64,000 bases of DNA, from positions 1,840,501 through 1,904,500 of the forward strand of contig NZ_CP032621.1 of the NCBI RefSeq assembly GCF_003627155.1, in the 5' to 3' direction. The position numbers and the translations under genes are program-made. Shown in pieces: positions 1-64,000 of the stretch. Within the stretch, counting starts at the first letter, position 1; each line of letters begins with the position of its first letter. The notes beneath the pieces are model-generated. The model made no database searches, was not told where the DNA came from, and saw only the letters and a list, made by a program, of their open reading frames with translations. This stretch comes from Streptococcus gwangjuense (GTDB taxonomy: Bacteria > Bacillota > Bacilli > Lactobacillales > Streptococcaceae).

Positions 1-1966
1 CAATGGGATGAAGGCTTCTAAGATGAAGGAAAATCTTATCAATGATAAGGAACAGGCCTTTTTGTCTAAAACACTAGCGACCATTGATACCAAGGCACCG
101 ATTGAGATTGGTTTGGAGGATTTGGTCTATAGCGGTCCAGATGTTGAAAATCTCGGGAAATTCTACGATGAGATGGGTTTCAAACAGCTCAAGCAGGCTT
201 TAAATGTGTCGTCAGCTGATGTGGCTGAGAGTTTGAACTTTACTATCGTTGACCAAATTAGTCAAGATATGCTGAGTGAAGAGTCTATCTTCCATTTTGA
301 GCTTTTTGGGGAGAATTACCATACGGACGATTTGGTTGGTTTTGCCTGGTCTTGTGGGGATAAGCTCTATGCCACAGATAAACTTGAGCTTTTGCAAGAG
401 CCGATTTTCAAGGACTTTCTAGAAAAAACACCTCTGAGAGTGTATGACTTTAAGAAGGCTAAAGTTCTCTTGCATCGTTTTGGTGTGGATTTGCAGGCGC
501 CTGCTTTTGATAGCCGTTTGGCTAAATACCTCCTTTCGACTGTGGAGGACAATGAAATTGCGACCATCGCTAGTCTTTATGGTCAGACTTATTTGGTTGA
601 TGATGAGACTTTCTATGGTAAGGGAGTCAAGAAGGCCCTTCCTGAACGTGAGAAATTCTTGGAGCATTTAGCTCGTAAGCTTGCAGTTTTGGTCGAAACA
701 GAGCCTATTTTGCTTGAAAAACTCAGCGAAAATGGGCAATTAGAGCTTCTTTATGATATGGAGCAACCTCTGGCCTTTGTCCTTGCTAAGATGGAAATTG
801 CTGGGATTACGGTCAAGAAAGAGACTCTTCTTGAGATGCAGGCTGAAAATGAGCTTGTCATTGAAAAACTCACTCAGGAGATTTACGAACTGGCTGGTGA
901 GGAGTTTAATATCAACTCGCCTAAGCAGTTGGGGGTGCTTCTCTTTGAAAAATTGGGGCTACCTCTAGAATACACTAAGAAAACCAAAACTGGATACTCG
1001 ACTGCGGTGGATGTCTTGGAACGCTTGGCTCCTATTGCGCCAATTGTTAAGAAAATCCTGGATTACCGTCAGATTGCCAAGATTCAATCGACTTATGTGA
1101 TTGGCTTGCAGGACTGGATTTTGGCTGATGGCAAGATTCATACTCGCTATGTGCAGGATTTGACCCAGACTGGGCGTTTGTCTAGTGTAGATCCAAACTT
1201 GCAAAACATTCCTGTGCGTTTGGAGCAGGGCCGTCTCATTCGTAAGGCTTTTGTACCTGAGTGGGAGGATAGTGTGCTGCTCAGCTCGGACTATTCACAG
1301 ATTGAATTGCGTGTTTTGGCGCATATTTCTAAGGATGAGCACTTGATTAAGGCTTTCCAAGAGGGGGCAGATATCCATACTTCGACAGCCATGCGGGTCT
1401 TTGGCATTGAGCGTCCTGAGGATGTGACTGCAAACGACCGTCGCAATGCTAAGGCAGTTAACTTTGGGGTGGTTTATGGAATTTCAGACTTTGGCTTGTC
1501 TAATAATCTGGGCATTAGTCGTAAGGAAGCCAAAGCCTACATTGATACCTACTTTGAACGCTTCCCAGGTATTAAAAACTACATGGATGAAGTGGTGCGT
1601 GAGGCGCGTGATAAGGGCTATGTGGAGACCCTCTTCAAGCGTCGTCGTGAGTTGCCAGATATCAATTCGCGCAACTTCAACATTCGTGGTTTTGCGGAGC
1701 GGACAGCTATCAACTCTCCTATTCAGGGTTCGGCGGCAGATATTCTCAAGATTGCCATGATTCAGCTGGATAAAGCCTTAGTTGCAGGTGGTTATCAGAC
1801 TAAGATGCTTCTACAAGTTCACGATGAAATTGTCCTTGAAGTTCCTAAATCTGAATTAGCAGAGATGAAAAAATTAGTGAAACAAACTATGGAAGAAGCC
1901 ATTCAACTCAGTGTTCCCCTCATCGCAGATGAGAATGAAGGGGCAACCTGGTACGAGGCTAAATAA
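1..1966 (+). CDS. polA: DNA polymerase I, 5'-truncated by window edge
   Basis: Family A DNA polymerase used in Okazaki fragment processing and repair. About 654 codons are visible, and the frame is open to the left edge, so the N-terminal 5'-3' exonuclease domain (about 220 residues; full family length about 880) lies outside. What remains is the degenerate 3'-5' exonuclease-like domain followed by the polymerase fold. Visible motifs are RLSSVDPNLQNIPVR, motif A (DYSQIELRVLAH, near nt 1289), the O-helix motif B (RRNAKAVNFG...YG, near 1438) and motif C (QVHDEIVLE, near 1815). The first in-frame ATG (nt 8) is internal, not a start. A strong terminator follows. The next operon concerns thiamine, so the neighbour gives no functional link. 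Recognition is near certain. Confidence 0.96.
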   Translation, partial: NGMKASKMKENLINDKEQAFLSKTLATIDTKAPIEIGLEDLVYSGPDVENLGKFYDEMGFKQLKQALNVSSADVAESLNFTIVDQISQDMLSEESIFHFELFGENYHTDDLVGFAWSCGDKLYATDKLELLQEPIFKDFLEKTPLRVYDFKKAKVLLHRFGVDLQAPAFDSRLAKYLLSTVEDNEIATIASLYGQTYLVDDETFYGKGVKKALPEREKFLEHLARKLAVLVETEPILLEKLSENGQLELLYDMEQPLAFVLAKMEIAGITVKKETLLEMQAENELVIEKLTQEIYELAGEEFNINSPKQLGVLLFEKLGLPLEYTKKTKTGYSTAVDVLERLAPIAPIVKKILDYRQIAKIQSTYVIGLQDWILADGKIHTRYVQDLTQTGRLSSVDPNLQNIPVRLEQGRLIRKAFVPEWEDSVLLSSDYSQIELRVLAHISKDEHLIKAFQEGADIHTSTAMRVFGIERPEDVTANDRRNAKAVNFGVVYGISDFGLSNNLGISRKEAKAYIDTYFERFPGIKNYMDEVVREARDKGYVETLFKRRRELPDINSRNFNIRGFAERTAINSPIQGSAADILKIAMIQLDKALVAGGYQTKMLLQVHDEIVLEVPKSELAEMKKLVKQTMEEAIQLSVPLIADENEGATWYEAK

Positions 1967-1978
1967 AAAAGTTATGTA

Positions 1979-2011
1979 GAGTTTGAAGCACTTGTTTTCA
2001 AACTCTTTTTC
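1979..2011 (+). terminator. Rho-independent terminator of polA
   Basis: Perfect 9-bp stem GAGTTTGAA / TTCAAACTC (1979-1987 with 1997-2005) followed directly by a T run. Confidence 0.9.
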
Positions 2012-2034
2012 ATGTTTTTCTGTAAGCAGTTTCC

Positions 2035-2064
2035 TTGACATTTTTTTGGTTTTGCGCTATCATA
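2035..2064 (+). promoter_or_regulatory. Promoter of the thiamine operon
   Basis: TTGACA at 2035-2040, an 18-bp spacer and TATCAT at 2059-2064. Transcription would start near 2071, just before the riboswitch aptamer. Confidence 0.65.
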
Positions 2065-2077
2065 TGTCCATATAATA

Positions 2078-2209
2078 TATGGGAGTCTGTGTACAGTCTG
2101 AGAGGAAGCGTTAAGCTTCGACCGCACTTGATCTGGGTAATGCCAGCGTAGGGAACAATACTTAGTCTATTCTGCACCTTTTCCATATATGGTAAAGGTT
2201 TTTCTTTTT
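2078..2209 (+). promoter_or_regulatory. TPP (THI-box) riboswitch with terminator platform
   Basis: The aptamer carries the conserved THI-box blocks: GGGAGTC (2081), CTGAGAGG (around 2099), then TGATCTGGGTAATGCCAGCG and TAGGGAA ending near 2155. Downstream an imperfect hairpin (ACCTTTTCC 2176-2184 with GGTAAAGGT 2191-2199, one T/T mismatch) runs into a T-rich tract (2199-2209), giving an intrinsic terminator as expression platform. By family knowledge, TPP binding favours termination and represses the downstream thiamine-precursor transport genes. Confidence 0.95.
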
Positions 2210-2239
2210 GTCAAAGGAAAACGAGAAGAGGAGGTTCTT

Positions 2240-2530
2240 ATGAAAGCAAGCATTGCCTTGCAAGTTTTACCCCTATCACAGGGGATTGATCGGATTGCTG
2301 TTATTGATCAGGTCATTGCCTATCTGAAAGCTCAAGAAGTGACTATGGTGGTGACACCATTTGAAACGGTCTTGGAAGGGGAGTTTGATGAGCTTATGCG
2401 CATTCTCAAAGAAGCGCTGGAAGTGGCAGGGCAGGAGGCAGACAATATCTTTGCTAATGTCAAAATAAATGTAGGAGAGATTTTAAGTATTGATGAGAAA
2501 CTTGAAAAGTATACTGAGGCGACAGATTAG
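2240..2530 (+). CDS. Thiamine-binding protein, YkoF/MTH1187 (DUF77) family
   Basis: Small cytosolic protein of 96 aa. The family (MTH1187/YkoF, thiamine-binding DUF77) adopts a ferredoxin-like fold and binds thiamine or a related ligand. Its position as first gene behind a TPP riboswitch and ahead of the thiXYZ transporter supports a thiamine role. I start it at the ATG at 2240 because AGAGGAGG lies just upstream. A longer open frame from 2189 would begin inside the riboswitch terminator and is not credible. The start gives M-K-A-S-I-A-L-Q-V-L-P-L, typical for the family, and the conserved T-P-F-x-T segment is visible near residue 38. The 3' end overlaps the permease gene by 38 nt, so the two are translationally coupled. 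Confidence 0.85.
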   Translation: MKASIALQVLPLSQGIDRIAVIDQVIAYLKAQEVTMVVTPFETVLEGEFDELMRILKEALEVAGQEADNIFANVKINVGEILSIDEKLEKYTEATD

Positions 2531-3251
2531 TCTTTTGGGCTTTCTAGGAGTCTTGTCAATCTGGCAGGTAGCAGGTTTTCTTAAACTTCTCCCCAAGTTT
2601 ATCCTGCCTACACCTCTTGAAATTCTCCAGGCCTTTGTTCGTGATAGAGAATTTCTCTGGCACCATAGCTGGGCTACCTTGAGAGTGGCTTTACTGGGGC
2701 TGGTTCTGGGAGTTTTGATTGCCTGTCTCATGGCTGTACTTATGGACAGTTTGACTTGGCTTAATGACCTGATTTACCCTATGATGGTGGTCGTTCAGAC
2801 TATCCCGACCATTGCCATAGCCCCTATTCTGGTCTTGTGGCTCGGTTATGGGATTTTACCCAAGATTGTCTTGATTATCTTAACGACAACTTTTCCTATC
2901 ATCGTAAGTATTTTGGACGGTTTTAGGCATTGTGACAAGGATATGCTGACCTTGTTTAGTCTGATGCGGGCCAAACCTTGGCAAATCCTGTGGCATTTTA
3001 AAATCCCAGTCAGCCTGCCTTACTTTTATGCAGGTCTGAGAGTCAGTGTATCCTACGCTTTTATCACAACCGTGGTATCTGAGTGGTTGGGAGGTTTTGA
3101 AGGACTAGGTGTCTACATGATTCAGTCCAAGAAACTGTTTCAGTATGATACCATGTTTGCTATTATTATTTTGGTATCGATTATCAGTCTTCTTGGTATG
3201 AAGCTGGTCGATATCAGCGAGAAATATGTTATTAAATGGAAACGTTCGTAG
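2493..3251 (+). CDS. thiX: Thiamine-precursor ABC transporter permease ThiX
   Basis: Integral membrane permease of 252 aa, of the BPD (SsuC/TauC/ThiX) type, with about six hydrophobic segments. The EAA-like loop that contacts the ATPase is seen around MRAKPWQILWHFKIPVSLP. I chose ATG 2493 (RBS AGGAGAG at about 2473); an in-frame TTG lies one codon upstream. It overlaps the preceding thiamine-binding protein gene and is followed by the binding lipoprotein and ATPase of the same transporter. Substrate is inferred from the riboswitch and from ThiY: hydroxymethylpyrimidine or its formylamino precursor. Thiamine itself is possible. Confidence 0.87.
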   Translation: MRNLKSILRRQISLLGFLGVLSIWQVAGFLKLLPKFILPTPLEILQAFVRDREFLWHHSWATLRVALLGLVLGVLIACLMAVLMDSLTWLNDLIYPMMVVVQTIPTIAIAPILVLWLGYGILPKIVLIILTTTFPIIVSILDGFRHCDKDMLTLFSLMRAKPWQILWHFKIPVSLPYFYAGLRVSVSYAFITTVVSEWLGGFEGLGVYMIQSKKLFQYDTMFAIIILVSIISLLGMKLVDISEKYVIKWKRS

Positions 3252-3288
3252 CATTAGAATGTTTTTGAAAAAGAAAAGAGGAAAGAAA

Positions 3289-4296
3289 ATGAAGAAAACA
3301 TGGAAAGTGTTTTTAACGCTTGTGACAGCTCTTGTAGCTGTTGTGCTTGTGGCCTGTGGCCAAGGAACTGCTTCTAAGGACAACAAAGAAGCAGAACTCA
3401 AGAAGATCGACTTTATCCTAGACTGGACACCAAATACCAACCACACAGGGCTTTATGTTGCTAAAGAAAAAGGCTATTTCAAAGAAGCTGGAGTGGATGT
3501 TGATTTGAAATTGCCACCAGAAGAAAGTTCTTCTGACTTGGTTATTAACGGAAAGGCACCATTTGCAGTGTATTTCCAAGACTACATGGCTAAGAAATTG
3601 GAAAAAGGTGCAGGAATTACTGCCGTTGCCGCTATCGTAGAACACAATACATCAGGAATTATCTCTCGTAAATCTGACAATGTAGCTAGTCCAAAAGACT
3701 TGGTTGGTAAGAAATACGGAACTTGGAATGACCCAACTGAACTTGCTATGTTGAAAACCTTAGTAGAATCTCAAGGTGGAGACTTTGAAAAAGTAGAAAA
3801 AGTACCAAACAACGACTCAAACTCGATTACACCGATTGCCAATGGAGTATTTGACACTGCTTGGATCTACTATGGATGGGATGGAATTCTTGCAAAATCT
3901 CAAGGCGTAGAGGCTAACTTCATGTACTTGAAAGACTATGTCAAGGAGTTTGACTACTACTCACCAGTTATCATCGCAAACAACGACTACCTTAAAGACA
4001 ACAAAGAAGAAGCTCGCAAAGTCATCCAAGCCATCAAAAAAGGCTACCAATATGCTATGGAGCATCCAGAGGAAGCAGCTGATATCCTCATCAAAAATGC
4101 ACCTGAACTCAAGGAAAAACGTGACTTTGTCATCGAATCTCAAAAATACTTGTCAAAAGAATACGCAAGCGACAAGGAAAAATGGGGTCAATTTGATGCA
4201 GCTCGCTGGAATGCCTTCTACAAATGGGATAAAGAAAATGGTATCCTTAAAGAAGACTTGACAGACAAAGGCTTTACCAATGAATTTGTGAAATAA
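3289..4296 (+). CDS. thiY: Thiamine-precursor binding lipoprotein ThiY (NMT1/THI5-like)
   Basis: Extracellular lipid-anchored solute-binding protein of 335 aa. The start at ATG 3289 has RBS AGAGGAAAG; longer upstream frames lack a signal sequence at the right place. The signal peptide ends in a lipobox L-V-A-C near residue 20. The mature part opens with the NMT1/THI5-like signature F-I-L-D-W-T-P-N-T-N-H-T-G-L-Y-V-A and a PPEESSSDLV segment typical of ThiY. Neighbours are a BPD permease upstream and an ATPase downstream, whose ATG overlaps the TAA by one base. Role: capture of pyrimidine precursors for thiamine salvage, repressed by TPP through the riboswitch. The exact ligand is not visible from sequence. 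Confidence 0.88.
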   Translation: MKKTWKVFLTLVTALVAVVLVACGQGTASKDNKEAELKKIDFILDWTPNTNHTGLYVAKEKGYFKEAGVDVDLKLPPEESSSDLVINGKAPFAVYFQDYMAKKLEKGAGITAVAAIVEHNTSGIISRKSDNVASPKDLVGKKYGTWNDPTELAMLKTLVESQGGDFEKVEKVPNNDSNSITPIANGVFDTAWIYYGWDGILAKSQGVEANFMYLKDYVKEFDYYSPVIIANNDYLKDNKEEARKVIQAIKKGYQYAMEHPEEAADILIKNAPELKEKRDFVIESQKYLSKEYASDKEKWGQFDAARWNAFYKWDKENGILKEDLTDKGFTNEFVK

Positions 4297-5024
4297 TGAC
4301 AGAAATTAGACTAGAACACGTCAGTTATGCTTATGGCGAGGAGAGGATTTTAGAGGATATCAACCTGCAGGTGACTTCAGGAGAAGTGGTTTCTATCTTA
4401 GGCCCAAGTGGTGTAGGAAAGACCACCCTCTTTAATCTAATCGCTGGGATTTTAGAAGTTCAGTCAGGGAGAATTGTCCTTGATGGGGAGGAGAATCCCA
4501 AGGGCCGCGTGAGTTATATGTTGCAAAAGGATCTGCTCTTGGAGCACAAGACGGTGCTTGGTAATATCATTCTTCCCCTCTTGATTCAAAAGGTGGATAA
4601 GGCAGAAGCTATTGCTCGCGCAGATGAAATTCTTGCGACTTTCCAGTTGACAGCTGTAAGAGATAAATACCCTCATGAACTCAGTGGTGGGATGCGCCAG
4701 CGTGTGGCCTTACTTCGTACCTATCTTTTCGGTCACAAGCTCTTTCTCTTAGATGAAGCCTTTAGCGCCTTGGATGAGATGACCAAGATGGAACTACACG
4801 CTTGGTACCTTGAGATTCACAAGCAGTTGCAATTGACGACATTGATTATTACCCACAGTATCGAGGAGGCCATCAATCTTAGCGACCGCATCTATATCTT
4901 GAAAAATCGACCTGGGCAGATTGTTTCAGAAATTAAATTAGATTGGTCTGAAGGTGAGGACAAGGAAGTCCAAAAGATTGCCTACAAACGTCAAATCTTG
5001 GCAGAATTAGGCTTAGATAAGTAG
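4296..5024 (+). CDS. thiZ: Thiamine-precursor ABC transporter ATPase ThiZ
   Basis: Cytoplasmic ATP-binding subunit, 242 aa, of the nitrate/sulfonate/taurine-type class. Walker A GPSGVGKT is at residues 36-43, the Q-loop at MLQKD, the signature LSGGMRQR, Walker B LFLLDEAFSALD and the switch histidine in IITHSIEEA. The ATG shares a base with the thiY stop codon, so the two are coupled. It powers ThiX. A rho-independent terminator follows, making this the last gene of the operon. Confidence 0.9.
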   Translation: MTEIRLEHVSYAYGEERILEDINLQVTSGEVVSILGPSGVGKTTLFNLIAGILEVQSGRIVLDGEENPKGRVSYMLQKDLLLEHKTVLGNIILPLLIQKVDKAEAIARADEILATFQLTAVRDKYPHELSGGMRQRVALLRTYLFGHKLFLLDEAFSALDEMTKMELHAWYLEIHKQLQLTTLIITHSIEEAINLSDRIYILKNRPGQIVSEIKLDWSEGEDKEVQKIAYKRQILAELGLDK

Positions 5025-5030
5025 AAAAAT

Positions 5031-5075
5031 GGGGAGTTGGTGAAGATTATCCTTTACCAGCGCCCTTTTTCTTTT
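5031..5075 (+). terminator. Terminator of thi operon
   Basis: GGGAGTTGGTGAAG pairs, with a few wobbles and one mismatch, to CTTTACCAGCGCCC, followed by TTTTTCTTTT. Confidence 0.8.
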
Positions 5076-5094
5076 AAAAATGAGAAAATTTCGG

Positions 5095-5117
5095 TATAAT
5101 AGTCAAAGATAGTCAAG
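5095..5117 (+). promoter_or_regulatory. ctsR promoter -10 and CtsR operator
   Basis: TATAAT at 5095-5100 is followed at once by AGTCAAAGATAGTCAAGG (5101-5118), which matches the tandem heptamer CtsR box (RGTCAAANANRGTCAAA). The operator covers the start site, so CtsR represses its own operon, with relief under heat or protein stress. Confidence 0.85.
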
Positions 5118-5142
5118 GTTTAAAGAGAGAGGTGGGTTTGTA

Positions 5143-5601
5143 ATGAGATTTAAAAATACATCGGATCATATTGAGGCCTACATCAAGGCGATTTTAGATC
5201 AATCTGGAATTGTGGAGTTGCAACGGAGTCAGTTGGCAGATACCTTTCAGGTTGTTCCTAGTCAGATTAACTACGTGATCAAGACACGCTTTACGGAAAG
5301 TAGAGGCTACTTGGTTGAAAGTAAGCGTGGTGGCGGAGGCTATATTCGTATAGGACGGATTGAGTTTTCTAGTCATCATGAAATGCTCAAGGAGCTGCTT
5401 TACTCAATTGGTGAGCGGATTAGTCAAGAAATTTATGAGGATATTCTACAGCTTTTGGTTGAGCAGGAATTGATGACCAAGCAGGAGATGAATTTGCTAG
5501 TATCAGTAGCTTTGGATCGCGTTCTAGGAGAAGAAGCTCCAGTCCTTCGTGCAAACATGCTACGACAGGTCATACAAGAGGTAGATAGAAAAGGGAAGTA
5601 A
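5143..5601 (+). CDS. ctsR: Class III heat-shock repressor CtsR
   Basis: Winged-helix repressor of clp genes and other class III heat-shock genes, 152 aa, the usual length. The N-terminal DNA-binding part is visible, including the glycine-rich wing (SKRGGGGYIRI, residues about 60-70) that senses temperature in the family. A C-terminal dimerisation and McsB/ClpC-interaction region follows. The preceding CtsR box predicts autoregulation. The stop lies 2 nt before the clpC ATG, giving a ctsR-clpC operon; mcsA and mcsB are absent, as is usual for streptococci. Confidence 0.95.
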   Translation: MRFKNTSDHIEAYIKAILDQSGIVELQRSQLADTFQVVPSQINYVIKTRFTESRGYLVESKRGGGGYIRIGRIEFSSHHEMLKELLYSIGERISQEIYEDILQLLVEQELMTKQEMNLLVSVALDRVLGEEAPVLRANMLRQVIQEVDRKGK

Positions 5602-5602
5602 G

Positions 5603-8035
5603 ATGAACTATTCAAAAGCATTGAATGAATGTATCGAAAGTGCCTACATGGTTGCTGGCCATTTTGGAGCTCGTTATCTAGAGTCTTGGCACTTGTTGAT
5701 TGCCATGTCCAATCACAGTTATAGTGTGGCAGGGGCAACTTTAAATGATTATCCATATGAGATGGATCGTTTAGAAGAAGTCGCTTTGGAACTGACTGAA
5801 ACGGACTATAGCCAGGATGAAACCTTCACGGAATTGCCGTTTTCTCATCGTTTGCAGGTTCTTTTTGATGAAGCGGAATATGTGGCGTCAGTGGTCCATT
5901 CTAAGGTGCTAGGGACGGAGCACGTCCTTTATGCGATTTTACATGATGGCAATGCCTTGGCGACTCGTATCTTGGAGAGGGCTGGTTTTTCTTATGAAGA
6001 CAAGAAAGATCAGGTTAAGATTGCTGCCCTTCGTCGAAATTTAGAAGAACGGGCAGGCTGGACTCGAGAAGACCTCAAGGCTTTACGCCAACGTCATCGT
6101 ACAGTAGCTGACAAGCAAAATTCTATGGCTAATATGATGGGCATGCCCCAGACTCCGAGCGGTGGTCTTGAGGACTATACGCATGATTTGACAGAGCAAG
6201 CGCGTTCTGGCAAGTTGGAGCCAGTCATCGGTCGGGACAAGGAAATCTCGCGTATGATTCAAATCTTGAGTCGGAAGACAAAGAATAATCCTGTCTTGGT
6301 TGGGGATGCTGGTGTCGGGAAAACAGCTCTGGCGCTTGGGCTTGCCCAGCGTATTGCTAGTGGTGATGTACCTGCAGAAATGGCTAAGATGCGCGTGTTA
6401 GAGCTTGATTTGATGAATGTTGTTGCAGGGACACGTTTCCGTGGTGACTTTGAAGAACGCATGAACAATATCATCAAGGATATTGAAGAAGATGGCCAAG
6501 TAATCCTCTTTATCGATGAACTTCATACCATCATGGGTTCTGGTAGTGGGATTGACTCAACTCTAGATGCGGCCAATATCTTGAAGCCAGCCTTAGCGCG
6601 TGGAACTTTGAGAACGGTTGGTGCGACTACTCAGGAAGAATATCAAAAACATATCGAAAAAGATGCGGCCCTTTCTCGTCGTTTCGCTAAAGTGACGATT
6701 GAAGAACCAAGTGTGGCAGACAGTATGACTATTTTGCAAGGTTTGAAGGTGACTTATGAGAAACATCACCGTGTGCAAATCACAGATGAAGCGGTTGAAA
6801 CAGCGGTCAAGATGGCTCATCGTTACTTGACTAGCCGTCACTTACCAGATTCTGCTATCGACCTCTTGGATGAGGCAGCAGCAACAGTGCAAAATAAGGC
6901 TAAGCATGTAAAAGCAGACGATTCAGGTTTGAGTCCAGCTGACAAGGCCTTGATGGATGGTAAGTGGGAACAGGCAGCTCAGCTAATTGCAAAAGAAGAG
7001 GAAGTGCCTGTTTATAAAGACTTGGTGACAGAGTCTGATATTTTGACCACCTTGAGTCGCTTGTCAGGTATCCCCGTTCAAAAACTGACTCAGACTGATG
7101 CTAAGAAATACTTAAACTTGGAAGCTGAACTGCACAAACGTGTCATCGGTCAAGATCAAGCTGTTTCAAGCATTAGCCGTGCGATTCGCCGCAACCAGTC
7201 AGGGATTCGCAGTCACAAGCGTCCGATTGGTTCCTTTATGTTCCTAGGACCTACAGGTGTCGGTAAGACCGAATTGGCCAAGGTTTTGGCAGAAGTTCTT
7301 TTTGACGACGAATCAGCCCTTATCCGCTTTGATATGAGTGAGTATATGGAGAAATTCGCAGCTAGCCGTCTTAATGGAGCTCCTCCGGGCTATGTGGGTT
7401 ATGAAGAAGGTGGGGAGTTGACCGAGAAAGTTCGCAACAAACCCTATTCCGTTCTCCTCTTTGACGAGGTAGAGAAGGCCCACCCAGATATCTTTAATGT
7501 TCTCTTGCAGGTTCTGGATGACGGTGTCTTGACAGATAGCAAGGGACGCAAGGTCGACTTTTCAAATACCATTATCATCATGACGTCAAATCTTGGTGCG
7601 ACAGCCCTTCGGGATGACAAGACCGTCGGATTTGGGGCTAAGGATATTCGTTTTGACCAGGAAAATATGGAAAAACGCATGTTTGAAGAGTTGAAAAAGG
7701 CTTATAGACCTGAATTTATTAACCGTATTGATGAAAAGGTGGTCTTCCATAGCCTTTCTAGCGACCATATGCAGGAAGTAGTGAAGATTATGGTCAAACC
7801 TTTAGTGGCAAGTTTGGCTGAAAAAGGTATTGACTTGAAATTACAAGCTTCAGCACTGAAATTATTGGCAAATCAAGGATATGATCCAGAGATGGGAGCT
7901 CGTCCACTTCGCAGAACCCTACAAACAGAAGTGGAAGACAAGTTGGCAGAACTTCTTCTCAAGGGAGAACTAGTGGCAGGTAAGACACTTAAGATTGGTG
8001 TCAAAGCTGGTCAATTAAAATTTGATATTGCTTAA
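5603..8035 (+). CDS. clpC: AAA+ unfoldase ClpC
   Basis: Hsp100 protein of 810 aa that unfolds substrates and feeds them to ClpP, with adaptors. The N-terminal double Clp-N repeat is seen (residues about 1-140). The first AAA+ module has Walker [10 protein letters not shown] near residue 234 and Walker [12 protein letters not shown] middle region follows, then the second AAA+ module with Walker [10 protein letters not shown] near residue 549, Walker [13 protein letters not shown] and sensor segment [12 protein letters not shown]-terminal D2-small domain ends with the GARPLRR sensor-2 arginine. It is co-transcribed with ctsR and terminated right after. This gene is the anchor for cbpA/TCS06 in pneumococcus; those genes are not found here. 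Confidence 0.95.
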
Positions 8036-8041
8036 AAATGG

Positions 8042-8070
8042 AGAATTAGGAGTGATCCTGATTCTTTTTT
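8042..8070 (+). terminator. Terminator of ctsR-clpC
   Basis: AGAATTAGGA (8042-8051), loop GTGA, TCCTGATTCT (8056-8065), then T6. Confidence 0.92.
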
Positions 8071-8096
8071 GCTACTTTTTTATAAAAAACAATAAA

Positions 8097-8130
8097 AAAC
8101 TATTGACAAAACAAAAATATAGTTTATAAT
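8097..8130 (+). promoter_or_regulatory. nadR promoter and putative NrtR operator
   Basis: TTGACA at 8103-8108, 16-bp spacer, TATAAT at 8125-8130. A perfect inverted repeat AAACTAT (8097-8103) / ATAGTTT (8119-8125) brackets the promoter core. Since the operon ends with an NrtR-type regulator, this is a reasonable operator candidate. The pairing of repeat and regulator is inference. Confidence 0.6.
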
Positions 8131-8177
8131 AAAAACATAGAGAAAAATATCAAAAAATATAAAAAGGCTATAGGTTT

Positions 8178-9236
8178 ATGAAAAAGAAAACAGCAGTGGT
8201 ATTTGGAACCTTTGCTCCACTTCATCAAGGACATATCGATCTGATTCAGCGAGCGAAGCGGCAGTGTGACCAGGTCTGGGTTGTCGTTTCAGGCTATGAG
8301 GGAGACCGAGGGGAGCAGGTAGGCTTAACTCTTCAAAAGAGATTTCGCTATATTCGAGAGGCCTTTCGTGATGACGAGTTGACCTCCGTTTGCAAGTTAG
8401 ACGAAACCAATCTTCCCCGTTACCCTATGGGCTGGCAGGAGTGGTTGGACCAAATGTTTGCAGAGATTTCCTATGATGAAACCCAGCAAGAACTAATTTT
8501 CTTTGTGGGAGAAGCAGACTACCAGCAAGAATTATCAAATCGTGGCTTTGAGACTGTCTTGCAAGAAAGAAAGTTTGGTATCTCAGCGACTATGATTCGA
8601 GAAAATCCAAGCAAATATTGGAAATATATTGCTCAACCCTTCCGACGTCAGTTTACAAAGAAAGTGTTGATTATGGGAAGTGCCAGCAATGGGAAGACCA
8701 CTCTTGCTAAGGATTTGGCTAGGTATTACGATGCACCTGTCAGTCTGGAATACGCACGTGAGTACCAGATTAAAAACAATGTCCGCGACGATGAATTGAC
8801 TCCAAAAGATTACTATTATCTTCTTTTGGGACAGTATGATCAGACATCTAAGTTAATCGATAGCAATGCCAATCGAGGTCTAGTGATTGCTGACACAAAC
8901 TCTTTAGTAACCAAAGGCTACTATGATTATTACATGGAGACTGAGGACCAAGGGGACTTATCAGGAGAAACCTTTGACAATCTCTTTGTCTCGATCTTGG
9001 CTAAGGAAAAATGGGACTTGATTCTCTTTGTGCAACCTATCGGCTCCTATATCAATGATGGGTTTAGAGATATGACCATGGCAGAAGACCATATTCGTCA
9101 TAGTTTTTCCCAGCATTTGGACCAGATGAGAGAGCGATATTTAACCACCATTCCACTAGTTTATCTAGCAGAGGATTATCTAGGAAATTATGAAGCAGCA
9201 AAAGTGGCTATTGATGCCATTTACCAAGCAGATTAG
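8178..9236 (+). CDS. nadR: NadR-like NMN adenylyltransferase / ribosylnicotinamide kinase
   Basis: Bifunctional NAD-salvage enzyme of 352 aa. The N-terminal nucleotidyltransferase domain has the GTFAPLHQGHIDL motif (GxFxPxHxGH class, residues 10-22) and the second signature ISATMIREN near residue 135. The C-terminal ribosylnicotinamide kinase domain has a P-loop GSASNGKTT near residue 166. Unlike enterobacterial NadR, it lacks an N-terminal helix-turn-helix, so it is an enzyme only. It is followed 9 nt later by pnuC: ribosylnicotinamide is imported by PnuC, then phosphorylated and adenylylated by this protein to NAD. It probably responds to the NrtR-like repressor encoded third in the operon. 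Confidence 0.9.
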   Translation: MKKKTAVVFGTFAPLHQGHIDLIQRAKRQCDQVWVVVSGYEGDRGEQVGLTLQKRFRYIREAFRDDELTSVCKLDETNLPRYPMGWQEWLDQMFAEISYDETQQELIFFVGEADYQQELSNRGFETVLQERKFGISATMIRENPSKYWKYIAQPFRRQFTKKVLIMGSASNGKTTLAKDLARYYDAPVSLEYAREYQIKNNVRDDELTPKDYYYLLLGQYDQTSKLIDSNANRGLVIADTNSLVTKGYYDYYMETEDQGDLSGETFDNLFVSILAKEKWDLILFVQPIGSYINDGFRDMTMAEDHIRHSFSQHLDQMRERYLTTIPLVYLAEDYLGNYEAAKVAIDAIYQAD

Positions 9237-9245
9237 GAGAAAATT

Positions 9246-10025
9246 ATGAAAAAACTAACTGAAAAAATCACACAATTTATCGAAAACTTTAAAAATGTCC
9301 ATGCGGAAGCCCGCAAGATCGGTTTTGCAGGAATCATGTACCTGCTCTGGAAAGATCTTTTTGTCGGCCGTAGTCTTTTCCAGTGGTTGTATCTCATCGT
9401 CTTGTCGAGTGTTCCCTTGATCTTAGAGTTCACTCAAAATACAGAAAGTCATGACTGGATGAGCTTGTTTGCATCTTGGACTGGGATTGTCTGTGTTATC
9501 TTGGTAGCAGAAGGGCGTGCAAGCAATTATCTCTTTGGGGCCATTAACTCTGCTATCTATTTGGTTTTGGCTATGAATGCGACTTTTTATGGTGAAGTTT
9601 TGACGACCGTTTACTTCTTTGTCATGCAGCCGATTGGCCTCTATGCTTGGCTGTCCAACCGTATCAATGATCAAGGAAAAGTAGAAGAATCTCACTTTGA
9701 AGCTAAGAAATTATCTGTGCTTGACTGGCTCAAGTACTTAGCCTTGACTGCTATCATTTGGATTGGTATGGGCTTGGCTTACCAAAGTATCCATAGTGCT
9801 CGCCCTTTCCGTGATAGTGTTACCGATGCGACCAATGGTGTTGGCCAGCTCTTGATGACACGTCTCTACCGTGAGCAATGGGTTTTCTGGATTGCAACTA
9901 ATCTCTTTAGTATCTACCTTTGGTGGGGTGAAAATATCCATATTCAAGGGATGTACTGGGTCTACACACTCAATAGTCTAGTAGGTTGGTACCAATGGAC
10001 TAAGGCAGTTCGTAAGGAGGCTTAA
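9246..10025 (+). CDS. pnuC: Nicotinamide riboside transporter PnuC
   Basis: Membrane protein of 259 aa with about seven hydrophobic helices. It has the PnuC-type half-repeats, including W-x-x-x-N segments (for example LYAWLSNRIND near residue 135) and a C-terminal V-x-x-W-Y-x-W stretch (LNSLVGWYQWTKAV). It facilitates uptake of ribosylnicotinamide, trapped by phosphorylation by the upstream NadR kinase domain. The start has RBS TAGGAGAAAA 5 nt upstream. Its last codons contain the AGGAGG ribosome site of nrtR. The first 50 residues form a charged cytosolic extension before the first membrane helix. Confidence 0.9.
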   Translation: MKKLTEKITQFIENFKNVHAEARKIGFAGIMYLLWKDLFVGRSLFQWLYLIVLSSVPLILEFTQNTESHDWMSLFASWTGIVCVILVAEGRASNYLFGAINSAIYLVLAMNATFYGEVLTTVYFFVMQPIGLYAWLSNRINDQGKVEESHFEAKKLSVLDWLKYLALTAIIWIGMGLAYQSIHSARPFRDSVTDATNGVGQLLMTRLYREQWVFWIATNLFSIYLWWGENIHIQGMYWVYTLNSLVGWYQWTKAVRKEA

Positions 10026-10026
10026 C

Positions 10027-10800
10027 ATGACTGACACGATGATTCCAGCTGGGATGACAGAAAAAGAATATTTTGAAATTCATGCCAGTCAGGAAGAATT
10101 TTTAGACTGGTACTACAAGCAAGAACTCCCTCAATACGAAAAACCAAGTGTGACGGTGGATATGGTAGCATATTGCTTTGTAGAAGGAAAAATCAAGCTT
10201 TTATTAATTCGTCGCAAGGCTCATCCATATCAAAATTGTTTGGCCTTAGTTGGAGGATTTATGGACAAGGGCGAAGATGCTGCGCATGCCTGTCAGCGCG
10301 AGGTGAGAGAAGAAGTCAATCTCGATCTTCCTTTGGAAAAAATCGAGCAATTGATGACCGTATCGACCCCCGGCCGTGACCCACGGGGCTGGACAGTGAC
10401 CATTGCCCACTTGGTTTATCTGCCTAGTCGTGCATTAGAACTTGTTCAAGCAGGAGACGATGCCAAGGATGTCGTTTTCGTAGATGTCGATTTTCAGACA
10501 GGCAAGTGCTTCTTAAAGGGAGTAGAGTTGGAGGAGCAAGCCTTCGCTTTTGACCATTATGCCATTATCCAAGAATCCATCAAACGAATCCAAGGCCGTC
10601 TCGACTGGAATCCGACCTTCCTTTATCTGCTGGAGGAGGAGTTCACTGTCTACGAAGGAACTGAACTGGTCAATCTTATCAACCCCGGTCGTCCAATCGT
10701 CAGCAATAACTTTCTCGTAAAATACGGAGAATATGTAGAAGAAGTCGGACTCAAACGAGTGCCTAAAAAGAAACCAAGAAAAACCTATCGATTGAAATAA
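10027..10800 (+). CDS. nrtR: NrtR-type Nudix-related transcriptional regulator
   Basis: A 257-aa protein with an N-terminal Nudix fold and a C-terminal winged helix-turn-helix (from about residue 160), the NrtR architecture. In characterised NrtR proteins the Nudix domain senses ADP-ribose or related NAD metabolites and the wHTH represses NAD genes. The Nudix box (residues about 77-99, G-F-M-D-K-G-E then R-E-V-R-E-E-V-N-L) keeps the REVREE core but has Asn where catalytic Nudix enzymes have Gly. This suggests sensing rather than efficient hydrolysis. It begins 2 nt after pnuC in the nadR-pnuC-nrtR operon. A Nudix hydrolase with ADP-ribose activity remains possible. Confidence 0.86.
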   Translation: MTDTMIPAGMTEKEYFEIHASQEEFLDWYYKQELPQYEKPSVTVDMVAYCFVEGKIKLLLIRRKAHPYQNCLALVGGFMDKGEDAAHACQREVREEVNLDLPLEKIEQLMTVSTPGRDPRGWTVTIAHLVYLPSRALELVQAGDDAKDVVFVDVDFQTGKCFLKGVELEEQAFAFDHYAIIQESIKRIQGRLDWNPTFLYLLEEEFTVYEGTELVNLINPGRPIVSNNFLVKYGEYVEEVGLKRVPKKKPRKTYRLK

Positions 10801-10805
10801 AAAAC

Positions 10806-10836
10806 GAGGTCGGGACAAAGTTCCTGACCTCTTTAT
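10806..10836 (+). terminator. Terminator of nadR-pnuC-nrtR
   Basis: GAGGTCGGGA (10806-10815) pairs with TCCTGACCTC (10822-10831), one G-T wobble, then CTTTAT. The T run is short. It may also serve the leftward gene beyond it. Confidence 0.7.
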
Positions 10837-10872
10837 CTACCATCATGAGATGGTTTTGTGTTGTGACTGATT

Positions 10873-11103
10873 TTATGGGTGGCTATCTTTCTTAGAATTG
10901 CTCAACAGGTGAGTAAAAAAGTCTTTGTATAGATACTTGAGATATTTTTCGTGTAGGAATAACAAAGCTATATAGAAAATCATAAAGACTGTCGTCAGAT
11001 AGAAGACATCAAATGTAGTCTGAGCGTAGCGAATTGCGGACTGATAAGACCAGAAAGCTCCCAAAATCAACCAAGGAAGATACTTGTAATATTTGCTTAA
11101 CAT
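10873..11103 (-). CDS. Small membrane protein, unknown function
   Basis: A 76-aa protein with two hydrophobic segments (residues about 9-25 and 33-50) and a basic C-terminal tail rich in Lys and Ser. I do not recognise a family. It is supported as a real gene by a strong ribosome site (TAGGAGGTG, complement of 11108-11116) at good distance from the ATG and by lack of any competing ORF. It is a single leftward gene between the NAD operon and a lipoprotein gene. Confidence 0.65.
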   Translation of the reverse strand: MLSKYYKYLPWLILGAFWSYQSAIRYAQTTFDVFYLTTVFMIFYIALLFLHEKYLKYLYKDFFTHLLSNSKKDSHP

Positions 11104-11297
11104 AAGTCTACACCTCCTATATTCTATTTCAATGTTATTATATTCCTTTGTCTAATACAATGCAAGCGATTACACAAAAACAAATTCAAATTTTAAAAGA
11201 AAAATCTCCTGTTTTTCTGTTTTATTACGAATAGAAGAGTAGGAGGAGTAAATGTATCTAAAGTATTTAAGATTTTTAAAATAGTTTAGATAAATTG

Positions 11298-11326
11298 TTG
11301 ACATATTTAAAGCCAAATGTTACAAT
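11298..11326 (+). promoter_or_regulatory. Promoter of the Ser/Gln-rich lipoprotein gene
   Basis: TTGACA at 11298-11303, 17-bp spacer, TACAAT at 11321-11326. The stretch 11104-11297 before it holds only AT-rich leader and the ribosome site of the leftward gene; I see no gene there. Confidence 0.75.
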
Positions 11327-11380
11327 TATATTACAAAAAGATTTCTTTATATTTCTAAAACATTACAAAGGAGTAGAAAA

Positions 11381-12064
11381 ATGAAAAAGAAAACCTATAT
11401 CAAATTGATGGCAGCAACTGTATTGGCTTCTACCTTGCTATTAGGAGCTTGTGGAAATAAAAAGGAAACAACTCAAGCAAGCAGTTCTGTTAAGACAAGC
11501 CAATCATCAAGCTCAAAAGCAGCTTCTTCTAGCAAAGAAAGTAAAACTCAGAAGTCCTCAAGTTCAGCTTCATCTGAAAAGACCAAATCATCTACTGACC
11601 AGTCTGCAGCAACTGCGACACCTGCACCAGAGCAAAGACAAGGCCAAGAAGTGTCTAATCAACAGGCAGCTAGTCAACAAACTGCTACTCAAGCTCCTTC
11701 AACTCAGCAAGGTTCTCAAGCTCAGTCTAACCAGTCAGGCTATGATCCAACAACTGACCGCAAACTTCAAGACAAGCAAGCAGAACACAACAAACGCTAC
11801 AAGGGTGTTTTAACCATGGTTGATGGTGATTTCTCAGCAGCTGCAGGCAACTGGAAGGGTGCCAATGGTGAAACCATCACAGTTTCATCAGGAGGCAAAT
11901 TCACAGTAGAATCTGCTGATGGAAAGAAAGAAAACTACTCTATCAGAGACTATTCTTATACTCTTGATGATGGTAAGTATAATGCCAAAATTGGTGGGGG
12001 AAAAATCATCCAAATTACAACAGGAGCGGATGGTAAGGTTTCCAGTGTTGCTTTGAATCAATAA
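11381..12064 (+). CDS. Ser/Thr/Gln-rich surface lipoprotein (DUF6287-like C-terminus)
   Basis: A 227-aa lipoprotein with a signal peptide ending in lipobox L-G-A-C near residue 24. Residues about 26-125 are low-complexity, rich in Ser, Lys, Thr, Gln and Ala, forming a long flexible wall-spanning linker. The C-terminal 85 residues are a compact domain (G-V-L-T-M-V-D-G-D-F-S-A-A-A-G-N-W-K-G onward, with repeated G-G and beta-rich pattern). It resembles the DUF6287 domain seen in streptococcal lipoproteins; this assignment is from memory and tentative. It is transcribed alone from a good promoter and closed by a strong terminator. Ligand unknown. Confidence 0.8.
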   Translation: MKKKTYIKLMAATVLASTLLLGACGNKKETTQASSSVKTSQSSSSKAASSSKESKTQKSSSSASSEKTKSSTDQSAATATPAPEQRQGQEVSNQQAASQQTATQAPSTQQGSQAQSNQSGYDPTTDRKLQDKQAEHNKRYKGVLTMVDGDFSAAAGNWKGANGETITVSSGGKFTVESADGKKENYSIRDYSYTLDDGKYNAKIGGGKIIQITTGADGKVSSVALNQ

Positions 12065-12099
12065 TAACGATCAGTATTTGAATATTTACAATCAAAGAA

Positions 12100-12136
12100 A
12101 ATCCGTCAGCTCAATAAGAGTTGACGGATTATTTTA
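12100..12136 (+). terminator. Bidirectional terminator
   Basis: AATCCGTCAGCTC (12100-12112) pairs along its length with GAGTTGACGGATT (12118-12130). T-rich on the plus strand and A-rich before it, so it can end both the lipoprotein gene and the leftward isochorismatase operon. Confidence 0.88.
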
Positions 12137-12685
12137 TACTTGTACTTGGGTTAGAAATTCTTCTGTAGTAAGAATTTGAGCAAATTCATCTTGTAGAGAA
12201 AGGAGGTTAATCTCATGGATAGTCTCAGGAGAGATGGCCTGACCGTTTTTGTTAGATAGGGTAAAACTGGCAGTAGCATCTGCTAGTAAAGTGACTCTAA
12301 AACCAAGATTTGCTGCCATTCGTGTCGTAGTAGATATACAATGAGGCAGAGTCAAACCAACAACGATTAAATGAAAAATCTGATTTTTTCGTAAATAGGT
12401 TTCAAGATTTGTTCCAATAAAGGCGCTATTAACTGTTTTTTGAAAGACAGGTTCTGCAGTAACTGGTTCAAATCCACTTTTAAACTCCTGATTTTGTTTG
12501 TTATGAAATTGCGACTGGGGATTGTCAGATATGTGTTGAACGTGTAAGACTGGAAGAGCGTGTTTACGAAAGTATGCCAGTACCCTCAATGCTTGTTGTT
12601 CAGCTTGAGGGTTGTTCCGTTCTCCCCAAATAGGGTTATTAAATGCTTTTTGCATATCGATAATCAGTAGAGCAGTATGAACCAT
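12134..12685 (-). CDS. Isochorismatase-family cysteine hydrolase
   Basis: Cytosolic hydrolase of 183 aa. The start is the ATG at 12685, one base after the dusB stop; an earlier in-frame ATG at 12718 would extend into dusB. The family pattern is visible: LLIIDMQKAF (catalytic Asp near residue 9), a Lys in the FQKTVNSAF segment, and a cis-peptide and nucleophile region VVGLTLPHCISTTTRMA with the catalytic Cys (LPHC). The substrate cannot be told: nicotinamidase-like, isochorismatase and general amidase members share this fold. Last gene of the leftward hslO-dusB operon. Confidence 0.85.
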   Translation of the reverse strand: MVHTALLIIDMQKAFNNPIWGERNNPQAEQQALRVLAYFRKHALPVLHVQHISDNPQSQFHNKQNQEFKSGFEPVTAEPVFQKTVNSAFIGTNLETYLRKNQIFHLIVVGLTLPHCISTTTRMAANLGFRVTLLADATASFTLSNKNGQAISPETIHEINLLSLQDEFAQILTTEEFLTQVQV

Positions 12686-12686
12686 T

Positions 12687-13667
12687 TTATGCCTTATCCA
12701 ACTGCAAGAGAGCCTCAATCTCTGTCAGAGTGCTAGCTTGTGAAATGGCTCCACGGAGTTTGGCTGCGCCAGATGTTCCACGGAGGTAGTGAGGAGCGAG
12801 ACCACGAAATTCACGAACTGCTACGTTTTCCCCTTTGAGGTTAATCAAACGTTTCAAGTGTTCGTAGGCGATTTTCATCTTGTCTTCAAAGGTCAAATCA
12901 GGGAGGATTTCTCCTGTTTCAAAGTAATGGTTGATTTGGTTGAAGAGGTAGGGATTTCCCATAGCAGCGCGGCCAATCATGACTGCGTCAGCACCGACTT
13001 CTTCGATACGTTGTTTGGCTTCTTGAACCGTACGAATGTCACCGTTAGCGATAAATGGAATCTTGGTGAGGGCCTGGGCAACCTTATGAAGGGTCTCAAG
13101 GTCTGCGTGGCCTGTGTACATTTGTTCACGGGTACGGCCATGCATAGCGAGGGCAGAAACACCTGCAGCTTCAGCAGCGAGGGCATTTTCTACTGCAAGA
13201 GACGGGTCAGCCCAGCCTGTTCGCATTTTGACAGTAAGTGGGATATCAAGGACAGATTGGACCTTGTTGATGATAGAGTAAATCTTATCTGGGTCCTTGA
13301 GCCACATAGCGCCAGCTTCGTTCTTCACGATTTTGTTAACTGGACAGCCCATGTTGATATCCACGATATCGGTTTTGGTGTTTTCTTGGATGAATTCTGC
13401 TGCGCGTGCTAGGCTGTCTTCATCACTACCAAAAAGTTGGATAGAAACAGGGTTTTCGCCTTCATCGATATGAAGCATGTGCAGGGTTTTTTCGTTGTTG
13501 TATTGGATGCCCTTGTCAGAGACCATTTCCATGACAACGAGTCCAGCTCCGAGCTCTTTTGCAATAGTACGAAAGGCTGAGTTGGTCACGCCAGCCATGG
13601 GTGCTAAAACGGTACGATTGGGAATCTCAACATTGCCAATCATAAAGGGTGTATTAAGATTTGTCAC
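12687..13667 (-). CDS. dusB: tRNA-dihydrouridine synthase
   Basis: FMN-dependent reductase of tRNA uridines, 326 aa. I place the start at the GTG at 13667, which has GGAGG upstream and overlaps the end of hslO by 14 nt. The longer ATG at 13742 lies inside hslO and lacks a ribosome site. Motifs: [14 protein letters not shown] near the N-terminus, the catalytic Cys in [34 protein letters not shown] and IANGDI / [15 protein letters not shown], all typical of the Dus family. It is part of the hslO-dusB-isochorismatase operon. Confidence 0.92.
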
Positions 13668-14526
13668 GAATGAGTTCCTCCAGGTCGTTTTCATCAAAGT
13701 TATAAGTTGTTTGGCAGAATTGACAAGTGATTTCTGCCCCATGGTCTTCCTCTTTCATTTCCTGTAAGTCTGAGCTTGGAAGGCTAGCAAGAGCATTCAT
13801 AAAGCGTTCATGGCTACAGTCACATTGGAAACGGATTTCTTCTTCAGAAAGACGCTTGTAGGCCTCGTCACCGTAGATTGCTTTGAGGAGGGCTTCGATA
13901 TGGTCTTCACTTTCGAGAAGGGTAGAGATAGCTGGCATTTCTTGGATGCGTTTCTCAAAACGGGCAATCTCTTCTTCCTTGGCTCCTGGTAAGACTTGGA
14001 CTAGGAAACCACCTGCAACCTTGACCTTGTCTTCCTCATCCAAAAGGACATTGAGGCCGACTGCTGAAGGTGTTTGTTGGCTTTCAGTCAGGTAAAAGGC
14101 AAGGTCTTCACCGATTTCCCCAGAAATGAGGGGAGTCATAGAGTTGTAAGGATTTCCAGTACCGTAGTCTGTGATAACGAGGAATTGGCCATTGCCGACA
14201 AAAGGTCCAACTAGGACTTCACCAGTTGCAGTCTTTTTGATGTCAACACCAGAATTTTGAACATAGCCTTTGACATTCCCCTTGGTATCAGCGACGGTGA
14301 TAATAGCACCTAGAGAGCTAGATCCCAGTACCTTCACTGTTAGTTTGGTATTTCCTTTTTCATTGGCTGCGAGAATCTGGCTAGCGATAAGAGTTCGACC
14401 AAGCGCTACAGTTGAGCTAGCTTGGGTTTGGTGTTTTTCTTGAGCAGTGCGGACGGTTTCTGTGCTATCAAGGACAAAAGCACGAAAGGCTCCGCTTTCT
14501 GATATTGTTTTAATAATTTTATCCAT
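13654..14526 (-). CDS. hslO: Redox-regulated chaperone Hsp33
   Basis: Holdase chaperone activated by oxidation, 290 aa. The start is ATG 14526, giving [17 protein letters not shown]; an upstream extension of 71 codons is not homologous-looking and is discarded. The four zinc-binding cysteines of the C-terminal redox switch are present as C-D-C and C-Q-F-C. The core carries [12 protein letters not shown] and [17 protein letters not shown]. It overlaps dusB, as in other streptococci, suggesting coupled expression under oxidative stress. Confidence 0.94.
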
Positions 14527-14690
14527 AGCTACTATTTTAGCATAAAAATGCCCAAAGGGGGAGCCGTGTGTTTGCTGATTTTTAGGATAATGGACCAGGA
14601 AATCAGCATGAAAATAAAAAGAGAAACAGATTATTTCAGCATTTGTAAGATTTATGCTATGCTTAAGGTAGAAAATGAAAGGGGTAACAA

Positions 14691-16118
14691 ATGTATTTAG
14701 GAGACTTGATGGAAAAGGCTGAATCTGGCCAATTTTCAATCCTTTCCTTTCTATTACAAGAGTCTCAGACGACTGTCAAGGCTGTAATGGAGGAAACAGG
14801 ATTTTCAAAAGCAACCCTAACCAAATATGTCACCCTTCTCAATGACAAGGCTTTGGATAGTGGCTTAGAGCTGAATATTCACTTAGAAGATGAAAATCTG
14901 CGTCTATCGATCGGTGCAGCGACCAAGGGGAGAGATATTCGGAGCTTGTTTTTGGAGAATGCTGTTAAATATCAGATTCTTGTTTATCTTCTCTACCACC
15001 AACAGTTTTTAGCCCATCAGCTGGCTCAAGAATTGATGATTAGTGAGGCTACGCTTGGTCGCCACTTAGCTAGTCTAAATCAGATTTTGTCAGAATTTGA
15101 CTTATCCATCCAAAATGGACGGTGGCGAGGTCCAGAACATCAAATTCGCTATTTCTATTTCTGTCTTTTCCGCAAGGTTTGGTCCAGTCAGGAGTGGGAA
15201 GGTCACATGCAGAAACCAGAGAGAAAACAGGAGATTGCCACTTTAGAAGAAATCTGCGGTGCAAGTTTGTCTTCGGGTCAGAAATTGGACTTGGTTCTCT
15301 GGGCTCATATCAGTCAACAACGTCTCCGTGTCAATGCCTGTCAGTTTCAAGTGATAGAAGAGAAAATGCGAGGGTATTTTGACAATATTTTCTACCTTCG
15401 TTTGCATCGAAAGGCTCCGTCCTTTTTTGCTGGGCAACACCTTCCTCTAGGAACTGAGGACGGTGAGATGATGATTTTCTTCTCTTTCCTCCTATCCCAT
15501 CGCATTCTTCCCCTTCATACTATGGAGTATATTCTTGGTTTTGGAGGGCAGTTGGCAGATTTACTGACACAATTGATTCAAGAAATGAAGAAGGAGGAGT
15601 TGCTGGGTGATTATACAGAGGATCACGTTACTTATGAACTCAGTCAGCTTTGTGGTCAAGTTTATCTATACAAGGGCTATATCTTACAGGATCGCTACAA
15701 GTACCAGTTAGAGAATCGTCATCCTTATTTGCTGATGGAACATGATTTTAGGGGAACGGCAGAGGAGATTTTTCATGCTCTACCGGCCTTTCAGCAGGGG
15801 ACAGATTTAGATAGGAAAATTCTCTGGGAATGGCTCCAGTTAATCGAATATATGGCTGAAAATGGTGGTCAGCATATGCGGATTGGTCTGGATTTGACAT
15901 CTGGTTTTCTTGTCTTTTCAAGGATGGCAGCCATTTTGAAACGGTATTTGGAATACAATCGTTTTATCACTATTGAAGCCTATGATTGTACTCGGCATTA
16001 TGATTTGCTGGTTACCAATAACCCGATTCATAAGAAGGAACAGACCCCAGTTTATTATTTAAAAAATGACTTGGATTTGGAAGATTTGGCAGGGATTCGT
16101 CAGTTATTATTCACTTAA
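14691..16118 (+). CDS. Mga-like stand-alone transcriptional regulator
   Basis: A 475-aa protein with two N-terminal helix-turn-helix regions (residues about 25-50, [20 protein letters not shown]; and about 105-130, [19 protein letters not shown]) followed by a long helical regulatory region, the layout of the Mga/AtxA family. In that family the central PRD-like domains can be phosphorylated by the PTS. Specific histidines were not assigned here. It lies directly upstream of glpK in the same direction, so it may act on glycerol genes, but a terminator-like hairpin and a separate glpK promoter region separate them. Target genes are inferred from position only. Confidence 0.8.
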
Positions 16119-16119
16119 A

Positions 16120-16146
16120 AGGCTTGGTTGTTCCAGGTCTTTTTTG
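16120..16146 (+). terminator. Weak terminator after the Mga-like gene
   Basis: GGCTTGG / CCAGGTC hairpin with two G-T wobbles, then TTTTTT. Confidence 0.6.
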
Positions 16147-16199
16147 TGAAATTCACACAATCTCCTCACATTTTTTAAAAAATTAAAAAAAGTTGATGA

Positions 16200-17786
<1,587 letters not shown>

Positions 17787-17827
17787 TACTGGAAGAATAA
17801 AGCGACTCAGTTAGAAAGTGTGTAAAT

Positions 17828-19654
17828 ATGGAATTTTCAAAGAAAACACGTGAATTATCAATTCAAAAAATGCAGGAACGTACCTTGGACCTCTTGATTA
17901 TCGGTGGAGGAATCACTGGTGCTGGTGTAGCTTTGCAGGCTGCAGCCAGTGGTCTAGATACTGGTTTGATTGAAATGCAAGACTTTGCAGAAGGAACATC
18001 CAGCCGTTCAACTAAATTGGTTCACGGAGGACTACGTTACCTTAAGCAATTTGATGTAGAAGTGGTATCAGACACAGTTTCTGAACGTGCAGTGGTTCAA
18101 CAAATCGCACCACATATTCCAAAACCAGATCCAATGCTCTTGCCAGTTTACGATGAAGATGGAGCGACCTTTAGCCTCTTCCGTCTCAAAGTAGCCATGG
18201 ACTTGTACGACCTTTTGGCAGGAGTTAACAACACACCAGCTGCTAACAAGGTCTTGAGCAAGGAAGAAGTTTTGGAACGCCAGCCAAACTTGAAGAAAGA
18301 AGGTTTGGTAGGAGGTGGGGTTTATCTTGACTTCCGTAACAACGATGCACGTCTCGTGATTGAAAACATCAAACGTGCCAACCAAGACGGTGCCCTCATT
18401 GCTAACCACGTGAAGGCAGAAGGCTTCCTCTTTGACGAAAGTGGCAAGATTACAGGTGTTGTAGCTCGTGATCTCTTTACAGACCAAGTCTTTGAAATCA
18501 AGGCTCGTCTGGTTATCAATACAACAGGTCCTTGGAGCGACAAGGTGCGCAATTTGTCTAATAAGGGAACACAATTCTCACAAATGCGTCCAACTAAGGG
18601 AGTTCACTTGGTAGTGGATTCAAGCAAAATCAAGGTTTCACAACCAGTTTACTTTGATACAGGTTTGGGTGACGGTCGTATGGTCTTTGTTCTCCCACGT
18701 GAAAACAAGACTTACTTTGGGACAACTGATACAGACTACACAGGTGATTTGGAACATCCAAAAGTAACTCAGGAAGATGTAGATTACCTACTTGGCATTG
18801 TCAACAACCGCTTCCCAGAAGCCAACATCACCATTGATGATATCGAAAGTAGCTGGGCAGGTCTTCGTCCATTGATCGCAGGCAATAGCGCTTCTGACTA
18901 CAATGGAGGAAATAACGGAACCATCAGTGATGAAAGCTTTAACAACTTGATTGCTACTGTTGAATCTTATCTCTCTAAAGAAAAAACGCGTGAAGATGTT
19001 GAGTCTGCTGTCAGCAAGCTTGAAAGCAGTACCTCTGAGAAACATTTGGATCCATCTGCAGTTTCACGTGGTTCGAGCTTGGACCGTGATGACAATGGCC
19101 TTTTGACCCTTGCTGGTGGTAAAATCACAGACTACCGTAAGATGGCTGAAGGAGCTATGGAGCGCGTGGTTGACATTCTCAAAGCAGAATTTGACCGTAG
19201 CTTTAAACTCATCAATTCTAAGACTTACCCTGTTTCAGGTGGGGAATTGAACCCAGCAAATGTGGACTCGGAAATCGAAGCCTTTGCGCAACTTGGAGTG
19301 TCACGTGGTTTGGATAGCAAGGAAGCTCATTACCTAGCAAATCTTTACGGTTCAAATGCACCGAAGGTCTTTGCTCTTGCTCATAGTTTGGAACAAGCGC
19401 CAGGACTCAGTTTGGCAGACACTTTGTCACTTCACTATGCAATGCGCAATGAGTTGGCTCTGAGCCCAGTTGACTTCCTCCTTCGTCGTACCAATCACAT
19501 GCTCTTTATGCGTGATAGTTTGGATAGCATCGTTGAGCCAGTTTTGGATGAAATGGGACGATTCTATGACTGGTCAGAAGAGGAAAAAGTAGCCTACCGT
19601 GCGGATGTCGAAGCGGCTCTCGCTAACAACGATTTAGCAGAATTAAAAAATTAA
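17828..19654 (+). CDS. glpO: Alpha-glycerophosphate oxidase
   Basis: FAD enzyme of 608 aa that oxidises glycerol 3-phosphate to dihydroxyacetone phosphate with oxygen, releasing hydrogen peroxide. The dinucleotide fold LLIIGGGITGAGVALQAAASG is near the N-terminus, then the family motif STKLVHGGLRYLKQFD. An insert of roughly 50 residues (around residues 355-405, NGGNNGTISDESF onward) is characteristic of the streptococcal oxidase rather than of GlpD dehydrogenases. It lies between glpK and glpF. Confidence 0.95.
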   Translation: MEFSKKTRELSIQKMQERTLDLLIIGGGITGAGVALQAAASGLDTGLIEMQDFAEGTSSRSTKLVHGGLRYLKQFDVEVVSDTVSERAVVQQIAPHIPKPDPMLLPVYDEDGATFSLFRLKVAMDLYDLLAGVNNTPAANKVLSKEEVLERQPNLKKEGLVGGGVYLDFRNNDARLVIENIKRANQDGALIANHVKAEGFLFDESGKITGVVARDLFTDQVFEIKARLVINTTGPWSDKVRNLSNKGTQFSQMRPTKGVHLVVDSSKIKVSQPVYFDTGLGDGRMVFVLPRENKTYFGTTDTDYTGDLEHPKVTQEDVDYLLGIVNNRFPEANITIDDIESSWAGLRPLIAGNSASDYNGGNNGTISDESFNNLIATVESYLSKEKTREDVESAVSKLESSTSEKHLDPSAVSRGSSLDRDDNGLLTLAGGKITDYRKMAEGAMERVVDILKAEFDRSFKLINSKTYPVSGGELNPANVDSEIEAFAQLGVSRGLDSKEAHYLANLYGSNAPKVFALAHSLEQAPGLSLADTLSLHYAMRNELALSPVDFLLRRTNHMLFMRDSLDSIVEPVLDEMGRFYDWSEEEKVAYRADVEAALANNDLAELKN

Positions 19655-19663
19655 GAAAAAATA

Positions 19664-19715
19664 AAAGAGGTAGAGGGCAGCATTCCTTGCCGCCCGCCCC
19701 TTCTTTTTAATGGAG
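19664..19715 (+). promoter_or_regulatory. GC-rich hairpin between glpO and glpF
   Basis: GAGGGCAG...CTTGCCGCCC can fold, followed by CTTCTTTTT. It may be an attenuator that lowers glpF expression relative to glpKO. Pairing is imperfect. Confidence 0.4.
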
Positions 19716-19723
19716 ACAGAAAG

Positions 19724-20428
19724 ATGATGAATGAATTATTTGGAGAGTTTTTAGGGACTTTAATCCTGATTCTTCTAGGAAATGGTGTTGTTGCAGGTGT
19801 GGTTCTTCCAAAAACTAAGAGCAACAGTTCAGGTTGGATTGTGATTACTATGGGTTGGGGGATTGCAGTTGCGGTTGCAGTCTTTGTATCTGGCAAGCTC
19901 AGTCCAGCTCATTTAAACCCAGCTGTGACAATTGGTGTAGCTTTAAAAGGTGACTTGCCTTGGGCTTCCGTTTTTCCTTACATCCTAGCTCAGTTTGCAG
20001 GGGCTATGCTCGGTCAGATTTTGGTTTGGTTGCAATTCAAACCTCACTATGAGGCAGAAGAAAATGCAGGAAATATTTTGGCTACTTTCAGCACAGGACC
20101 AGCTATCAAAGATACTGTATCAAACTTGATCAGCGAAATCCTTGGCACCTTTGTATTGGTATTGACAATCTTTGCTTTGGGACTTTATGACCTTCAAGCA
20201 GGTATCGGAACCTTTGCAGTGGGAACCTTGATTGTTGGTATTGGTCTATCACTAGGTGGGACAACAGGTTATGCCTTGAACCCAGCTCGTGACCTTGGAC
20301 CTCGTATCATGCACAGTATCCTTCCAATTTCAAACAAGGGAGACGGAGACTGGTCTTATGCCTGGATTCCTGTTGTGGGACCTGTTATTGGTGCAGCTTT
20401 GGCTGTGCTTGTATTCTCACTTTTCTAA
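19724..20428 (+). CDS. glpF: Glycerol uptake facilitator
   Basis: MIP-family channel, 234 aa, with six hydrophobic helices and two half-helix NPA motifs: HLNPAVTIG (about residue 64) and ALNPARDLGPR (about residue 185). The Asp after the second NPAR is the hallmark of aquaglyceroporins rather than water channels, so glycerol conduction is expected. Two tandem ATGs open the gene; either could be used. It completes the glpKOF set and ends at a strong terminator. Confidence 0.94.
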   Translation: MMNELFGEFLGTLILILLGNGVVAGVVLPKTKSNSSGWIVITMGWGIAVAVAVFVSGKLSPAHLNPAVTIGVALKGDLPWASVFPYILAQFAGAMLGQILVWLQFKPHYEAEENAGNILATFSTGPAIKDTVSNLISEILGTFVLVLTIFALGLYDLQAGIGTFAVGTLIVGIGLSLGGTTGYALNPARDLGPRIMHSILPISNKGDGDWSYAWIPVVGPVIGAALAVLVFSLF

Positions 20429-20474
20429 GATATTAAAACTCAATTATTCATACTTCAATAAACACAACTTACAA

Positions 20475-20532
20475 AAAATGACCAAAATAAAGGAGTACTT
20501 TCTCACTTCATTTTGGTCATTTTGATTTTTTT
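20475..20532 (+). terminator. Terminator of glpF
   Basis: Perfect 14-bp inverted repeat AAAATGACCAAAAT (20475-20488) / ATTTTGGTCATTTT (20510-20523), followed by a T-rich run. Confidence 0.9.
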
Positions 20533-20833
20533 AAGTTTGTATACTGGTGTTGATTACTATTTCAGCTAAAAAGTCAGAATCCTTCACCGGTTCCTTCATC
20601 AATTTTTTGTTCTTGAATTTTATTTATTGTGTGAATAATTTTGTCTCATTATTGGGGTTCAGTACTAAGAGTCATTTGGATTTTTTATTTTAAGAAATAA
20701 AATAACAGAAGTATTCATAGTTTTTAAATTATGGTATAATGAATAAAGTTAACTATCTTTGGTAATATGATAGGAACTAATCTTAAAAAGATAAATCATG
20801 AGATGAGAAAAAGAAAAAAGGAGTTTGGCTGGT
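20533..20833 (+). promoter_or_regulatory. Intergenic leader with extended -10 promoter
   Basis: About 300 nt without a gene. TGGTATAAT at 20732-20740 is an exact extended -10; no good -35 is seen. The leader (20745-20833) is AT-rich and ends with the AAGGAG ribosome site of the dltB-like gene. I see no other structure. Confidence 0.55.
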
Positions 20834-21988
20834 ATGAATTATTTCGAGGGGAATGAGTTTTTCCTTCTTTTGTTTGTAGTTTTACTAATTGGTTTTGTAG
20901 TAAACTTTTTTGAAAAACGTAAGGACTACTATATTTTGGTGCTCTCCCTCTTATTTGCAGGAGCTATTTATGGCAAGAGTAGAGCAATGATTATCTATTT
21001 ACTCGCCTTTGTCATTTATCAATATTTTCTAGTTTTTCTAGCACAGAGTATAGAAGTAAAGCGGATGAAACCTCTGATTTTCCTTTCTATTTTTCCTTTG
21101 GTGATTAATAAAGTCTTTGCCCTGACTTCTCTGCATTTGTTGGCCTTTATTGGAATTTCTTACATGTCCTTTAAGACTATTCAGATCATGCTGGAGATAT
21201 CGGATGGCTTGATTAAAGAAAAGATTAGCATAAAAGACTACCTGCAATTTTTACTTTTTTTCCCTACAGTTAGTGCTGGTCCGATTGATCGGAGTAGGAG
21301 ATTTTTAAAAGAGATAAACGAGGTCATGCCTCGAAAAGAGTATCTAGAGTTAGCAGGGGACGGTGTGTATCGTATCGTTTTAGGTCTACTTTACAAGGTT
21401 GTTTTGTCAACCTATGTGTACCAGATGATACTCGCTCTAAGCAATACTGGTACAGTCGTTTACTCAATCAAGTATATGTACCTCTATACCTTGTATCTGT
21501 TCTTCGACTTTGCAGGCTATAGTCTAATGGCTGTCGGAAGTAGTAACATTCTAGGTATTCAGACACCGATGAACTTTAACAAACCTTTCTTGAGTGTCGA
21601 TATCAAGGATTTCTGGACCAGATGGCATATCACTTTGTCGACCTGGTTGAGAGATTTTGTATTTTCAAGAGTATTGATGCAGGTTATCAGGAAAAAATGG
21701 TTTAAAAATAGACTACACAATGCAACCTATGCCTATATGGTCAATATGTTGGTCATGGGTTTTTGGCATGGTCTTAGTGTTAGCTACATTGTTTATGGTT
21801 TTTATCACGGTGTCTTGATGGCTGGATTTGAAGTGTATCAAAAGAAAAGCACTTTTTATAAGAAAAATAAAAACAAAAATTGGTATAAACTACTAAGTTG
21901 GTTTGTGACCATGAATTTGGTTATGATTGGTTTCTTTATCTTTTCAGGTGAACCCTATAAAATCTTACTTACGATTTTAAAGAGATAA
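20834..21988 (+). CDS. DltB-like MBOAT acyltransferase (second copy)
   Basis: Polytopic membrane protein of 384 aa, clearly homologous along its length to the canonical dltB at 25360. Shared blocks include [26 protein letters not shown] and FWHG. The MBOAT catalytic His is His312 in MVMGFWHG. ATG 20834 is chosen because AAGGAG sits 10 nt upstream; a TTG at 20825 is too close to it. DltB moves D-alanine from DltC across the membrane. This copy has a dltD-like gene and a dltX-like ORF downstream but no dltA or dltC of its own, so it would have to share the canonical carrier or use another acyl donor. Divergence from dltB is substantial, so it is not a recent duplicate. Confidence 0.88.
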   Translation: MNYFEGNEFFLLLFVVLLIGFVVNFFEKRKDYYILVLSLLFAGAIYGKSRAMIIYLLAFVIYQYFLVFLAQSIEVKRMKPLIFLSIFPLVINKVFALTSLHLLAFIGISYMSFKTIQIMLEISDGLIKEKISIKDYLQFLLFFPTVSAGPIDRSRRFLKEINEVMPRKEYLELAGDGVYRIVLGLLYKVVLSTYVYQMILALSNTGTVVYSIKYMYLYTLYLFFDFAGYSLMAVGSSNILGIQTPMNFNKPFLSVDIKDFWTRWHITLSTWLRDFVFSRVLMQVIRKKWFKNRLHNATYAYMVNMLVMGFWHGLSVSYIVYGFYHGVLMAGFEVYQKKSTFYKKNKNKNWYKLLSWFVTMNLVMIGFFIFSGEPYKILLTILKR

Positions 21989-22035
21989 GAAATTGAAAAG
22001 AGATTGGACGGATCGAAGGGATAGGATAAAACGAG

Positions 22036-23208
22036 ATGATTAAACTAAAAGCATTTTTGCTATCGCTTGTGCTCGTAATTGCGACGCTTGCCCTTTTAAA
22101 TGTGACATACGTCAAGAAGATTGATGATTATTATAAAGTAAAGGATAACAGTATTCGCTATAGCACTTCGTATGAAAAGTATAAAAGTAGAGATATTCTG
22201 ACAAGCAATATTACTCCCAATACATTTGTTTTATTGGGATCATCTGAGTTGGTTGCGACGATAAATGAAGACTATCATCCCAATAAAATTTTTAACTACA
22301 ACGATTTTAATATCATGCAGATTGGGACCAGTTATTCACAAAACATCATTCAGGCTACGACCTTGGGTTCTATTGAAGGATCTATGACTAAGCGAAAAGT
22401 GGCTATAATAGAGTCGGTTCAGTGGTTTGAAAAAGATGGGACTCATCAGGATGCCTTTTTGAATAAGGCTTCTCAGGAACATATTTTTCAGACACTCTCT
22501 AATAAGAAAATTAGCAAAGATACCAAGGAAAAACTTATTGATAGAATTATTGAAATAACTAAAGGGAATAAGCTTCAAAATGACCTTTATAAGAAATATA
22601 AGAGCTACTTCATAGAAGGTAAAGGAACCTTTATTGATAAGAAGTTATTAGAGTTAGATAATACGATTTATTCCTTTAAACTCAAACAGATTTTTTATCA
22701 AAAACATGCCAAATCAGATTATCCTTCACTAGGGGATAAAACTCCAGACTATGATTGGGAGAAAATGACGAATCAGTTTGTAGAAGAGGTCAAAAAGAAA
22801 ACAGACAATAATGATTATGCTGTTGATAATAACTACTACAATACTTACTTAAAAGATCGCTATGCATCGTTGAAAGATTCCAATAAAGATTTGAGCTATC
22901 TGGAGTCACCAGAGTATTCAGATATGGAACTCTTCTTGACAGTTGCCAAGGAATTGGGCATTGAAGTTGAGGTCATTATTTTCCCAGTAAACGGGAAATG
23001 GAATGACTACACAGGTGTCTCAAGAGAGATGCGGGAGAAAACTTATAAAAAAATAGAAGATGTCGCAAAAAGCTATGGTGCAACGGTATTAAACTATGGA
23101 AACAGAGAGTATGATGATTACTTTTTATTTGATGTGATGCATGTTGGAGTGAAAGGATGGATGGAAGTTGAAAAAGAACTTTACAAATTTGCAAACCAAG
23201 ATAACTAA
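22036..23208 (+). CDS. DltD-like protein (second copy)
   Basis: A 390-aa protein with one N-terminal membrane helix (residues about 5-25) and an extracellular SGNH-like domain, the DltD layout. The catalytic-type serine motif L-L-G-S-S-E (Ser69/Ser70) and the C-terminal D-V-M-H-V-G-x-x-G-W motif match F-F-G-S-S-E and D-T-I-H-L-G-x-x-G-W in the canonical DltD at 26850. DltD is required for the last step of D-alanyl transfer onto teichoic acids. It lies 47 nt after the DltB-like gene and overlaps a dltX-like ORF at its 3' end. Base use and AT content are slightly higher than in canonical dltD, which may hint at transfer. Confidence 0.85.
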   Translation: MIKLKAFLLSLVLVIATLALLNVTYVKKIDDYYKVKDNSIRYSTSYEKYKSRDILTSNITPNTFVLLGSSELVATINEDYHPNKIFNYNDFNIMQIGTSYSQNIIQATTLGSIEGSMTKRKVAIIESVQWFEKDGTHQDAFLNKASQEHIFQTLSNKKISKDTKEKLIDRIIEITKGNKLQNDLYKKYKSYFIEGKGTFIDKKLLELDNTIYSFKLKQIFYQKHAKSDYPSLGDKTPDYDWEKMTNQFVEEVKKKTDNNDYAVDNNYYNTYLKDRYASLKDSNKDLSYLESPEYSDMELFLTVAKELGIEVEVIIFPVNGKWNDYTGVSREMREKTYKKIEDVAKSYGATVLNYGNREYDDYFLFDVMHVGVKGWMEVEKELYKFANQDN

Positions 23209-23326
23209 CACACACCGTTTAATCTTGTGGACGCTATTTTTCTATACGGTTATCTTAAGCATCGTGATTTATTGTTTTGTGACCGATTTTTCGAACATTC
23301 AAGAATTTATCTATAGTGAATTCTAG
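23189..23326 (+). CDS. DltX-like micropeptide overlapping the second dltD
   Basis: A 45-codon ORF starting at TTG 23189 and overlapping the last 20 nt of the dltD-like gene. It encodes one membrane helix (L-W-T-L-F-F-Y-T-V-I-L-S-I-V-I-Y) and ends E-F-I-Y-S-E-F. The canonical DltX at 23661 ends S-F-I-Y-N-E-F. In DltX the C-terminal Tyr-containing motif is reported to relay the acyl group between DltB and DltD; the Tyr is retained here. The start is uncertain, since no ATG is available in this frame and the ribosome site is weak. Translation by coupling from dltD is the likely route. Confidence 0.62.
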   Translation: MQTKITNTHRLILWTLFFYTVILSIVIYCFVTDFSNIQEFIYSEF

Positions 23327-23390
23327 GATTACATACTATAAAAATCTCTAGATAAAGGGAACTGCACCGATAAAGTGAGACATAAGATAA

Positions 23391-23545
23391 GGCTCTATAA
23401 TATTTATAGTGGAAAAATCCTCTATAGGTAGTATGGAGCCTACTTTGTTGTAGCTCCCCATATAATCCATACTGAAAAGCATTTAAGCTATCATTAGAAA
23501 GAATCATATGGAACAAATTAATGTTACTGGAACGTAGTGAAAATA
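23391..23545 (+). mobile_element. Possible decayed ISL3-type element end
   Basis: The block begins GGCTCTATAATATTTATAG, like the GGCTCT ends of ISL3-family elements, and about 120 nt later carries ATG-GAA-CAA-ATT-AAT, resembling the start of an ISL3-type transposase, quickly stopped. No transposase body or right end is present. It sits within a 334-nt gene-free stretch (23327-23660) whose only other content is the dltX promoter. Assignment is by pattern memory and tentative. Confidence 0.35.
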
Positions 23546-23558
23546 GACGGGTAAACAA

Positions 23559-23588
23559 TTGAAAAACTAGTCTATAAAGTGGTATAAT
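23559..23588 (+). promoter_or_regulatory. Promoter of dltXABCD
   Basis: TTGAAA at 23559-23564, 18-bp spacer, TATAAT at 23583-23588. Confidence 0.75.
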
Positions 23589-23660
23589 AGCAGAAAAATA
23601 AATTAGTAAGAAATTGATTTTATTTTAACGGAAAATTACAGAAATGAATGGTTTTTCTTG

Positions 23661-23792
23661 ATGAAACAGAGAAAAGAATTGTACATATTTCTTGGTCGGA
23701 CAGCCTTGTATTTTCTTATCTTTCTAGGGCTGCTTTACTTTTTTAGCTATCTTGGTCAGGGTCAAGGAAGCTTTATCTATAATGAATTTTAA
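23661..23792 (+). CDS. dltX: DltX micropeptide
   Basis: A 43-aa peptide with a basic N-terminus (M-K-Q-R-K-E-L), one membrane helix and the conserved C-terminus S-F-I-Y-N-E-F. DltX is the small membrane subunit of the D-alanylation machine. Its C-terminal Tyr motif is reported to carry the acyl group from DltB to DltD. It precedes dltA by 20 nt, the usual position in Gram-positive dlt operons, and is short enough to be missed by most gene callers. Confidence 0.88.
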   Translation: MKQRKELYIFLGRTALYFLIFLGLLYFFSYLGQGQGSFIYNEF

Positions 23793-23812
23793 CTTGAAGG
23801 AGAATCCTTATT

Positions 23813-25363
23813 ATGTCAAATAAAGCAATCGTAGATATGATTGAAACCATTGAGCATTTTGCTCAGACACAGCCTAGCTATCCTGTTTACAATGTTTTGG
23901 GGCAGGAACACACTTATGGAGATTTGAAGGCTGATTCGGATAGTTTAGCTGCAGCCATCGACCAACTAGGCTTGCCTGAGAAGTCTCCTGTGGTTGTTTT
24001 TGGAGGCCAAGAGTATGAGATGTTGGCAACTTTTGTAGCGCTGACTAAGTCAGGTCATGCCTACATTCCAATTGATAGCCATTCGGCTTTGGAGCGAGTT
24101 TCAGCTATTTTAGAAGTAGCGGAGCCAAGTTTGATTATTGCCATCTCAGATTTTCCATTGGAGCAGGTTTCTACGCCAATGATGACTCTAGCTCAGGCTC
24201 AAGAAGCCTTTGTTCAAGGGACAAGCTATGAGATCACGCATCCAGTCAAGGGCGATGATAACTACTACATTATCTTTACTTCTGGTACAACTGGTAAGCC
24301 TAAGGGAGTGCAGATTTCACATGATAACCTCCTCAGCTTTACCAACTGGATGATTACGGACAAGGAATTTGCGACGCCAAGTCGTCCGCAAATGCTGGCT
24401 CAGCCCCCTTATTCTTTTGACTTGTCTGTCATGTACTGGGCACCGACATTAGCACTTGGTGGTACACTTTTCGCTCTTCCTTCAGCTATTACTCAGGACT
24501 TTAAGCAACTCTTTGCGACCATCTTTTCATTGCCAATCGCCATCTGGACATCAACCCCTTCTTTTGCGGATATGGCCATGTTGTCTGAAGACTTTAATAG
24601 TAAGAAAATGCCTGGAATCACGCATTTCTACTTTGATGGCGAAGAATTGACGGTTAAAACAGCTCAAAAACTGCGCGAGCGTTTCCCAAATGCCCGTATT
24701 ATCAATGCTTACGGCCCAACAGAAGCGACAGTGGCCCTGTCAGCAGTTGCCGTGACAGATGAGATGCTAGCGACTCTCAAACGCCTACCAATCGGCTATA
24801 CCAAGGCTGATTCTCCAACCTTTATCATTGACGAGGAAGGAAATAAACTGCCAAATGGCGAACAGGGAGAAATCATTGTTTCTGGACCAGCTGTTTCAAA
24901 AGGATATATGAACAATCCTGAAAAAACAGGGGAAGCCTTCTTTGAGTTTGAAGGTCTACCAGCCTACCATACAGGAGATGTGGGAACTATGACAGATGAG
25001 GGCTTGCTTCTCTACGGCGGACGCATGGACTTCCAGATTAAGTTTAACGGTTACCGCATTGAGTTAGAAGATGTCTCTCAAAACCTCAATAAGTCTCGCT
25101 TTATCGAGTCTGCTGTCGCTGTTCCGCGCTATAATAAAGACCACAAGGTGCAAAATCTTCTAGCCTATGTCATCTTAAAAGATGGTGTTCGTGAGCAGTT
25201 TGAGCGTGATATCGATATTACCAAGGCCATTAAGGAAGACTTGACAGATATTATGATGTCTTATATGATGCCGTCCAAATTCCTTTATCGAGACAGTTTG
25301 CCACTGACTCCAAATGGAAAAATTGATATCAAAGGATTGATTAATGAGGTAAATAGGAGATGA
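23813..25363 (+). CDS. dltA: D-alanine--D-alanyl carrier protein ligase
   Basis: Adenylation-domain enzyme of 516 aa that activates D-alanine and loads it on the phosphopantetheine of DltC. Core motifs: [15 protein letters not shown] (A3, near residue 150), YFDGEELT (A4 region), [11 protein letters not shown] (A5), YHTGDVG (A7), [18 protein letters not shown] (A8) and the catalytic Lys in [10 protein letters not shown] (A10). RBS GAAGGAGAA upstream. The stop overlaps the dltB ATG (ATGA), as expected for the operon. Confidence 0.96.
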
Positions 25364-26604
25364 TGGAGTTCTTTAAACAGCTTCCTCATTTAGAGCCATA
25401 CGGCAATCCTCAGTATTTTGTCTATGTGATTGTTGCAACCTTGCCCATCTTTATCGGCCTCTTTTTCAAGAAACGCTTTGCCTGGTACGAGGTATTGGTT
25501 AGTCTCTTCTTTATCGTTACCATGCTGGTAGGTGGGAAGACTAATCAATTGGCTGCCTTGGGCATTTATCTGTGCTGGGAAATATTGCTCTTGCTTTTCT
25601 ATAAGCACTATCGAAAAAGTAAGGATGGTAAGTGGGTTTTCTACCTAGTTAGTTTTCTGTCCCTACTGCCGATTATCTTTGTCAAGGTGCAGCCAGCTAT
25701 CAATGGAACGCAGTCTTTGCTTGGCTTTTTGGGTATTTCTTACCTGACCTTTCGTTCGGTTGGGATTATCATCGAGCTGAGAGATGGAGTGATTAAGGAT
25801 TTTACCCTCTGGGAATTTCTCCGTTTTCTTCTCTTCATGCCGACCTTTTCAAGTGGCCCAATCGATCGCTTTAAGCGTTTTAATGAAAATTATCAGACCA
25901 TTCCTGATCGGGATGAGTTGATGGATATGTTGGATGAATCTGTTCGCTATATTATGTGGGGATTTTTGTACAAGTTTATCCTGGCTCATATTTTAGGAGA
26001 AACTTTACTACCTCCTCTGAAGAATCTAGCCCTGCAGTCAGGTGGCTTCTTTAACCACTATGCCTTGGCAGTCATGTATACCTTTGGTCTGGAGCTTTTC
26101 TTTGACTTTGCAGGTTACTCTATGTTTGCCTTAGCCATTTCAAATTTGATGGGAATTCGTAGCCCTATCAACTTTAATAAGCCTTTTTTATCAAAGGATT
26201 TAAAGGAATTTTGGAATCGCTGGCACATGAGTCTCTCTTTCTGGTTCCGTGACTTTGTCTTTATGCGAATGGTCATGGTATTGACCAGAAAGAAGGTCTT
26301 TAAGAATCGCAATGTCACTTCAAGTGTGGCCTACATTATAAATATGCTGATTATGGGATTTTGGCACGGTGTGACCTGGTACTACATCGCCTATGGGCTC
26401 TTTCATGGGATTGGACTGGTCATCAATGACGCTTGGGGTCGTAAGAAAAAAACACTCAATAAGGAACGGAAAAAAGCAGGGAAAGCTGCTCTACCTGAGA
26501 ATCGCTGGATTCAGTTGCTTGGCATGGTTGTCACCTTCCATGTCGTCATGCTATCATTCTTGATCTTTTCTGGATTTTTGAATGATTTATGGTTTAAAAA
26601 ATAA
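25360..26604 (+). CDS. dltB: DltB D-alanyl transfer MBOAT protein
   Basis: Polytopic membrane acyltransferase of 414 aa. The MBOAT motifs [20 protein letters not shown] and the catalytic His336 in MGFWHG are all present. It takes D-alanine from DltC-phosphopantetheine on the cytoplasmic face and passes it across the membrane, with DltX and DltD, to teichoic acids. The first of two tandem ATGs overlaps the dltA stop. About 30 residues longer than the paralogue at 20834. Confidence 0.95.
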
Positions 26605-26614
26605 AAGGAAATAA

Positions 26615-28118
<1,504 letters not shown>

Positions 28119-28131
28119 ATAATAGTATGGA

Positions 28132-28181
28132 AGAGTTCAAGAATGAAACTGGTTTTCACGTTTTTTCTTGACTCTTTTTTT
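28132..28181 (+). terminator. Terminator of dltXABCD
   Basis: AGAGTTCAAGAA pairs with TTCTTGACTCT around a loop that itself contains GAAAC/GTTTTC, followed by a T run (28174-28181). The adcR -35 lies in its 3' arm. Confidence 0.85.
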
Positions 28182-28206
28182 GGTTGTGATATAATTAACC
28201 AGTAAA
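28168..28206 (+). promoter_or_regulatory. adcR promoter with AdcR operator
   Basis: TTGACT (28168-28173), 16-bp spacer, TATAAT (28190-28195). TTAACCAGTAAA at 28195-28206 matches the AdcR palindrome TTAACYRGTTAA with one mismatch and covers the start site. AdcR with zinc would repress the operon. Confidence 0.8.
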
Positions 28207-28269
28207 TAATTCTTCAAAGAATAGTATTTTCTCTTAAAAAAGAGAAGTCCAAAAGGAAAGGAGTCAGAT

Positions 28270-28710
28270 ATGAGACAGCTAGCGAAGGATATCGATGCTT
28301 TTTTGAATGAGGTGATTTTGCAGGCGGAAAATCAGCATGAAATCCTAATAGGTCATTGCACTAGCGAGGTGGCTCTGACCAATACCCAGGAGCATATCCT
28401 CATGCTCTTGTCAGAGGAATCTTTAACAAATTCAGAGTTGGCGCGTCGCCTCAATGTCAGTCAGGCAGCAGTTACCAAGGCCATTAAGTCTTTGGTCAAG
28501 GAAGGGATGTTGGAAACATCTAAAGATCCTAAGGATGCGCGTGTGATTTTTTATCAGTTGACTGATTTGGCTCGTCCAATCGCTGAGGAGCACCATCATC
28601 ACCATGAGCATACACTTTTAACCTATGAACAAGTGGCGACTCAGTTTACTCCAAATGAACAAAAAGTGATCCAGCGGTTTTTGACTGCTTTAGTAGGAGA
28701 AATCAAATAA
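28270..28710 (+). CDS. adcR: Zinc-responsive MarR-family repressor AdcR
   Basis: A 146-aa MarR-type winged-helix protein. The recognition helix region [17 protein letters not shown] is near residue 60. Zinc ligands of the family are available: Cys30, Glu24 and the His-rich stretch E-E-H-H-H-H-H-E-H near residue 108. It represses zinc uptake and poly-His triad genes when zinc is plentiful. It is first in the adcRCBA operon and the stop overlaps adcC, with a fitting operator upstream. Confidence 0.95.
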
Positions 28711-29414
28711 TGAGATATATTACGGTAGAGGATTTATCCTTCTATTATGATAAGGAGCCCGTTCTTGAACATATCAATTATAGTGTTGATAGTGGGGAAT
28801 TTGTTACCTTGACGGGGGAGAATGGGGCAGCTAAGACGACACTCATAAAGGCCAGTCTTGGAATTCTTCAGCCACGCATTGGAAAGGTGACTATTTCAAA
28901 GACAAATACGCAGGGTAAGAAATTGAGAATAGCTTACCTTCCTCAACAGATTGCCAGTTTTAATGCAGGTTTTCCGAGTACGGTGTATGAGTTTGTCAAG
29001 TCAGGTCGCTATCCACGAAAGGGTTGGTTCCGTCGTTTGAATGCTCATGATGAGGAGCATATCAAGGCTAGTCTGGACTCAGTTGGTATGTGGGAACATC
29101 GAGACAAACGCTTGGGCTCTCTATCTGGAGGACAAAAGCAGCGAGCGGTGATTGCGCGTATGTTTGCTTCGGATCCTGATGTGTTTATCCTAGATGAGCC
29201 GACAACGGGGATGGATGCAGGAAGTAAAAACGAATTTTACGAACTCATGCACCACAGCGCTCATCATCACGGCAAGGCTGTTTTGATGATTACCCATGAC
29301 CCTGAAGAAGTTAAGGACTATGCGGACCGCAATATTCATCTAGTCCGTAACCAAGACTCGCCATGGCGTTGTTTCAACGTTCATGAGAATGATCAGGAGG
29401 TGGGCCATGCTTAG
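28710..29414 (+). CDS. adcC: Zinc ABC transporter ATPase AdcC
   Basis: ATP-binding subunit, 234 aa. Signature LSGGQKQR, Walker [13 protein letters not shown] and switch His in MITHDPEEV are normal. The P-loop reads GENGAAKTT (residues 36-44), with Ala in place of the usual Gly before the Lys. As I recall, the pneumococcal protein has the same residue, so this is a lineage trait and not damage. The C-terminus carries [10 protein letters not shown], which could contact metal. It works with AdcB and AdcA. Confidence 0.93.
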
Positions 29415-30213
29415 TTTGTTATCTTATGACTTTATGCAACGTGCCTTTCTGGCCGTTATTGCCATGAGTCTTTTCTCGCCGGTATTGGGGACCTTCCTTA
29501 TCTTGCGCCGTCAGAGTTTGATGAGTGATACCCTCAGCCACGTCTCGCTTTCAGGTGTAGCCTTTGGTCTGGTACTAGGGATTTCTCCAACTATTTCTAC
29601 TATTGCCATTGTCTTGATTGCGGCAGTCTTCCTGGAGTATCTCCGTACGGTTTACAAGAGCTTTATGGAAATAGGGACAGCTATCCTCATGTCGACAGGT
29701 CTGGCTGTTTCTCTGATTGTCATGAGCAAGGGTAAAAGCTCTAGCTCAATGAGTTTGGACCAGTATCTTTTTGGTTCAATCGTGACTATCAGTGAAGAGC
29801 AGGTTATTTCCCTCTTTGTCATTGCGGCGGTTGTTTTGATTTTGACCTTCCTCTTCCTTCGTCCAATGTATATCTTGACCTTTGATGAGGATACGGCCTT
29901 TGTGGATGGTTTGCCAGTTCGTACCATGTCCATTCTTTTTAACATGGTGACAGGGGTGGCCATTGCCCTTATGATTCCTGCTGCAGGAGCTCTTTTGGTA
30001 TCGACTATCATGGTCTTACCAGCTAGTATTGCCCTTCGTCTGGGGAAAAACTTTAAATCGGTTATGCTGCTTGCCAGTGCTATTGGATTTTTGGGAATGG
30101 TAGCAGGACTTTACATTTCCTACTATGCAGAAACACCTGCAAGTGCAAGTATTACCATTATTTTTGTAACTGTCTTTTTACTCATCAGTTTAGTAAGACG
30201 TTTTATCAAATAG
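29407..30213 (+). CDS. adcB: Zinc ABC transporter permease AdcB
   Basis: Membrane permease of the ABC-3 (ZnuB) family, 268 aa, with about eight hydrophobic segments. The start is ATG 29407 behind AGGAGGTG; the in-frame start at 29383 lies inside adcC without a ribosome site. The conserved [15 protein letters not shown] segment near residue 40 contains the metal-path His and Asp residues typical of the family. Confidence 0.94.
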
Positions 30214-30222
30214 GAGACTAAC

Positions 30223-31728
30223 GTGAAAAAAATTAGCTTATTGCTAGCCAGTCTATGTGCCTTGTTTTTAGTGGCTTGTTCCAATCAAAAGCAGGCAGAT
30301 GGCAAACTAAATATCGTGACAACCTTTTATCCTGTCTATGAATTTACCAAGCAAGTCGCAGGAGATACGGCTAATGTAGAACTCCTAATCGGTGCTGGTA
30401 CAGAACCCCATGAATATGAACCGTCTGCCAAGGCAGTTGCCAAAATCCAAGACGCAGATACCTTCGTTTATGAAAATGAAAACATGGAAACATGGGTTCC
30501 TAAATTGCTAGATACTTTGGATAAGAAAAAAGTCAAAACCATCAAGGCGACAGGCGATATGTTGCTCTTGCCAGGTGGTGAGGAAGAAGAGGGAGACCAT
30601 GACCATGGAGAAGAAGGCCATCATCATGAGTTTGACCCCCATGTTTGGTTATCACCAGTTCGTGCCATTAAACTTGTAGAGCACATCCGTGATAGCTTGT
30701 CAGCAGATTATCCGGATAAAAAAGAGACCTTTGAGAAGAATGCTGCTGCCTATGTTGAAAAATTGCAAGCCTTGGATAAGGCTTATGCAGAAGGTTTATC
30801 TCAAGCTAAACAAAAGAGCTTTGTGACTCAACACGCAGCCTTTAACTACCTTGCCTTGGACTATGGGCTCAAACAAGTCGCAATCTCAGGACTTTCTCCA
30901 GATGCAGAGCCATCAGCAGCTCGCTTGGCAGAATTGACAGAGTACGTCAAGAAAAATAAAATTGCCTATATCTACTTTGAAGAAAATGCTTCACAAGCCC
31001 TTGCTAACACACTTTCAAAAGAGGCAGGTGTCAAAACAGATGTCCTTAATCCTTTAGAAAGTCTGACAGAAGAAGATACCAAGGCTGGCGAAAACTACAT
31101 CTCCGTCATGGAGAAAAATCTCAAGGCTCTGAAACAAACAACGGACCAAGAAGGCCCAGCAATTGAGCCTGAAAAGGCAGAGGATACCAAGACAGTACAA
31201 AATGGTTACTTTGAGGATGCAGCTGTCAAGGACCGCACCTTGAGTGACTATTCAGGTAATTGGCAATCAGTTTATCCTTTCCTTGAAGATGGAACTTTTG
31301 ATCAGGTCTTTGACTACAAGGCTAAGTTGACTGGTAAGATGACTCAGGCTGAATACAAGGCCTACTATACAAAAGGCTATCAGACAGATGTGACTAAGAT
31401 TAATATCACTGATAACACTATGGAATTTGTTCAAGGTGGACAAAGTAAGAAATTCACCTACAAGTATGTTGGTAAGAAAATCTTAACTTACAAGAAAGGC
31501 AATCGTGGCGTGCGCTTCCTCTTTGAAGCCACAGATGCAGACGCTGGACAGTTCAAGTATGTTCAGTTTAGTGACCACAATATCGCCCCAGTGAAGGCAG
31601 AACATTTCCATATCTTCTTTGGAGGAACAAGCCAAGAAGCCCTCTTTGAAGAAATGGACAACTGGCCAACCTACTACCCAGATAATCTATCTGGCCAAGA
31701 AATCGCTCAAGAAATGTTGGCGCATTGA
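30223..31728 (+). CDS. adcA: Zinc-binding lipoprotein AdcA (ZnuA-ZinT fusion)
   Basis: A 501-aa surface lipoprotein starting at GTG 30223 (RBS TAGGAGAC). Lipobox L-V-A-C is near residue 19. Residues about 25-310 form the ZnuA-like cluster A-I domain with the acidic/His-rich loop (E-E-E-E-G-D-H-D-H-G-E-E-G-H-H-H-E) and metal ligands in HEYEPSA and FDPHVWLS. Residues about 325-501 form a ZinT domain (GYFEDAAVKDRTLSDYSGNWQSV onward, ending with H-F-H-I-F-F-G-G). This fusion is typical of streptococcal AdcA. Confidence 0.95.
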   Translation: MKKISLLLASLCALFLVACSNQKQADGKLNIVTTFYPVYEFTKQVAGDTANVELLIGAGTEPHEYEPSAKAVAKIQDADTFVYENENMETWVPKLLDTLDKKKVKTIKATGDMLLLPGGEEEEGDHDHGEEGHHHEFDPHVWLSPVRAIKLVEHIRDSLSADYPDKKETFEKNAAAYVEKLQALDKAYAEGLSQAKQKSFVTQHAAFNYLALDYGLKQVAISGLSPDAEPSAARLAELTEYVKKNKIAYIYFEENASQALANTLSKEAGVKTDVLNPLESLTEEDTKAGENYISVMEKNLKALKQTTDQEGPAIEPEKAEDTKTVQNGYFEDAAVKDRTLSDYSGNWQSVYPFLEDGTFDQVFDYKAKLTGKMTQAEYKAYYTKGYQTDVTKINITDNTMEFVQGGQSKKFTYKYVGKKILTYKKGNRGVRFLFEATDADAGQFKYVQFSDHNIAPVKAEHFHIFFGGTSQEALFEEMDNWPTYYPDNLSGQEIAQEMLAH

Positions 31729-31733
31729 TGAGA

Positions 31734-31766
31734 AACCGACTAGTTCATAAGAGCTAGTCGGTTTTT
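31734..31766 (+). terminator. Terminator of adcRCBA
   Basis: AACCGACTAG (31734-31743) pairs perfectly with CTAGTCGGTT (31754-31763), then T's. Confidence 0.92.
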
Positions 31767-31815
31767 GGATACTAGATGGTAACTTCATTATAGACCTTTC
31801 AGATACCTAAGGAAC

Positions 31816-32029
31816 GTAATCGGTAACCGATGACAAAAATAGTATACACATCAAATCTAGATCAACAACCTCACTTAATGCTTGAACTATTGGAGTGCGG
31901 TTCACTTCAATGATGTTTTTTGTGAGTCTTTTAAAGGGATTAACCGTTACTTGTTTCGTTTCTTTGTCCACGACTTGTAAAGCTCAGATAGTATGTTGAT
32001 AATCAACGGAGTTAGAAAGAACGATCATG
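31816..32029 (-). pseudogene. Degenerate ORF remnant, family not recognised
   Basis: The 461-nt gap between adcA and the SPFH gene holds no intact gene. On the minus strand, from ATG 32029, a reading frame of about 70 codons resembles coding sequence (for example V-V-D-K-E-T-K-Q-V-T-V-N-P-F-K-R-L and E-V-N-R-T-P-I-V-Q-A-L) but has a TGA at codon 15 and ends at 31816. I do not recognise the parent protein. The rest of the gap (31770-31815 and 32030-32189) shows nothing but the leader of the next gene. Confidence 0.35.
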
Positions 32030-32189
32030 GTGCACCTAATTCTTTACCAGTTGTTTTAGTAAGAGATTAGACGACAATGTGACAATTCACCTCTAATTAT
32101 TGACATTTCAGGAAAAATCGCAGTAAAAACTGCACAGCCTTCTTTAAATGTGCTATAATACAGGAAAAATAATGATGGAGGTCACGATA

Positions 32190-33089
32190 ATGGCAACATT
32201 TTTGATGATTTTTGTGGTGGTTTGTGTGCTCCTATTGGTGATAGTCACACTGAGTACAGTTTATGTGGTTCGTCAGCAGTCGGTGGCGATTATTGAACGC
32301 TTTGGGAAATACCAAAAGGTTGCCAATAGCGGTATTCATATTCGCTTGCCTTTTGGGATTGACTCGATTGCAGCGCGGATTCAGTTGCGCTTGTTGCAAA
32401 GTGATATTGTGGTTGAGACTAAGACCAAGGACAATGTGTTCGTGATGATGAATGTGGCGACTCAGTATCGTGTCAACGAGCAGAGCGTGACAGATGCTTA
32501 CTATAAACTCATGCGTCCAGAATCTCAGATTAAATCTTATATCGAAGATGCTCTTCGCTCTTCTGTTCCCAAATTAACCTTGGATGAATTGTTTGAGAAA
32601 AAAGATGAGATTGCCCTTGAAGTTCAACATCAAGTAGCAGAAGAAATGACTACTTACGGTTATATTATTGTGAAAACCTTGATTACTAAGGTCGAACCAG
32701 ATGCAGAAGTCAAGCAATCCATGAATGAAATCAATGCGGCGCAACGCAAGCGGGTCGCAGCGCAAGAATTGGCGGAAGCCGATAAGATTAAAATCGTCAC
32801 TGCAGCTGAAGCCGAAGCAGAAAAAGACCGCCTCCATGGTGTGGGGATTGCCCAACAACGTAAGGCGATTGTGGATGGATTGGCAGAGTCTATCACAGAA
32901 CTCAAGGAAGCCAATGTTGGTATGACAGAAGAGCAAATCATGTCTATCCTCTTGACCAATCAGTATTTGGATACCTTGAATACCTTTGCCTCTAAAGGAA
33001 ATCAGACTATCTTTTTACCAAATACGCCAAATGGTGTGGATGATATCCGTACACAAATCTTGTCAGCCCTTCGCGCTGAGAAGAAATAA
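32190..33089 (+). CDS. SPFH/Band 7 (stomatin/QmcA-like) membrane protein
   Basis: A 299-aa protein with one N-terminal membrane helix, an SPFH domain (VVRQQSVAIIERFGKYQKVANSGIHIRLPF near residue 25) and a long Ala/Glu/Lys-rich coiled coil (residues about 180-230). It belongs to the stomatin/paraslipin group that forms ring-like oligomers in membrane microdomains. The start is ATG 32190 with GGAGGT upstream; an earlier ATG at 32148 lacks one. It stands alone, followed by a terminator. Its partner protease (NfeD type) is not next to it, so role beyond membrane organisation is not clear. Confidence 0.88.
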   Translation: MATFLMIFVVVCVLLLVIVTLSTVYVVRQQSVAIIERFGKYQKVANSGIHIRLPFGIDSIAARIQLRLLQSDIVVETKTKDNVFVMMNVATQYRVNEQSVTDAYYKLMRPESQIKSYIEDALRSSVPKLTLDELFEKKDEIALEVQHQVAEEMTTYGYIIVKTLITKVEPDAEVKQSMNEINAAQRKRVAAQELAEADKIKIVTAAEAEAEKDRLHGVGIAQQRKAIVDGLAESITELKEANVGMTEEQIMSILLTNQYLDTLNTFASKGNQTIFLPNTPNGVDDIRTQILSALRAEKK

Positions 33090-33097
33090 TAGACTAA

Positions 33098-33122
33098 AGA
33101 GCCTGGAGTCAGGCTCTTTTTA
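33098..33122 (+). terminator. Terminator of the SPFH gene
   Basis: AGAGCCTG GAGT CAGGCTCT, then TTTTT. Confidence 0.93.
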
Positions 33123-33171
33123 GTGTTCGTGAGAGATAAGTCTTAGCTATTCATAAAAGTTACTAACAGGT

Positions 33172-33324
33172 TGTGGATAAGTGTGGATAACTTCTGATTA
33201 TTTTAGTGATAATTCTTATTTGTGTGACCAATTTAGTAACTTTTGAGGATTATAAAGTAGTTTTAATTGCTGAAACTCAAGAGTTAAGCACAGTTTGGGA
33301 TAGTTATTCACAGATTGTGGATAA
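33172..33324. promoter_or_regulatory. Cluster of four DnaA boxes
   Basis: TGTGGATAA occurs at 33172-33180, 33182-33190 and 33316-33324, and TTATTCACA at 33304-33312. These are three perfect TTATCCACA boxes (minus orientation) and one TTATNCACA variant (plus). The first two start 10 bp apart, one helical turn. A weaker TTAAGCACA lies between the pairs. No dnaA or dnaN is in the window, so this is an off-origin DnaA-binding cluster at the 3' side of the SPFH gene. Confidence 0.75.
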
Positions 33325-33351
33325 TCTTGGGGATTGCAGATTTTTTATTAT

Positions 33352-35439
33352 TTAGCGATGACTTGGTAACCAGCTAAGTGTAAAGGTTAGTTGTTCAGCT
33401 TTTAAGAGGTTTTGGTGTTGAATAGTTGATACGAGTGTTTTATCCAGTCGGCATTCTTTTATAAAGTTAAAATGGCTGTGGTTTTGCTCAGCATGAATAT
33501 CTAGCCATTTATCTTCTTTGGCAAGATAGACTCGGAGATGGTCAAAGAGAGGAATTCCGAGGTCATAGTTTGGTTTGCCTGGACAGGTCGGATAAAAACC
33601 GAGAGCTGACCAGATGTACCAGGCTGAGAGACTGCCATTGTCTTCATCGCCAGGATAGGCTTCCCAACTTGGGTGAAAAGCTTTCTGACGGAGCGTCTTG
33701 ATGAGAAGAGCAGTGTAGTCAGGGTAATCGCTGTAACGGAAGAGATAAGGAATGTGGAAGCTAGGTTGGTTGGAAATAGCGAGTTGTCCAAAAGGAGCAG
33801 TAGCCATTTCGCTCATTTCGTGAATCTCGTAACCATAGCCCGTTGTTTCAAAGAGGGGAGCATCCTGACAGACTTTCAAAAGATAGTTGCTAAAGGTTTC
33901 TTTTCCACCCATAAGTTGGATTAAGCCTGGGATGTCGTGGATGACGCCTAAAGTTGCTTGGATGGCAGAGCATTCGGCATAGTCGCGTCCCCAACTATAA
34001 GGAGAGAAGTCAGGACGGAAGTTGCCTTGATTGTCACGCGCTCGCATGTAACCTATCTCAGCGTCAAATAGATGGCGGTAATTTTGTGATGAAGTCTTGT
34101 AGATTTCAGCGATTTCTATTTTCCCTAGTTTTTCAGCACAGCTAGCGATACAAAAATCGCTATAGGCATAGTCTAGGGTGTGGCTGACGCTTTCGTGGTG
34201 GTCGGTAGAGAGGTAGCCCAGTTCTTGGTATTGGGCTAGTCCGTGGCGACCATTGATACCGAGAGGGTCGGACTTGCTGGCTGTTTCAAGCATGGCTTGG
34301 AGGAGTTCTTCTTCTAGGTCGGGGGCCATGTCCTTGCAGGCGCTATCGGCGATAATACCGTCTAAAAGTGTACCTGGCATCATACCCCGTTCATCTGGAG
34401 CCAGCCATTTTGGAAGGAAACCAGTATCGCGGTAGTTATTGAGAAATCCTTCTAAGAAGCGGTGGTAGTGTTCCGGTATAATAAGGGCAAAGAGGGGGAA
34501 TGTGGTGCGGAAGGTATCCCAGAAACCATTATTGCTAAAGAGGACACCGGGCTTTACAGTTCCAGTAGCCAAATCTTTGTGGATGGCTTGCCCTGATTCA
34601 TCAACCTCATAAAAAGTCTGAGGAAAGAGGAAGAGTCTGTAGAGACAGTGGTCAAAGAAGGTTCGGTTAGCTTCTCCTGTCTCTATAATGTCAAAACGAT
34701 GGAGGAGATTTTCCCAATCCGCTTGGGCACTTGCTTTACAGCCTTCAAAATCTTCTTGAGGTAGATTAAGCAGAGCTTGAGAAGGAGAGATGAAAGAAGT
34801 CGCTAGCTGAATTTCAGCATGACTATCTGCCAGGTCGATTCGCCAGTCTCCACCTTCTTGGCTGATAGCAAGGATATCCGTATTCATTTGCAGGACAGTG
34901 AACATCGTTAGTGGATTTTTGTTGGTTTCAGTTTTTCCTTCTTGTCGCAGGGCAAGATTCCGCTTATCTACTTGCTCTACGGTCAGTTCATCTGCTGCGT
35001 GGAGATAGAGGGAGAGGGCTTTTCCTTGCTTTTGCTCCAAACGAATAGAAGCACCGTAGCAAGTCGGTGTAAGCTGGCTTTCAATCTGATAGCGCAGGGA
35101 GAAAATCTTCAGATAATGGGGTTGGAAAGAGGTCTTATCTATGTCATAGGAAGATTGGCGGTGAAAGAGGCTGTCTCCACCTAGTTGACTTGTGACAGGT
35201 GTCAGAAGGAGCCAAGAGTAGTCCCCAATCCAAGGGCTGGGCTGGTGGGTTAAACGAATCCCCTGAAAGATAGGCAGATGCGGATCGAAAAACCAAGATC
35301 CCTCCTGGTCGCTGGTCTGGGGTACAAAGTAATTCATCCCAAAAGGAACGCCTGTGTATGGCAGGGTATTTCCCCGAGAAAAGGCATGCTTGCTGGCAGT
35401 TCCAAAGCGGGTATCGATGGTTTTAAGTAGTGGTTTCAT
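33352..35439 (-). CDS. GH92 alpha-1,2-mannosidase
   Basis: Family GH92 calcium-dependent exo-mannosidase, 695 aa, matching the pneumococcal GH92 of the N-glycan locus. Visible: N-terminal beta-sandwich, then the (alpha/alpha)6 barrel with FSNNGFWDTFRTTFPL, DYAECSAIQATLG, HIPYLFRYS and the acidic loop YPGDEDNGSLSAWYIWSALGFYP, which holds the family's catalytic acidic residues. No signal peptide is seen, so it acts inside the cell. It is transcribed leftward, divergent from GH125, with TATAAT (complement of 35466-35471) in the shared intergenic region. Role: removal of alpha-1,2 mannose from high-mannose N-glycans. Confidence 0.92.
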   Translation of the reverse strand: MKPLLKTIDTRFGTASKHAFSRGNTLPYTGVPFGMNYFVPQTSDQEGSWFFDPHLPIFQGIRLTHQPSPWIGDYSWLLLTPVTSQLGGDSLFHRQSSYDIDKTSFQPHYLKIFSLRYQIESQLTPTCYGASIRLEQKQGKALSLYLHAADELTVEQVDKRNLALRQEGKTETNKNPLTMFTVLQMNTDILAISQEGGDWRIDLADSHAEIQLATSFISPSQALLNLPQEDFEGCKASAQADWENLLHRFDIIETGEANRTFFDHCLYRLFLFPQTFYEVDESGQAIHKDLATGTVKPGVLFSNNGFWDTFRTTFPLFALIIPEHYHRFLEGFLNNYRDTGFLPKWLAPDERGMMPGTLLDGIIADSACKDMAPDLEEELLQAMLETASKSDPLGINGRHGLAQYQELGYLSTDHHESVSHTLDYAYSDFCIASCAEKLGKIEIAEIYKTSSQNYRHLFDAEIGYMRARDNQGNFRPDFSPYSWGRDYAECSAIQATLGVIHDIPGLIQLMGGKETFSNYLLKVCQDAPLFETTGYGYEIHEMSEMATAPFGQLAISNQPSFHIPYLFRYSDYPDYTALLIKTLRQKAFHPSWEAYPGDEDNGSLSAWYIWSALGFYPTCPGKPNYDLGIPLFDHLRVYLAKEDKWLDIHAEQNHSHFNFIKECRLDKTLVSTIQHQNLLKAEQLTFTLSWLPSHR

Positions 35440-35609
35440 GGTCTTTCCTTTAGCTGTTTTTCTACATTATATCAGAAAAAGAGGGCCTTTAGAAAAGGAG
35501 CTTCAAAGATAACTATTTTGTAGAAAAATGACTATCATTTGTGTATGTATTTTCTGTCTCAAAAGCTATATACTGAAAATGAAACTTGTTTGAAAGAGGA
35601 TACTGCACG

Positions 35610-36890
35610 ATGATTTATTCAAAAGAAATTGTTAGAGAATGGCTAGATGAAGTGGCAGAGCGGGCTAAGGACCATCCAGAGTGGGTGGATGTCTTTGAAC
35701 GTTGCTACACTGACACTTTGGACAATACGGTTGAAATTCTCGAAGACGGTTCAACTTTTGTCTTGACTGGGGATATTCCTGCTATGTGGCTTCGGGATTC
35801 GACAGCCCAACTCAGACCTTACCTGCATGTGGCTAAAAGGGATGCCCTCTTGCGTCAGACCATTGCAGGTTTGGTCAAACGTCAGATGACCTTGGTGCTC
35901 AAGGATCCTTATGCCAATTCCTTCAACATTGAGGAAAACTGGAAGGGTCACCACGAGACAGACCATACCGACCTTAATGGCTGGATTTGGGAACGCAAGT
36001 ATGAGGTGGACTCGCTTTGCTATCCTTTGCAGTTGGCTTATATCCTCTGGAAAGAGACTGGTGAGACTAGCCAGTTTGATGATACTTTTGTCGCAGCGAC
36101 TAAGGAGATTCTCCATCTTTGGACGGTTGAACAAGACCATAACAACTCTCCTTATCGTTTTGTTCGAGATACGGATCGTAAGGAAGACACCTTGGTAAAT
36201 GATGGCTTTGGACCTGATTTTGCAGTGACAGGTATGACTTGGTCAGCTTTTCGTCCGAGCGATGACTGCTGTCAGTATAGTTACTTGATTCCGTCAAATA
36301 TGTTTGCCGTAGTAGTCTTGGGTTATGTGCAAGAAATCTTTGCAGCATTAGACCTGGCTGATAGCCAGAGTGTTATCACAGACGCTAAACGTCTTCAGGA
36401 TGAGATCCAAGAAGGCATCGAAAACTACGCCTACACAAGCAACAGCAAGGGCGAAAAGATTTATGCCTTTGAAGTGGATGGTCTAGGAAATGCCAGCATC
36501 ATGGATGATCCAAACGTACCAAGTTTGTTGGCTGCACCTTATCTGGGTTACTGTTCGGTCGATGATGAAGTGTATCAAGCCACTCGCCGTACCATTCTGA
36601 GCCCTGAAAATCCATACTTTTACCAAGGAGAATACGCTAGCGGTCTCGGAAGTTCTCATACCTTCTATCGCTATATCTGGCCCATTGCCCTGTCTATCCA
36701 AGGCTTGACAACAAGAGATAAGGCAGAGAAGAAATTCTTGCTGGATCAGCTGGTTGCTTGCGATGGTGGTACAGGTGTGATGCACGAAAGCTTCCACGTG
36801 GATGACCCAACTCTTTATTCTCGTGAATGGTTCTCTTGGGCTAACATGATGTTCTGTGAGTTGGTCTTGGATTACTTGGATATCCGCTAA
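35610..36890 (+). CDS. GH125 exo-alpha-1,6-mannosidase
   Basis: A 426-aa protein of family GH125. The start is ATG 35610 (RBS AAAGAGGA). Family landmarks: IPAMWLRDSTAQLRPYL near residue 60, WERKYEVDSLCYPLQL, FRPSDDCCQYSYLIPSNMFA and YRYIWPIALSIQGL. It removes alpha-1,6-linked mannose from trimmed N-glycan cores. It lacks a signal peptide. First gene of the rightward GH125-GH38 pair, with TATACT at 35569-35574 as likely -10. Confidence 0.93.
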   Translation: MIYSKEIVREWLDEVAERAKDHPEWVDVFERCYTDTLDNTVEILEDGSTFVLTGDIPAMWLRDSTAQLRPYLHVAKRDALLRQTIAGLVKRQMTLVLKDPYANSFNIEENWKGHHETDHTDLNGWIWERKYEVDSLCYPLQLAYILWKETGETSQFDDTFVAATKEILHLWTVEQDHNNSPYRFVRDTDRKEDTLVNDGFGPDFAVTGMTWSAFRPSDDCCQYSYLIPSNMFAVVVLGYVQEIFAALDLADSQSVITDAKRLQDEIQEGIENYAYTSNSKGEKIYAFEVDGLGNASIMDDPNVPSLLAAPYLGYCSVDDEVYQATRRTILSPENPYFYQGEYASGLGSSHTFYRYIWPIALSIQGLTTRDKAEKKFLLDQLVACDGGTGVMHESFHVDDPTLYSREWFSWANMMFCELVLDYLDIR

Positions 36891-36940
36891 GGAACACGCT
36901 TTAGCGCAACTGATTCTTGGAAAGAATCACAAATTTACAT

Positions 36941-36954
36941 TTAAAACGTTAACA
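36941..36954 (+). promoter_or_regulatory. cre-like site before GH38
   Basis: TTAAAACGTTAACA fits the CcpA cre consensus (TGWNANCGNTNWCA) except the second base. Located 35 nt upstream of the GH38 start, in a gap that holds no clear promoter. Confidence 0.55.
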
Positions 36955-36988
36955 ATAAAAATTTAAATTTAGAATGAGGTTTTACTTC

Positions 36989-39634
36989 ATGGAAAATGTT
37001 GTCGTACATATTATCTCACATAGTCACTGGGATCGTGAGTGGTACTTGCCTTTTGAAAGCCACCGTATGCAGTTGGTGGAATTATTTGACAATCTCTTTG
37101 ATCTCTTTGAAAATGACCCTGAGTTCAAGAGCTTCCACTTGGATGGACAAACCATTGTCCTTGATGACTACTTGGAGATTCGTCCTGAAAATCGCGACAA
37201 AGTTCAACAGTACATCGACGAAGGAAAATTGAAAATTGGTCCCTTTTATATCTTGCAGGATGATTACTTGATTTCAAGTGAAGCCAATGTCCGCAATACT
37301 TTGATTGGTCAGCAGGAAGCTGCAAAATGGGGCAAATCTACTCAGATTGGTTACTTCCCAGATACCTTTGGAAATATGGGACAAGCGCCTCAAATTCTTC
37401 AAAAATCAGGCATTCACGTGGCGGCCTTTGGTCGTGGTGTGAAGCCGATTGGATTTGACAACCAAGTCCTCGAAGATGAGCAGTTCACTTCCCAATTTTC
37501 AGAAATGTATTGGCAGGGTGCGGATGGTAGCCGTGTTCTCGGGATTCTCTTTGCCAACTGGTACAGTAACGGGAATGAAATTCCAGTGGATAAAGACGAG
37601 GCTTTGACCTTCTGGAAACAAAAACTGGCAGACGTGCGTGACTACGCTTCTACCAACCAATGGTTGATGATGAACGGTTGTGACCACCAGCCTGTCCAGA
37701 AAAATCTGAGCGAAGCCATTCGTGTGGCAAATGAACTCTTCCCAGATGTAACCTTTGTGCATAGTTCTTTTGATGAATATGTTCAAGCCGTGGAAAGTGC
37801 CCTACCAGAGCAATTGTCAACGGTTACAGGCGAGTTGACCAGTCAGGAAACAGATGGCTGGTACACGCTTGCTAACACTTCTTCATCTCGTATTTATCTC
37901 AAACAAGCCTTCCAAGAAAATAGCAACCTCCTAGAGCAAGTTGTAGAACCTTTGACGATTATTACTGGGAGTCATAACCACAAGGACCAGTTGACCTATG
38001 CTTGGAAAACTCTTTTGCAGAACGCGCCTCATGATAGTATCTGTGGCTGTAGCGTGGACGAAGTTCACCGTGAGATGGAGACACGTTTTGCCAAGGTCAA
38101 CCAAGTCGGAAACTTTGTGAAGAGCAATCTTCTTAACGAGTGGAAGGGAAAAATCGCTACGGCTAAGGCTCAAAGTGACTATCTCTTTACGGTTATTAAC
38201 ACAGGCTTGCATGATAAGGTTGATACTGTCAGTACAGTGATTGATGTTGCGACTTGTGATTTCAAGGAATTGCACCCAACAGAAGGCTACAAGAAGATGG
38301 CCGCTCTTACCTTGCCAAGCTACCGTGTAGAGGACTTGGATGGGCGTCCTGTAGAGGCTAAAATCGAAGACCTCGGAGCTAATTTTGAGTACGATTTACC
38401 AAAAGATAAGTTCCGCCAAGCTCGTATTGCTCGACAAGTGCGCGTGACAATTCCAGTTCACCTAGCGCCTCTTTCTTGGACAACCTTCCAATTGCTGGAA
38501 GGAGAACAAGAACACCGCGACGGTATTTACCAAAACGGAGTGATTGATACGCCATTTGTAACGGTGAGTGTGGATGACAACATCACAGTCTATGACAAGA
38601 CAACTCACGAAGCCTATGAAGATTTTATCCGCTTCGAAGACCGTGGGGATATCGGAAATGAGTATATCTATTTCCAGCCAAAAGGAACAGAGCCAATCTA
38701 TGCAGAGCTTAAGGGCTACGAGGTCTTAGAAAACACAGCTCGCTACGCTAAGATTTTGCTCAAACATGAATTGACCGTGCCTGTCAGTGCGGATGAAAAG
38801 CTAGAAGAAGAGCAAAAAGGCATCATCGAGTTTATGAAGCGTGAAGCTGGACGTTCAGAAGAATTGACAAGCATTCCTCTTGAAACTGAGATGACTATCT
38901 TCGTTGATAATCCACAAATCCGCTTTAAAACTCGCTTTACCAACACTGCCAAAGACCACCGTATCCGTCTCTTGGTCAAGACTCACAACACGCGTCCAAG
39001 CAATGATTCTGAAAGCATTTATGAGGTGGTGACACGACCAAACAAACCAGCTGCTTCATGGGAAAATCCTGAAAATCCTCAACACCAACAAGCCTTTGTT
39101 AGTCTGTATGACGATGAAAAAGGTGTGACTGTATCCAACAAGGGATTGAATGAATACGAAATCCTTGGAGACGACACCATTGCAGTGACTATTTTGCGTG
39201 CATCAGGTGAGCTAGGTGACTGGGGTTACTTCCCAACACCAGAAGCACAATGCTTGCGTGAGTTTGAAGTCGAGTTTGCACTTGAATGCCACCAAGCCCA
39301 AGAACGCTTCTCAGCTTATCGTCGAGCTAAAGCCTTGCAGACACCGTTTACCAGCCTTCAGCTTGCTAGACAGGAAGGAAGCGTGGCTGCGACTGGTAGC
39401 CTCTTGAGCCATTCTGTTCTCAGCATACCGCAAATCTGTCCAACAGCCTTTAAGGTAGCTGAAAATGAAGAAGGCTATGTTCTTCGCTACTACAATATGT
39501 GTAGTGAAAATGTGCGTGTACCGGAAAGTCAACATCTCTTCCTGGACCTACTGGAACGACCATACCCAGTTCATAGAGGCCTCATTTCACCACAAGAGAT
39601 TCGTACAGAATTCATCAAAAAAGAAGAAATTTAA
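36989..39634 (+). CDS. GH38 alpha-mannosidase
   Basis: Zinc-dependent retaining mannosidase of 881 aa, family GH38. The zinc-binding start H-I-I-S-H-S-H-W-D-R-E-W is near residue 7, and the nucleophile segment Y-F-P-D-T-F-G-N-M-G-Q near residue 125. Then follow helical middle and C-terminal beta-sandwich domains. The start is ATG 36989; an earlier in-frame ATG at 36974 is less well placed. The pneumococcal homologue cleaves alpha-1,3-mannose from N-glycan cores. No signal peptide. It lies between GH125 and a ROK kinase, with a terminator-like hairpin after it. Confidence 0.93.
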   Translation: MENVVVHIISHSHWDREWYLPFESHRMQLVELFDNLFDLFENDPEFKSFHLDGQTIVLDDYLEIRPENRDKVQQYIDEGKLKIGPFYILQDDYLISSEANVRNTLIGQQEAAKWGKSTQIGYFPDTFGNMGQAPQILQKSGIHVAAFGRGVKPIGFDNQVLEDEQFTSQFSEMYWQGADGSRVLGILFANWYSNGNEIPVDKDEALTFWKQKLADVRDYASTNQWLMMNGCDHQPVQKNLSEAIRVANELFPDVTFVHSSFDEYVQAVESALPEQLSTVTGELTSQETDGWYTLANTSSSRIYLKQAFQENSNLLEQVVEPLTIITGSHNHKDQLTYAWKTLLQNAPHDSICGCSVDEVHREMETRFAKVNQVGNFVKSNLLNEWKGKIATAKAQSDYLFTVINTGLHDKVDTVSTVIDVATCDFKELHPTEGYKKMAALTLPSYRVEDLDGRPVEAKIEDLGANFEYDLPKDKFRQARIARQVRVTIPVHLAPLSWTTFQLLEGEQEHRDGIYQNGVIDTPFVTVSVDDNITVYDKTTHEAYEDFIRFEDRGDIGNEYIYFQPKGTEPIYAELKGYEVLENTARYAKILLKHELTVPVSADEKLEEEQKGIIEFMKREAGRSEELTSIPLETEMTIFVDNPQIRFKTRFTNTAKDHRIRLLVKTHNTRPSNDSESIYEVVTRPNKPAASWENPENPQHQQAFVSLYDDEKGVTVSNKGLNEYEILGDDTIAVTILRASGELGDWGYFPTPEAQCLREFEVEFALECHQAQERFSAYRRAKALQTPFTSLQLARQEGSVAATGSLLSHSVLSIPQICPTAFKVAENEEGYVLRYYNMCSENVRVPESQHLFLDLLERPYPVHRGLISPQEIRTEFIKKEEI

Positions 39635-39662
39635 TTTCAAAAAGTAAACATAAAAAGAAAGG

Positions 39663-39705
39663 AGGGGCGAAAAGGTAAGAACTAACTGCTGATTCGCCCC
39701 TTTTT
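39663..39705 (+). terminator. Terminator or attenuator between GH38 and ROK gene
   Basis: AGGGGCGAA (39663-39671) pairs perfectly with TTCGCCCCT (39693-39701), loop 21 nt, then TTTT. It touches the next gene's first possible ATG. Confidence 0.75.
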
Positions 39706-40587
39706 ATGGTAAAAACAATGACCATTGCAACGATTGATATCGGAGGGACTGGGATTAAGTTTGCCAGTCTGACTCCTGATGGGAAAATACTGAATAAGAC
39801 AAGCATTCCAACGCCTGAAAACTTGGAGGACTTACTAGCTTGGCTAGATCAACGTTTGTCAGAACAGGATTATAGCGGGATTGCTATGAGCGTTCCAGGC
39901 GCTGTCAATCAAGATACAGGTGTGATTGATGGCTTCAGTGCGGTGCCCTACATCCACGGATTTTCTTGGTATGAGGCGCTTAGCTCTTATCAGATTCCTG
40001 TCCATCTAGAAAATGATGCCAACTGCGTTGGACTCAGTGAACTACTAGCTCATCCAGAGCTTGAAAATGCAGCCTGTGTTGTGATTGGGACAGGGATTGG
40101 CGGAGCCATGATTATCAATGGTAGACTTCATCGAGGTCGCCACGGCCTGGGTGGAGAATTTGGCTACATGACAACCCTTGCTCCTGCTGAAAAGCTCAAC
40201 AACTGGTCGCAACTAGCGTCAACTGGAAATATGGTGCGATACGTGATTGAAAAATCTGGTCAGACTGACTGGGACGGTCGCAAGATTTACCAAGAGGCCG
40301 CAGCAGGAAATACCCTTTGCCAAGAAGCCATTGAGCGCATGAACCGTAATCTAGCGCAAGGCTTGCTCAATATCCAATATCTGATTGATCCAGATGTCAT
40401 TAGCCTGGGAGGCTCTATCAGTCAAAATTCAGATTTTATTCAAGGTGTCAAGAAGGCTGTTGATAACTTTGTCGAGACCTACGAAGAATACACGGTCGCA
40501 CCAGTTATCCAAGCTTGCACCTATCATGCAGATGCCAATCTCTACGGTGCCCTTGTCAACTGGCTACAGGAGGAAAATCAATGGTAA
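39706..40587 (+). CDS. ROK-family sugar kinase
   Basis: A 293-aa (or 289-aa from ATG 39718) ROK protein. Phosphate loop [11 protein letters not shown] at the N-terminus, catalytic-site segment [10 protein letters not shown] near residue 100 and G-T-G-I-G-G-A. The zinc-binding cysteine motif of bacterial glucokinases/repressors (CxCGxxGC) is absent, so it is probably a kinase of mannose, GlcNAc or similar released by the neighbouring glycosidases. Neither possible start has a ribosome site next to it; the nearest AGGAGG (about 39660) is in the hairpin upstream. The end overlaps the GH20 start. Confidence 0.86.
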
Positions 40588-42461
40588 TTTTTACAGGAAT
40601 TAGCAGTAAACAACATCAAGCTATAGAGTTGCTTCAAAAGCACATTTCTCTACCAGATGTAGAAGTAGCTGTCGCTCAGTCTGACCAAGCCTCTATCTCT
40701 ATCAAGGGTGAGGGTGGCCACTATCAACTAACTTACCGCAAACCTCACCAACTTTATCGTGCCTTGTCCTTGTTGGCAACAGCTCTAGTAGAAGGTGATA
40801 AGGTAGAGATTGAAGAACAAGCTGCTTACGAAGAGTTGGCCTACATGGCAGACTGTTCGCGAAATGCAGTACTAAATGTGGCTTCTGCCAAACAGATGAT
40901 TGAAGTCTTGGCTCTCATGGGCTACTCAACCTTTGAGCTTTACATGGAAGACACCTACCAGATTGAAGGGCATCCTTACTTTGGCTATTTCCGTGGAGCC
41001 TACTCAGCTGAGGAATTGCAGGAAATCGAAGCCTATGCCCAGCAGTTTGATATGACCTTTGTGCCATGTATCCAGACTTTGGCCCACTTGTCAGCCTTTG
41101 TTAAATGGGGTGTCAAAGAAGTCCAGCAACTCCGTGATGTGGAGGATATTCTTCTCATTGGCGAAGAAAAAGTTTATGACCTGATTGATGGTATGTTTGC
41201 CACTCTGTCTAAACTGCAAACTCGTAAGGTCAATATCGGGATGGACGAAGCCCACTTGGTTGGTTTGGGACGCTACTTGATTCTGAACGGTGTTGTGGAT
41301 CGTAGTCTCCTCATGTGCCAACACTTGGAGCGCGTGCTGGATATTGCTGACAAATATGGTTTCCACTGCCAGATGTGGAGCGATATGTTCTTTAAACTCA
41401 TGTCAGCAGATGGTCAGTACGACCGTGATGTGGAAATTCCAGAAGAAACTCGTGTCTACCTAGACCATCTCAAAGACCGAGTGACCTTGGTTTACTGGGA
41501 CTATTATCAGGATAGCGAGGAAAAATACAATCGCAACTTCCGCAACCATCACAATATTAGCCATGACCTTGCCTTTGCAGGGGGAGCTTGGAAGTGGATT
41601 GGTTTCACACCCAATAACCATTTCAGCCGTCTTATCGCTCTTGAAGCGAACAAGGCCTGTCGTGCCAATGATATCAAAGAAGTCATCGTGACGGGTTGGG
41701 GGGACAATGGTGGTGAAACTGCCCAATTCGCTGTCCTACCAAGCTTGCAAATCTGGGCAGAACTCAGCTACCGCAATGACCTAGACCGTTTGTCTGCTCA
41801 TTTTCAGACCAATACAGGCCTATCAGTTGAGGAATTTATGCAGATTGACCTTGCTAACCTCTTACCAGATCTACCAGGCAATCTCAGCGGGATCAATCCC
41901 AACCGCTATGTCTTTTATCAGGATATTCTCTGTCCGATCCTTGATCGACACATGACACCTGAACAGGACAAACCGCACTTCGCTCAGGCTGCTGAGACGC
42001 TTGCTAACATTAAAGAAAAAGCTGGCAACTATGCCTACCTCTTTGAAACTCAGGCCCAGTTGAATCAGATTTTAAGTAGCAAAGTCGATGTGGGACGGCG
42101 CATTCGTCAGGCTTACCAAGAAGGTGATAAAGAAAGCCTGCAAGAAATCGCCAGACAAGAATTACCAGAACTCAGAAGCCAAATTGAAGACTTCCATGCT
42201 CTCTTTAGCAACCAATGGCTGAAAGAAAACAAGGTCTTTGGCTTGGACACAGTTGATATCCGTATGGGCGGACTCTTGCAACGCATCAAGCGAGCAGAAA
42301 GCCGCATCGAGGCTTATCTAGCTGGTCAGATTGACCGCATCGATGAGTTAGAAGTGGAAATCTTACCATTTACAGACTTCTACGCAGACAAGGACTTCGC
42401 AGCCACAACAGCCAACCAGTGGCATACCATTGCGACAGCTTCAACCATTTATACAACCTAA
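40581..42461 (+). CDS. GH20 beta-N-acetylhexosaminidase (GH20C type)
   Basis: A 626-aa intracellular exo-beta-hexosaminidase. The start is ATG 40581 behind AGGAGG, overlapping the ROK stop. The GH20 catalytic Asp-Glu pair is in [11 protein letters not shown] near residue 237. Further motifs are [11 protein letters not shown] and the Trp-rich pocket [11 protein letters not shown]. No signal peptide or LPXTG, unlike the surface enzyme StrH, so it matches the cytosolic pneumococcal GH20C that removes beta-linked GlcNAc or GalNAc. Last gene of the enzyme block; the N-glycan transporter follows. Confidence 0.93.
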
Positions 42462-42523
42462 AAACAAGAACACCTTGCCTTGAGCAGAGTGTTTCTCGTG
42501 AAACATCCCTTTCTTAAAAAAGT

Positions 42524-42555
42524 ACTCCACATAAAATAATTTGTGGAGTTTTTTC
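42524..42555 (+). terminator. Terminator of the glycosidase block
   Basis: ACTCCACA (42524-42531) / TGTGGAGT (42542-42549), then T5. Confidence 0.88.
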
Positions 42556-42591
42556 TATAATTAGTAGTTTAACCTAACCTTCAAATAGGAG

Positions 42592-42616
42592 TATACTAAT
42601 AATGTAATCGTTATCA
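42592..42616 (+). promoter_or_regulatory. Promoter -10 and cre site of the N-glycan transporter
   Basis: TATACT at 42592-42597, then TGTAATCGTTATCA at 42603-42616, a full match to the CcpA cre consensus, placed over the start site. Strong glucose repression is expected. Confidence 0.82.
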
Positions 42617-42670
42617 AAAGTCTAAAAAGGAATTTTTAGATGGATATCAAAATAAAAAGGGGAGGAAATT

Positions 42671-43600
42671 ATGAATAAGTTTTCAAAAACCTTGAGAGAC
42701 AACTGGATCTTTCTCTTGATGGTTTTGCCAGGGGCACTCTGGTTGATTCTATTCTTCTACATTCCAGTATTTGGGAACGTGGTTGCCTTTAAAGACTACC
42801 ACATGACCAGTAATGGATTTATAGATAGTATCGTGAATAGTAAATGGGTCGGACTCGATAATTTCAGATTCTTGTTTAGTTCAAAAGACGCCTTTATCAT
42901 CACTCGAAATACTGTCCTCTACAATCTAGGCTTTATCTTTATCGGTTTGATTGTATCAGTAGGGATTGCTATCATCTTAAGTGAACTCCGTTCTAAGAGA
43001 ATGGTTAAGATCTTCCAAACTTCCATGTTGTTCCCTTACTTCTTGTCTTGGGTTATCATCAGTTTCTTTACAGATGCTTTCCTAAACATTGATAAAGGTG
43101 TGTTCAACCATTTCCTAGAATCTATTGGGATGAAGGAAATCAATTTCTACGCTGACTTGGGTATTTGGCCTTATCTCCTACTTTTCCTTGGTATTTGGAA
43201 AGGCTTTGGATATAGCAGTGTCATGTACTATGCGACAATCATGGGAATTGATCCAACCTACTACGAAGCAGCAACCGTGGACGGGGCCAGCAAATGGCAA
43301 CGAATTCGCAATGTAACCATTCCGCAGTTGACACCATTGGTAACCGTATTGACCATTCTTGCAGTCGGAAACATCTTCCGTGCAGACTTTGGTCTCTTCT
43401 ACCAAATCCCCCACAATGCTGGTCAGCTTTATAACGTAACCAACGTCTTGGACGTATATGTTTATAATGGTTTGACTCAGACAGCGGATATCGGGATGGC
43501 TTCAGCGGCAGGTCTCTATCAATCAGTAGTCGGCTTGATTCTGGTTGTCCTATCAAACTTACTTGCAAGACGAGTTGATCCAAACTCAGCCTTGTTCTAG
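42671..43600 (+). CDS. ngtP1: N-glycan ABC transporter permease (LplB-like)
   Basis: A 309-aa CUT1-type permease with six predicted helices. The EAA loop is E-A-A-T-V-D-G-A-S-K-W-Q-R-I-R near residue 200. It corresponds to one of the two permeases of the pneumococcal system shown to import EndoD-released complex N-glycans (NgtS-NgtP1-NgtP2). Which permease is called P1 or P2 I do not recall with certainty. No ATPase is encoded here, so a shared sugar ATPase (MsmK type) must energise it. Confidence 0.87.
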   Translation: MNKFSKTLRDNWIFLLMVLPGALWLILFFYIPVFGNVVAFKDYHMTSNGFIDSIVNSKWVGLDNFRFLFSSKDAFIITRNTVLYNLGFIFIGLIVSVGIAIILSELRSKRMVKIFQTSMLFPYFLSWVIISFFTDAFLNIDKGVFNHFLESIGMKEINFYADLGIWPYLLLFLGIWKGFGYSSVMYYATIMGIDPTYYEAATVDGASKWQRIRNVTIPQLTPLVTVLTILAVGNIFRADFGLFYQIPHNAGQLYNVTNVLDVYVYNGLTQTADIGMASAAGLYQSVVGLILVVLSNLLARRVDPNSALF

Positions 43601-43613
43601 AAAGGAGGAGAAT

Positions 43614-44537
43614 ATGGCAGAAAAGAAAATTAAAAAAGAGAAAATTGATAATGTCGGCATTCACTCCTTCAGTAAGAAAGCAGATATCTTCTTTAGTACT
43701 ATTTCTGGTTTGATCGCCCTCTCTTGTATCCTACCCTTCGTATTCGTTATTGTTATTTCAGTGACAGATGAAAAGAGTATTCTCCAAAATGGATATAGCT
43801 TCTTCCCATCCCAATTTGGATTAGACGGTTTTGAATTTTTGGCACAGTTTAAGGATAAAATCCTCCAAGCCCTCTTCATCTCAGTCTTTGTAACCGTAGT
43901 TGGGACATTGACAAATGTCTTTATCACAACAACTTATGCCTACGCCATTTCACGGACAACCTTTAAGTATCGCAGATTCTTTACGATCTTTGCCCTTCTT
44001 AGTATGTTGTTCAACGCTGGTTTGGTACCAGGCTATATCGTGGTAACTCGTTTACTTCAACTTGGTGATACAGTTTGGGCCTTGATTGTTCCAATGCTTC
44101 TCTCACCATTTAACATCATCTTGATGCGTTCCTTCTTCAAGAAGACCATTCCAGAAGCTATTCTAGAATCCGCTCGTATCGATGGTGCTAGTGAGGCCCG
44201 GATTTTCTTCCAAATTTGTTTGCCATTGTCACTACCAGGTATCGCAACCATCACGCTCTTGACAGCTCTTGGTTTCTGGAATGACTGGTTTAACGCCCTT
44301 CTTTACATCAAGAGTGACAACTTGTATCCATTGCAATATTTGCTCATGCAAATCCAACAAAATATGGACTACATTGCAAAAGCAGTCGGTCTATCTGGTC
44401 AACTGGGAGTTGCTCTACCAAAAGAAACAGGTCGTATGGCCATGGTTGTGGTCGCAACCCTTCCAATCGCGATTTTGTATCCATTCTTCCAACGCTACTT
44501 TGTAAAAGGTTTGACTATCGGTGGTGTGAAAGAATAG
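43614..44537 (+). CDS. ngtP2: N-glycan ABC transporter permease (YtcP-like)
   Basis: A 307-aa CUT1-type permease. The start is ATG 43614 with AAAGGAGGAG upstream; the longer frame from 43545 overlaps the previous gene without a ribosome site. The EAA loop E-S-A-R-I-D-G-A-S-E-A-R-I-F-F is near residue 190. The basic N-terminus (K-K-I-K-K-E-K) is cytosolic. It forms the membrane pore with the LplB-like permease. Confidence 0.88.
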   Translation: MAEKKIKKEKIDNVGIHSFSKKADIFFSTISGLIALSCILPFVFVIVISVTDEKSILQNGYSFFPSQFGLDGFEFLAQFKDKILQALFISVFVTVVGTLTNVFITTTYAYAISRTTFKYRRFFTIFALLSMLFNAGLVPGYIVVTRLLQLGDTVWALIVPMLLSPFNIILMRSFFKKTIPEAILESARIDGASEARIFFQICLPLSLPGIATITLLTALGFWNDWFNALLYIKSDNLYPLQYLLMQIQQNMDYIAKAVGLSGQLGVALPKETGRMAMVVVATLPIAILYPFFQRYFVKGLTIGGVKE

Positions 44538-44640
44538 TGCTTGTCGAGAAAAAACATTTCTCATTTTCCAACTTCCCTTGCGTGAAGTTAAAATCATTAT
44601 ATTGTTTATAAGTTTAAAAATAAAAAAAGGAGTTTTTGTC

Positions 44641-46122
44641 ATGAAAAACTGGAAAAAATATGCTTTTGCATCTGCTAGCGTAGTCGCTTTGGCTGCTGGT
44701 CTCGCTGCTTGTGGAAACCTTTCAGGTAACAAGAAAGCTGCTGACTCAGCTTCAGGTGATAAGACTGTTATCAAAATGTACCAAATCGGTGACAAACCAG
44801 ATAACTTGGATGAATTGCTAGAAAATGCTAACAAAATCATCGGAGAAAAAGTTGGTGCCAAATTGGATATCCAATATCTTGGATGGGGTGACTACGGCAA
44901 GAAAATGTCAGTTATCACATCATCTGGTGAAAACTATGATATCGCCTTTGCAGATAACTACGTTGTAAATGCACAAAAAGGTGCTTATGCTGACTTGACA
45001 GAATTGTACAAAAAAGAAGGTAAAGACCTTTACAAAGCACTTGACCCAGCTTACATCAAGGGTAATACTGTAAACGGTAAAATTTACGCTGTTCCAGTTG
45101 CAGCCAACGTTGCGTCATCTCAAAACTTCGCCTTCAACGGAACTCTTCTTGCTAAATACGGTATCGACATTTCAGGTGTAAACTCATATGAAACACTTGA
45201 ACCAGTCTTGAAACAAATCAAAGAAAAAGCTCCAGATGTAGTGCCATTTGCGGTTACTAAGAACTTCATCCCATCCGATAACTTTGACTACCCAGTTCCA
45301 AATGGACTTCCATTCGTTATCGACCTTGAAGGGGACACTACTAAGATTGTAAACCGTTACGAAGTGCCTCGCTTTAAAGAACACTTGAAGACTCTTCACA
45401 AATTCTATGAAGCTGGATACATTCCAAAAGACGTAGCAACAAGCGATACTTCATTTGACCTTCAACAAGATACTTGGTTCGTTCGTGAAGAAACAGTAGG
45501 ACCAGCTGACTACGGTAACAGCTTGCTTTCACGTGTTGCTAACAAAGATATCCAAATCAAACCAATCACTAACTTCATCAAGAAAAACCAAACAACACAA
45601 GTTGCTAACTTTGTTATCTCAAACAACTCTAAGAACAAAGAAAAATCAATGGAAGTGTTGAACCTCTTGAACACTAACCCAGAACTCTTGAATGGTCTTG
45701 TATACGGTCCAGAAGGCAAGAACTGGGAAAAACTTCCAGGTAAAGAAAACCGTGTTAAAGTCCTTGATGGCTACAAAGGAAACACTCACATGGGTGGATG
45801 GAACACTGGTAACAACTGGATTCTTTACATCAACGAAAACGTTACAGACCAACAAATCGAAGATTCTAAGAAACAATTGGCTGAAGCTAAAGAATCTCCA
45901 GCACTTGGATTCATCTTTAACACTGACAATGTGAAATCTGAAATCTCAGCTATCTCTAACACAATGCAACAATTCGATACAGCTATCAACACTGGTACTG
46001 TAGATCCAGATAAAGCTATTCCAGAATTGATGGAAAAATTGAAATCTGAAGGTGCTTACGATAAAGTATTGAACGAAATGCAAAAACAATACGATGAATT
46101 CTTGAAAAACAAAAAATCATAA
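44641..46122 (+). CDS. ngtS: N-glycan-binding lipoprotein
   Basis: Solute-binding lipoprotein of 493 aa, large for the class, as expected for an oligosaccharide binder. The start is ATG 44641 behind AAAAAAGGAG. Lipobox L-A-A-C near residue 23. Mature start has K-M-Y-Q-I-G-D-K-P-D and Y-L-G-W-G-D-Y, typical of LipO/cluster D-type proteins. Matches the pneumococcal N-glycan receptor NgtS. A 103-nt spacer with a small AACTTC/GAAGTT hairpin separates it from the permease, which could set a higher level for the binding protein. Ends at a strong terminator. Confidence 0.9.
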   Translation: MKNWKKYAFASASVVALAAGLAACGNLSGNKKAADSASGDKTVIKMYQIGDKPDNLDELLENANKIIGEKVGAKLDIQYLGWGDYGKKMSVITSSGENYDIAFADNYVVNAQKGAYADLTELYKKEGKDLYKALDPAYIKGNTVNGKIYAVPVAANVASSQNFAFNGTLLAKYGIDISGVNSYETLEPVLKQIKEKAPDVVPFAVTKNFIPSDNFDYPVPNGLPFVIDLEGDTTKIVNRYEVPRFKEHLKTLHKFYEAGYIPKDVATSDTSFDLQQDTWFVREETVGPADYGNSLLSRVANKDIQIKPITNFIKKNQTTQVANFVISNNSKNKEKSMEVLNLLNTNPELLNGLVYGPEGKNWEKLPGKENRVKVLDGYKGNTHMGGWNTGNNWILYINENVTDQQIEDSKKQLAEAKESPALGFIFNTDNVKSEISAISNTMQQFDTAINTGTVDPDKAIPELMEKLKSEGAYDKVLNEMQKQYDEFLKNKKS

Positions 46123-46165
46123 GATCAATTGATTTCGTGTATTCATTCCTAACTCCTAAAAACTG

Positions 46166-46212
46166 AATCACTGTTTTCCTCAGGTTGGTATGGGGGAGGC
46201 AGTGATTTTTTG
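46166..46212 (+). terminator. Terminator of ngt operon
   Basis: AATCACTG (46166-46173) / CAGTGATT (46200-46207), with further pairing CCTC/GAGG inside, then T6. Confidence 0.9.
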
Positions 46213-46357
46213 AAACGAGAGAGCATAGATATCCATGTTTTTCTTATCACTATTTAACCACTCAGGAAATCTCAAGTAGCATTTAGGATTTGGAGTAAGG
46301 ATTTAGGAAAATATAGCTTATATTAGAGATGTCTCGAGTTTACAAAGGAGAGTTCAT

Positions 46358-47047
46358 ATGAAGAAGTATCAGCTTGTCTTCAAAATAAGCGCAGTCTTCT
46401 CTTACTTATTTTTCGTATTTGGTCTTTCTCAGTTGACGCTTATTGTCCAAAATTATTGGCAATTTTCTTCCCAGATTGGCAATTTCGTCTGGATTCAAAA
46501 TCTCTTGAGTTTGCTATTTAGTGGAGTCATGATTTGGATTCTGTTTAAGACAGGGCACGGCTATCTTTTTCGCATTCCGAGAAAAAAATGGCTTTGGTAT
46601 TCGATTTTGACAGTACTAGTGGTAGTGCTCTATATCTCTTTTAACGTTCAGGCAGCTAAACATGTTCAGTCAACTGCTGAAGGTTGGGCCGTATTGATCG
46701 GTTATAGTGGGACCAACTTTGCTGAGCTAGGTATCTATATAACCCTGTTCTTTCTGACTCCACTTATGGAAGAGCTGATCTATAGAGGATTACTGCAACA
46801 CGCCTTTTTTAAGCATTCGAGATTTGGCCTTGATTTGCTCCTTCCTTCCATTTTATTTGCTCTTCCTCATTTTTCAAGCCTGCCTAGTCTGTTAGATATC
46901 TTCGTCTTTGCAACATTTGGCATCATCTTTGCTGGTTTGACTCGCTATACCAGGAGCATTTATCCTTCCTATGCGGTGCATGTGATTAATAATATTGTAG
47001 CGACCCTACCATTTTTGCTGACTTTTTTACAGAGGGTGTTTGGGTAA
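46358..47047 (+). CDS. CPBP-family intramembrane metalloprotease
   Basis: A 229-aa membrane protein with about seven hydrophobic segments and the CPBP (Abi/CAAX) motifs E-E-L-I-Y-R-G near residue 145 and a catalytic His in F-A-L-P-H-F. Streptococcal members often give self-immunity to bacteriocins or act with bacteriocin loci. It is directly upstream of an immunity-like small protein, supporting this. RBS AAAGGAGAG at start. No bacteriocin gene is adjacent here. Substrate unknown. Confidence 0.87.
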   Translation: MKKYQLVFKISAVFSYLFFVFGLSQLTLIVQNYWQFSSQIGNFVWIQNLLSLLFSGVMIWILFKTGHGYLFRIPRKKWLWYSILTVLVVVLYISFNVQAAKHVQSTAEGWAVLIGYSGTNFAELGIYITLFFLTPLMEELIYRGLLQHAFFKHSRFGLDLLLPSILFALPHFSSLPSLLDIFVFATFGIIFAGLTRYTRSIYPSYAVHVINNIVATLPFLLTFLQRVFG

Positions 47048-47115
47048 ATACTGACGCGAGAGTTAGGAATGATAGTTTATCAAATTTATAAGTGAGTTTC
47101 AGGAGGAAAATGAGA

Positions 47116-47412
47116 ATGACAACATTAAAATGGTTTGCTGGAGGAAGCGAAAGACGTTGTGAAGCCATGACGATCATAAATCATCTATTGGAAGATATAA
47201 AGGATACGCCTCAACTTGCTCCTTTGAAAAATCAGTTAGTGAGTTATAAAAGACGATTAAAGGACGATGGGACCTCTACTCCGTTTATTCTGAGCCAAAT
47301 TAACATTGACATCTCACGTGTATTAATTGATAACAAGCTGACTTTGTCAGAAAGTCAAGCCGAGCAGATAAAGAAATTAAGAGAATTATCTGCGATTCGC
47401 TATGGTTACTGA
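47116..47412 (+). CDS. Bacteriocin immunity-like protein (enterocin A immunity type)
   Basis: A 98-aa helical, charged protein (T-L-K-W-F-A-G-G-S-E-R-R onward; L-L-E-D-I-K, Q-L-V-S-Y-K-R-R-L). Size and pattern resemble the EntA-immunity family that protects against class IIa bacteriocins. ATG 47116 is chosen because AGGAGG ends 9 nt upstream; an ATG at 47110 is too close. It follows the CPBP protease gene with no terminator between. The family assignment is from pattern and moderately sure. Confidence 0.7.
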   Translation: MTTLKWFAGGSERRCEAMTIINHLLEDIKDTPQLAPLKNQLVSYKRRLKDDGTSTPFILSQINIDISRVLIDNKLTLSESQAEQIKKLRELSAIRYGY

Positions 47413-47459
47413 TGAAGTGTAGGGACAGGTCACCCTTCTACAATTTCCAGTCAAATAAA

Positions 47460-47488
47460 TTGCATTCGTTTTCTTAAGCAGGTATACT
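47460..47488 (+). promoter_or_regulatory. trhO promoter
   Basis: TTGCAT (47460-47465), 17-bp spacer, TATACT (47483-47488). Confidence 0.65.
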
Positions 47489-47544
47489 AGTATAGTTAGA
47501 TGAAAAATTCTGAAAATTTAAGAATAGAAAAGAGAACAAATCTT

Positions 47545-48531
47545 ATGGCAAAAGATATTCGTGTCTTACTTTACTACCTTTATACTCCAATTGAAAATGC
47601 AGAGCAATTTGCTGCAGACCACTTGGCTTTCTGTAAATCAATAGGCCTTAAAGGCCGTATCCTAGTCGCTGACGAAGGAATTAACGGAACCGTTTCAGGT
47701 GATTACGAAACAACTCAAAAATACATGGACTACGTTCACAGCCTCCCAGGCATGGAAGACCTCTGGTTCAAGATTGACGAAGAAAGTGAACAAGCCTTCA
47801 AGAAGATGTTTGTTCGCTACAAGAAAGAAATTGTCCACCTTGGTTTGGAAGACAACGACTTTGACAATGACATCAACCCACTTGAAACAACAGGTGCTTA
47901 CCTGTCTCCAAAAGAGTTCAAAGAAGCTCTTCTTGACGAAGATACAGTTGTCCTTGACACTCGTAACGATTACGAGTACGATCTAGGACATTTCCGTGGG
48001 GCTATCCGTCCAGATATCCGCAACTTCCGTGAGTTGCCACAGTGGGTTCGTGATAACAAAGAAAAATTCATGGATAAGCGCGTCGTGGTTTACTGTACAG
48101 GTGGAGTTCGCTGTGAGAAATTCTCAGGCTGGATGGTCCGTGAAGGCTACAAAGATGTCGGCCAATTGCACGGAGGAATCGCAACCTACGGTAAAGACCC
48201 AGAAGTCCAAGGTGAGCTTTGGGATGGGAAAATGTACGTCTTTGACGAGCGTATTGCCGTAGATGTTAATCATGTCAACCCAACTATCGTAGGGAAAGAC
48301 TGGTTTGATGGAACACCATGTGAACGTTATGTCAACTGTGGAAATCCATTCTGTAACCGTCGTATCTTGACATCAGAAGAAAATGAAGACAAGTACCTTC
48401 GTGGATGCTCACACGAGTGCCGTGTTCACCCACGTAACCGCTATGTTTCAGAAAATGAATTGACACAAGCTGAAGTTGTCGAGCGCCTAGCCGCTATCGG
48501 TGAAAGCTTGGATCAAGCAGCTACTGTATAA
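47545..48531 (+). CDS. trhO: tRNA uridine(34) hydroxylase TrhO (rhodanese domain)
   Basis: A 328-aa protein of the YceA/UPF0176 family. By family knowledge TrhO hydroxylates U34 in certain tRNAs, the first step to 5-methoxyuridine in Gram-positives. ATG 47545 gives the usual N-terminus [11 protein letters not shown]; an upstream ATG at 47500 lacks a ribosome site. The N-terminal domain is ferredoxin-like. The rhodanese domain has the loop [10 protein letters not shown] with active Cys184. A Cys-rich C-terminus follows (C-E-R-Y-V-N-C, C-N-R-R, C-S-H-E-C). Confidence 0.93.
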
Positions 48532-48536
48532 GATTA

Positions 48537-48560
48537 AACAGTCCTTAGGGGCTGTTTTTC
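48537..48560 (+). terminator. Terminator of trhO
   Basis: AACAGTCC TTAG GGGCTGTT, one G-T wobble, then a T run. Confidence 0.88.
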
Positions 48561-48616
48561 TATGCTTTTTACTAAAAAATCTAAAGTTTGTTTCTGTATC
48601 TTTCAGGAAAATAGGG

Positions 48617-48639
48617 TATACTATATGTAAACGATTTCA
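48617..48639 (+). promoter_or_regulatory. -10 and cre site of the following gene
   Basis: TATACT at 48617-48622 followed by TGTAAACGATTTCA (48626-48639), a full cre consensus match over the start site. Confidence 0.75.
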
Positions 48640-48652
48640 AAGGAGTCCAGTT

Positions 48653-49513
48653 ATGACGAAAACATTTTTTATTCCAAATAAACAGAGCATTTTAGGAGAA
48701 CAGGAAATTTTGACTGCCAAGTCCGTCTTGGCCTTGGTAGATGGTTTGGAGTCACATAGCTATGATGCTGTCTATCTCCGTCAGCCTCTTAATCGTCTCG
48801 AGTATATCGAGTGTGCGATAGTGGGGCAATCACAATTCCTCTTTAAGGTCAGTTATGCTGATGGTCAAAAGGCTTACCGTGTCGATCTTCCTGACCTACT
48901 CACGAAGACAGACTGGCAGATTATCAAAGCATTTTTAGATGCTCTGCTTGCTTATACAGGAACTGAGATTGAAGGACTAGATGGTTTTGATTTTGAAGCT
49001 TATTTCCAAGCAAGTATTCAAGCCCATCTGACAGACACTGCAGCCCGTTTTACGATTTGCCAAGGAATTTTTAATCCTGTTTTCTTTAGTCATGAGGACT
49101 TGAAAAGCTTTTTAGAAGAAGATGGCTTGGCACAGTTTGAAGCGCGTGTGCGTGCGGTTCAAGAGACAGATGCCTACTTTGCAAAAGTTTCCTTCTATCA
49201 GGATGGAGAAGGCCAAGTGCACGGTGTTTACCATCTGGCTCAAGGGGTCAAGACCGTTTTTCCGAGAGAACCATTTGTACCTGCAGCCTATATTGAGCAA
49301 TTGGTGGATAAGGAAGTCCAGTGGGAAATTGACTTTGTTCAAATCACAGGAGATGGCTCTAAACCAGAAGACTATGAAGCCACTGCCCGCTTGAACTATG
49401 CAAAATTCCTAGAGTCACTACCATCAGCATCTTACCACCAACTAGACGCCAATCAATTAGAAGTGCAACCCATCTTAGACAAAGATTTTAAAGTATTAGC
49501 ACAAGAAAAGTAA
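48653..49513 (+). CDS. Conserved hypothetical protein, unknown function
   Basis: A 286-aa soluble protein, without signal peptide or membrane helices. I do not recognise a domain. The start is ATG 48653 (AAAGGAG upstream); an open frame from 48500 reads through the terminator and trhO end and is rejected. It is acidic and moderately Phe/Tyr-rich. The promoter carries a cre site, so it is probably linked to carbon state. It stands alone between two terminators, in the same position as in pneumococcal genomes as I recall. Confidence 0.85.
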   Translation: MTKTFFIPNKQSILGEQEILTAKSVLALVDGLESHSYDAVYLRQPLNRLEYIECAIVGQSQFLFKVSYADGQKAYRVDLPDLLTKTDWQIIKAFLDALLAYTGTEIEGLDGFDFEAYFQASIQAHLTDTAARFTICQGIFNPVFFSHEDLKSFLEEDGLAQFEARVRAVQETDAYFAKVSFYQDGEGQVHGVYHLAQGVKTVFPREPFVPAAYIEQLVDKEVQWEIDFVQITGDGSKPEDYEATARLNYAKFLESLPSASYHQLDANQLEVQPILDKDFKVLAQEK

Positions 49514-49540
49514 AGCAGGTCAAGTGACTTGCTTTTTTGA
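49513..49540 (+). terminator. Terminator of the hypothetical gene
   Basis: GCAGGTCA / TGACTTGC hairpin followed by TTTTTT. Confidence 0.85.
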
Positions 49541-49543
49541 CAT

Positions 49544-49573
49544 AGAAAAAATCCTGCCATGAAAGACAGGATT
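49544..49573 (-). terminator. Terminator of the leftward membrane-protein gene
   Basis: On the minus strand AATCCTG ... CAGGATT, followed by T6 (complement of the A run before 49550). Confidence 0.85.
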
Positions 49574-49578
49574 AAAGT

Positions 49579-50643
49579 TTAAAGAAAGGCTAAGATACGA
49601 AGATAATCTCCAATCAGTGCCACTTCAGCTACAAAGAAGAGGAGGATAATCACTCCGTTCACAAGGACAGACAAGAATAATTGATAGAAGGAGTCGGTTT
49701 CACTTGATTGACTTGGTCTTGTAATGATATGGAGACTGGCAAGCAGAATGATTCCAATGCTAATCACACACAGGAGAGCTGTAAATCGTAGGCTATCAAA
49801 GAAGGCAAAGAAACTAGCAATAGCAGTGAGGAAGATTGGAATTGCCAAGAGTTGACTATATTGTTGGAGAACCTTTTCTAGCGTCCAGTCCTTTTCTTGA
49901 TAGATAAATCGTCTCACGACGAAACTACCCAAGAGGAATGAAAAGAAGAAGAGTGTTGTTGCTACTAGGATAGAGATAATCGAAAAGAGATTCAATGAAG
50001 CAAATTGTTCAGGGAAGTGATTATGCATAGTTGCTATATGTCCATAGTAGGCTTGTTTGATGTGGTAGATACTAAAGAAAAAGGAAGACGCAGAAAACAG
50101 AATGAGCAAGAGAAAGGCTGTGTAACTGTGTGTGCTACTTGTTTCAAGCTTGCTTGTAGGAGATTTGAGAGCCTCCACTAGCCAAGACCAAAAATCAAGC
50201 GCTTGCTCTTTCCATCTATCCGTAGATTTTGGAGCTTGGTCGGGGATATAGGGACTTTCTAAGGATTGATTGATAAGAAGGGGCTCTTTCGTGGTTGGTT
50301 TTTGCTGAGGAAGTGCTTCTTGACTCTCTTCAGCTATAGTGACTTTTTCTGTTGCTTTAGAAAGGTCTTGCTCTTCCTCAGTAGAATCTAATGCTTTCTT
50401 TTCTTCTATTTCTGTTCTCGCTTCATCGTTTTCAGGCGTTTCAATTTTCTCTTCTTGCTGGCTTTCAAGTTCGACTTTAGCTTGAGAGACTTCCTCCTCT
50501 ACTTGAGTATTTTTTTCAATTGGTGTATCGAGATCGGCTATCGTTTCTTCAGCCTTATCTGCAACCTCTTGAGCTTGCTCTTCAGGTTTGTTCTTGCTTG
50601 TTGTTTTTACAAAATCATTACTTTCAAACCATTCTTGTTTCAT
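49579..50643 (-). CDS. Glu-rich membrane protein (DUF6574-like)
   Basis: A 354-aa protein. Residues 1-150 are extremely acidic and low-complexity (repeated E-E, E-K, A-E, T-E), then about five membrane helices fill residues 170-354. It resembles streptococcal DUF6574/zinc-ribbon-less membrane proteins; function unknown. RBS AAGGAGG on the minus strand. A cre-like site lies about 50 nt upstream. It is monocistronic and ends at a good terminator. Confidence 0.82.
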   Translation of the reverse strand: MKQEWFESNDFVKTTSKNKPEEQAQEVADKAEETIADLDTPIEKNTQVEEEVSQAKVELESQQEEKIETPENDEARTEIEEKKALDSTEEEQDLSKATEKVTIAEESQEALPQQKPTTKEPLLINQSLESPYIPDQAPKSTDRWKEQALDFWSWLVEALKSPTSKLETSSTHSYTAFLLLILFSASSFFFSIYHIKQAYYGHIATMHNHFPEQFASLNLFSIISILVATTLFFFSFLLGSFVVRRFIYQEKDWTLEKVLQQYSQLLAIPIFLTAIASFFAFFDSLRFTALLCVISIGIILLASLHIITRPSQSSETDSFYQLFLSVLVNGVIILLFFVAEVALIGDYLRILAFL

Positions 50644-50691
50644 GGTAGAACCTCCTTTTTAGTTAGATAAATATGCTTCCATAGTAGCAGA

Positions 50692-50705
50692 TGTAAGCGC
50701 TTTTG
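50692..50705 (-). promoter_or_regulatory. cre-like site upstream of the Glu-rich membrane protein
   Basis: On the minus strand CAAAAGCGCTTACA, matching the cre core with one deviation at the first base. Confidence 0.5.
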
Positions 50706-51620
50706 TCAACGTCTGATTGGTGTGGATACTAGAATGATATCATTATCAGCTCTAGCAATGAGTTGATCCTTGACACCAGCTTTTTCAGTTTTGTAAGGGT
50801 TACTTAATTCTGTGTATTTTGATCCAGGTTTTTCTCTTGTAGCTTGTAAGATAGAACCATAGTTACTTGAGATGTCCCAATTAATTCGTTGGCTTTCTTT
50901 TTGCGTCAGAGTGATTGAGAGATGGTCTTTAGAAGTTAATTCCACCTTGCCGTGAACTTGGATATTTTCAGCGTGGAAGTGATGTTCTGTTGACTCTAGC
51001 TGACTATCTGTAAGGTCTGTATCAAAGATATTGATAATATTTGGTGTTGTGAGTTTACTGTTTTTGATACGACTTCCTTCAATTCGGAGGAGATAGCTAT
51101 TATTGGTATTGATGGTCGCATTTTCAAGACTAGCATTAGTGATACTGGTTTGACCGCGATTTGCTGAGATGTTGATCCCTTTTAGACTTCTTCCCTTTGG
51201 AACTTGGAGAATAACTTCATTAAAACGACTAGAGTAGCTACTTGCGATATGGAGAATCCCGCCAATTCCAGAAGAGAGAAATGGAGTTTCAGACAGTTTC
51301 TTATCAATGAGGCTTAGAGTTTTGTCGTTTTGATTTGTGACAAGATCTTGGTTAGCAGAAATAGATGGATGATAAGAAATATGGATTTGATCATCCAAAG
51401 AGTCGGTGATGGTGAGCGCGTGTTGGTGGAGCGTAATATCTAGGTTTTCGACTTCCTTGCCATAGGTTAGCTCTTCCATCCGACTATCATAGACCGGCTC
51501 CTTGGACATGGCAAGTAGGCTCTTAATCCCGTCAGATTGAATACCTATAAAGAGTAGGATAAAGCCGATAATGGTAGTCACCACACCAAAAATGAGAAAT
51601 CCTTTTGTAAACTTACGCAT
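50706..51620 (-). CDS. DUF4097-type cell-envelope protein
   Basis: A 304-aa protein with an N-terminal membrane helix (residues about 8-28) and a long extracellular beta-rich part with repeating strands (N-I-S-A-N-R-G-Q-T-S-I-T-N-A, I-T-L-T-Q-K-E-S) typical of the DUF4097/adhesin-like fold. The start at ATG 51620 lies in the end of the DUF1700 gene. It is third in the padR-DUF1700-DUF4097 operon. In Firmicutes such trios are linked to envelope stress responses; direct function here is not known. Confidence 0.83.
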   Translation of the reverse strand: MRKFTKGFLIFGVVTTIIGFILLFIGIQSDGIKSLLAMSKEPVYDSRMEELTYGKEVENLDITLHQHALTITDSLDDQIHISYHPSISANQDLVTNQNDKTLSLIDKKLSETPFLSSGIGGILHIASSYSSRFNEVILQVPKGRSLKGINISANRGQTSITNASLENATINTNNSYLLRIEGSRIKNSKLTTPNIINIFDTDLTDSQLESTEHHFHAENIQVHGKVELTSKDHLSITLTQKESQRINWDISSNYGSILQATREKPGSKYTELSNPYKTEKAGVKDQLIARADNDIILVSTPIRR

Positions 51621-52206
51621 GCTGGTCACCTCTCTTTCCTTTTTTGAGAACAAATTGCACCAGGCGAACAATGAGTAGACCGAAGAAGCGAGCTACATAG
51701 GAAATACCTAGTAAGACTAGTGAAGAAGCACCGATAGCCAGTAAACCAGCACCAAAAATCAAGATAAAGGCTGATTTAGCTTGGGCTAAGACAGTGAAAC
51801 TTTCAACTAAAAATAGGAATCCACCGATGATACCAAGTATGGAAACCGCAAAGAAAGCTAGAATGACAGTCAAGGCTGCCACAAGGATTGCGAACAGGGA
51901 CACGAGGATGGCGATTCCCAGAGGAATACCGATGGGTGCCGCAAGGAGAGCTAACAAGGCGATATGCAAAATTTGTCGGTTATTCTTTTGAGCGGGTGCC
52001 TCATTGATTTTTTTATCGAGAAGATTGGAGAGGACTTCGTGAGCTGCTTCCTTAGGAGTTCCCAAGCTAGCGATGAGTTCTTCTTCTCCTTCGACTCCAG
52101 CATCGTCAAAGAGTTCTCTGAAATAGTCCATGGCTTCGATGCGGTCAGCTTCAGGTAGTTTCTTGAGATAGACTTCTAGCTGAGTCAGGTATTCAGTTCT
52201 TGTCAT
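51613..52206 (-). CDS. DUF1700 membrane protein
   Basis: A 197-aa protein. Residues 1-80 form a helical domain (M-T-R-T-E-Y-L-T-Q-L-E-V-Y-L-K-K-L-P onward, the DUF1700 signature), followed by about four membrane helices rich in Ala, Ile and Leu. Start overlaps the padR end and stop overlaps the DUF4097 gene, so all three are translationally coupled. The PadR next to DUF1700 pairing is very common in Firmicutes. Confidence 0.87.
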   Translation of the reverse strand: MTRTEYLTQLEVYLKKLPEADRIEAMDYFRELFDDAGVEGEEELIASLGTPKEAAHEVLSNLLDKKINEAPAQKNNRQILHIALLALLAAPIGIPLGIAILVSLFAILVAALTVILAFFAVSILGIIGGFLFLVESFTVLAQAKSAFILIFGAGLLAIGASSLVLLGISYVARFFGLLIVRLVQFVLKKGKRGDQHA

Positions 52207-52519
52207 GGCGGATACTCCCTTCTATGATGCCATTGATGGTGTCTGTATAGAGTGCCCATTCATCTTTTAGGGTCACGAGCTGTTCTATACCACCATTTGT
52301 CAAGGAGTAGTATTTGCGCATGCGACCTTGGAACTCTCTAGAATAGGTTGTCAGAAAGCTATTGCCTTCCAATTTTTTTAGGATAGGATAGAGTGTAGAT
52401 TCTTTGATATTAGCGATGAGCTTAATGGTTTGGCTAATCTCATAACCATAAGAATCATCCTGCTCCAGTACGGCCAAGATGAGAAATTCAATCAAGGCAG
52501 AGGATGTTGGAAAGTACAT
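52193..52519 (-). CDS. PadR-family transcriptional regulator
   Basis: A 108-aa PadR-type winged helix protein (L-I-E-F-L-I-L-A-V-L, Y-G-Y-E-I-S-Q-T-I, S-T-L-Y-P-I-L-K-K-L, R-M-R-K-Y-Y-S-L-T). It heads the leftward operon with DUF1700 and DUF4097 genes. It probably represses its own promoter, which is flanked by two near-identical 23-mers. RBS GGAGGTTCCCC 5 nt before ATG. Confidence 0.92.
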   Translation of the reverse strand: MYFPTSSALIEFLILAVLEQDDSYGYEISQTIKLIANIKESTLYPILKKLEGNSFLTTYSREFQGRMRKYYSLTNGGIEQLVTLKDEWALYTDTINGIIEGSIRHDKN

Positions 52520-52537
52520 GGGGAACCTCCTTTTCTA

Positions 52538-52632
52538 ATGTGTAAGATTTTTATATATAATTTTTCTATACATACATTGTACATCTAAAAGAAAGCCCTG
52601 TCAAGAAATATGTGTAAAATTTTTATATATAA
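52538..52632 (-). promoter_or_regulatory. padR promoter flanked by 23-bp direct repeats
   Basis: On the minus strand TTGACA (52604-52599), 17-bp spacer, TACAAT (52581-52576). Two 23-mers differing at one base lie at 52538-52560 (in the leader) and 52610-52632 (upstream of -35), 72 bp apart. They read ATGTGTAARATTTTTATATA followed by TAA. The palindrome TACATTGTA overlaps the -10. These are candidate PadR sites. Confidence 0.65.
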
Positions 52633-52658
52633 AAAAACTTCTAGGAAAACTAGAAGTT
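52631..52658 (-). terminator. Terminator of the CynX-type transporter gene
   Basis: Minus strand AACTTCTAG / CTAGAAGTT hairpin followed by T7. Its T run touches the upstream 23-mer repeat. Confidence 0.88.
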
Positions 52659-53824
52659 TAGAGGATTTTATCAGCTCTGTCCACTGTAAAGAGGGCCGCA
52701 GTCATCAGGAGATCGACGAGTAAGAGGGCAGCAACAGCTGGCACCCAAGAGTGGAAAAGGTCAAAACTGTAACCAAAGAGGGTTGGCCCAAAGGCTGCCA
52801 GGATATAGCCTCCTGTTTGAGATAGGCCGGACAATTGGGCTGTCTTTTCAGGGGCGCTTGTCTTGAGTGAAAAGTTGACCATGAGATAAGGGAAGAGGGC
52901 GCTGGTTGCGGTTCCGATGAGGAGATGGATGGCAAGCCAGTAAAAGAAATTACCGACTGGGAAAAAGAGCATGGAAATGCCGAACACACCAGCTAGTGAA
53001 ACCAGAGTGAGCATGAGCTGACGGTTGCGAGTAGACAAGCTGGTTGTCAGGCTTGGGATGGTCATTGAAAAAGGAATGCTAATCAGAGAGAAGATAGAAG
53101 TCAGCAAGCCAGCTTCGTGACTGGATAGGCCTGCATGGATGGCCATGGTAGGTAGCCAGGTCATAGCTGTGTAAAAGAGCAAGGATTGAAAACCTGCAAA
53201 GACAATAACTGCCCAGACCTGTTTATTACGCATGACCTTTGCTTTGCTTTTTTGTTTGGTTTGCGGAGCCAGTTTGTGATTGTAGCGGTGATTTGGGAGC
53301 CATACTAAAAAAGTTGCTAGACAGAGCAGGGTGAGGAGGATGATAAGTCCTTTCCAAGAACTGGCTTGTGTAATAGGCACAGCCAGATAGGAGGCCAGAG
53401 CCGTCGCAATCCCCATAGAGGTTACATATAAGGTGGTCAGAAAACCAATCTTCTTTGGTTGATTGGCTTGGATGAGACTAGGAAGCAGAACATTGATGAC
53501 TGCGATACTTGCCCCAACCATCAAGGTTCCTAGATAGAGCAGGGGTAGATTGATTAGTCGAATAAGTGATCCAATGGTCAAGAAGAAGAGGCTATAGGTG
53601 AAGAGATGCTCCAAGCCAATTTTCTGAGCCAATCGGGTAGAAAAGAGCGAGAAGAGAGTAAACATGAGGAGGGGAAGGCTGGTCAAGACACCAAGCGAAC
53701 TAACTTCTACTCCCAGCCCTTGCGAAATATCTCCCAATATAATGGGTAAAACAGTAAAAGGAGTCCGCAAGGAAACACCAATCAGGATAATACCTGGAAC
53801 AAAAAAGAGTGACTGCTTTTTCAT
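52658..53824 (-). CDS. MFS transporter, CynX/NimT family
   Basis: A 388-aa membrane protein with about twelve helices. The N-terminal pattern G-I-I-L-I-G-V-S-L-R-T-P-F-T-V-L-P matches the CynX/NimT (2-nitroimidazole/cyanate) subfamily of MFS exporters. Substrate cannot be inferred. RBS AGAGGT before ATG. It is separate from the padR operon, which lies downstream of its terminator in the same direction. Confidence 0.88.
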   Translation of the reverse strand: MKKQSLFFVPGIILIGVSLRTPFTVLPIILGDISQGLGVEVSSLGVLTSLPLLMFTLFSLFSTRLAQKIGLEHLFTYSLFFLTIGSLIRLINLPLLYLGTLMVGASIAVINVLLPSLIQANQPKKIGFLTTLYVTSMGIATALASYLAVPITQASSWKGLIILLTLLCLATFLVWLPNHRYNHKLAPQTKQKSKAKVMRNKQVWAVIVFAGFQSLLFYTAMTWLPTMAIHAGLSSHEAGLLTSIFSLISIPFSMTIPSLTTSLSTRNRQLMLTLVSLAGVFGISMLFFPVGNFFYWLAIHLLIGTATSALFPYLMVNFSLKTSAPEKTAQLSGLSQTGGYILAAFGPTLFGYSFDLFHSWVPAVAALLLVDLLMTAALFTVDRADKIL

Positions 53825-53974
53825 AAAATACCTCTTCTAGCTGATTTTAATAACAGCTTATTTTAAGGCTTTTTCCCTATAATGTCAAGTAAGGTTTTGG
53901 GCTTTCAAGATAAAAATGGGAAAGTCTTGAAAATTATGATAAAATAGTGGAAGGAAAAATTCAGGAGAGTAGTA

Positions 53975-55012
53975 GTGACTCAAAATGTTGAAAGTCTTCT
54001 CGTATCCATTGTAATCAGTGCATACAATGAAGAAAAATATTTGCCTGGTCTAATTGAAGACTTAAAAAATCAAAGCTATCCTAAAGAAAATATTGAAATT
54101 CTATTTATAAATGCTATGTCCACGGATGGGACCACAGCTATCATTCAGGAATTTATAAAAGAAGATACAGAGTTTAACTCAATTAGATTGTATAACAATC
54201 CTAAGAAAAATCAAGCTAGTGGTTTTAACTTGGGCGTTAAACATTCTGTAGGAGACCTTATTTTAAAAATTGATGCCCATTCAAAAGTTACTGAAAGTTT
54301 TGTAATGAATAATGTGGCTGTTATTCAACAAGGTGAATCAGTCTGTGGGGGACCTAGACCGACGATTGTTGAAGGAAAGGGAAAATGGGCAGAGACCTTG
54401 CATCTTGTTGAGGAAAATATGTTTGGCAGTAGCATTGCCAATTATCGAAAGAGTTCCGAGGATAGATATGTTTCTTCTATTTTTCATGGGATGTATAAAC
54501 GAGAGGTTTTCCAGAAGGTTGGTTTAGTAAATGAGCAACTTGGCCGAACTGAAGATAATGATATTCATTATAGAATTCGAGAACATGGTTATAAAATCCG
54601 CTATAGCCCAAGTATTCTATCTTATCAGTATATTCGACCAACATTCAAGAAAATGCTGCATCAAAAGTATTCAAATGGTTTGTGGATTGGCTTGACAAGT
54701 CATGTTCAGCCTAAGTGTTTATCATTATTTCACTATGTTCCTTGTTTATTTGTTTTGAGTCTTGTGTTTAGTCTAGCATTGTTACCGATCACATTCGTAT
54801 TCATAACTTTACAATTAGGTGCCTATTTTCTACTTTTGTCATTACTCACTTTGCTGACTTTATTAAAACATAAAAATGGATTTCTAATTGTGATGCCCTT
54901 TCTTTTATTTTCCATTCACTGTGCTTATGGCCTTGGAACGATTGTAGGTTTGATTAGAGGATTTAAATGGAAGAAAGAGTACAAGGGAACAGTAATTTAT
55001 TTGGAAAAATAA
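53975..55012 (+). CDS. Family 2 glycosyltransferase (ExoA/succinoglycan-type)
   Basis: A 345-aa membrane-attached GT2. GTG start with AGGAGAG upstream. The nucleotide-sugar binding part has V-S-I-V-I-S-A-Y-N-E-E-K-Y-L-P near residue 10, the metal-binding motif D-A-H near residue 97 (K-I-D-A-H-S) and E-D-N-D near residue 190. Two C-terminal membrane helices follow (residues about 260-320). Next gene is a nucleotide-sugar dehydratase, so the pair probably makes or decorates a surface polysaccharide outside the main capsule locus. Confidence 0.88.
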   Translation: MTQNVESLLVSIVISAYNEEKYLPGLIEDLKNQSYPKENIEILFINAMSTDGTTAIIQEFIKEDTEFNSIRLYNNPKKNQASGFNLGVKHSVGDLILKIDAHSKVTESFVMNNVAVIQQGESVCGGPRPTIVEGKGKWAETLHLVEENMFGSSIANYRKSSEDRYVSSIFHGMYKREVFQKVGLVNEQLGRTEDNDIHYRIREHGYKIRYSPSILSYQYIRPTFKKMLHQKYSNGLWIGLTSHVQPKCLSLFHYVPCLFVLSLVFSLALLPITFVFITLQLGAYFLLLSLLTLLTLLKHKNGFLIVMPFLLFSIHCAYGLGTIVGLIRGFKWKKEYKGTVIYLEK

Positions 55013-55079
55013 GCCAAATAAATTAAAATGTGCTACAATAACAATATAGTAAAACTCTTTTAAGGAGGAGTAAATTTCT

Positions 55080-56930
55080 ATGAATAAAAAACTCACAGAT
55101 TATGTGATTGATCTGGTGGAAATTTTAAATAAACAACAAAAACAGGTTTTCTGGGGAATATTTGATATTTTGAGTATGGTGGTTTCCATCATTGTATCTT
55201 ATATCTTATTCTACGGATTGATTAATCCAGCGCCTGTTGACTACATTATCTATACGAGTTTGGCCTTCTTGTTTTATCAATTGATGATTGCATTTTGGGG
55301 GTTGAACGCTAGTATTAGTCGTTACAGCAAGATTACGGATTTCATGAAAATCTTTTTTGGTGTGACTGCGAGCAGTATCCTGTCATATAGTATCTGCTAT
55401 GCCTTCTTGCCCCTCTTCTCTATCCGTTTTATCTTCCTCTTTATCTTGTTGAGTACTTTCTTGATTTTATTGCCACGGATTACTTGGCAGTTAATCTACT
55501 CCAAACGCAAAAAGGGAAGTGGTGATGGAGAACACCGTCGGACCTTCTTGATTGGTGCTGGTGATGGTGGAGCTCTCTTTATGGATAGTTATCAACATCC
55601 AACTAGTGAATTAGAACTTGTCGGTATTTTGGATAAGGATGCGAAGAAAAAGGGTCAAAAACTTGGTGGAATCCCTGTTTTGGGTTCATATGATAATCTG
55701 CCTGAATTAGCCAAACGCCATCAAATTGAGCGTGTTATCGTTGCGATTCCGTCACTTGACCCGTCAGAATATGAGCGTATCTTGCAGATGTGTAATAAAC
55801 TGGGTGTCAAATGTTACAAGATGCCTAAAGTTGAAACGGTTGTTCAAGGACTTCACCAAGCAGGTGGAGGATTCCAGAAGATTGATATCACAGACCTTTT
55901 GGGCCGTCAGGAAATTCGTCTTGATGAATCGCGTCTGGGCGCAGAACTGACAGGTAAGACAATCTTGGTTACAGGTGCTGGTGGCTCAATCGGTTCTGAA
56001 ATCTGTCGACAAGTTAGCCGTTTCAATCCTGAACGCATTGTTTTGCTCGGTCATGGGGAAAACTCAATCTACCTTGTTTATCATGAATTGATTCGCAAGT
56101 TCCAAGGGATTGATTATGTACCAGTTATCGCAGATATTCAAGACTATGATCGTCTCTTGCAAGTCTTTGAAAAGTACAAGCCAGCTATTGTTTATCATGC
56201 GGCAGCTCACAAGCACGTTCCTATGATGGAGCGCAATCCAAAAGAAGCCTTCAAAAACAATATTCGTGGAACTTACAATGTTGCTAAGGCTGTTGATGAA
56301 GCTAAAGTACCTAAGATGGTTATGATTTCGACAGATAAGGCGGTTAATCCACCAAATGTTATGGGAGCAACCAAGCGCGTGGCGGAGTTGATTGTCACTG
56401 GCTTTAACCAACGTAGCCAATCGACCTACTGTGCAGTTCGTTTTGGAAATGTTCTTGGTAGCCGTGGTAGTGTGATTCCAGTCTTTGAACGTCAGATTGC
56501 TGAAGGTGGTCCTGTAACGGTGACAGATTTCCGCATGACCCGTTACTTTATGACTATTCCAGAAGCTAGCCGTCTGGTTATCCATGCTGGTGCTTATGCC
56601 AAGGATGGGGAAGTCTTTATCCTTGATATGGGCAAACCAGTCAAGATTTATGACTTGGCCAAGAAAATGGTCCTTCTAAGTGGACACACCGAAAGCGAAA
56701 TTCCAATTGTTGAAGTTGGAATCCGCCCAGGCGAAAAACTTTACGAAGAACTCTTGGTATCAACCGAACTGGTTGATAACCAGGTTATGGATAAGATTTT
56801 CGTTGGTAAGGTTAATGTCATGCCTCTAGAAGCCATCGATCAAAAGATTGAAGAGTTCCGCACTCTTAGTGGAGATGAGTTGAAGCAAGCTATTATCGCC
56901 TTTGCCAATCAAACAACCCACGTTGAATAA
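55080..56930 (+). CDS. EpsC/CapD-like UDP-sugar 4,6-dehydratase, membrane-bound
   Basis: A 616-aa protein of the long FlaA1/PglF/CapD class. Four N-terminal membrane helices (residues about 20-135), a CoA-binding-like domain with G-A-G-D-G-G, then an extended SDR domain with G-A-G-G-S-I-G-S-E near residue 300 and the catalytic S-T-D-K-A-V-N-P-P-N-V-M-G-A-T-K-R. In this class Met replaces the usual catalytic Tyr, with Lys kept. It probably converts UDP-GlcNAc to the 4-keto-6-deoxy sugar for later steps. RBS AAGGAGGAG. Coupled in direction with the GT2 gene. Confidence 0.92.
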   Translation: MNKKLTDYVIDLVEILNKQQKQVFWGIFDILSMVVSIIVSYILFYGLINPAPVDYIIYTSLAFLFYQLMIAFWGLNASISRYSKITDFMKIFFGVTASSILSYSICYAFLPLFSIRFIFLFILLSTFLILLPRITWQLIYSKRKKGSGDGEHRRTFLIGAGDGGALFMDSYQHPTSELELVGILDKDAKKKGQKLGGIPVLGSYDNLPELAKRHQIERVIVAIPSLDPSEYERILQMCNKLGVKCYKMPKVETVVQGLHQAGGGFQKIDITDLLGRQEIRLDESRLGAELTGKTILVTGAGGSIGSEICRQVSRFNPERIVLLGHGENSIYLVYHELIRKFQGIDYVPVIADIQDYDRLLQVFEKYKPAIVYHAAAHKHVPMMERNPKEAFKNNIRGTYNVAKAVDEAKVPKMVMISTDKAVNPPNVMGATKRVAELIVTGFNQRSQSTYCAVRFGNVLGSRGSVIPVFERQIAEGGPVTVTDFRMTRYFMTIPEASRLVIHAGAYAKDGEVFILDMGKPVKIYDLAKKMVLLSGHTESEIPIVEVGIRPGEKLYEELLVSTELVDNQVMDKIFVGKVNVMPLEAIDQKIEEFRTLSGDELKQAIIAFANQTTHVE

Positions 56931-56936
56931 AAAAGA

Positions 56937-56984
56937 AAAACGCATATTATCAGGTCTGAAGAACCTTGGTAATATGCGTTTTGT
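56937..56984 (+). terminator. Terminator of the dehydratase gene
   Basis: AACGCATATTA (56939-56949) pairs perfectly with TAATATGCGTT (56970-56980), then TTTG. Confidence 0.85.
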
Positions 56985-57038
56985 TATGTAGAGATTTGCT
57001 CCATTTTCTTCTGAAATGGGGTTGTCGCCCAGTTTATA

Positions 57039-57671
57039 TTATTGAAAATACTCCAAAACTTCTATGGGTTTGTGAGCGATATAATCAGGCTGATAGTTTA
57101 GTAGATCTGCTTGCTCTCCAAATCCCCAAGTGACGGCTAATTTCTGAATGCCTGTTTCTTGAGCTCCAAGCATATCAAACTTGGTATCTCCGATGATGAT
57201 GGCTTGTTCCGGTGCTAGTTGATGTGTCTGCAAGGCTTGGCGAATGACATCTGCCTTATGAGGTGCTTCAGGGCTGGAACCATAAATGCCATCAAAGAAA
57301 TGATGGATTCCCAAGTTTTTTGTCATATCTTGGGCGGTAGGTGTATTCTTTGTAGTGGTGATATAAAGAGGGTAATTGCTCGTTAACTCCTCAAGCAAGT
57401 CTACAATCTGAGGAAAGAGTTGAGCTTCATAGATGCCTTTTTCCTTATAGTAGGAACGGTATATCTGCACAGCCTCAGAAATTTGTTCTTTGGGCAGGCA
57501 GGTCGCAAAACTACTTTCAAGAGGCGGTCCCATAAAACCACGAATAGTTTTGGCATCAGGGTTAGGCACCCCCAGCTCCTTAAAGGTATGGGTAAAGGCA
57601 TTGTGAATCCCGATAGAACTGTCAACGAGGGTTCCATCCAGATCGAAAAAAATCGCTGTGATAGAGGTCAT
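57039..57671 (-). CDS. HAD-superfamily phosphatase (phosphoglycolate phosphatase-like)
   Basis: A 210-aa hydrolase. HAD motif I F-F-D-L-D-G-T-L-V-D-S, motif II T-T-T-K-N, motif IV I-I-G-D-T-K-F-D-M. A helical cap of the Gph type lies between. Small-molecule phosphatase, substrate not determinable. Last gene of the leftward serine dehydratase operon (21-nt gap). Confidence 0.9.
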   Translation of the reverse strand: MTSITAIFFDLDGTLVDSSIGIHNAFTHTFKELGVPNPDAKTIRGFMGPPLESSFATCLPKEQISEAVQIYRSYYKEKGIYEAQLFPQIVDLLEELTSNYPLYITTTKNTPTAQDMTKNLGIHHFFDGIYGSSPEAPHKADVIRQALQTHQLAPEQAIIIGDTKFDMLGAQETGIQKLAVTWGFGEQADLLNYQPDYIAHKPIEVLEYFQ

Positions 57672-57692
57672 GGTTTCTCCTATTTGATAAGC

Positions 57693-58565
57693 TTATTCTC
57701 CGAAAATTTCTTTTTGGAGGCGACGACCAGTAGGGGTGGCAGCGAGTCCACCTTCAGCTGTTTCACGAAAGGCAGTTGGCATGCTTGCTCCCACTTGGTA
57801 CATGGCATCGATAACCTCATCCACAGGGATTTTAGATTCGATACCTGCCAGGGCCATATCTGCTGCGATGAAGGCAAAGCTAGCTCCCATGGCATTACGT
57901 TTAACACAGGGAACTTCGACCAAGCCAGCAACAGGGTCACAGATGAGGCCTAGCATATTTTTAATGACAAAGGCAATGGCCTGACTGGCCTGATAAGGTG
58001 TCCCACCAGCAGCTAGAGTCAAGGCGGCAGCACTCATAGCAGAGGCCGAACCAACCTCGGCCTGACAGCCACCCTCAGCACCTGAGATAGAGGCATTGTT
58101 TGCGATGACTAGTCCAAAGGCACCTGCAGCAAAGAGGAAATCCAGCTGTTGATCGTGGCTGAGGTTTAATTTTTCAATAGCAGCAGTGAGAACAGAAGGG
58201 AGACAGCCAGCACTTCCAGCGGTTGGAGTAGCGCAGACCAAGCCCATTTTAGCATTGTGCTCATTGACTGCAATGGCATTTCGGGCAGCAGAGAGAATCG
58301 TGTAATCTGACAGAGTTTTTCCGTTTTTAATGTAGTGATCCAATTTGGCAGCATCTCCACCTGTCAGGCCACTACGAGATTTATTTTCATTGAGGCCAAG
58401 TTGGACAGAGGCTTTCATGACTTCCAGATTGCGTTCCATGAGAAGGAAGACTTCTTCACGTTCGCGACCGGTCAATTCAAACTCTGTTGTAATCATGAGT
58501 TCTGCGACATTTCCTTGAAAGTCCAGATCTGCTTGCTCGACCAATTCTTTGATAGAATAAAACAT
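57693..58565 (-). CDS. sdaAA: L-serine dehydratase, alpha subunit
   Basis: Iron-sulfur enzyme subunit of 290 aa that deaminates L-serine to pyruvate. Cluster-binding Cys residues are seen in V-C-A-T-P-T-A-G-S-A-G-C and L-I-C-D-P-V-A-G-L-V-E-V-P-C. S-G-A-E-G-G-C-Q-A-E-V-G is the family signature. It follows the beta subunit gene by 8 nt. Confidence 0.95.
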   Translation of the reverse strand: MFYSIKELVEQADLDFQGNVAELMITTEFELTGREREEVFLLMERNLEVMKASVQLGLNENKSRSGLTGGDAAKLDHYIKNGKTLSDYTILSAARNAIAVNEHNAKMGLVCATPTAGSAGCLPSVLTAAIEKLNLSHDQQLDFLFAAGAFGLVIANNASISGAEGGCQAEVGSASAMSAAALTLAAGGTPYQASQAIAFVIKNMLGLICDPVAGLVEVPCVKRNAMGASFAFIAADMALAGIESKIPVDEVIDAMYQVGASMPTAFRETAEGGLAATPTGRRLQKEIFGE

Positions 58566-58573
58566 GCTTCCTC

Positions 58574-59245
58574 CTATTTAAAGAAATTGACATTGTGGAG
58601 ATGAGGGATTTTTCGAATTTCTTCGATGGCATCATCACAGTTGCGACTATCGACTTCGATAATCATAATGGCTTTTTCACCAGCTTTTTCACGAGTAACA
58701 TTCATCTGGGCGATATTGATATCATAGCGGGAAAGTGCCTCTGTTACGAGGGCAATCATACCTGGAATATCTTGATGAACAATGATGATAGTCGGTGTAT
58801 TCATATTGAGAGAGACGGCAAAGCCATTGAGTTCGGTTACCTGAATATTCCCTCCACCGATAGAAATACCAGTTACGCTGATAGTCTTGTGCGCATTTTT
58901 GACGGTAATTTTAGTGGTGTTGGGGTGAGGGGCATTACTGTCTTTCTGAATGGTCCAGACAATCTTGATACCACGCTTGTGGGCGATCTCCAGACTGTTT
59001 GGGATTTCAGGATCATCTGTATCCATGCCCAAAATACCTGCAACAAGGGCTAGGTCTGTCCCGTGACCACGATAGGTCTTGGCAAATGAGTTAAATAGCT
59101 GGAATTCGACTTCTGTCGGAGTATCATCAAAAATGGAAGAGACAATCTTCCCAATACGAACAGCACCAGCGGTATGACTACTAGATGGGCCAATCATAAC
59201 TGGTCCGATGATATCAAAGACAGATTGAAAACGAAGTGATTTCAT
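58574..59245 (-). CDS. sdaAB: L-serine dehydratase, beta subunit
   Basis: A 223-aa subunit. The conserved I-G-P-S-S-S-H-T-A-G-A-V-R-I-G is near residue 18, and a C-terminal ACT domain (residues about 148-220) may bind serine as a regulator. First gene of the leftward sdaAB-sdaAA-HAD operon. TATAAT (complement of 59276-59281) is a likely -10. Confidence 0.95.
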   Translation of the reverse strand: MKSLRFQSVFDIIGPVMIGPSSSHTAGAVRIGKIVSSIFDDTPTEVEFQLFNSFAKTYRGHGTDLALVAGILGMDTDDPEIPNSLEIAHKRGIKIVWTIQKDSNAPHPNTTKITVKNAHKTISVTGISIGGGNIQVTELNGFAVSLNMNTPTIIIVHQDIPGMIALVTEALSRYDINIAQMNVTREKAGEKAIMIIEVDSRNCDDAIEEIRKIPHLHNVNFFK

Positions 59246-59484
59246 CAGTTTCCCCTTATAAAAATTCTTATCTCTATTATATCAAAGAATGAAAGTATTG
59301 GCTTTAATTGTGGATGAAAACCTTTTTACACTACAAATAGCATAAAAAAGCATCTTTTGTAACAAAAAATAGCTTATTTAGGGAAATAAAAAATAATTTT
59401 GTAATATTTCTACATAAAAGTGTCAAGAAACGGTAATATTTAAAGGGTATGATAGAACTATAGAAAGAAGGAGAATTTTCAAAT

Positions 59485-60132
59485 ATGAAATCAACAACTA
59501 AAAAGATTAAAACAACTCTTGCAGGAGTAGCTGCCTTGTTTGCAGTATTTGCTCCATCATTTGTATCTGCTCAAGAATCATCAACTTACACTGTTAAAGA
59601 AGGTGATACACTTTCAGAAATCGCTGAAACTCACAACACAACTGTTGAGAGATTGGCAGAAAACAACCACATTGACAACATCCATTTGATTTATGTTGGT
59701 CAAGAGTTGGTTATCGATGGTCCTGTAGCACCTGTTGCAACACCAGCGCCAACTACTTATGCAGCACCAGCTGCTCAAGATGAAACTGTTTCAGCTCCAG
59801 TAGCAGAAACTACAGAAGTAGCAGAAGAAGCTCCAGTGGCAAGCGCTCCTGTAACAGAAGAATCGGTTGCTACAACAGAAGCTTCAGCACCAGCTTCAAC
59901 TGTAAGTGGATCTGAAGCAGAAGCTAAAGAATGGATCGCTCAAAAAGAATCAGGTGGTAGCTATACAGCTACAAACGGCCAATACATTGGACGTTACCAA
60001 TTGACAGATTCATACTTGAACGGTGACTACTCAGCTGAAAACCAAGAACGTGTGGCAGATGCCTATGTTGCAGGACGCTACGGTTCATGGACTGCTGCTA
60101 AAAACTTCTGGCTTAACAACGGTTGGTATTAA
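59485..60132 (+). CDS. Secreted LysM protein with Apf/transglycosylase-like C-terminus
   Basis: A 215-aa secreted wall protein. Signal peptide cleaved after V-S-A (about residue 29). One LysM domain (residues about 34-78, Y-T-V-K-E-G-D-T-L-S-E-I-A) binds peptidoglycan. An Ala/Pro/Thr/Glu linker follows, then a C-terminal domain (A-K-E-W-I-A-Q-K-E-S-G-G-S-Y-T-A onward, ending W-L-N-N-G-W-Y) of the Apf/IsaA transglycosylase-like type with candidate catalytic Glu in K-E-S-G-G. -10 TATGAT at 59448-59453; the -35 is weak, which suggests an activator. A damaged copy of its 3' end lies 1.3 kb downstream. Confidence 0.9.
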   Translation: MKSTTKKIKTTLAGVAALFAVFAPSFVSAQESSTYTVKEGDTLSEIAETHNTTVERLAENNHIDNIHLIYVGQELVIDGPVAPVATPAPTTYAAPAAQDETVSAPVAETTEVAEEAPVASAPVTEESVATTEASAPASTVSGSEAEAKEWIAQKESGGSYTATNGQYIGRYQLTDSYLNGDYSAENQERVADAYVAGRYGSWTAAKNFWLNNGWY

Positions 60133-60141
60133 GAAATAGAA

Positions 60142-60165
60142 AAAGAGCCTTTGATGGCTCTTTTT
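60142..60165 (+). terminator. Terminator of the LysM gene
   Basis: AAAGAGCC TTTGAT GGCTCTTT, then a T run. Confidence 0.92.
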
Positions 60166-60219
60166 GTGTGCTTTTATTTGACAAAAGACAATTTTTAAAT
60201 AGTAGTAATAACAGATTGT

Positions 60220-61116
60220 TTACGGCTGACGAGATTCTGGAGTTTCTCCAGCTGAATTAGTGCGATTATTACTGTTAGTATCGCGAACCTCGGCATTATT
60301 ACTATTATTATTGGTATTCGTATCTCCTTGGGTTCCTGCAGTATCAGTAGCTTGATCTCGTGTATTGACAGCAGTGTTTCCCCCGCTTCTAGCACTATCA
60401 GATGAATATTGCTCGCTTACAGGTACTTGTGAATTATATCTGTTCCCATTTGACTCAGTATAGTTTGGAGTGTAGCTACCTCCTTCTGAAGAATAGCTTT
60501 CTCTTCCCTCAACGTTACTAGTCGTTTCTGTTTCTTTTTTATTAGACTTTTGTTCTTCTTCTTTTTTGGTCAAGACTTCAGCTTGCTTTTGGAATTTTGA
60601 AATCAGTTCTTGAATGGGTTTTATTTTTTCATCAATAGTAGCTTGTTCGCTTGTGGAGTTGACACTTTTAATAATTTCTAGTATCTTTTGTAAGGAAGTG
60701 ATGGCTGTTTCAAGTGCTTGTTTATCTTCAAACTGGCTATCGGATTCCTTTATATCCAATTTTAAAGCTTTTTCAGTATAATGATTAGTGATTTTATCGG
60801 CCGTAGAAGTAAGAAAATCTGTTAATGTCTTTTTGCCTTCGTCAGTGGTAGGCTTTAATTCTTGAATTTTTTTCCAATCCTCTATAATCGTTTCAGAATC
60901 AATATTGAAGTTTTTAATAGCATTTTTTACTTGTTCGACATCTTGTCCATCCTTATGTTGTTTGCTGAGAGCGATGTTCCCTCTCTCTGCTTGGATATGT
61001 TCTTGATGAATGACTAAGCCTATTAAAAGTCCAAGACCTACAACAATAATGATAGTAAAAATGGTATTTTTTGATTTTAGGATATCTTTGTAGTTTTTCA
61101 CAATCGTTCTACGCAC
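60220..61116 (-). CDS. Membrane-anchored secreted low-complexity protein, unknown
   Basis: A 298-aa protein with one N-terminal membrane helix (residues about 18-36). An extracellular coiled-coil-like part (residues about 50-195, Lys/Glu/Ile-rich) follows, then a disordered Ser/Asn/Gly/Thr-rich tail (residues about 200-298). No LPXTG. I do not recognise a family. The start is doubtful: GTG 61116 has no ribosome site, GTG 61101 is an alternative, and the only strong site (GGAGGAGGG) precedes an in-frame ATG at 61143 that runs into TAA three codons later. Possibly an allele with a damaged start, or a gene with a leader peptide. Confidence 0.65.
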   Translation of the reverse strand: MRRTIVKNYKDILKSKNTIFTIIIVVGLGLLIGLVIHQEHIQAERGNIALSKQHKDGQDVEQVKNAIKNFNIDSETIIEDWKKIQELKPTTDEGKKTLTDFLTSTADKITNHYTEKALKLDIKESDSQFEDKQALETAITSLQKILEIIKSVNSTSEQATIDEKIKPIQELISKFQKQAEVLTKKEEEQKSNKKETETTSNVEGRESYSSEGGSYTPNYTESNGNRYNSQVPVSEQYSSDSARSGGNTAVNTRDQATDTAGTQGDTNTNNNSNNAEVRDTNSNNRTNSAGETPESRQP

Positions 61117-61143
61117 ATGGATGAAGTATCTTTAAGTGATCAT

Positions 61144-61424
61144 GTACGCCCTCCTCCTCATTATAGTATATCATTTTTAGCTTATTTTATAAATAAGTTT
61201 ATAAGTAGAATCGAGATTTAACTGTTCATTGCCCTTTTTGTAATTATATTTCCGTTTCTATCAAAGAGAATATTAGATTATCAGCCTCTTTCTTGTCGTT
61301 AAAAAAGTGAGATATATTGACTTTTGAAAAAATGTCATAATTGAGTTGGGATAAATGTAAAAGTAAAACTTTGTCGTTAAATCGTTCGGCGATTCATGGT
61401 GACATGGACACGTAGTAGTAAGCG
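61144..61424. other. Gene-free AT-rich interval
   Basis: Contains TATACT/TATAAT-like -10 elements (complement of about 61163-61171) for the leftward gene and its GGAGGAGGG site. The remainder is AT-rich, and I find no convincing ORF or RNA. Confidence 0.4.
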
Positions 61425-61479
61425 CACTATGTGGCTTGGCAGAGCTAAAAACTTTTGGCTTAACAACGGCTGGTATTAA
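61425..61479 (+). pseudogene. 3' remnant of a second LysM/Apf-like gene
   Basis: The end of this segment encodes A-K-N-F-W-L-N-N-G-W-Y-stop followed by AAGAAATA. This is almost base for base the end of the LysM gene at 60090-60140. Upstream, recognisable bases (C-T-A-T-G-T-G-G-C-T-T-G-G) are out of frame, and the rest of the gene is gone. Confidence 0.75.
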
Positions 61480-61504
61480 GAAATAACGAATAGAATAATA
61501 TGAA

Positions 61505-61532
61505 AAGGTCGAGAAAATCCCTCGACTTTTTA
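61505..61532. terminator. Bidirectional terminator
   Basis: GGTCGAG / CTCGAC hairpin with T's on the plus strand and A's before it, usable by the leftward rgg gene and any rightward remnant transcript. Confidence 0.8.
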
Positions 61533-62393
61533 TATTTTCTTCGGTTGATAATAGGTCTCTACTTCTTTTTTGAGATGAGACAGCATAGAAGTTTCCTCGG
61601 TCAGCTCTAGAAGTGAGAAACCTTTTTGGATAAGTTTCGCATCATCCGTACAAATCCCGATACGGACATAGCAGATAGCAAGCCTATCGTAGCTTTTCTT
61701 GTTCTTAGCGTCCTCTAGTAAAGTATAGCAGATTTGTTGGCACATGTTTTTGTCTTGATTGTATAAGTAAATGGTGGAAAGGTTGAGTAGGATTGCTACT
61801 CGCAGTTCATATAGATGTTGATAGTTTTTATAGACTTCCAAGCGTTGCAATATTTTTTCAGTGATGAGATGGAGGTGTTCAATGGGAAAGCTAAAAAGGA
61901 TGGTATTGAGGATTTTTAGGTCATTTTCATACCATGTATCTTGTTTTTCAATCTTCTCCCAAAGCTTGTTGATAGTCTGTTTCACTTGGTCTGACAGTTC
62001 TCCAGTCCCATGTTGACGGAGATAAATAACAACTTCCAGCATATCCCTGATTTCTTCTATAGGTAGGTCGTGGCGGGTCTTGAGATAATTTTGGCATTTT
62101 TGAAATAGTTTTTCGAGTTCACTAGTCCCTAGGATTGAGCTCATATTGAGATAGGTTTGCCTGATTTCTGTTCGTTGGCTAGGTTGATAGAGATGGCAGA
62201 TATAGTCAAACTCTTCAAAACTCATATTGATTTGCCGGAGAAGAAACTCCATATTTTCATATTTGGGAGTTACCTTGCCGCTTTCAATCTTTGATAGGCT
62301 GGTTCTTGAAATGACATTTCCACAGACCTCTTCTTGGGTCAATCCTTTTGACTCGCGTATTTGTTTATAGACCTTTCCGAAATCATAACGCAT
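61530..62393 (-). CDS. Rgg-family quorum-sensing regulator
   Basis: A 287-aa protein with an N-terminal XRE helix-turn-helix (residues about 7-62, Y-K-Q-I-R-E-S-K-G-L-T-Q-E-E-V and R-T-S-L-S-K-I-E-S-G-K). A C-terminal all-helical, TPR-like region (residues about 70-287) follows, the layout of Rgg/RRNPP receptors that bind imported short peptides. RBS AAGGAG. Divergent from a 28-codon pheromone-like gene and next to a lactococcin-972-type bacteriocin, so it most likely activates both once the peptide accumulates. A GTTAAC repeat lies 23 nt upstream of its ATG, suggesting autoregulation. Confidence 0.9.
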   Translation of the reverse strand: MRYDFGKVYKQIRESKGLTQEEVCGNVISRTSLSKIESGKVTPKYENMEFLLRQINMSFEEFDYICHLYQPSQRTEIRQTYLNMSSILGTSELEKLFQKCQNYLKTRHDLPIEEIRDMLEVVIYLRQHGTGELSDQVKQTINKLWEKIEKQDTWYENDLKILNTILFSFPIEHLHLITEKILQRLEVYKNYQHLYELRVAILLNLSTIYLYNQDKNMCQQICYTLLEDAKNKKSYDRLAICYVRIGICTDDAKLIQKGFSLLELTEETSMLSHLKKEVETYYQPKKI

Positions 62394-62408
62394 AATTTTC
62401 TCCTTTTC

Positions 62409-62521
62409 GTGAAAAAGTTAACAAATAATAAAATCCTATTAAAAATATTGTATCATAGTAACAGGGATAGTAAAAAAGAAAACTAAAATAATGTGTGAAA
62501 AAAGTTAACTAATTTTAAAAT
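62409..62521. promoter_or_regulatory. Repeated GTTAAC motif between rgg and peptide gene
   Basis: The sequence GTGAAAAAGTTAACAAAT (62409 onward) recurs as GTGAAAAAAGTTAACTAAT (62495 onward), 86 bp apart. The right copy is centred at about -42 relative to the start predicted from TATACT (62537-62542), a classic activator position. No -35 is seen there. Candidate Rgg boxes. Confidence 0.65.
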
Positions 62522-62575
62522 AGAGTAAAGAAGAAGTATACTATAGATACAAAATACAGATAGGAAGGAAAGAGT

Positions 62576-62662
62576 ATGAATAAAAAAGTTTTTCGCTTTT
62601 TAGTTGTTCTTGCGTTTTTATTCAGCATTGCTACGGTTTTCCCATGGAGATGGCCGATATAA
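62576..62662 (+). CDS. Short pheromone-like peptide with C-terminal Trp-x-Trp
   Basis: A 28-codon ORF behind AGGAAGGAAAG. It encodes a basic N-terminus (M-N-K-K-V-F-R-F), a hydrophobic core (L-V-V-L-A-F-L-F-S-I-A-T-V) and the end F-P-W-R-W-P-I. Size, charge, hydrophobic leader and position divergent from an Rgg gene match SHP/ComS-type pheromone precursors. The Trp-Arg-Trp end resembles the Trp-x-Trp class reported for the pneumococcal RtgS peptide. The mature peptide would be the last 7-9 residues, imported by Ami/Opp. It is too short for normal gene prediction. Confidence 0.8.
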   Translation: MNKKVFRFLVVLAFLFSIATVFPWRWPI

Positions 62663-62730
62663 TGCGCTAGTTGTAAAAATGAAAGAAACGTGAGTCCAAT
62701 GGACTACGATACTTGTTGATAAATTACTAT

Positions 62731-62751
62731 AGCTGTTTTTACGGAACAGCT
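62731..62751 (+). other. Hairpin ahead of the bacteriocin gene
   Basis: Perfect AGCTGTT (62731-62737) / AACAGCT (62745-62751) with a 7-nt loop and no T run. It lies 23 nt before the bacteriocin ATG, so it may affect mRNA processing or translation. Confidence 0.45.
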
Positions 62752-62774
62752 CTCGATAATAGGAGAAATAAATC

Positions 62775-63059
62775 ATGAGAAAATTAGTTAAAATTGGTAT
62801 TGCATCTTTAATGGTATGTGGTATACTTGCTACTACAAATGCTTTAGCAGTATGGGTTGATGGTGGTCAATGGAACTATGGAGTAGGTTGGACAGGAACT
62901 TTTGGATATTCTGATTATTTACATTCTACTCGATCTCATACAGCAACTGTCAAGCATGGAGGTAGAATCTCTAAGGATCGTGAAGATCCCGAGGTTTGGG
63001 CTAAAGCTTCCCTTAATAAAATTCCGCCAACAGGATTAGAATATTTCTATGGATTTTAA
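62775..63059 (+). CDS. Lactococcin 972-family bacteriocin (streptococcin-like)
   Basis: A 94-aa precursor: Sec signal peptide (residues 1-25, cleaved after N-A-L-A) and a mature part of about 69 aa starting V-W-V-D-G-G. The family pattern is clear: G-G-x-W-x-Y-G-V-G near the start, Y-S-D-Y-L-H-S-T-R-S-H-T-A-T-V, and W-A-K-A-S near the end. Lactococcin 972 blocks septum formation by binding lipid II. RBS TAGGAGAA. It follows the pheromone-like gene and precedes a DUF1430 gene, the usual bacteriocin-partner order. No cysteine in the mature part. Confidence 0.92.
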   Translation: MRKLVKIGIASLMVCGILATTNALAVWVDGGQWNYGVGWTGTFGYSDYLHSTRSHTATVKHGGRISKDREDPEVWAKASLNKIPPTGLEYFYGF

Positions 63060-63069
63060 GTGAAATTTT

Positions 63070-63090
63070 CCCTCTCCTATTAGGAGAGGG
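63070..63090 (+). other. Strong intercistronic hairpin
   Basis: CCCTCTCCTA TTAGGAGAGGG forms a near perfect stem. It lacks a T run, so it is more likely a stabiliser or partial block that favours bacteriocin over partner expression than a full terminator. Confidence 0.6.
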
Positions 63091-63113
63091 AGAACTTTAG
63101 TGGAGGTACTTTT

Positions 63114-64000
63114 ATGAAAAAAATCAGTCATCTTTGTATGTTTCTGCTGTTGCTGTGTACCACTTTTTTTGTTTTTAATGTAAACTACACACGTGAAGCG
63201 GTTCGGATTCGGGAAATGGGAAAGACTGTAGATTCTTTGGATTTGTATTTGAAAGATATTAACGAACCTGCAGCGTCTGTTCTTCGATTTTTTGAGGATG
63301 TATCAAAGGAGTACAAAGTCTCCATCATCAAAACAGATAGTGGTGATGAGGTAATCAAGTCTGGTGTTTTTGATAAAGATACCTTCCCCTACCAAGAGTT
63401 TGGGATTTCTTCTCTTGATTTTACCACAGATGGTGAAGGAGTCTACAGTAATAAAGAAATTTCTAATAAACTTGGTACGATTCCGACCTTTCTAAAAGCC
63501 AAGCCTATTCAGCTTATGACTTTTCAAACCTATATCAAGGATACATCTCGTAGTTTAAATGGTCGCTATACGATAACTTCTACACAAGAGATGGATAAGG
63601 ATAGGATTGTACAGAAATGGAGCGATTTTTTCAAGATAGACCAGGCTACCTTGCTAGAGCCTACCTATAAAAGTGCAGTGGAAGTCATAAACCGAGATTT
63701 GCTTTTAACTGCCATTGTTTTTGTCTTGGCTATTTTACTTCTTGTGTTAGTAACAGTTTATCAGCCGATGATGGAGATGAAACGAGTGGGGGTTCAAAAG
63801 TTACTTGGTTTTCAAAGCGGGGCGATTTTAGCTGGTTTTGTAAAGACTAATTTTTATCTTCTCTTGGGTGGAAGTCTTGTCATTGACTTGGGACTATTTT
63901 TAGTGCTAGACTACAGGCCAAAACTTCTGTTCCCAAGTTTACTCTTATCCCAATTTCTGCTTTTACAGTTGTATTTGTTCATCAGTTGGCTGACCTACCT
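63114..64000 (+). CDS. DUF1430 bacteriocin-associated membrane protein, 3'-truncated by window
   Basis: The frame is open from ATG 63114 (RBS TGGAGGT) to the window edge, 295 codons visible; the family is usually about 650-700 aa. One N-terminal membrane helix (residues about 5-22), a long extracellular part (about 25-195), then helices at about 203-222, 245-265 and beyond, with M-E-M-K-R-V-G-V-Q-K-L-L-G-F between them. This FtsX-like motif is typical of the bacteriocin-associated integral membrane family (DUF1430). In lactococcin-972 clusters this protein works with an ABC ATPase as immunity/export unit; the ATPase should lie just right of the window. Confidence 0.88.
   Translation, partial: MKKISHLCMFLLLLCTTFFVFNVNYTREAVRIREMGKTVDSLDLYLKDINEPAASVLRFFEDVSKEYKVSIIKTDSGDEVIKSGVFDKDTFPYQEFGISSLDFTTDGEGVYSNKEISNKLGTIPTFLKAKPIQLMTFQTYIKDTSRSLNGRYTITSTQEMDKDRIVQKWSDFFKIDQATLLEPTYKSAVEVINRDLLLTAIVFVLAILLLVLVTVYQPMMEMKRVGVQKLLGFQSGAILAGFVKTNFYLLLGGSLVIDLGLFLVLDYRPKLLFPSLLLSQFLLLQLYLFISWLTY

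Follow-up and report, generated by a model that had tools for sequence, protein, structure and literature searches.

Could a relative of a pneumococcal pheromone system switch on a bacteriocin in a mitis-group Streptococcus? In the 64,000-nucleotide stretch of DNA analyzed here (the window), what is, judged by sequence, a close relative of pneumococcal RtgR/RtgS signalling lies 5' of a predicted cell-wall-targeting bacteriocin operon (Table 1). We consider it likely that this RtgR/RtgS-type (Rgg/WxW) quorum-sensing circuit autoinduces the lactococcin-972 bacteriocin operon. Gene content, kinship, operators, coding conservation and the recurrence of the pairing were computed here; for export, import, activation, killing and immunity through the partner genes, we rely on publications about RtgR/RtgS and lactococcin 972.

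Table 1. Features of the locus; positions are those of the window except in the last line.
Feature	Position	Strand	Remarks
Terminator-like hairpin, end of Rgg gene	61503..61531	+	Consensus scan only; match also called on the - strand, 61526-61508
RtgR-type Rgg receptor/regulator	61530..62393	-	287 aa; profile, structure-sequence and rtg-locus matches
Putative operator copy 1, GTGAAAAAGTTAAC	62409..62422	+	Lacks one A that most relatives have
TATCAT, -10-like hexamer of promoter 1	62451..62456	+	Promoter alignment
Putative operator copy 2, GTGAAAAAAGTTAAC	62495..62509	+	Matched perfectly nowhere else in the genome
TATACT, -10-like hexamer of promoter 2	62537..62542	+	Promoter scan
RtgS-type WxW pheromone precursor	62576..62662	+	28 aa; MNKKVFRFLVVLAFLFSIATVFPWRWPI
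Lactococcin-972 family bacteriocin precursor	62775..63059	+	94 aa; Sec-type leader (by inspection)
Bacteriocin-associated membrane protein (TIGR01654), start	63114..64000	+	702 aa in all; runs past the window edge
Dedicated ABC ATPase 3' of the partner, beyond the window	L001 7719-8348		TIGR03608 L_ocin_972_ABC, 295 bits, above cut-off

The open reading frames bear out the first-pass annotation, which had placed a leftward Rgg gene divergent from a peptide gene of 28 codons whose product ends in FPWRWPI. In profile searches, the Rgg matched HTH_3 above the cut-off and scored 23.8 bits for Rgg_C (cut-off 27) and 15.8 for RGG_Cterm (cut-off 36.9); a sequence search against structures returned ComR and PlcR. 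The kinship to RtgR/RtgS that had been suggested was supported by alignment: 251 of the 287 residues (87%) agree with the Rgg of L093, an rtg locus with a C39-peptidase transporter and a pheromone that ends in the published type A RtgS sequence, and the window peptide shares 7 of its last 10 residues with published RtgS. Like the rtg system of S. pneumoniae (PMC7018657), the window locus has an orthologous-looking receptor, a 28-aa precursor with an FPWxWPI end and a divergent layout, it occupies the same chromosomal interval, and its peptide gene is preceded by two operator copies, as reported for rtgS1. On the other hand, the x of WxW is Gly in RtgS and Arg here, and the lactococcin-972 operon takes the downstream place that in rtg belongs to the RtgAB exporter and to double-glycine peptides. 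Neither RtgAB nor double-glycine peptides were found 3' of the window pheromone, which is therefore not part of the rtg locus proper.

Rgg/WxW precursors are short and hydrophobic, contain neither Asp nor Glu and carry WxW close to the C-terminus (PMC7018657, discussion), and the window precursor has all these properties, together with the divergent layout required of such pairs. The two promoters, each with an inverted-repeat operator, that mark the group have their counterpart here in the number of operator copies. For the peptide gene, pN/pS was 0.33 over 11 distinct DNA alleles and 0.45 within the 9 MNKKVF alleles. Furthermore, the FPWxWP-plus-end pattern (one mismatch allowed) matched in 20 of the 284 genus genomes, and 19 of these matches (the exception being G051) adjoin an Rgg, or an Rgg fragment, of the window's Rgg family. 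The pN/pS of 0.33 and this adjacency indicate that the peptide gene is more than a chance reading frame. Three members were named when the Rgg/WxW group was proposed, Rgg1518/SHP1518 and SSA_2251 being pairs named besides RtgR/RtgS (PMC7018657); these two fall in the same proposed group as the window pair but accompany other operons. In one locus (L056), the peptide closely matches the published SHP1518 end and the Rgg is 43–44% identical to the window Rgg; no lactococcin-972 match was found in this locus or in L057.

The genome has one lactococcin-972 gene, whose product matched PF09683 (E 2.1e-21) and TIGR01653 (E 2.5e-25), both above cut-off, as well as the solved lactococcin 972 structure 2LGN (E 1.6e-6). 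It is followed by the TIGR01654 partner (643 bits, above cut-off), the ABC ATPase and mnmA, so that the first three genes stand in the order of the family operon; no tRNA was found beside the locus. The first-pass annotation had put the bacteriocin and a DUF1430 partner directly 3' of the peptide gene; the order and the bacteriocin family held, and the DUF1430 label, at 18.9 bits, fell under its cut-off of 28.2. The bacteriocin is probably streptococcin C, a name that we infer from position and prevalence figures, and, by analogy with the lactococcin-972 family, it would bind lipid II and inhibit the septum. Streptococcin C (scc; SP_0109 region) shares both the interval and the bacteriocin family with the window locus. 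In the locus compared in this respect (L137), the bacteriocin gene aligns with the window gene over its whole length, but the Rgg beside it is reduced to a 106-aa fragment, and no operator turned up 5' of the bacteriocin.

Does the receptor reach the bacteriocin genes through the promoters of the peptide gene? Among promoters that precede a peptide gene, 19 of 22 carry two copies of the putative operator, GTGAAA(A)AAGTTAAC, and the other 3 carry one. Of 35 promoters that belong to distant RtgR-like genes, 12 contain an exact copy of the related GTNANNNNNNTTNAC, compared with a mean of 0.24 and a maximum of 2 in 500 shuffles. A wider operator regulon was rejected, as up to 3 mismatches gave 33 sites genome-wide vs 42 with the reversed pattern as control. 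The single site with one mismatch lies just 3' of a 461-aa ORF, presumably glutamate dehydrogenase, and precedes no gene.

Alternatively, the Rgg/peptide pair might govern only itself, and perhaps other genes, while the bacteriocin follows its own promoter or competence, as does streptococcin B, which in most pneumococci is driven by ComE independently of ScbR (PMC11796350). A published in silico survey reporting RpoD-type promoters at streptococcin loci speaks for this alternative and against control by the circuit, and the gap of 113 bases between the peptide and bacteriocin genes speaks for the alternative as well. However, a simple scan, which may miss a promoter, found neither a consensus promoter nor a + strand terminator between 62662 and 62775. 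RNA structure between the two genes was not significant (z -1.5). A scan of the window that allowed up to 3 mismatches gave no ComE-like match, with 1.3 expected by chance. Moreover, in six related loci the pheromone and bacteriocin genes are absent together, and the operator and -10 lie directly 5' of the partner/ABC genes. We therefore regard separate control of the bacteriocin as rather unlikely and favor its control by the Rgg/WxW circuit.

Could the circuit instead be of the ComR/XIP type? In scb with ScbR/SIP (PMC11796350), an RRNPP regulator and a Trp-bearing peptide likewise control an adjoining lactococcin-972 three-gene operon, some strains have the receiver but no peptide gene, and, as noted above, the window Rgg matches ComR structures by sequence. 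However, scb has a ComR-type regulator, a double-Trp peptide and a ComRS box, with a ComE site as well in most pneumococci. The window peptide has WRW instead of WW and is encoded divergently from its regulator, unlike comS (PMC7018657), and no scb-type ComRS box was found within 6 substitutions in 62394-62774. The RtgS peptide did not induce an scb reporter (PMC11796350). Together with the identity to the rtg-locus Rgg, these differences leave the ComR/XIP reading with next to no credence, and they place the locus outside scb and with Rgg/WxW.

To follow the pairing among relatives, we collected 76 Rgg copies, 68 after the removal of 8 exact duplicates; three truncated copies were left out of the 65-row tree, and L137 has nothing but Rgg fragments and contributed no row. 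L033 was counted as peptide-less despite an RtgS-like sequence that lacks its start region, and L088 as peptide-bearing, though its peptide stops at FPWK. A peptide gene was present in 13 of the 14 copies followed by lactococcin-972 and in 9 of the other 54 (Fisher p 1.9e-7, relatedness ignored). With relatedness allowed for, the association was weaker, with a median p of 0.06 over 7 pairs differing in the bacteriocin and 0.125 over 9 pairs differing in the peptide, the mean never pointing in the opposite direction. The nine peptide-bearing copies without lactococcin-972 among the next three genes indicate that the receptor also serves other cargo. In four more distant lineages, too, RtgR-like genes lie next to lactococcin-972. 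Since several Rgg lineages carry the same triad, the circuit is not one hybrid locus, as had been entertained along with a new pairing or an ancestral form; nor, given ScbR/SIP, is it the first link between an RRNPP regulator and lactococcin-972. We found no report pairing a WxW pheromone with lactococcin-972 in the literature searched, which left most subscription journals outside. An ancestral form is possible.

It is also conceivable, though very improbable, that in this strain the circuit has fallen silent or is decaying, and that hotspot recombination rather than function maintains it. Such decay is seen in relatives: 2 of the 13 bacteriocin genes (G222 and G127) have internal stops, and the truncated L033 pheromone and the L137 Rgg fragments are of the same kind. 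At the window locus, however, the reading frames of receptor, pheromone, bacteriocin, partner and ATPase are uninterrupted, neither operator copy is missing, and the receptor has a pN/pS of 0.16–0.21 across relatives, which indicates purifying selection.

A functional circuit would work as follows. The 28-aa precursor would leave the cell and be cut down to a C-terminal peptide, about 8–12 residues long around VFPWRWPI, which an oligopeptide permease would re-import for binding by the Rgg; the genome encodes candidates for these steps in an EcsB-family (PptB-like) protein, an M50 protease and six oligopeptide-binding proteins. The complex would then activate both promoters via the operators, driving the pheromone, bacteriocin, membrane partner and ABC ATPase. 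By analogy, the bacteriocin would leave via Sec and block septal wall growth in neighbors, with the partner genes conferring immunity.

In related strains, the receiver is often present where the signal and the bacteriocin are gone. No recognizable WxW gene lies beside the receptor in 46 of the 68 copies (about two-thirds), and all 46 retain an operator copy with its -10. Strains that have the receptor, operator and partner genes without pheromone and bacteriocin may still listen to producers, and the six receptor-plus-partner loci are candidate eavesdroppers on this sequence evidence. Six independent deletions were the initial reading; since the junction looks alike in all six and a second small gap recurs in five, one event, a deletion or an insertion, spread by recombination would fit as well. 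More speculatively, and with some doubt on our part, control of lactococcin-972 could be an old, recurrent task of Rgg/WxW, with rtg arising in this interval by receptor duplication and a swap of cargo, and the 46 copies could be selected receivers in which a neighbor's pheromone turns on partner or immunity genes, an eavesdropping defense among commensal streptococci.

A paper of December 2024 described the regulation of streptococcins A, C and D as unclear, and the targets of the Rgg/WxW group beyond its named members were left open (PMC7018657). The locus offers a concrete candidate receptor, pheromone, operator and target, for which one synthetic peptide would be enough as a test, and the receivers that lack a signal would allow bacteriocin eavesdropping to be tested in commensal streptococci.

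The window locus is best read as a putative RtgR/RtgS-type circuit placed before a streptococcin operon, and the mechanism predicted for it rests on homology and layout. All four features named by the first-pass annotation (the Rgg regulator, the peptide gene, the lactococcin-972 gene, and the partner gene) were borne out in the window (1840501–1904500 of a single-contig genome of 1,972,481 bases), and its observation that regulator, peptide, and bacteriocin share one locus is sound. Read beyond the window edge, the partner gene encodes 702 aa; a lactococcin-972-type ABC ATPase lies directly 3′ of it, followed by mnmA, a NUDIX gene, and gidA, as identified from their translations. The closest named matches of the Rgg come from contigs with the labels S. 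mitis and S. pneumoniae and reach at most 93% identity; judged by these relatives, the host belongs to the mitis group of Streptococcus. Elsewhere in the window, a short ORF duplicates the C-terminal end (AKNFWLNNGWY) of a LysM protein, and a 298-aa membrane-type protein lies between the two, as if inserted.

How close is this circuit to the pneumococcal RtgR/RtgS system? A 2026 review (PMC13361665) gives the sequence of the RtgS pheromone as AIIFPWGWPI for type A and AIIFPWGWSI for type B. Locus L093, from Streptococcus sp. LQJ-218, encodes a 28-aa precursor with the type A end and, 3′ of it, a 739-aa transporter (C39 peptidase domain above the cut-off), an accessory protein, and double-glycine-leader peptides; by this gene content, it is an rtg locus. 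The alignment that the first-pass annotation had called for showed 251/287 identical residues between the window and L093 Rgg proteins (60/65 in the DNA-binding part and 191/222 in the remainder), and direct comparison of the precursors showed 16/28 residues in common, with 7 of the final 10 positions matching. Like RtgS, the window peptide contains neither Asp nor Glu, the absence of which is one reported mark of RtgS (PMC7018657).

The promoter region points the same way. The operator pattern has one perfect match genome-wide, which is copy 2 (table). With one edit allowed, two copies were found in 19 of the 22 peptide-bearing promoters and a single copy in three, all of the MDKK type. In its general layout, the two-copy form resembles the published description of rtgS1, which is reported to have two nearly identical promoters and to require an inverted repeat for induction (PMC7018657). 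Among the promoters of 35 distant RtgR-like genes (at most 52% identity to the window Rgg), exact GTNANNNNNNTTNAC occurred within 100 bases in 12 (500 dinucleotide shuffles: mean 0.24, maximum 2), and with one mismatch in 23 (shuffles: mean 6.4, maximum 14).

Coordinates of features in the window and in compared loci
Feature	Location	Remarks
Operator copy 1, GTGAAAAAGTTAAC	window 62409-62422	between Rgg and peptide gene; TATCAT 28 bases further on
Operator copy 2, GTGAAAAAAGTTAAC	window 62495-62509	between Rgg and peptide gene; TATACT 27 bases further on
LysM protein	window 59485-60132	
Membrane-type protein	window 60220-61116 (-)	
Short ORF	window 61396-61479	
Rgg fragments	L137 7721-8041 and 13290-13610	106 aa each, C-terminal; one beside type B rtgS, one beside lactococcin-972 gene
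RtgS-like sequence	L033 7063-7390	
Fourth-lineage RtgR-like regulators beside lactococcin-972	L195 3829-4689; L219 3902-4762; L225 3961-4833	peptide upstream of each

The pairing of peptide and bacteriocin was followed across 73 loci (that of the window, 44 of the 49 loci of labelled relatives, and loci from further genomes). These gave 76 Rgg copies, or 68 after the removal of exact duplicates, with 66–100% identity to the window Rgg. The peptide gene was present in 22 copies, counting one peptide (L088) that ends at FPWK, and lactococcin-972 lay within the next three genes in 14. The peptide accompanied 13/14 copies with lactococcin-972 versus 9/54 without (Fisher p 1.9e-7, kinship ignored); two of the 13 bacteriocin genes in peptide-bearing copies, in G222 and G127, carry an internal stop. 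On a DNA tree of the 65 full-length copies, 14 changes are required for the peptide and 9 for the bacteriocin, and the combination occurs in well separated parts; one of these is the S. oralis-type branch at 66% identity, whose pheromone has a distinct form (FFPWGWLL or FFPWGWFL). In independent pairs differing in the bacteriocin, the peptide changed the same way in ~5/7 (median p 0.06), and in those differing in the peptide, the bacteriocin did so in ~4/9 (median p 0.125); the opposite direction averaged 0.0 in both sets.

Across the genus, 105 lactococcin-972 matches were found in 80 of 284 genomes. Sixty neighbourhoods were taken, seven of them chosen since an Rgg beside the bacteriocin was already known: nine had an RtgR-like regulator (E < 1e-80), ten a same-strand regulator weakly matching the RtgR profile (L203, L207, L210–L213, L216–L218, and L227), and 41 neither type. 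We take the ten for ComR type; their layout is like that of scb, the streptococcin B locus. With two further loci found from the Rgg side (L045 and L048, 55% alike and counted as one lineage), the 11 RtgR-like loci form four Rgg lineages of 30–42% mutual identity. Members of three carry Trp-bearing peptides (for example, GGGWWSWPLPIINK, DIWRWWGFH, and NGWPWSW), although those of L193 and L194 lack a strict WxW, that of L191 has a stop before the motif, and neither an intact peptide nor an intact bacteriocin was seen at L197. The fourth has a different conserved non-Trp peptide ending in QPATHLVG. The placing of RtgR-like regulators next to lactococcin-972 genes is thus recurrent, mostly with Trp-bearing peptides.

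Three loci (L075, L079, and L082) each hold two full-length Rgg copies, one after the LysM gene and one after argG/argH; in L079 and L082, the LysM-side copy also adjoins partner/ABC genes. Because the second Rgg stands where L093 has its rtg locus, after argG/argH, we think that rtg may have arisen by duplication in this interval, a direction that we infer. L137 (genome G157) shows the pneumococcal-type arrangement of the same interval, in which a short argG accompanies a lactococcin-972 operon and an rtg-type region that carries type B RtgS; one operator copy lies 5′ of rtgS, and a search of the 430 bases preceding the bacteriocin gene gave none at up to three substitutions. The L137 arrangement, the tabulation of RtgS next to sp_0114 (PMC7595303), a survey that found the lactococcin-972 protein SP_0109 in 100% of pneumococci (PMC6722419), and the completeness of streptococcin C in 571/571 genomes of another (PMC6120550) lead us to infer that streptococcin C is the probable identity of the window bacteriocin. 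The interval from the LysM/serine dehydratase genes to mnmA is, in L033–L141, a hotspot of varying cargo: this Rgg is followed by lactococcin-972 operons in some strains and, in others, by ABC transporters, double-glycine peptides, membrane proteins, or leader-bearing proteins of unknown kind.

In the excerpts consulted of the literature on RtgR/RtgS, streptococcins, and RRNPP, no Rgg/WxW pair coupled to a lactococcin-972 locus was found; the locus joins two known kinds, with scb as precedent. Bacteriocin clusters commonly have flanking Rgg and PlcR regulators (PMC6120550), how streptococcins A, C, and D are controlled is described as unclear (PMC11796350), and RpoD-type promoters are reported at streptococcin loci (PMC11921387).

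A recognisable WxW gene is absent from 46/68 Rgg copies. All 46 retain TATCAT and, with one edit allowed, a copy of the operator; in 43, the encoded protein is 280 aa or longer. In equal-length genes, receptor pN/pS was 0.157 for 40 peptide-less copies versus 0.207 for 16 peptide carriers; the peptide-less receptors are as constrained as those of the carriers. At six loci (L034, L036, L087, and L127–L129), the pheromone and bacteriocin genes are both missing, the Rgg-to-partner distance is 161–184 bases versus the usual ~720, and promoter 1 stands directly before the partner and ABC genes. The six genomes fall outside both the set of 20 in which a search aimed at the FPWxWP form, rather than FFPWGWLL, placed a pheromone and the set of 80 with a lactococcin-972 gene. 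At L033, an RtgS-like sequence ending in FPWRWPM adjoins a 67%-identity Rgg, with the usual start and promoter 2 region missing.

The signal-less copies have a published parallel in the scb locus of pneumococci, where the absence of scbS does not keep strains from responding to the S. pseudopneumoniae peptide via ScbR (PMC11796350), and general eavesdropping on neighbours' pheromone is a candidate explanation. However, 19 of the 46 have, at the position of the peptide gene, a conserved 37-aa hydrophobic ORF (MFKNKELFRVVMIFVIG..., of FRVV/FRVI type, with a variant in L130) 128–174 bases from the Rgg start (e.g., L079, L103, and L133), which could be an unrecognised signal. Moreover, L075 has one peptide-less Rgg copy and a second copy with the peptide in the same genome, so that it may signal to itself in trans. 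These signal-less receivers are the part of the locus story most worth testing.
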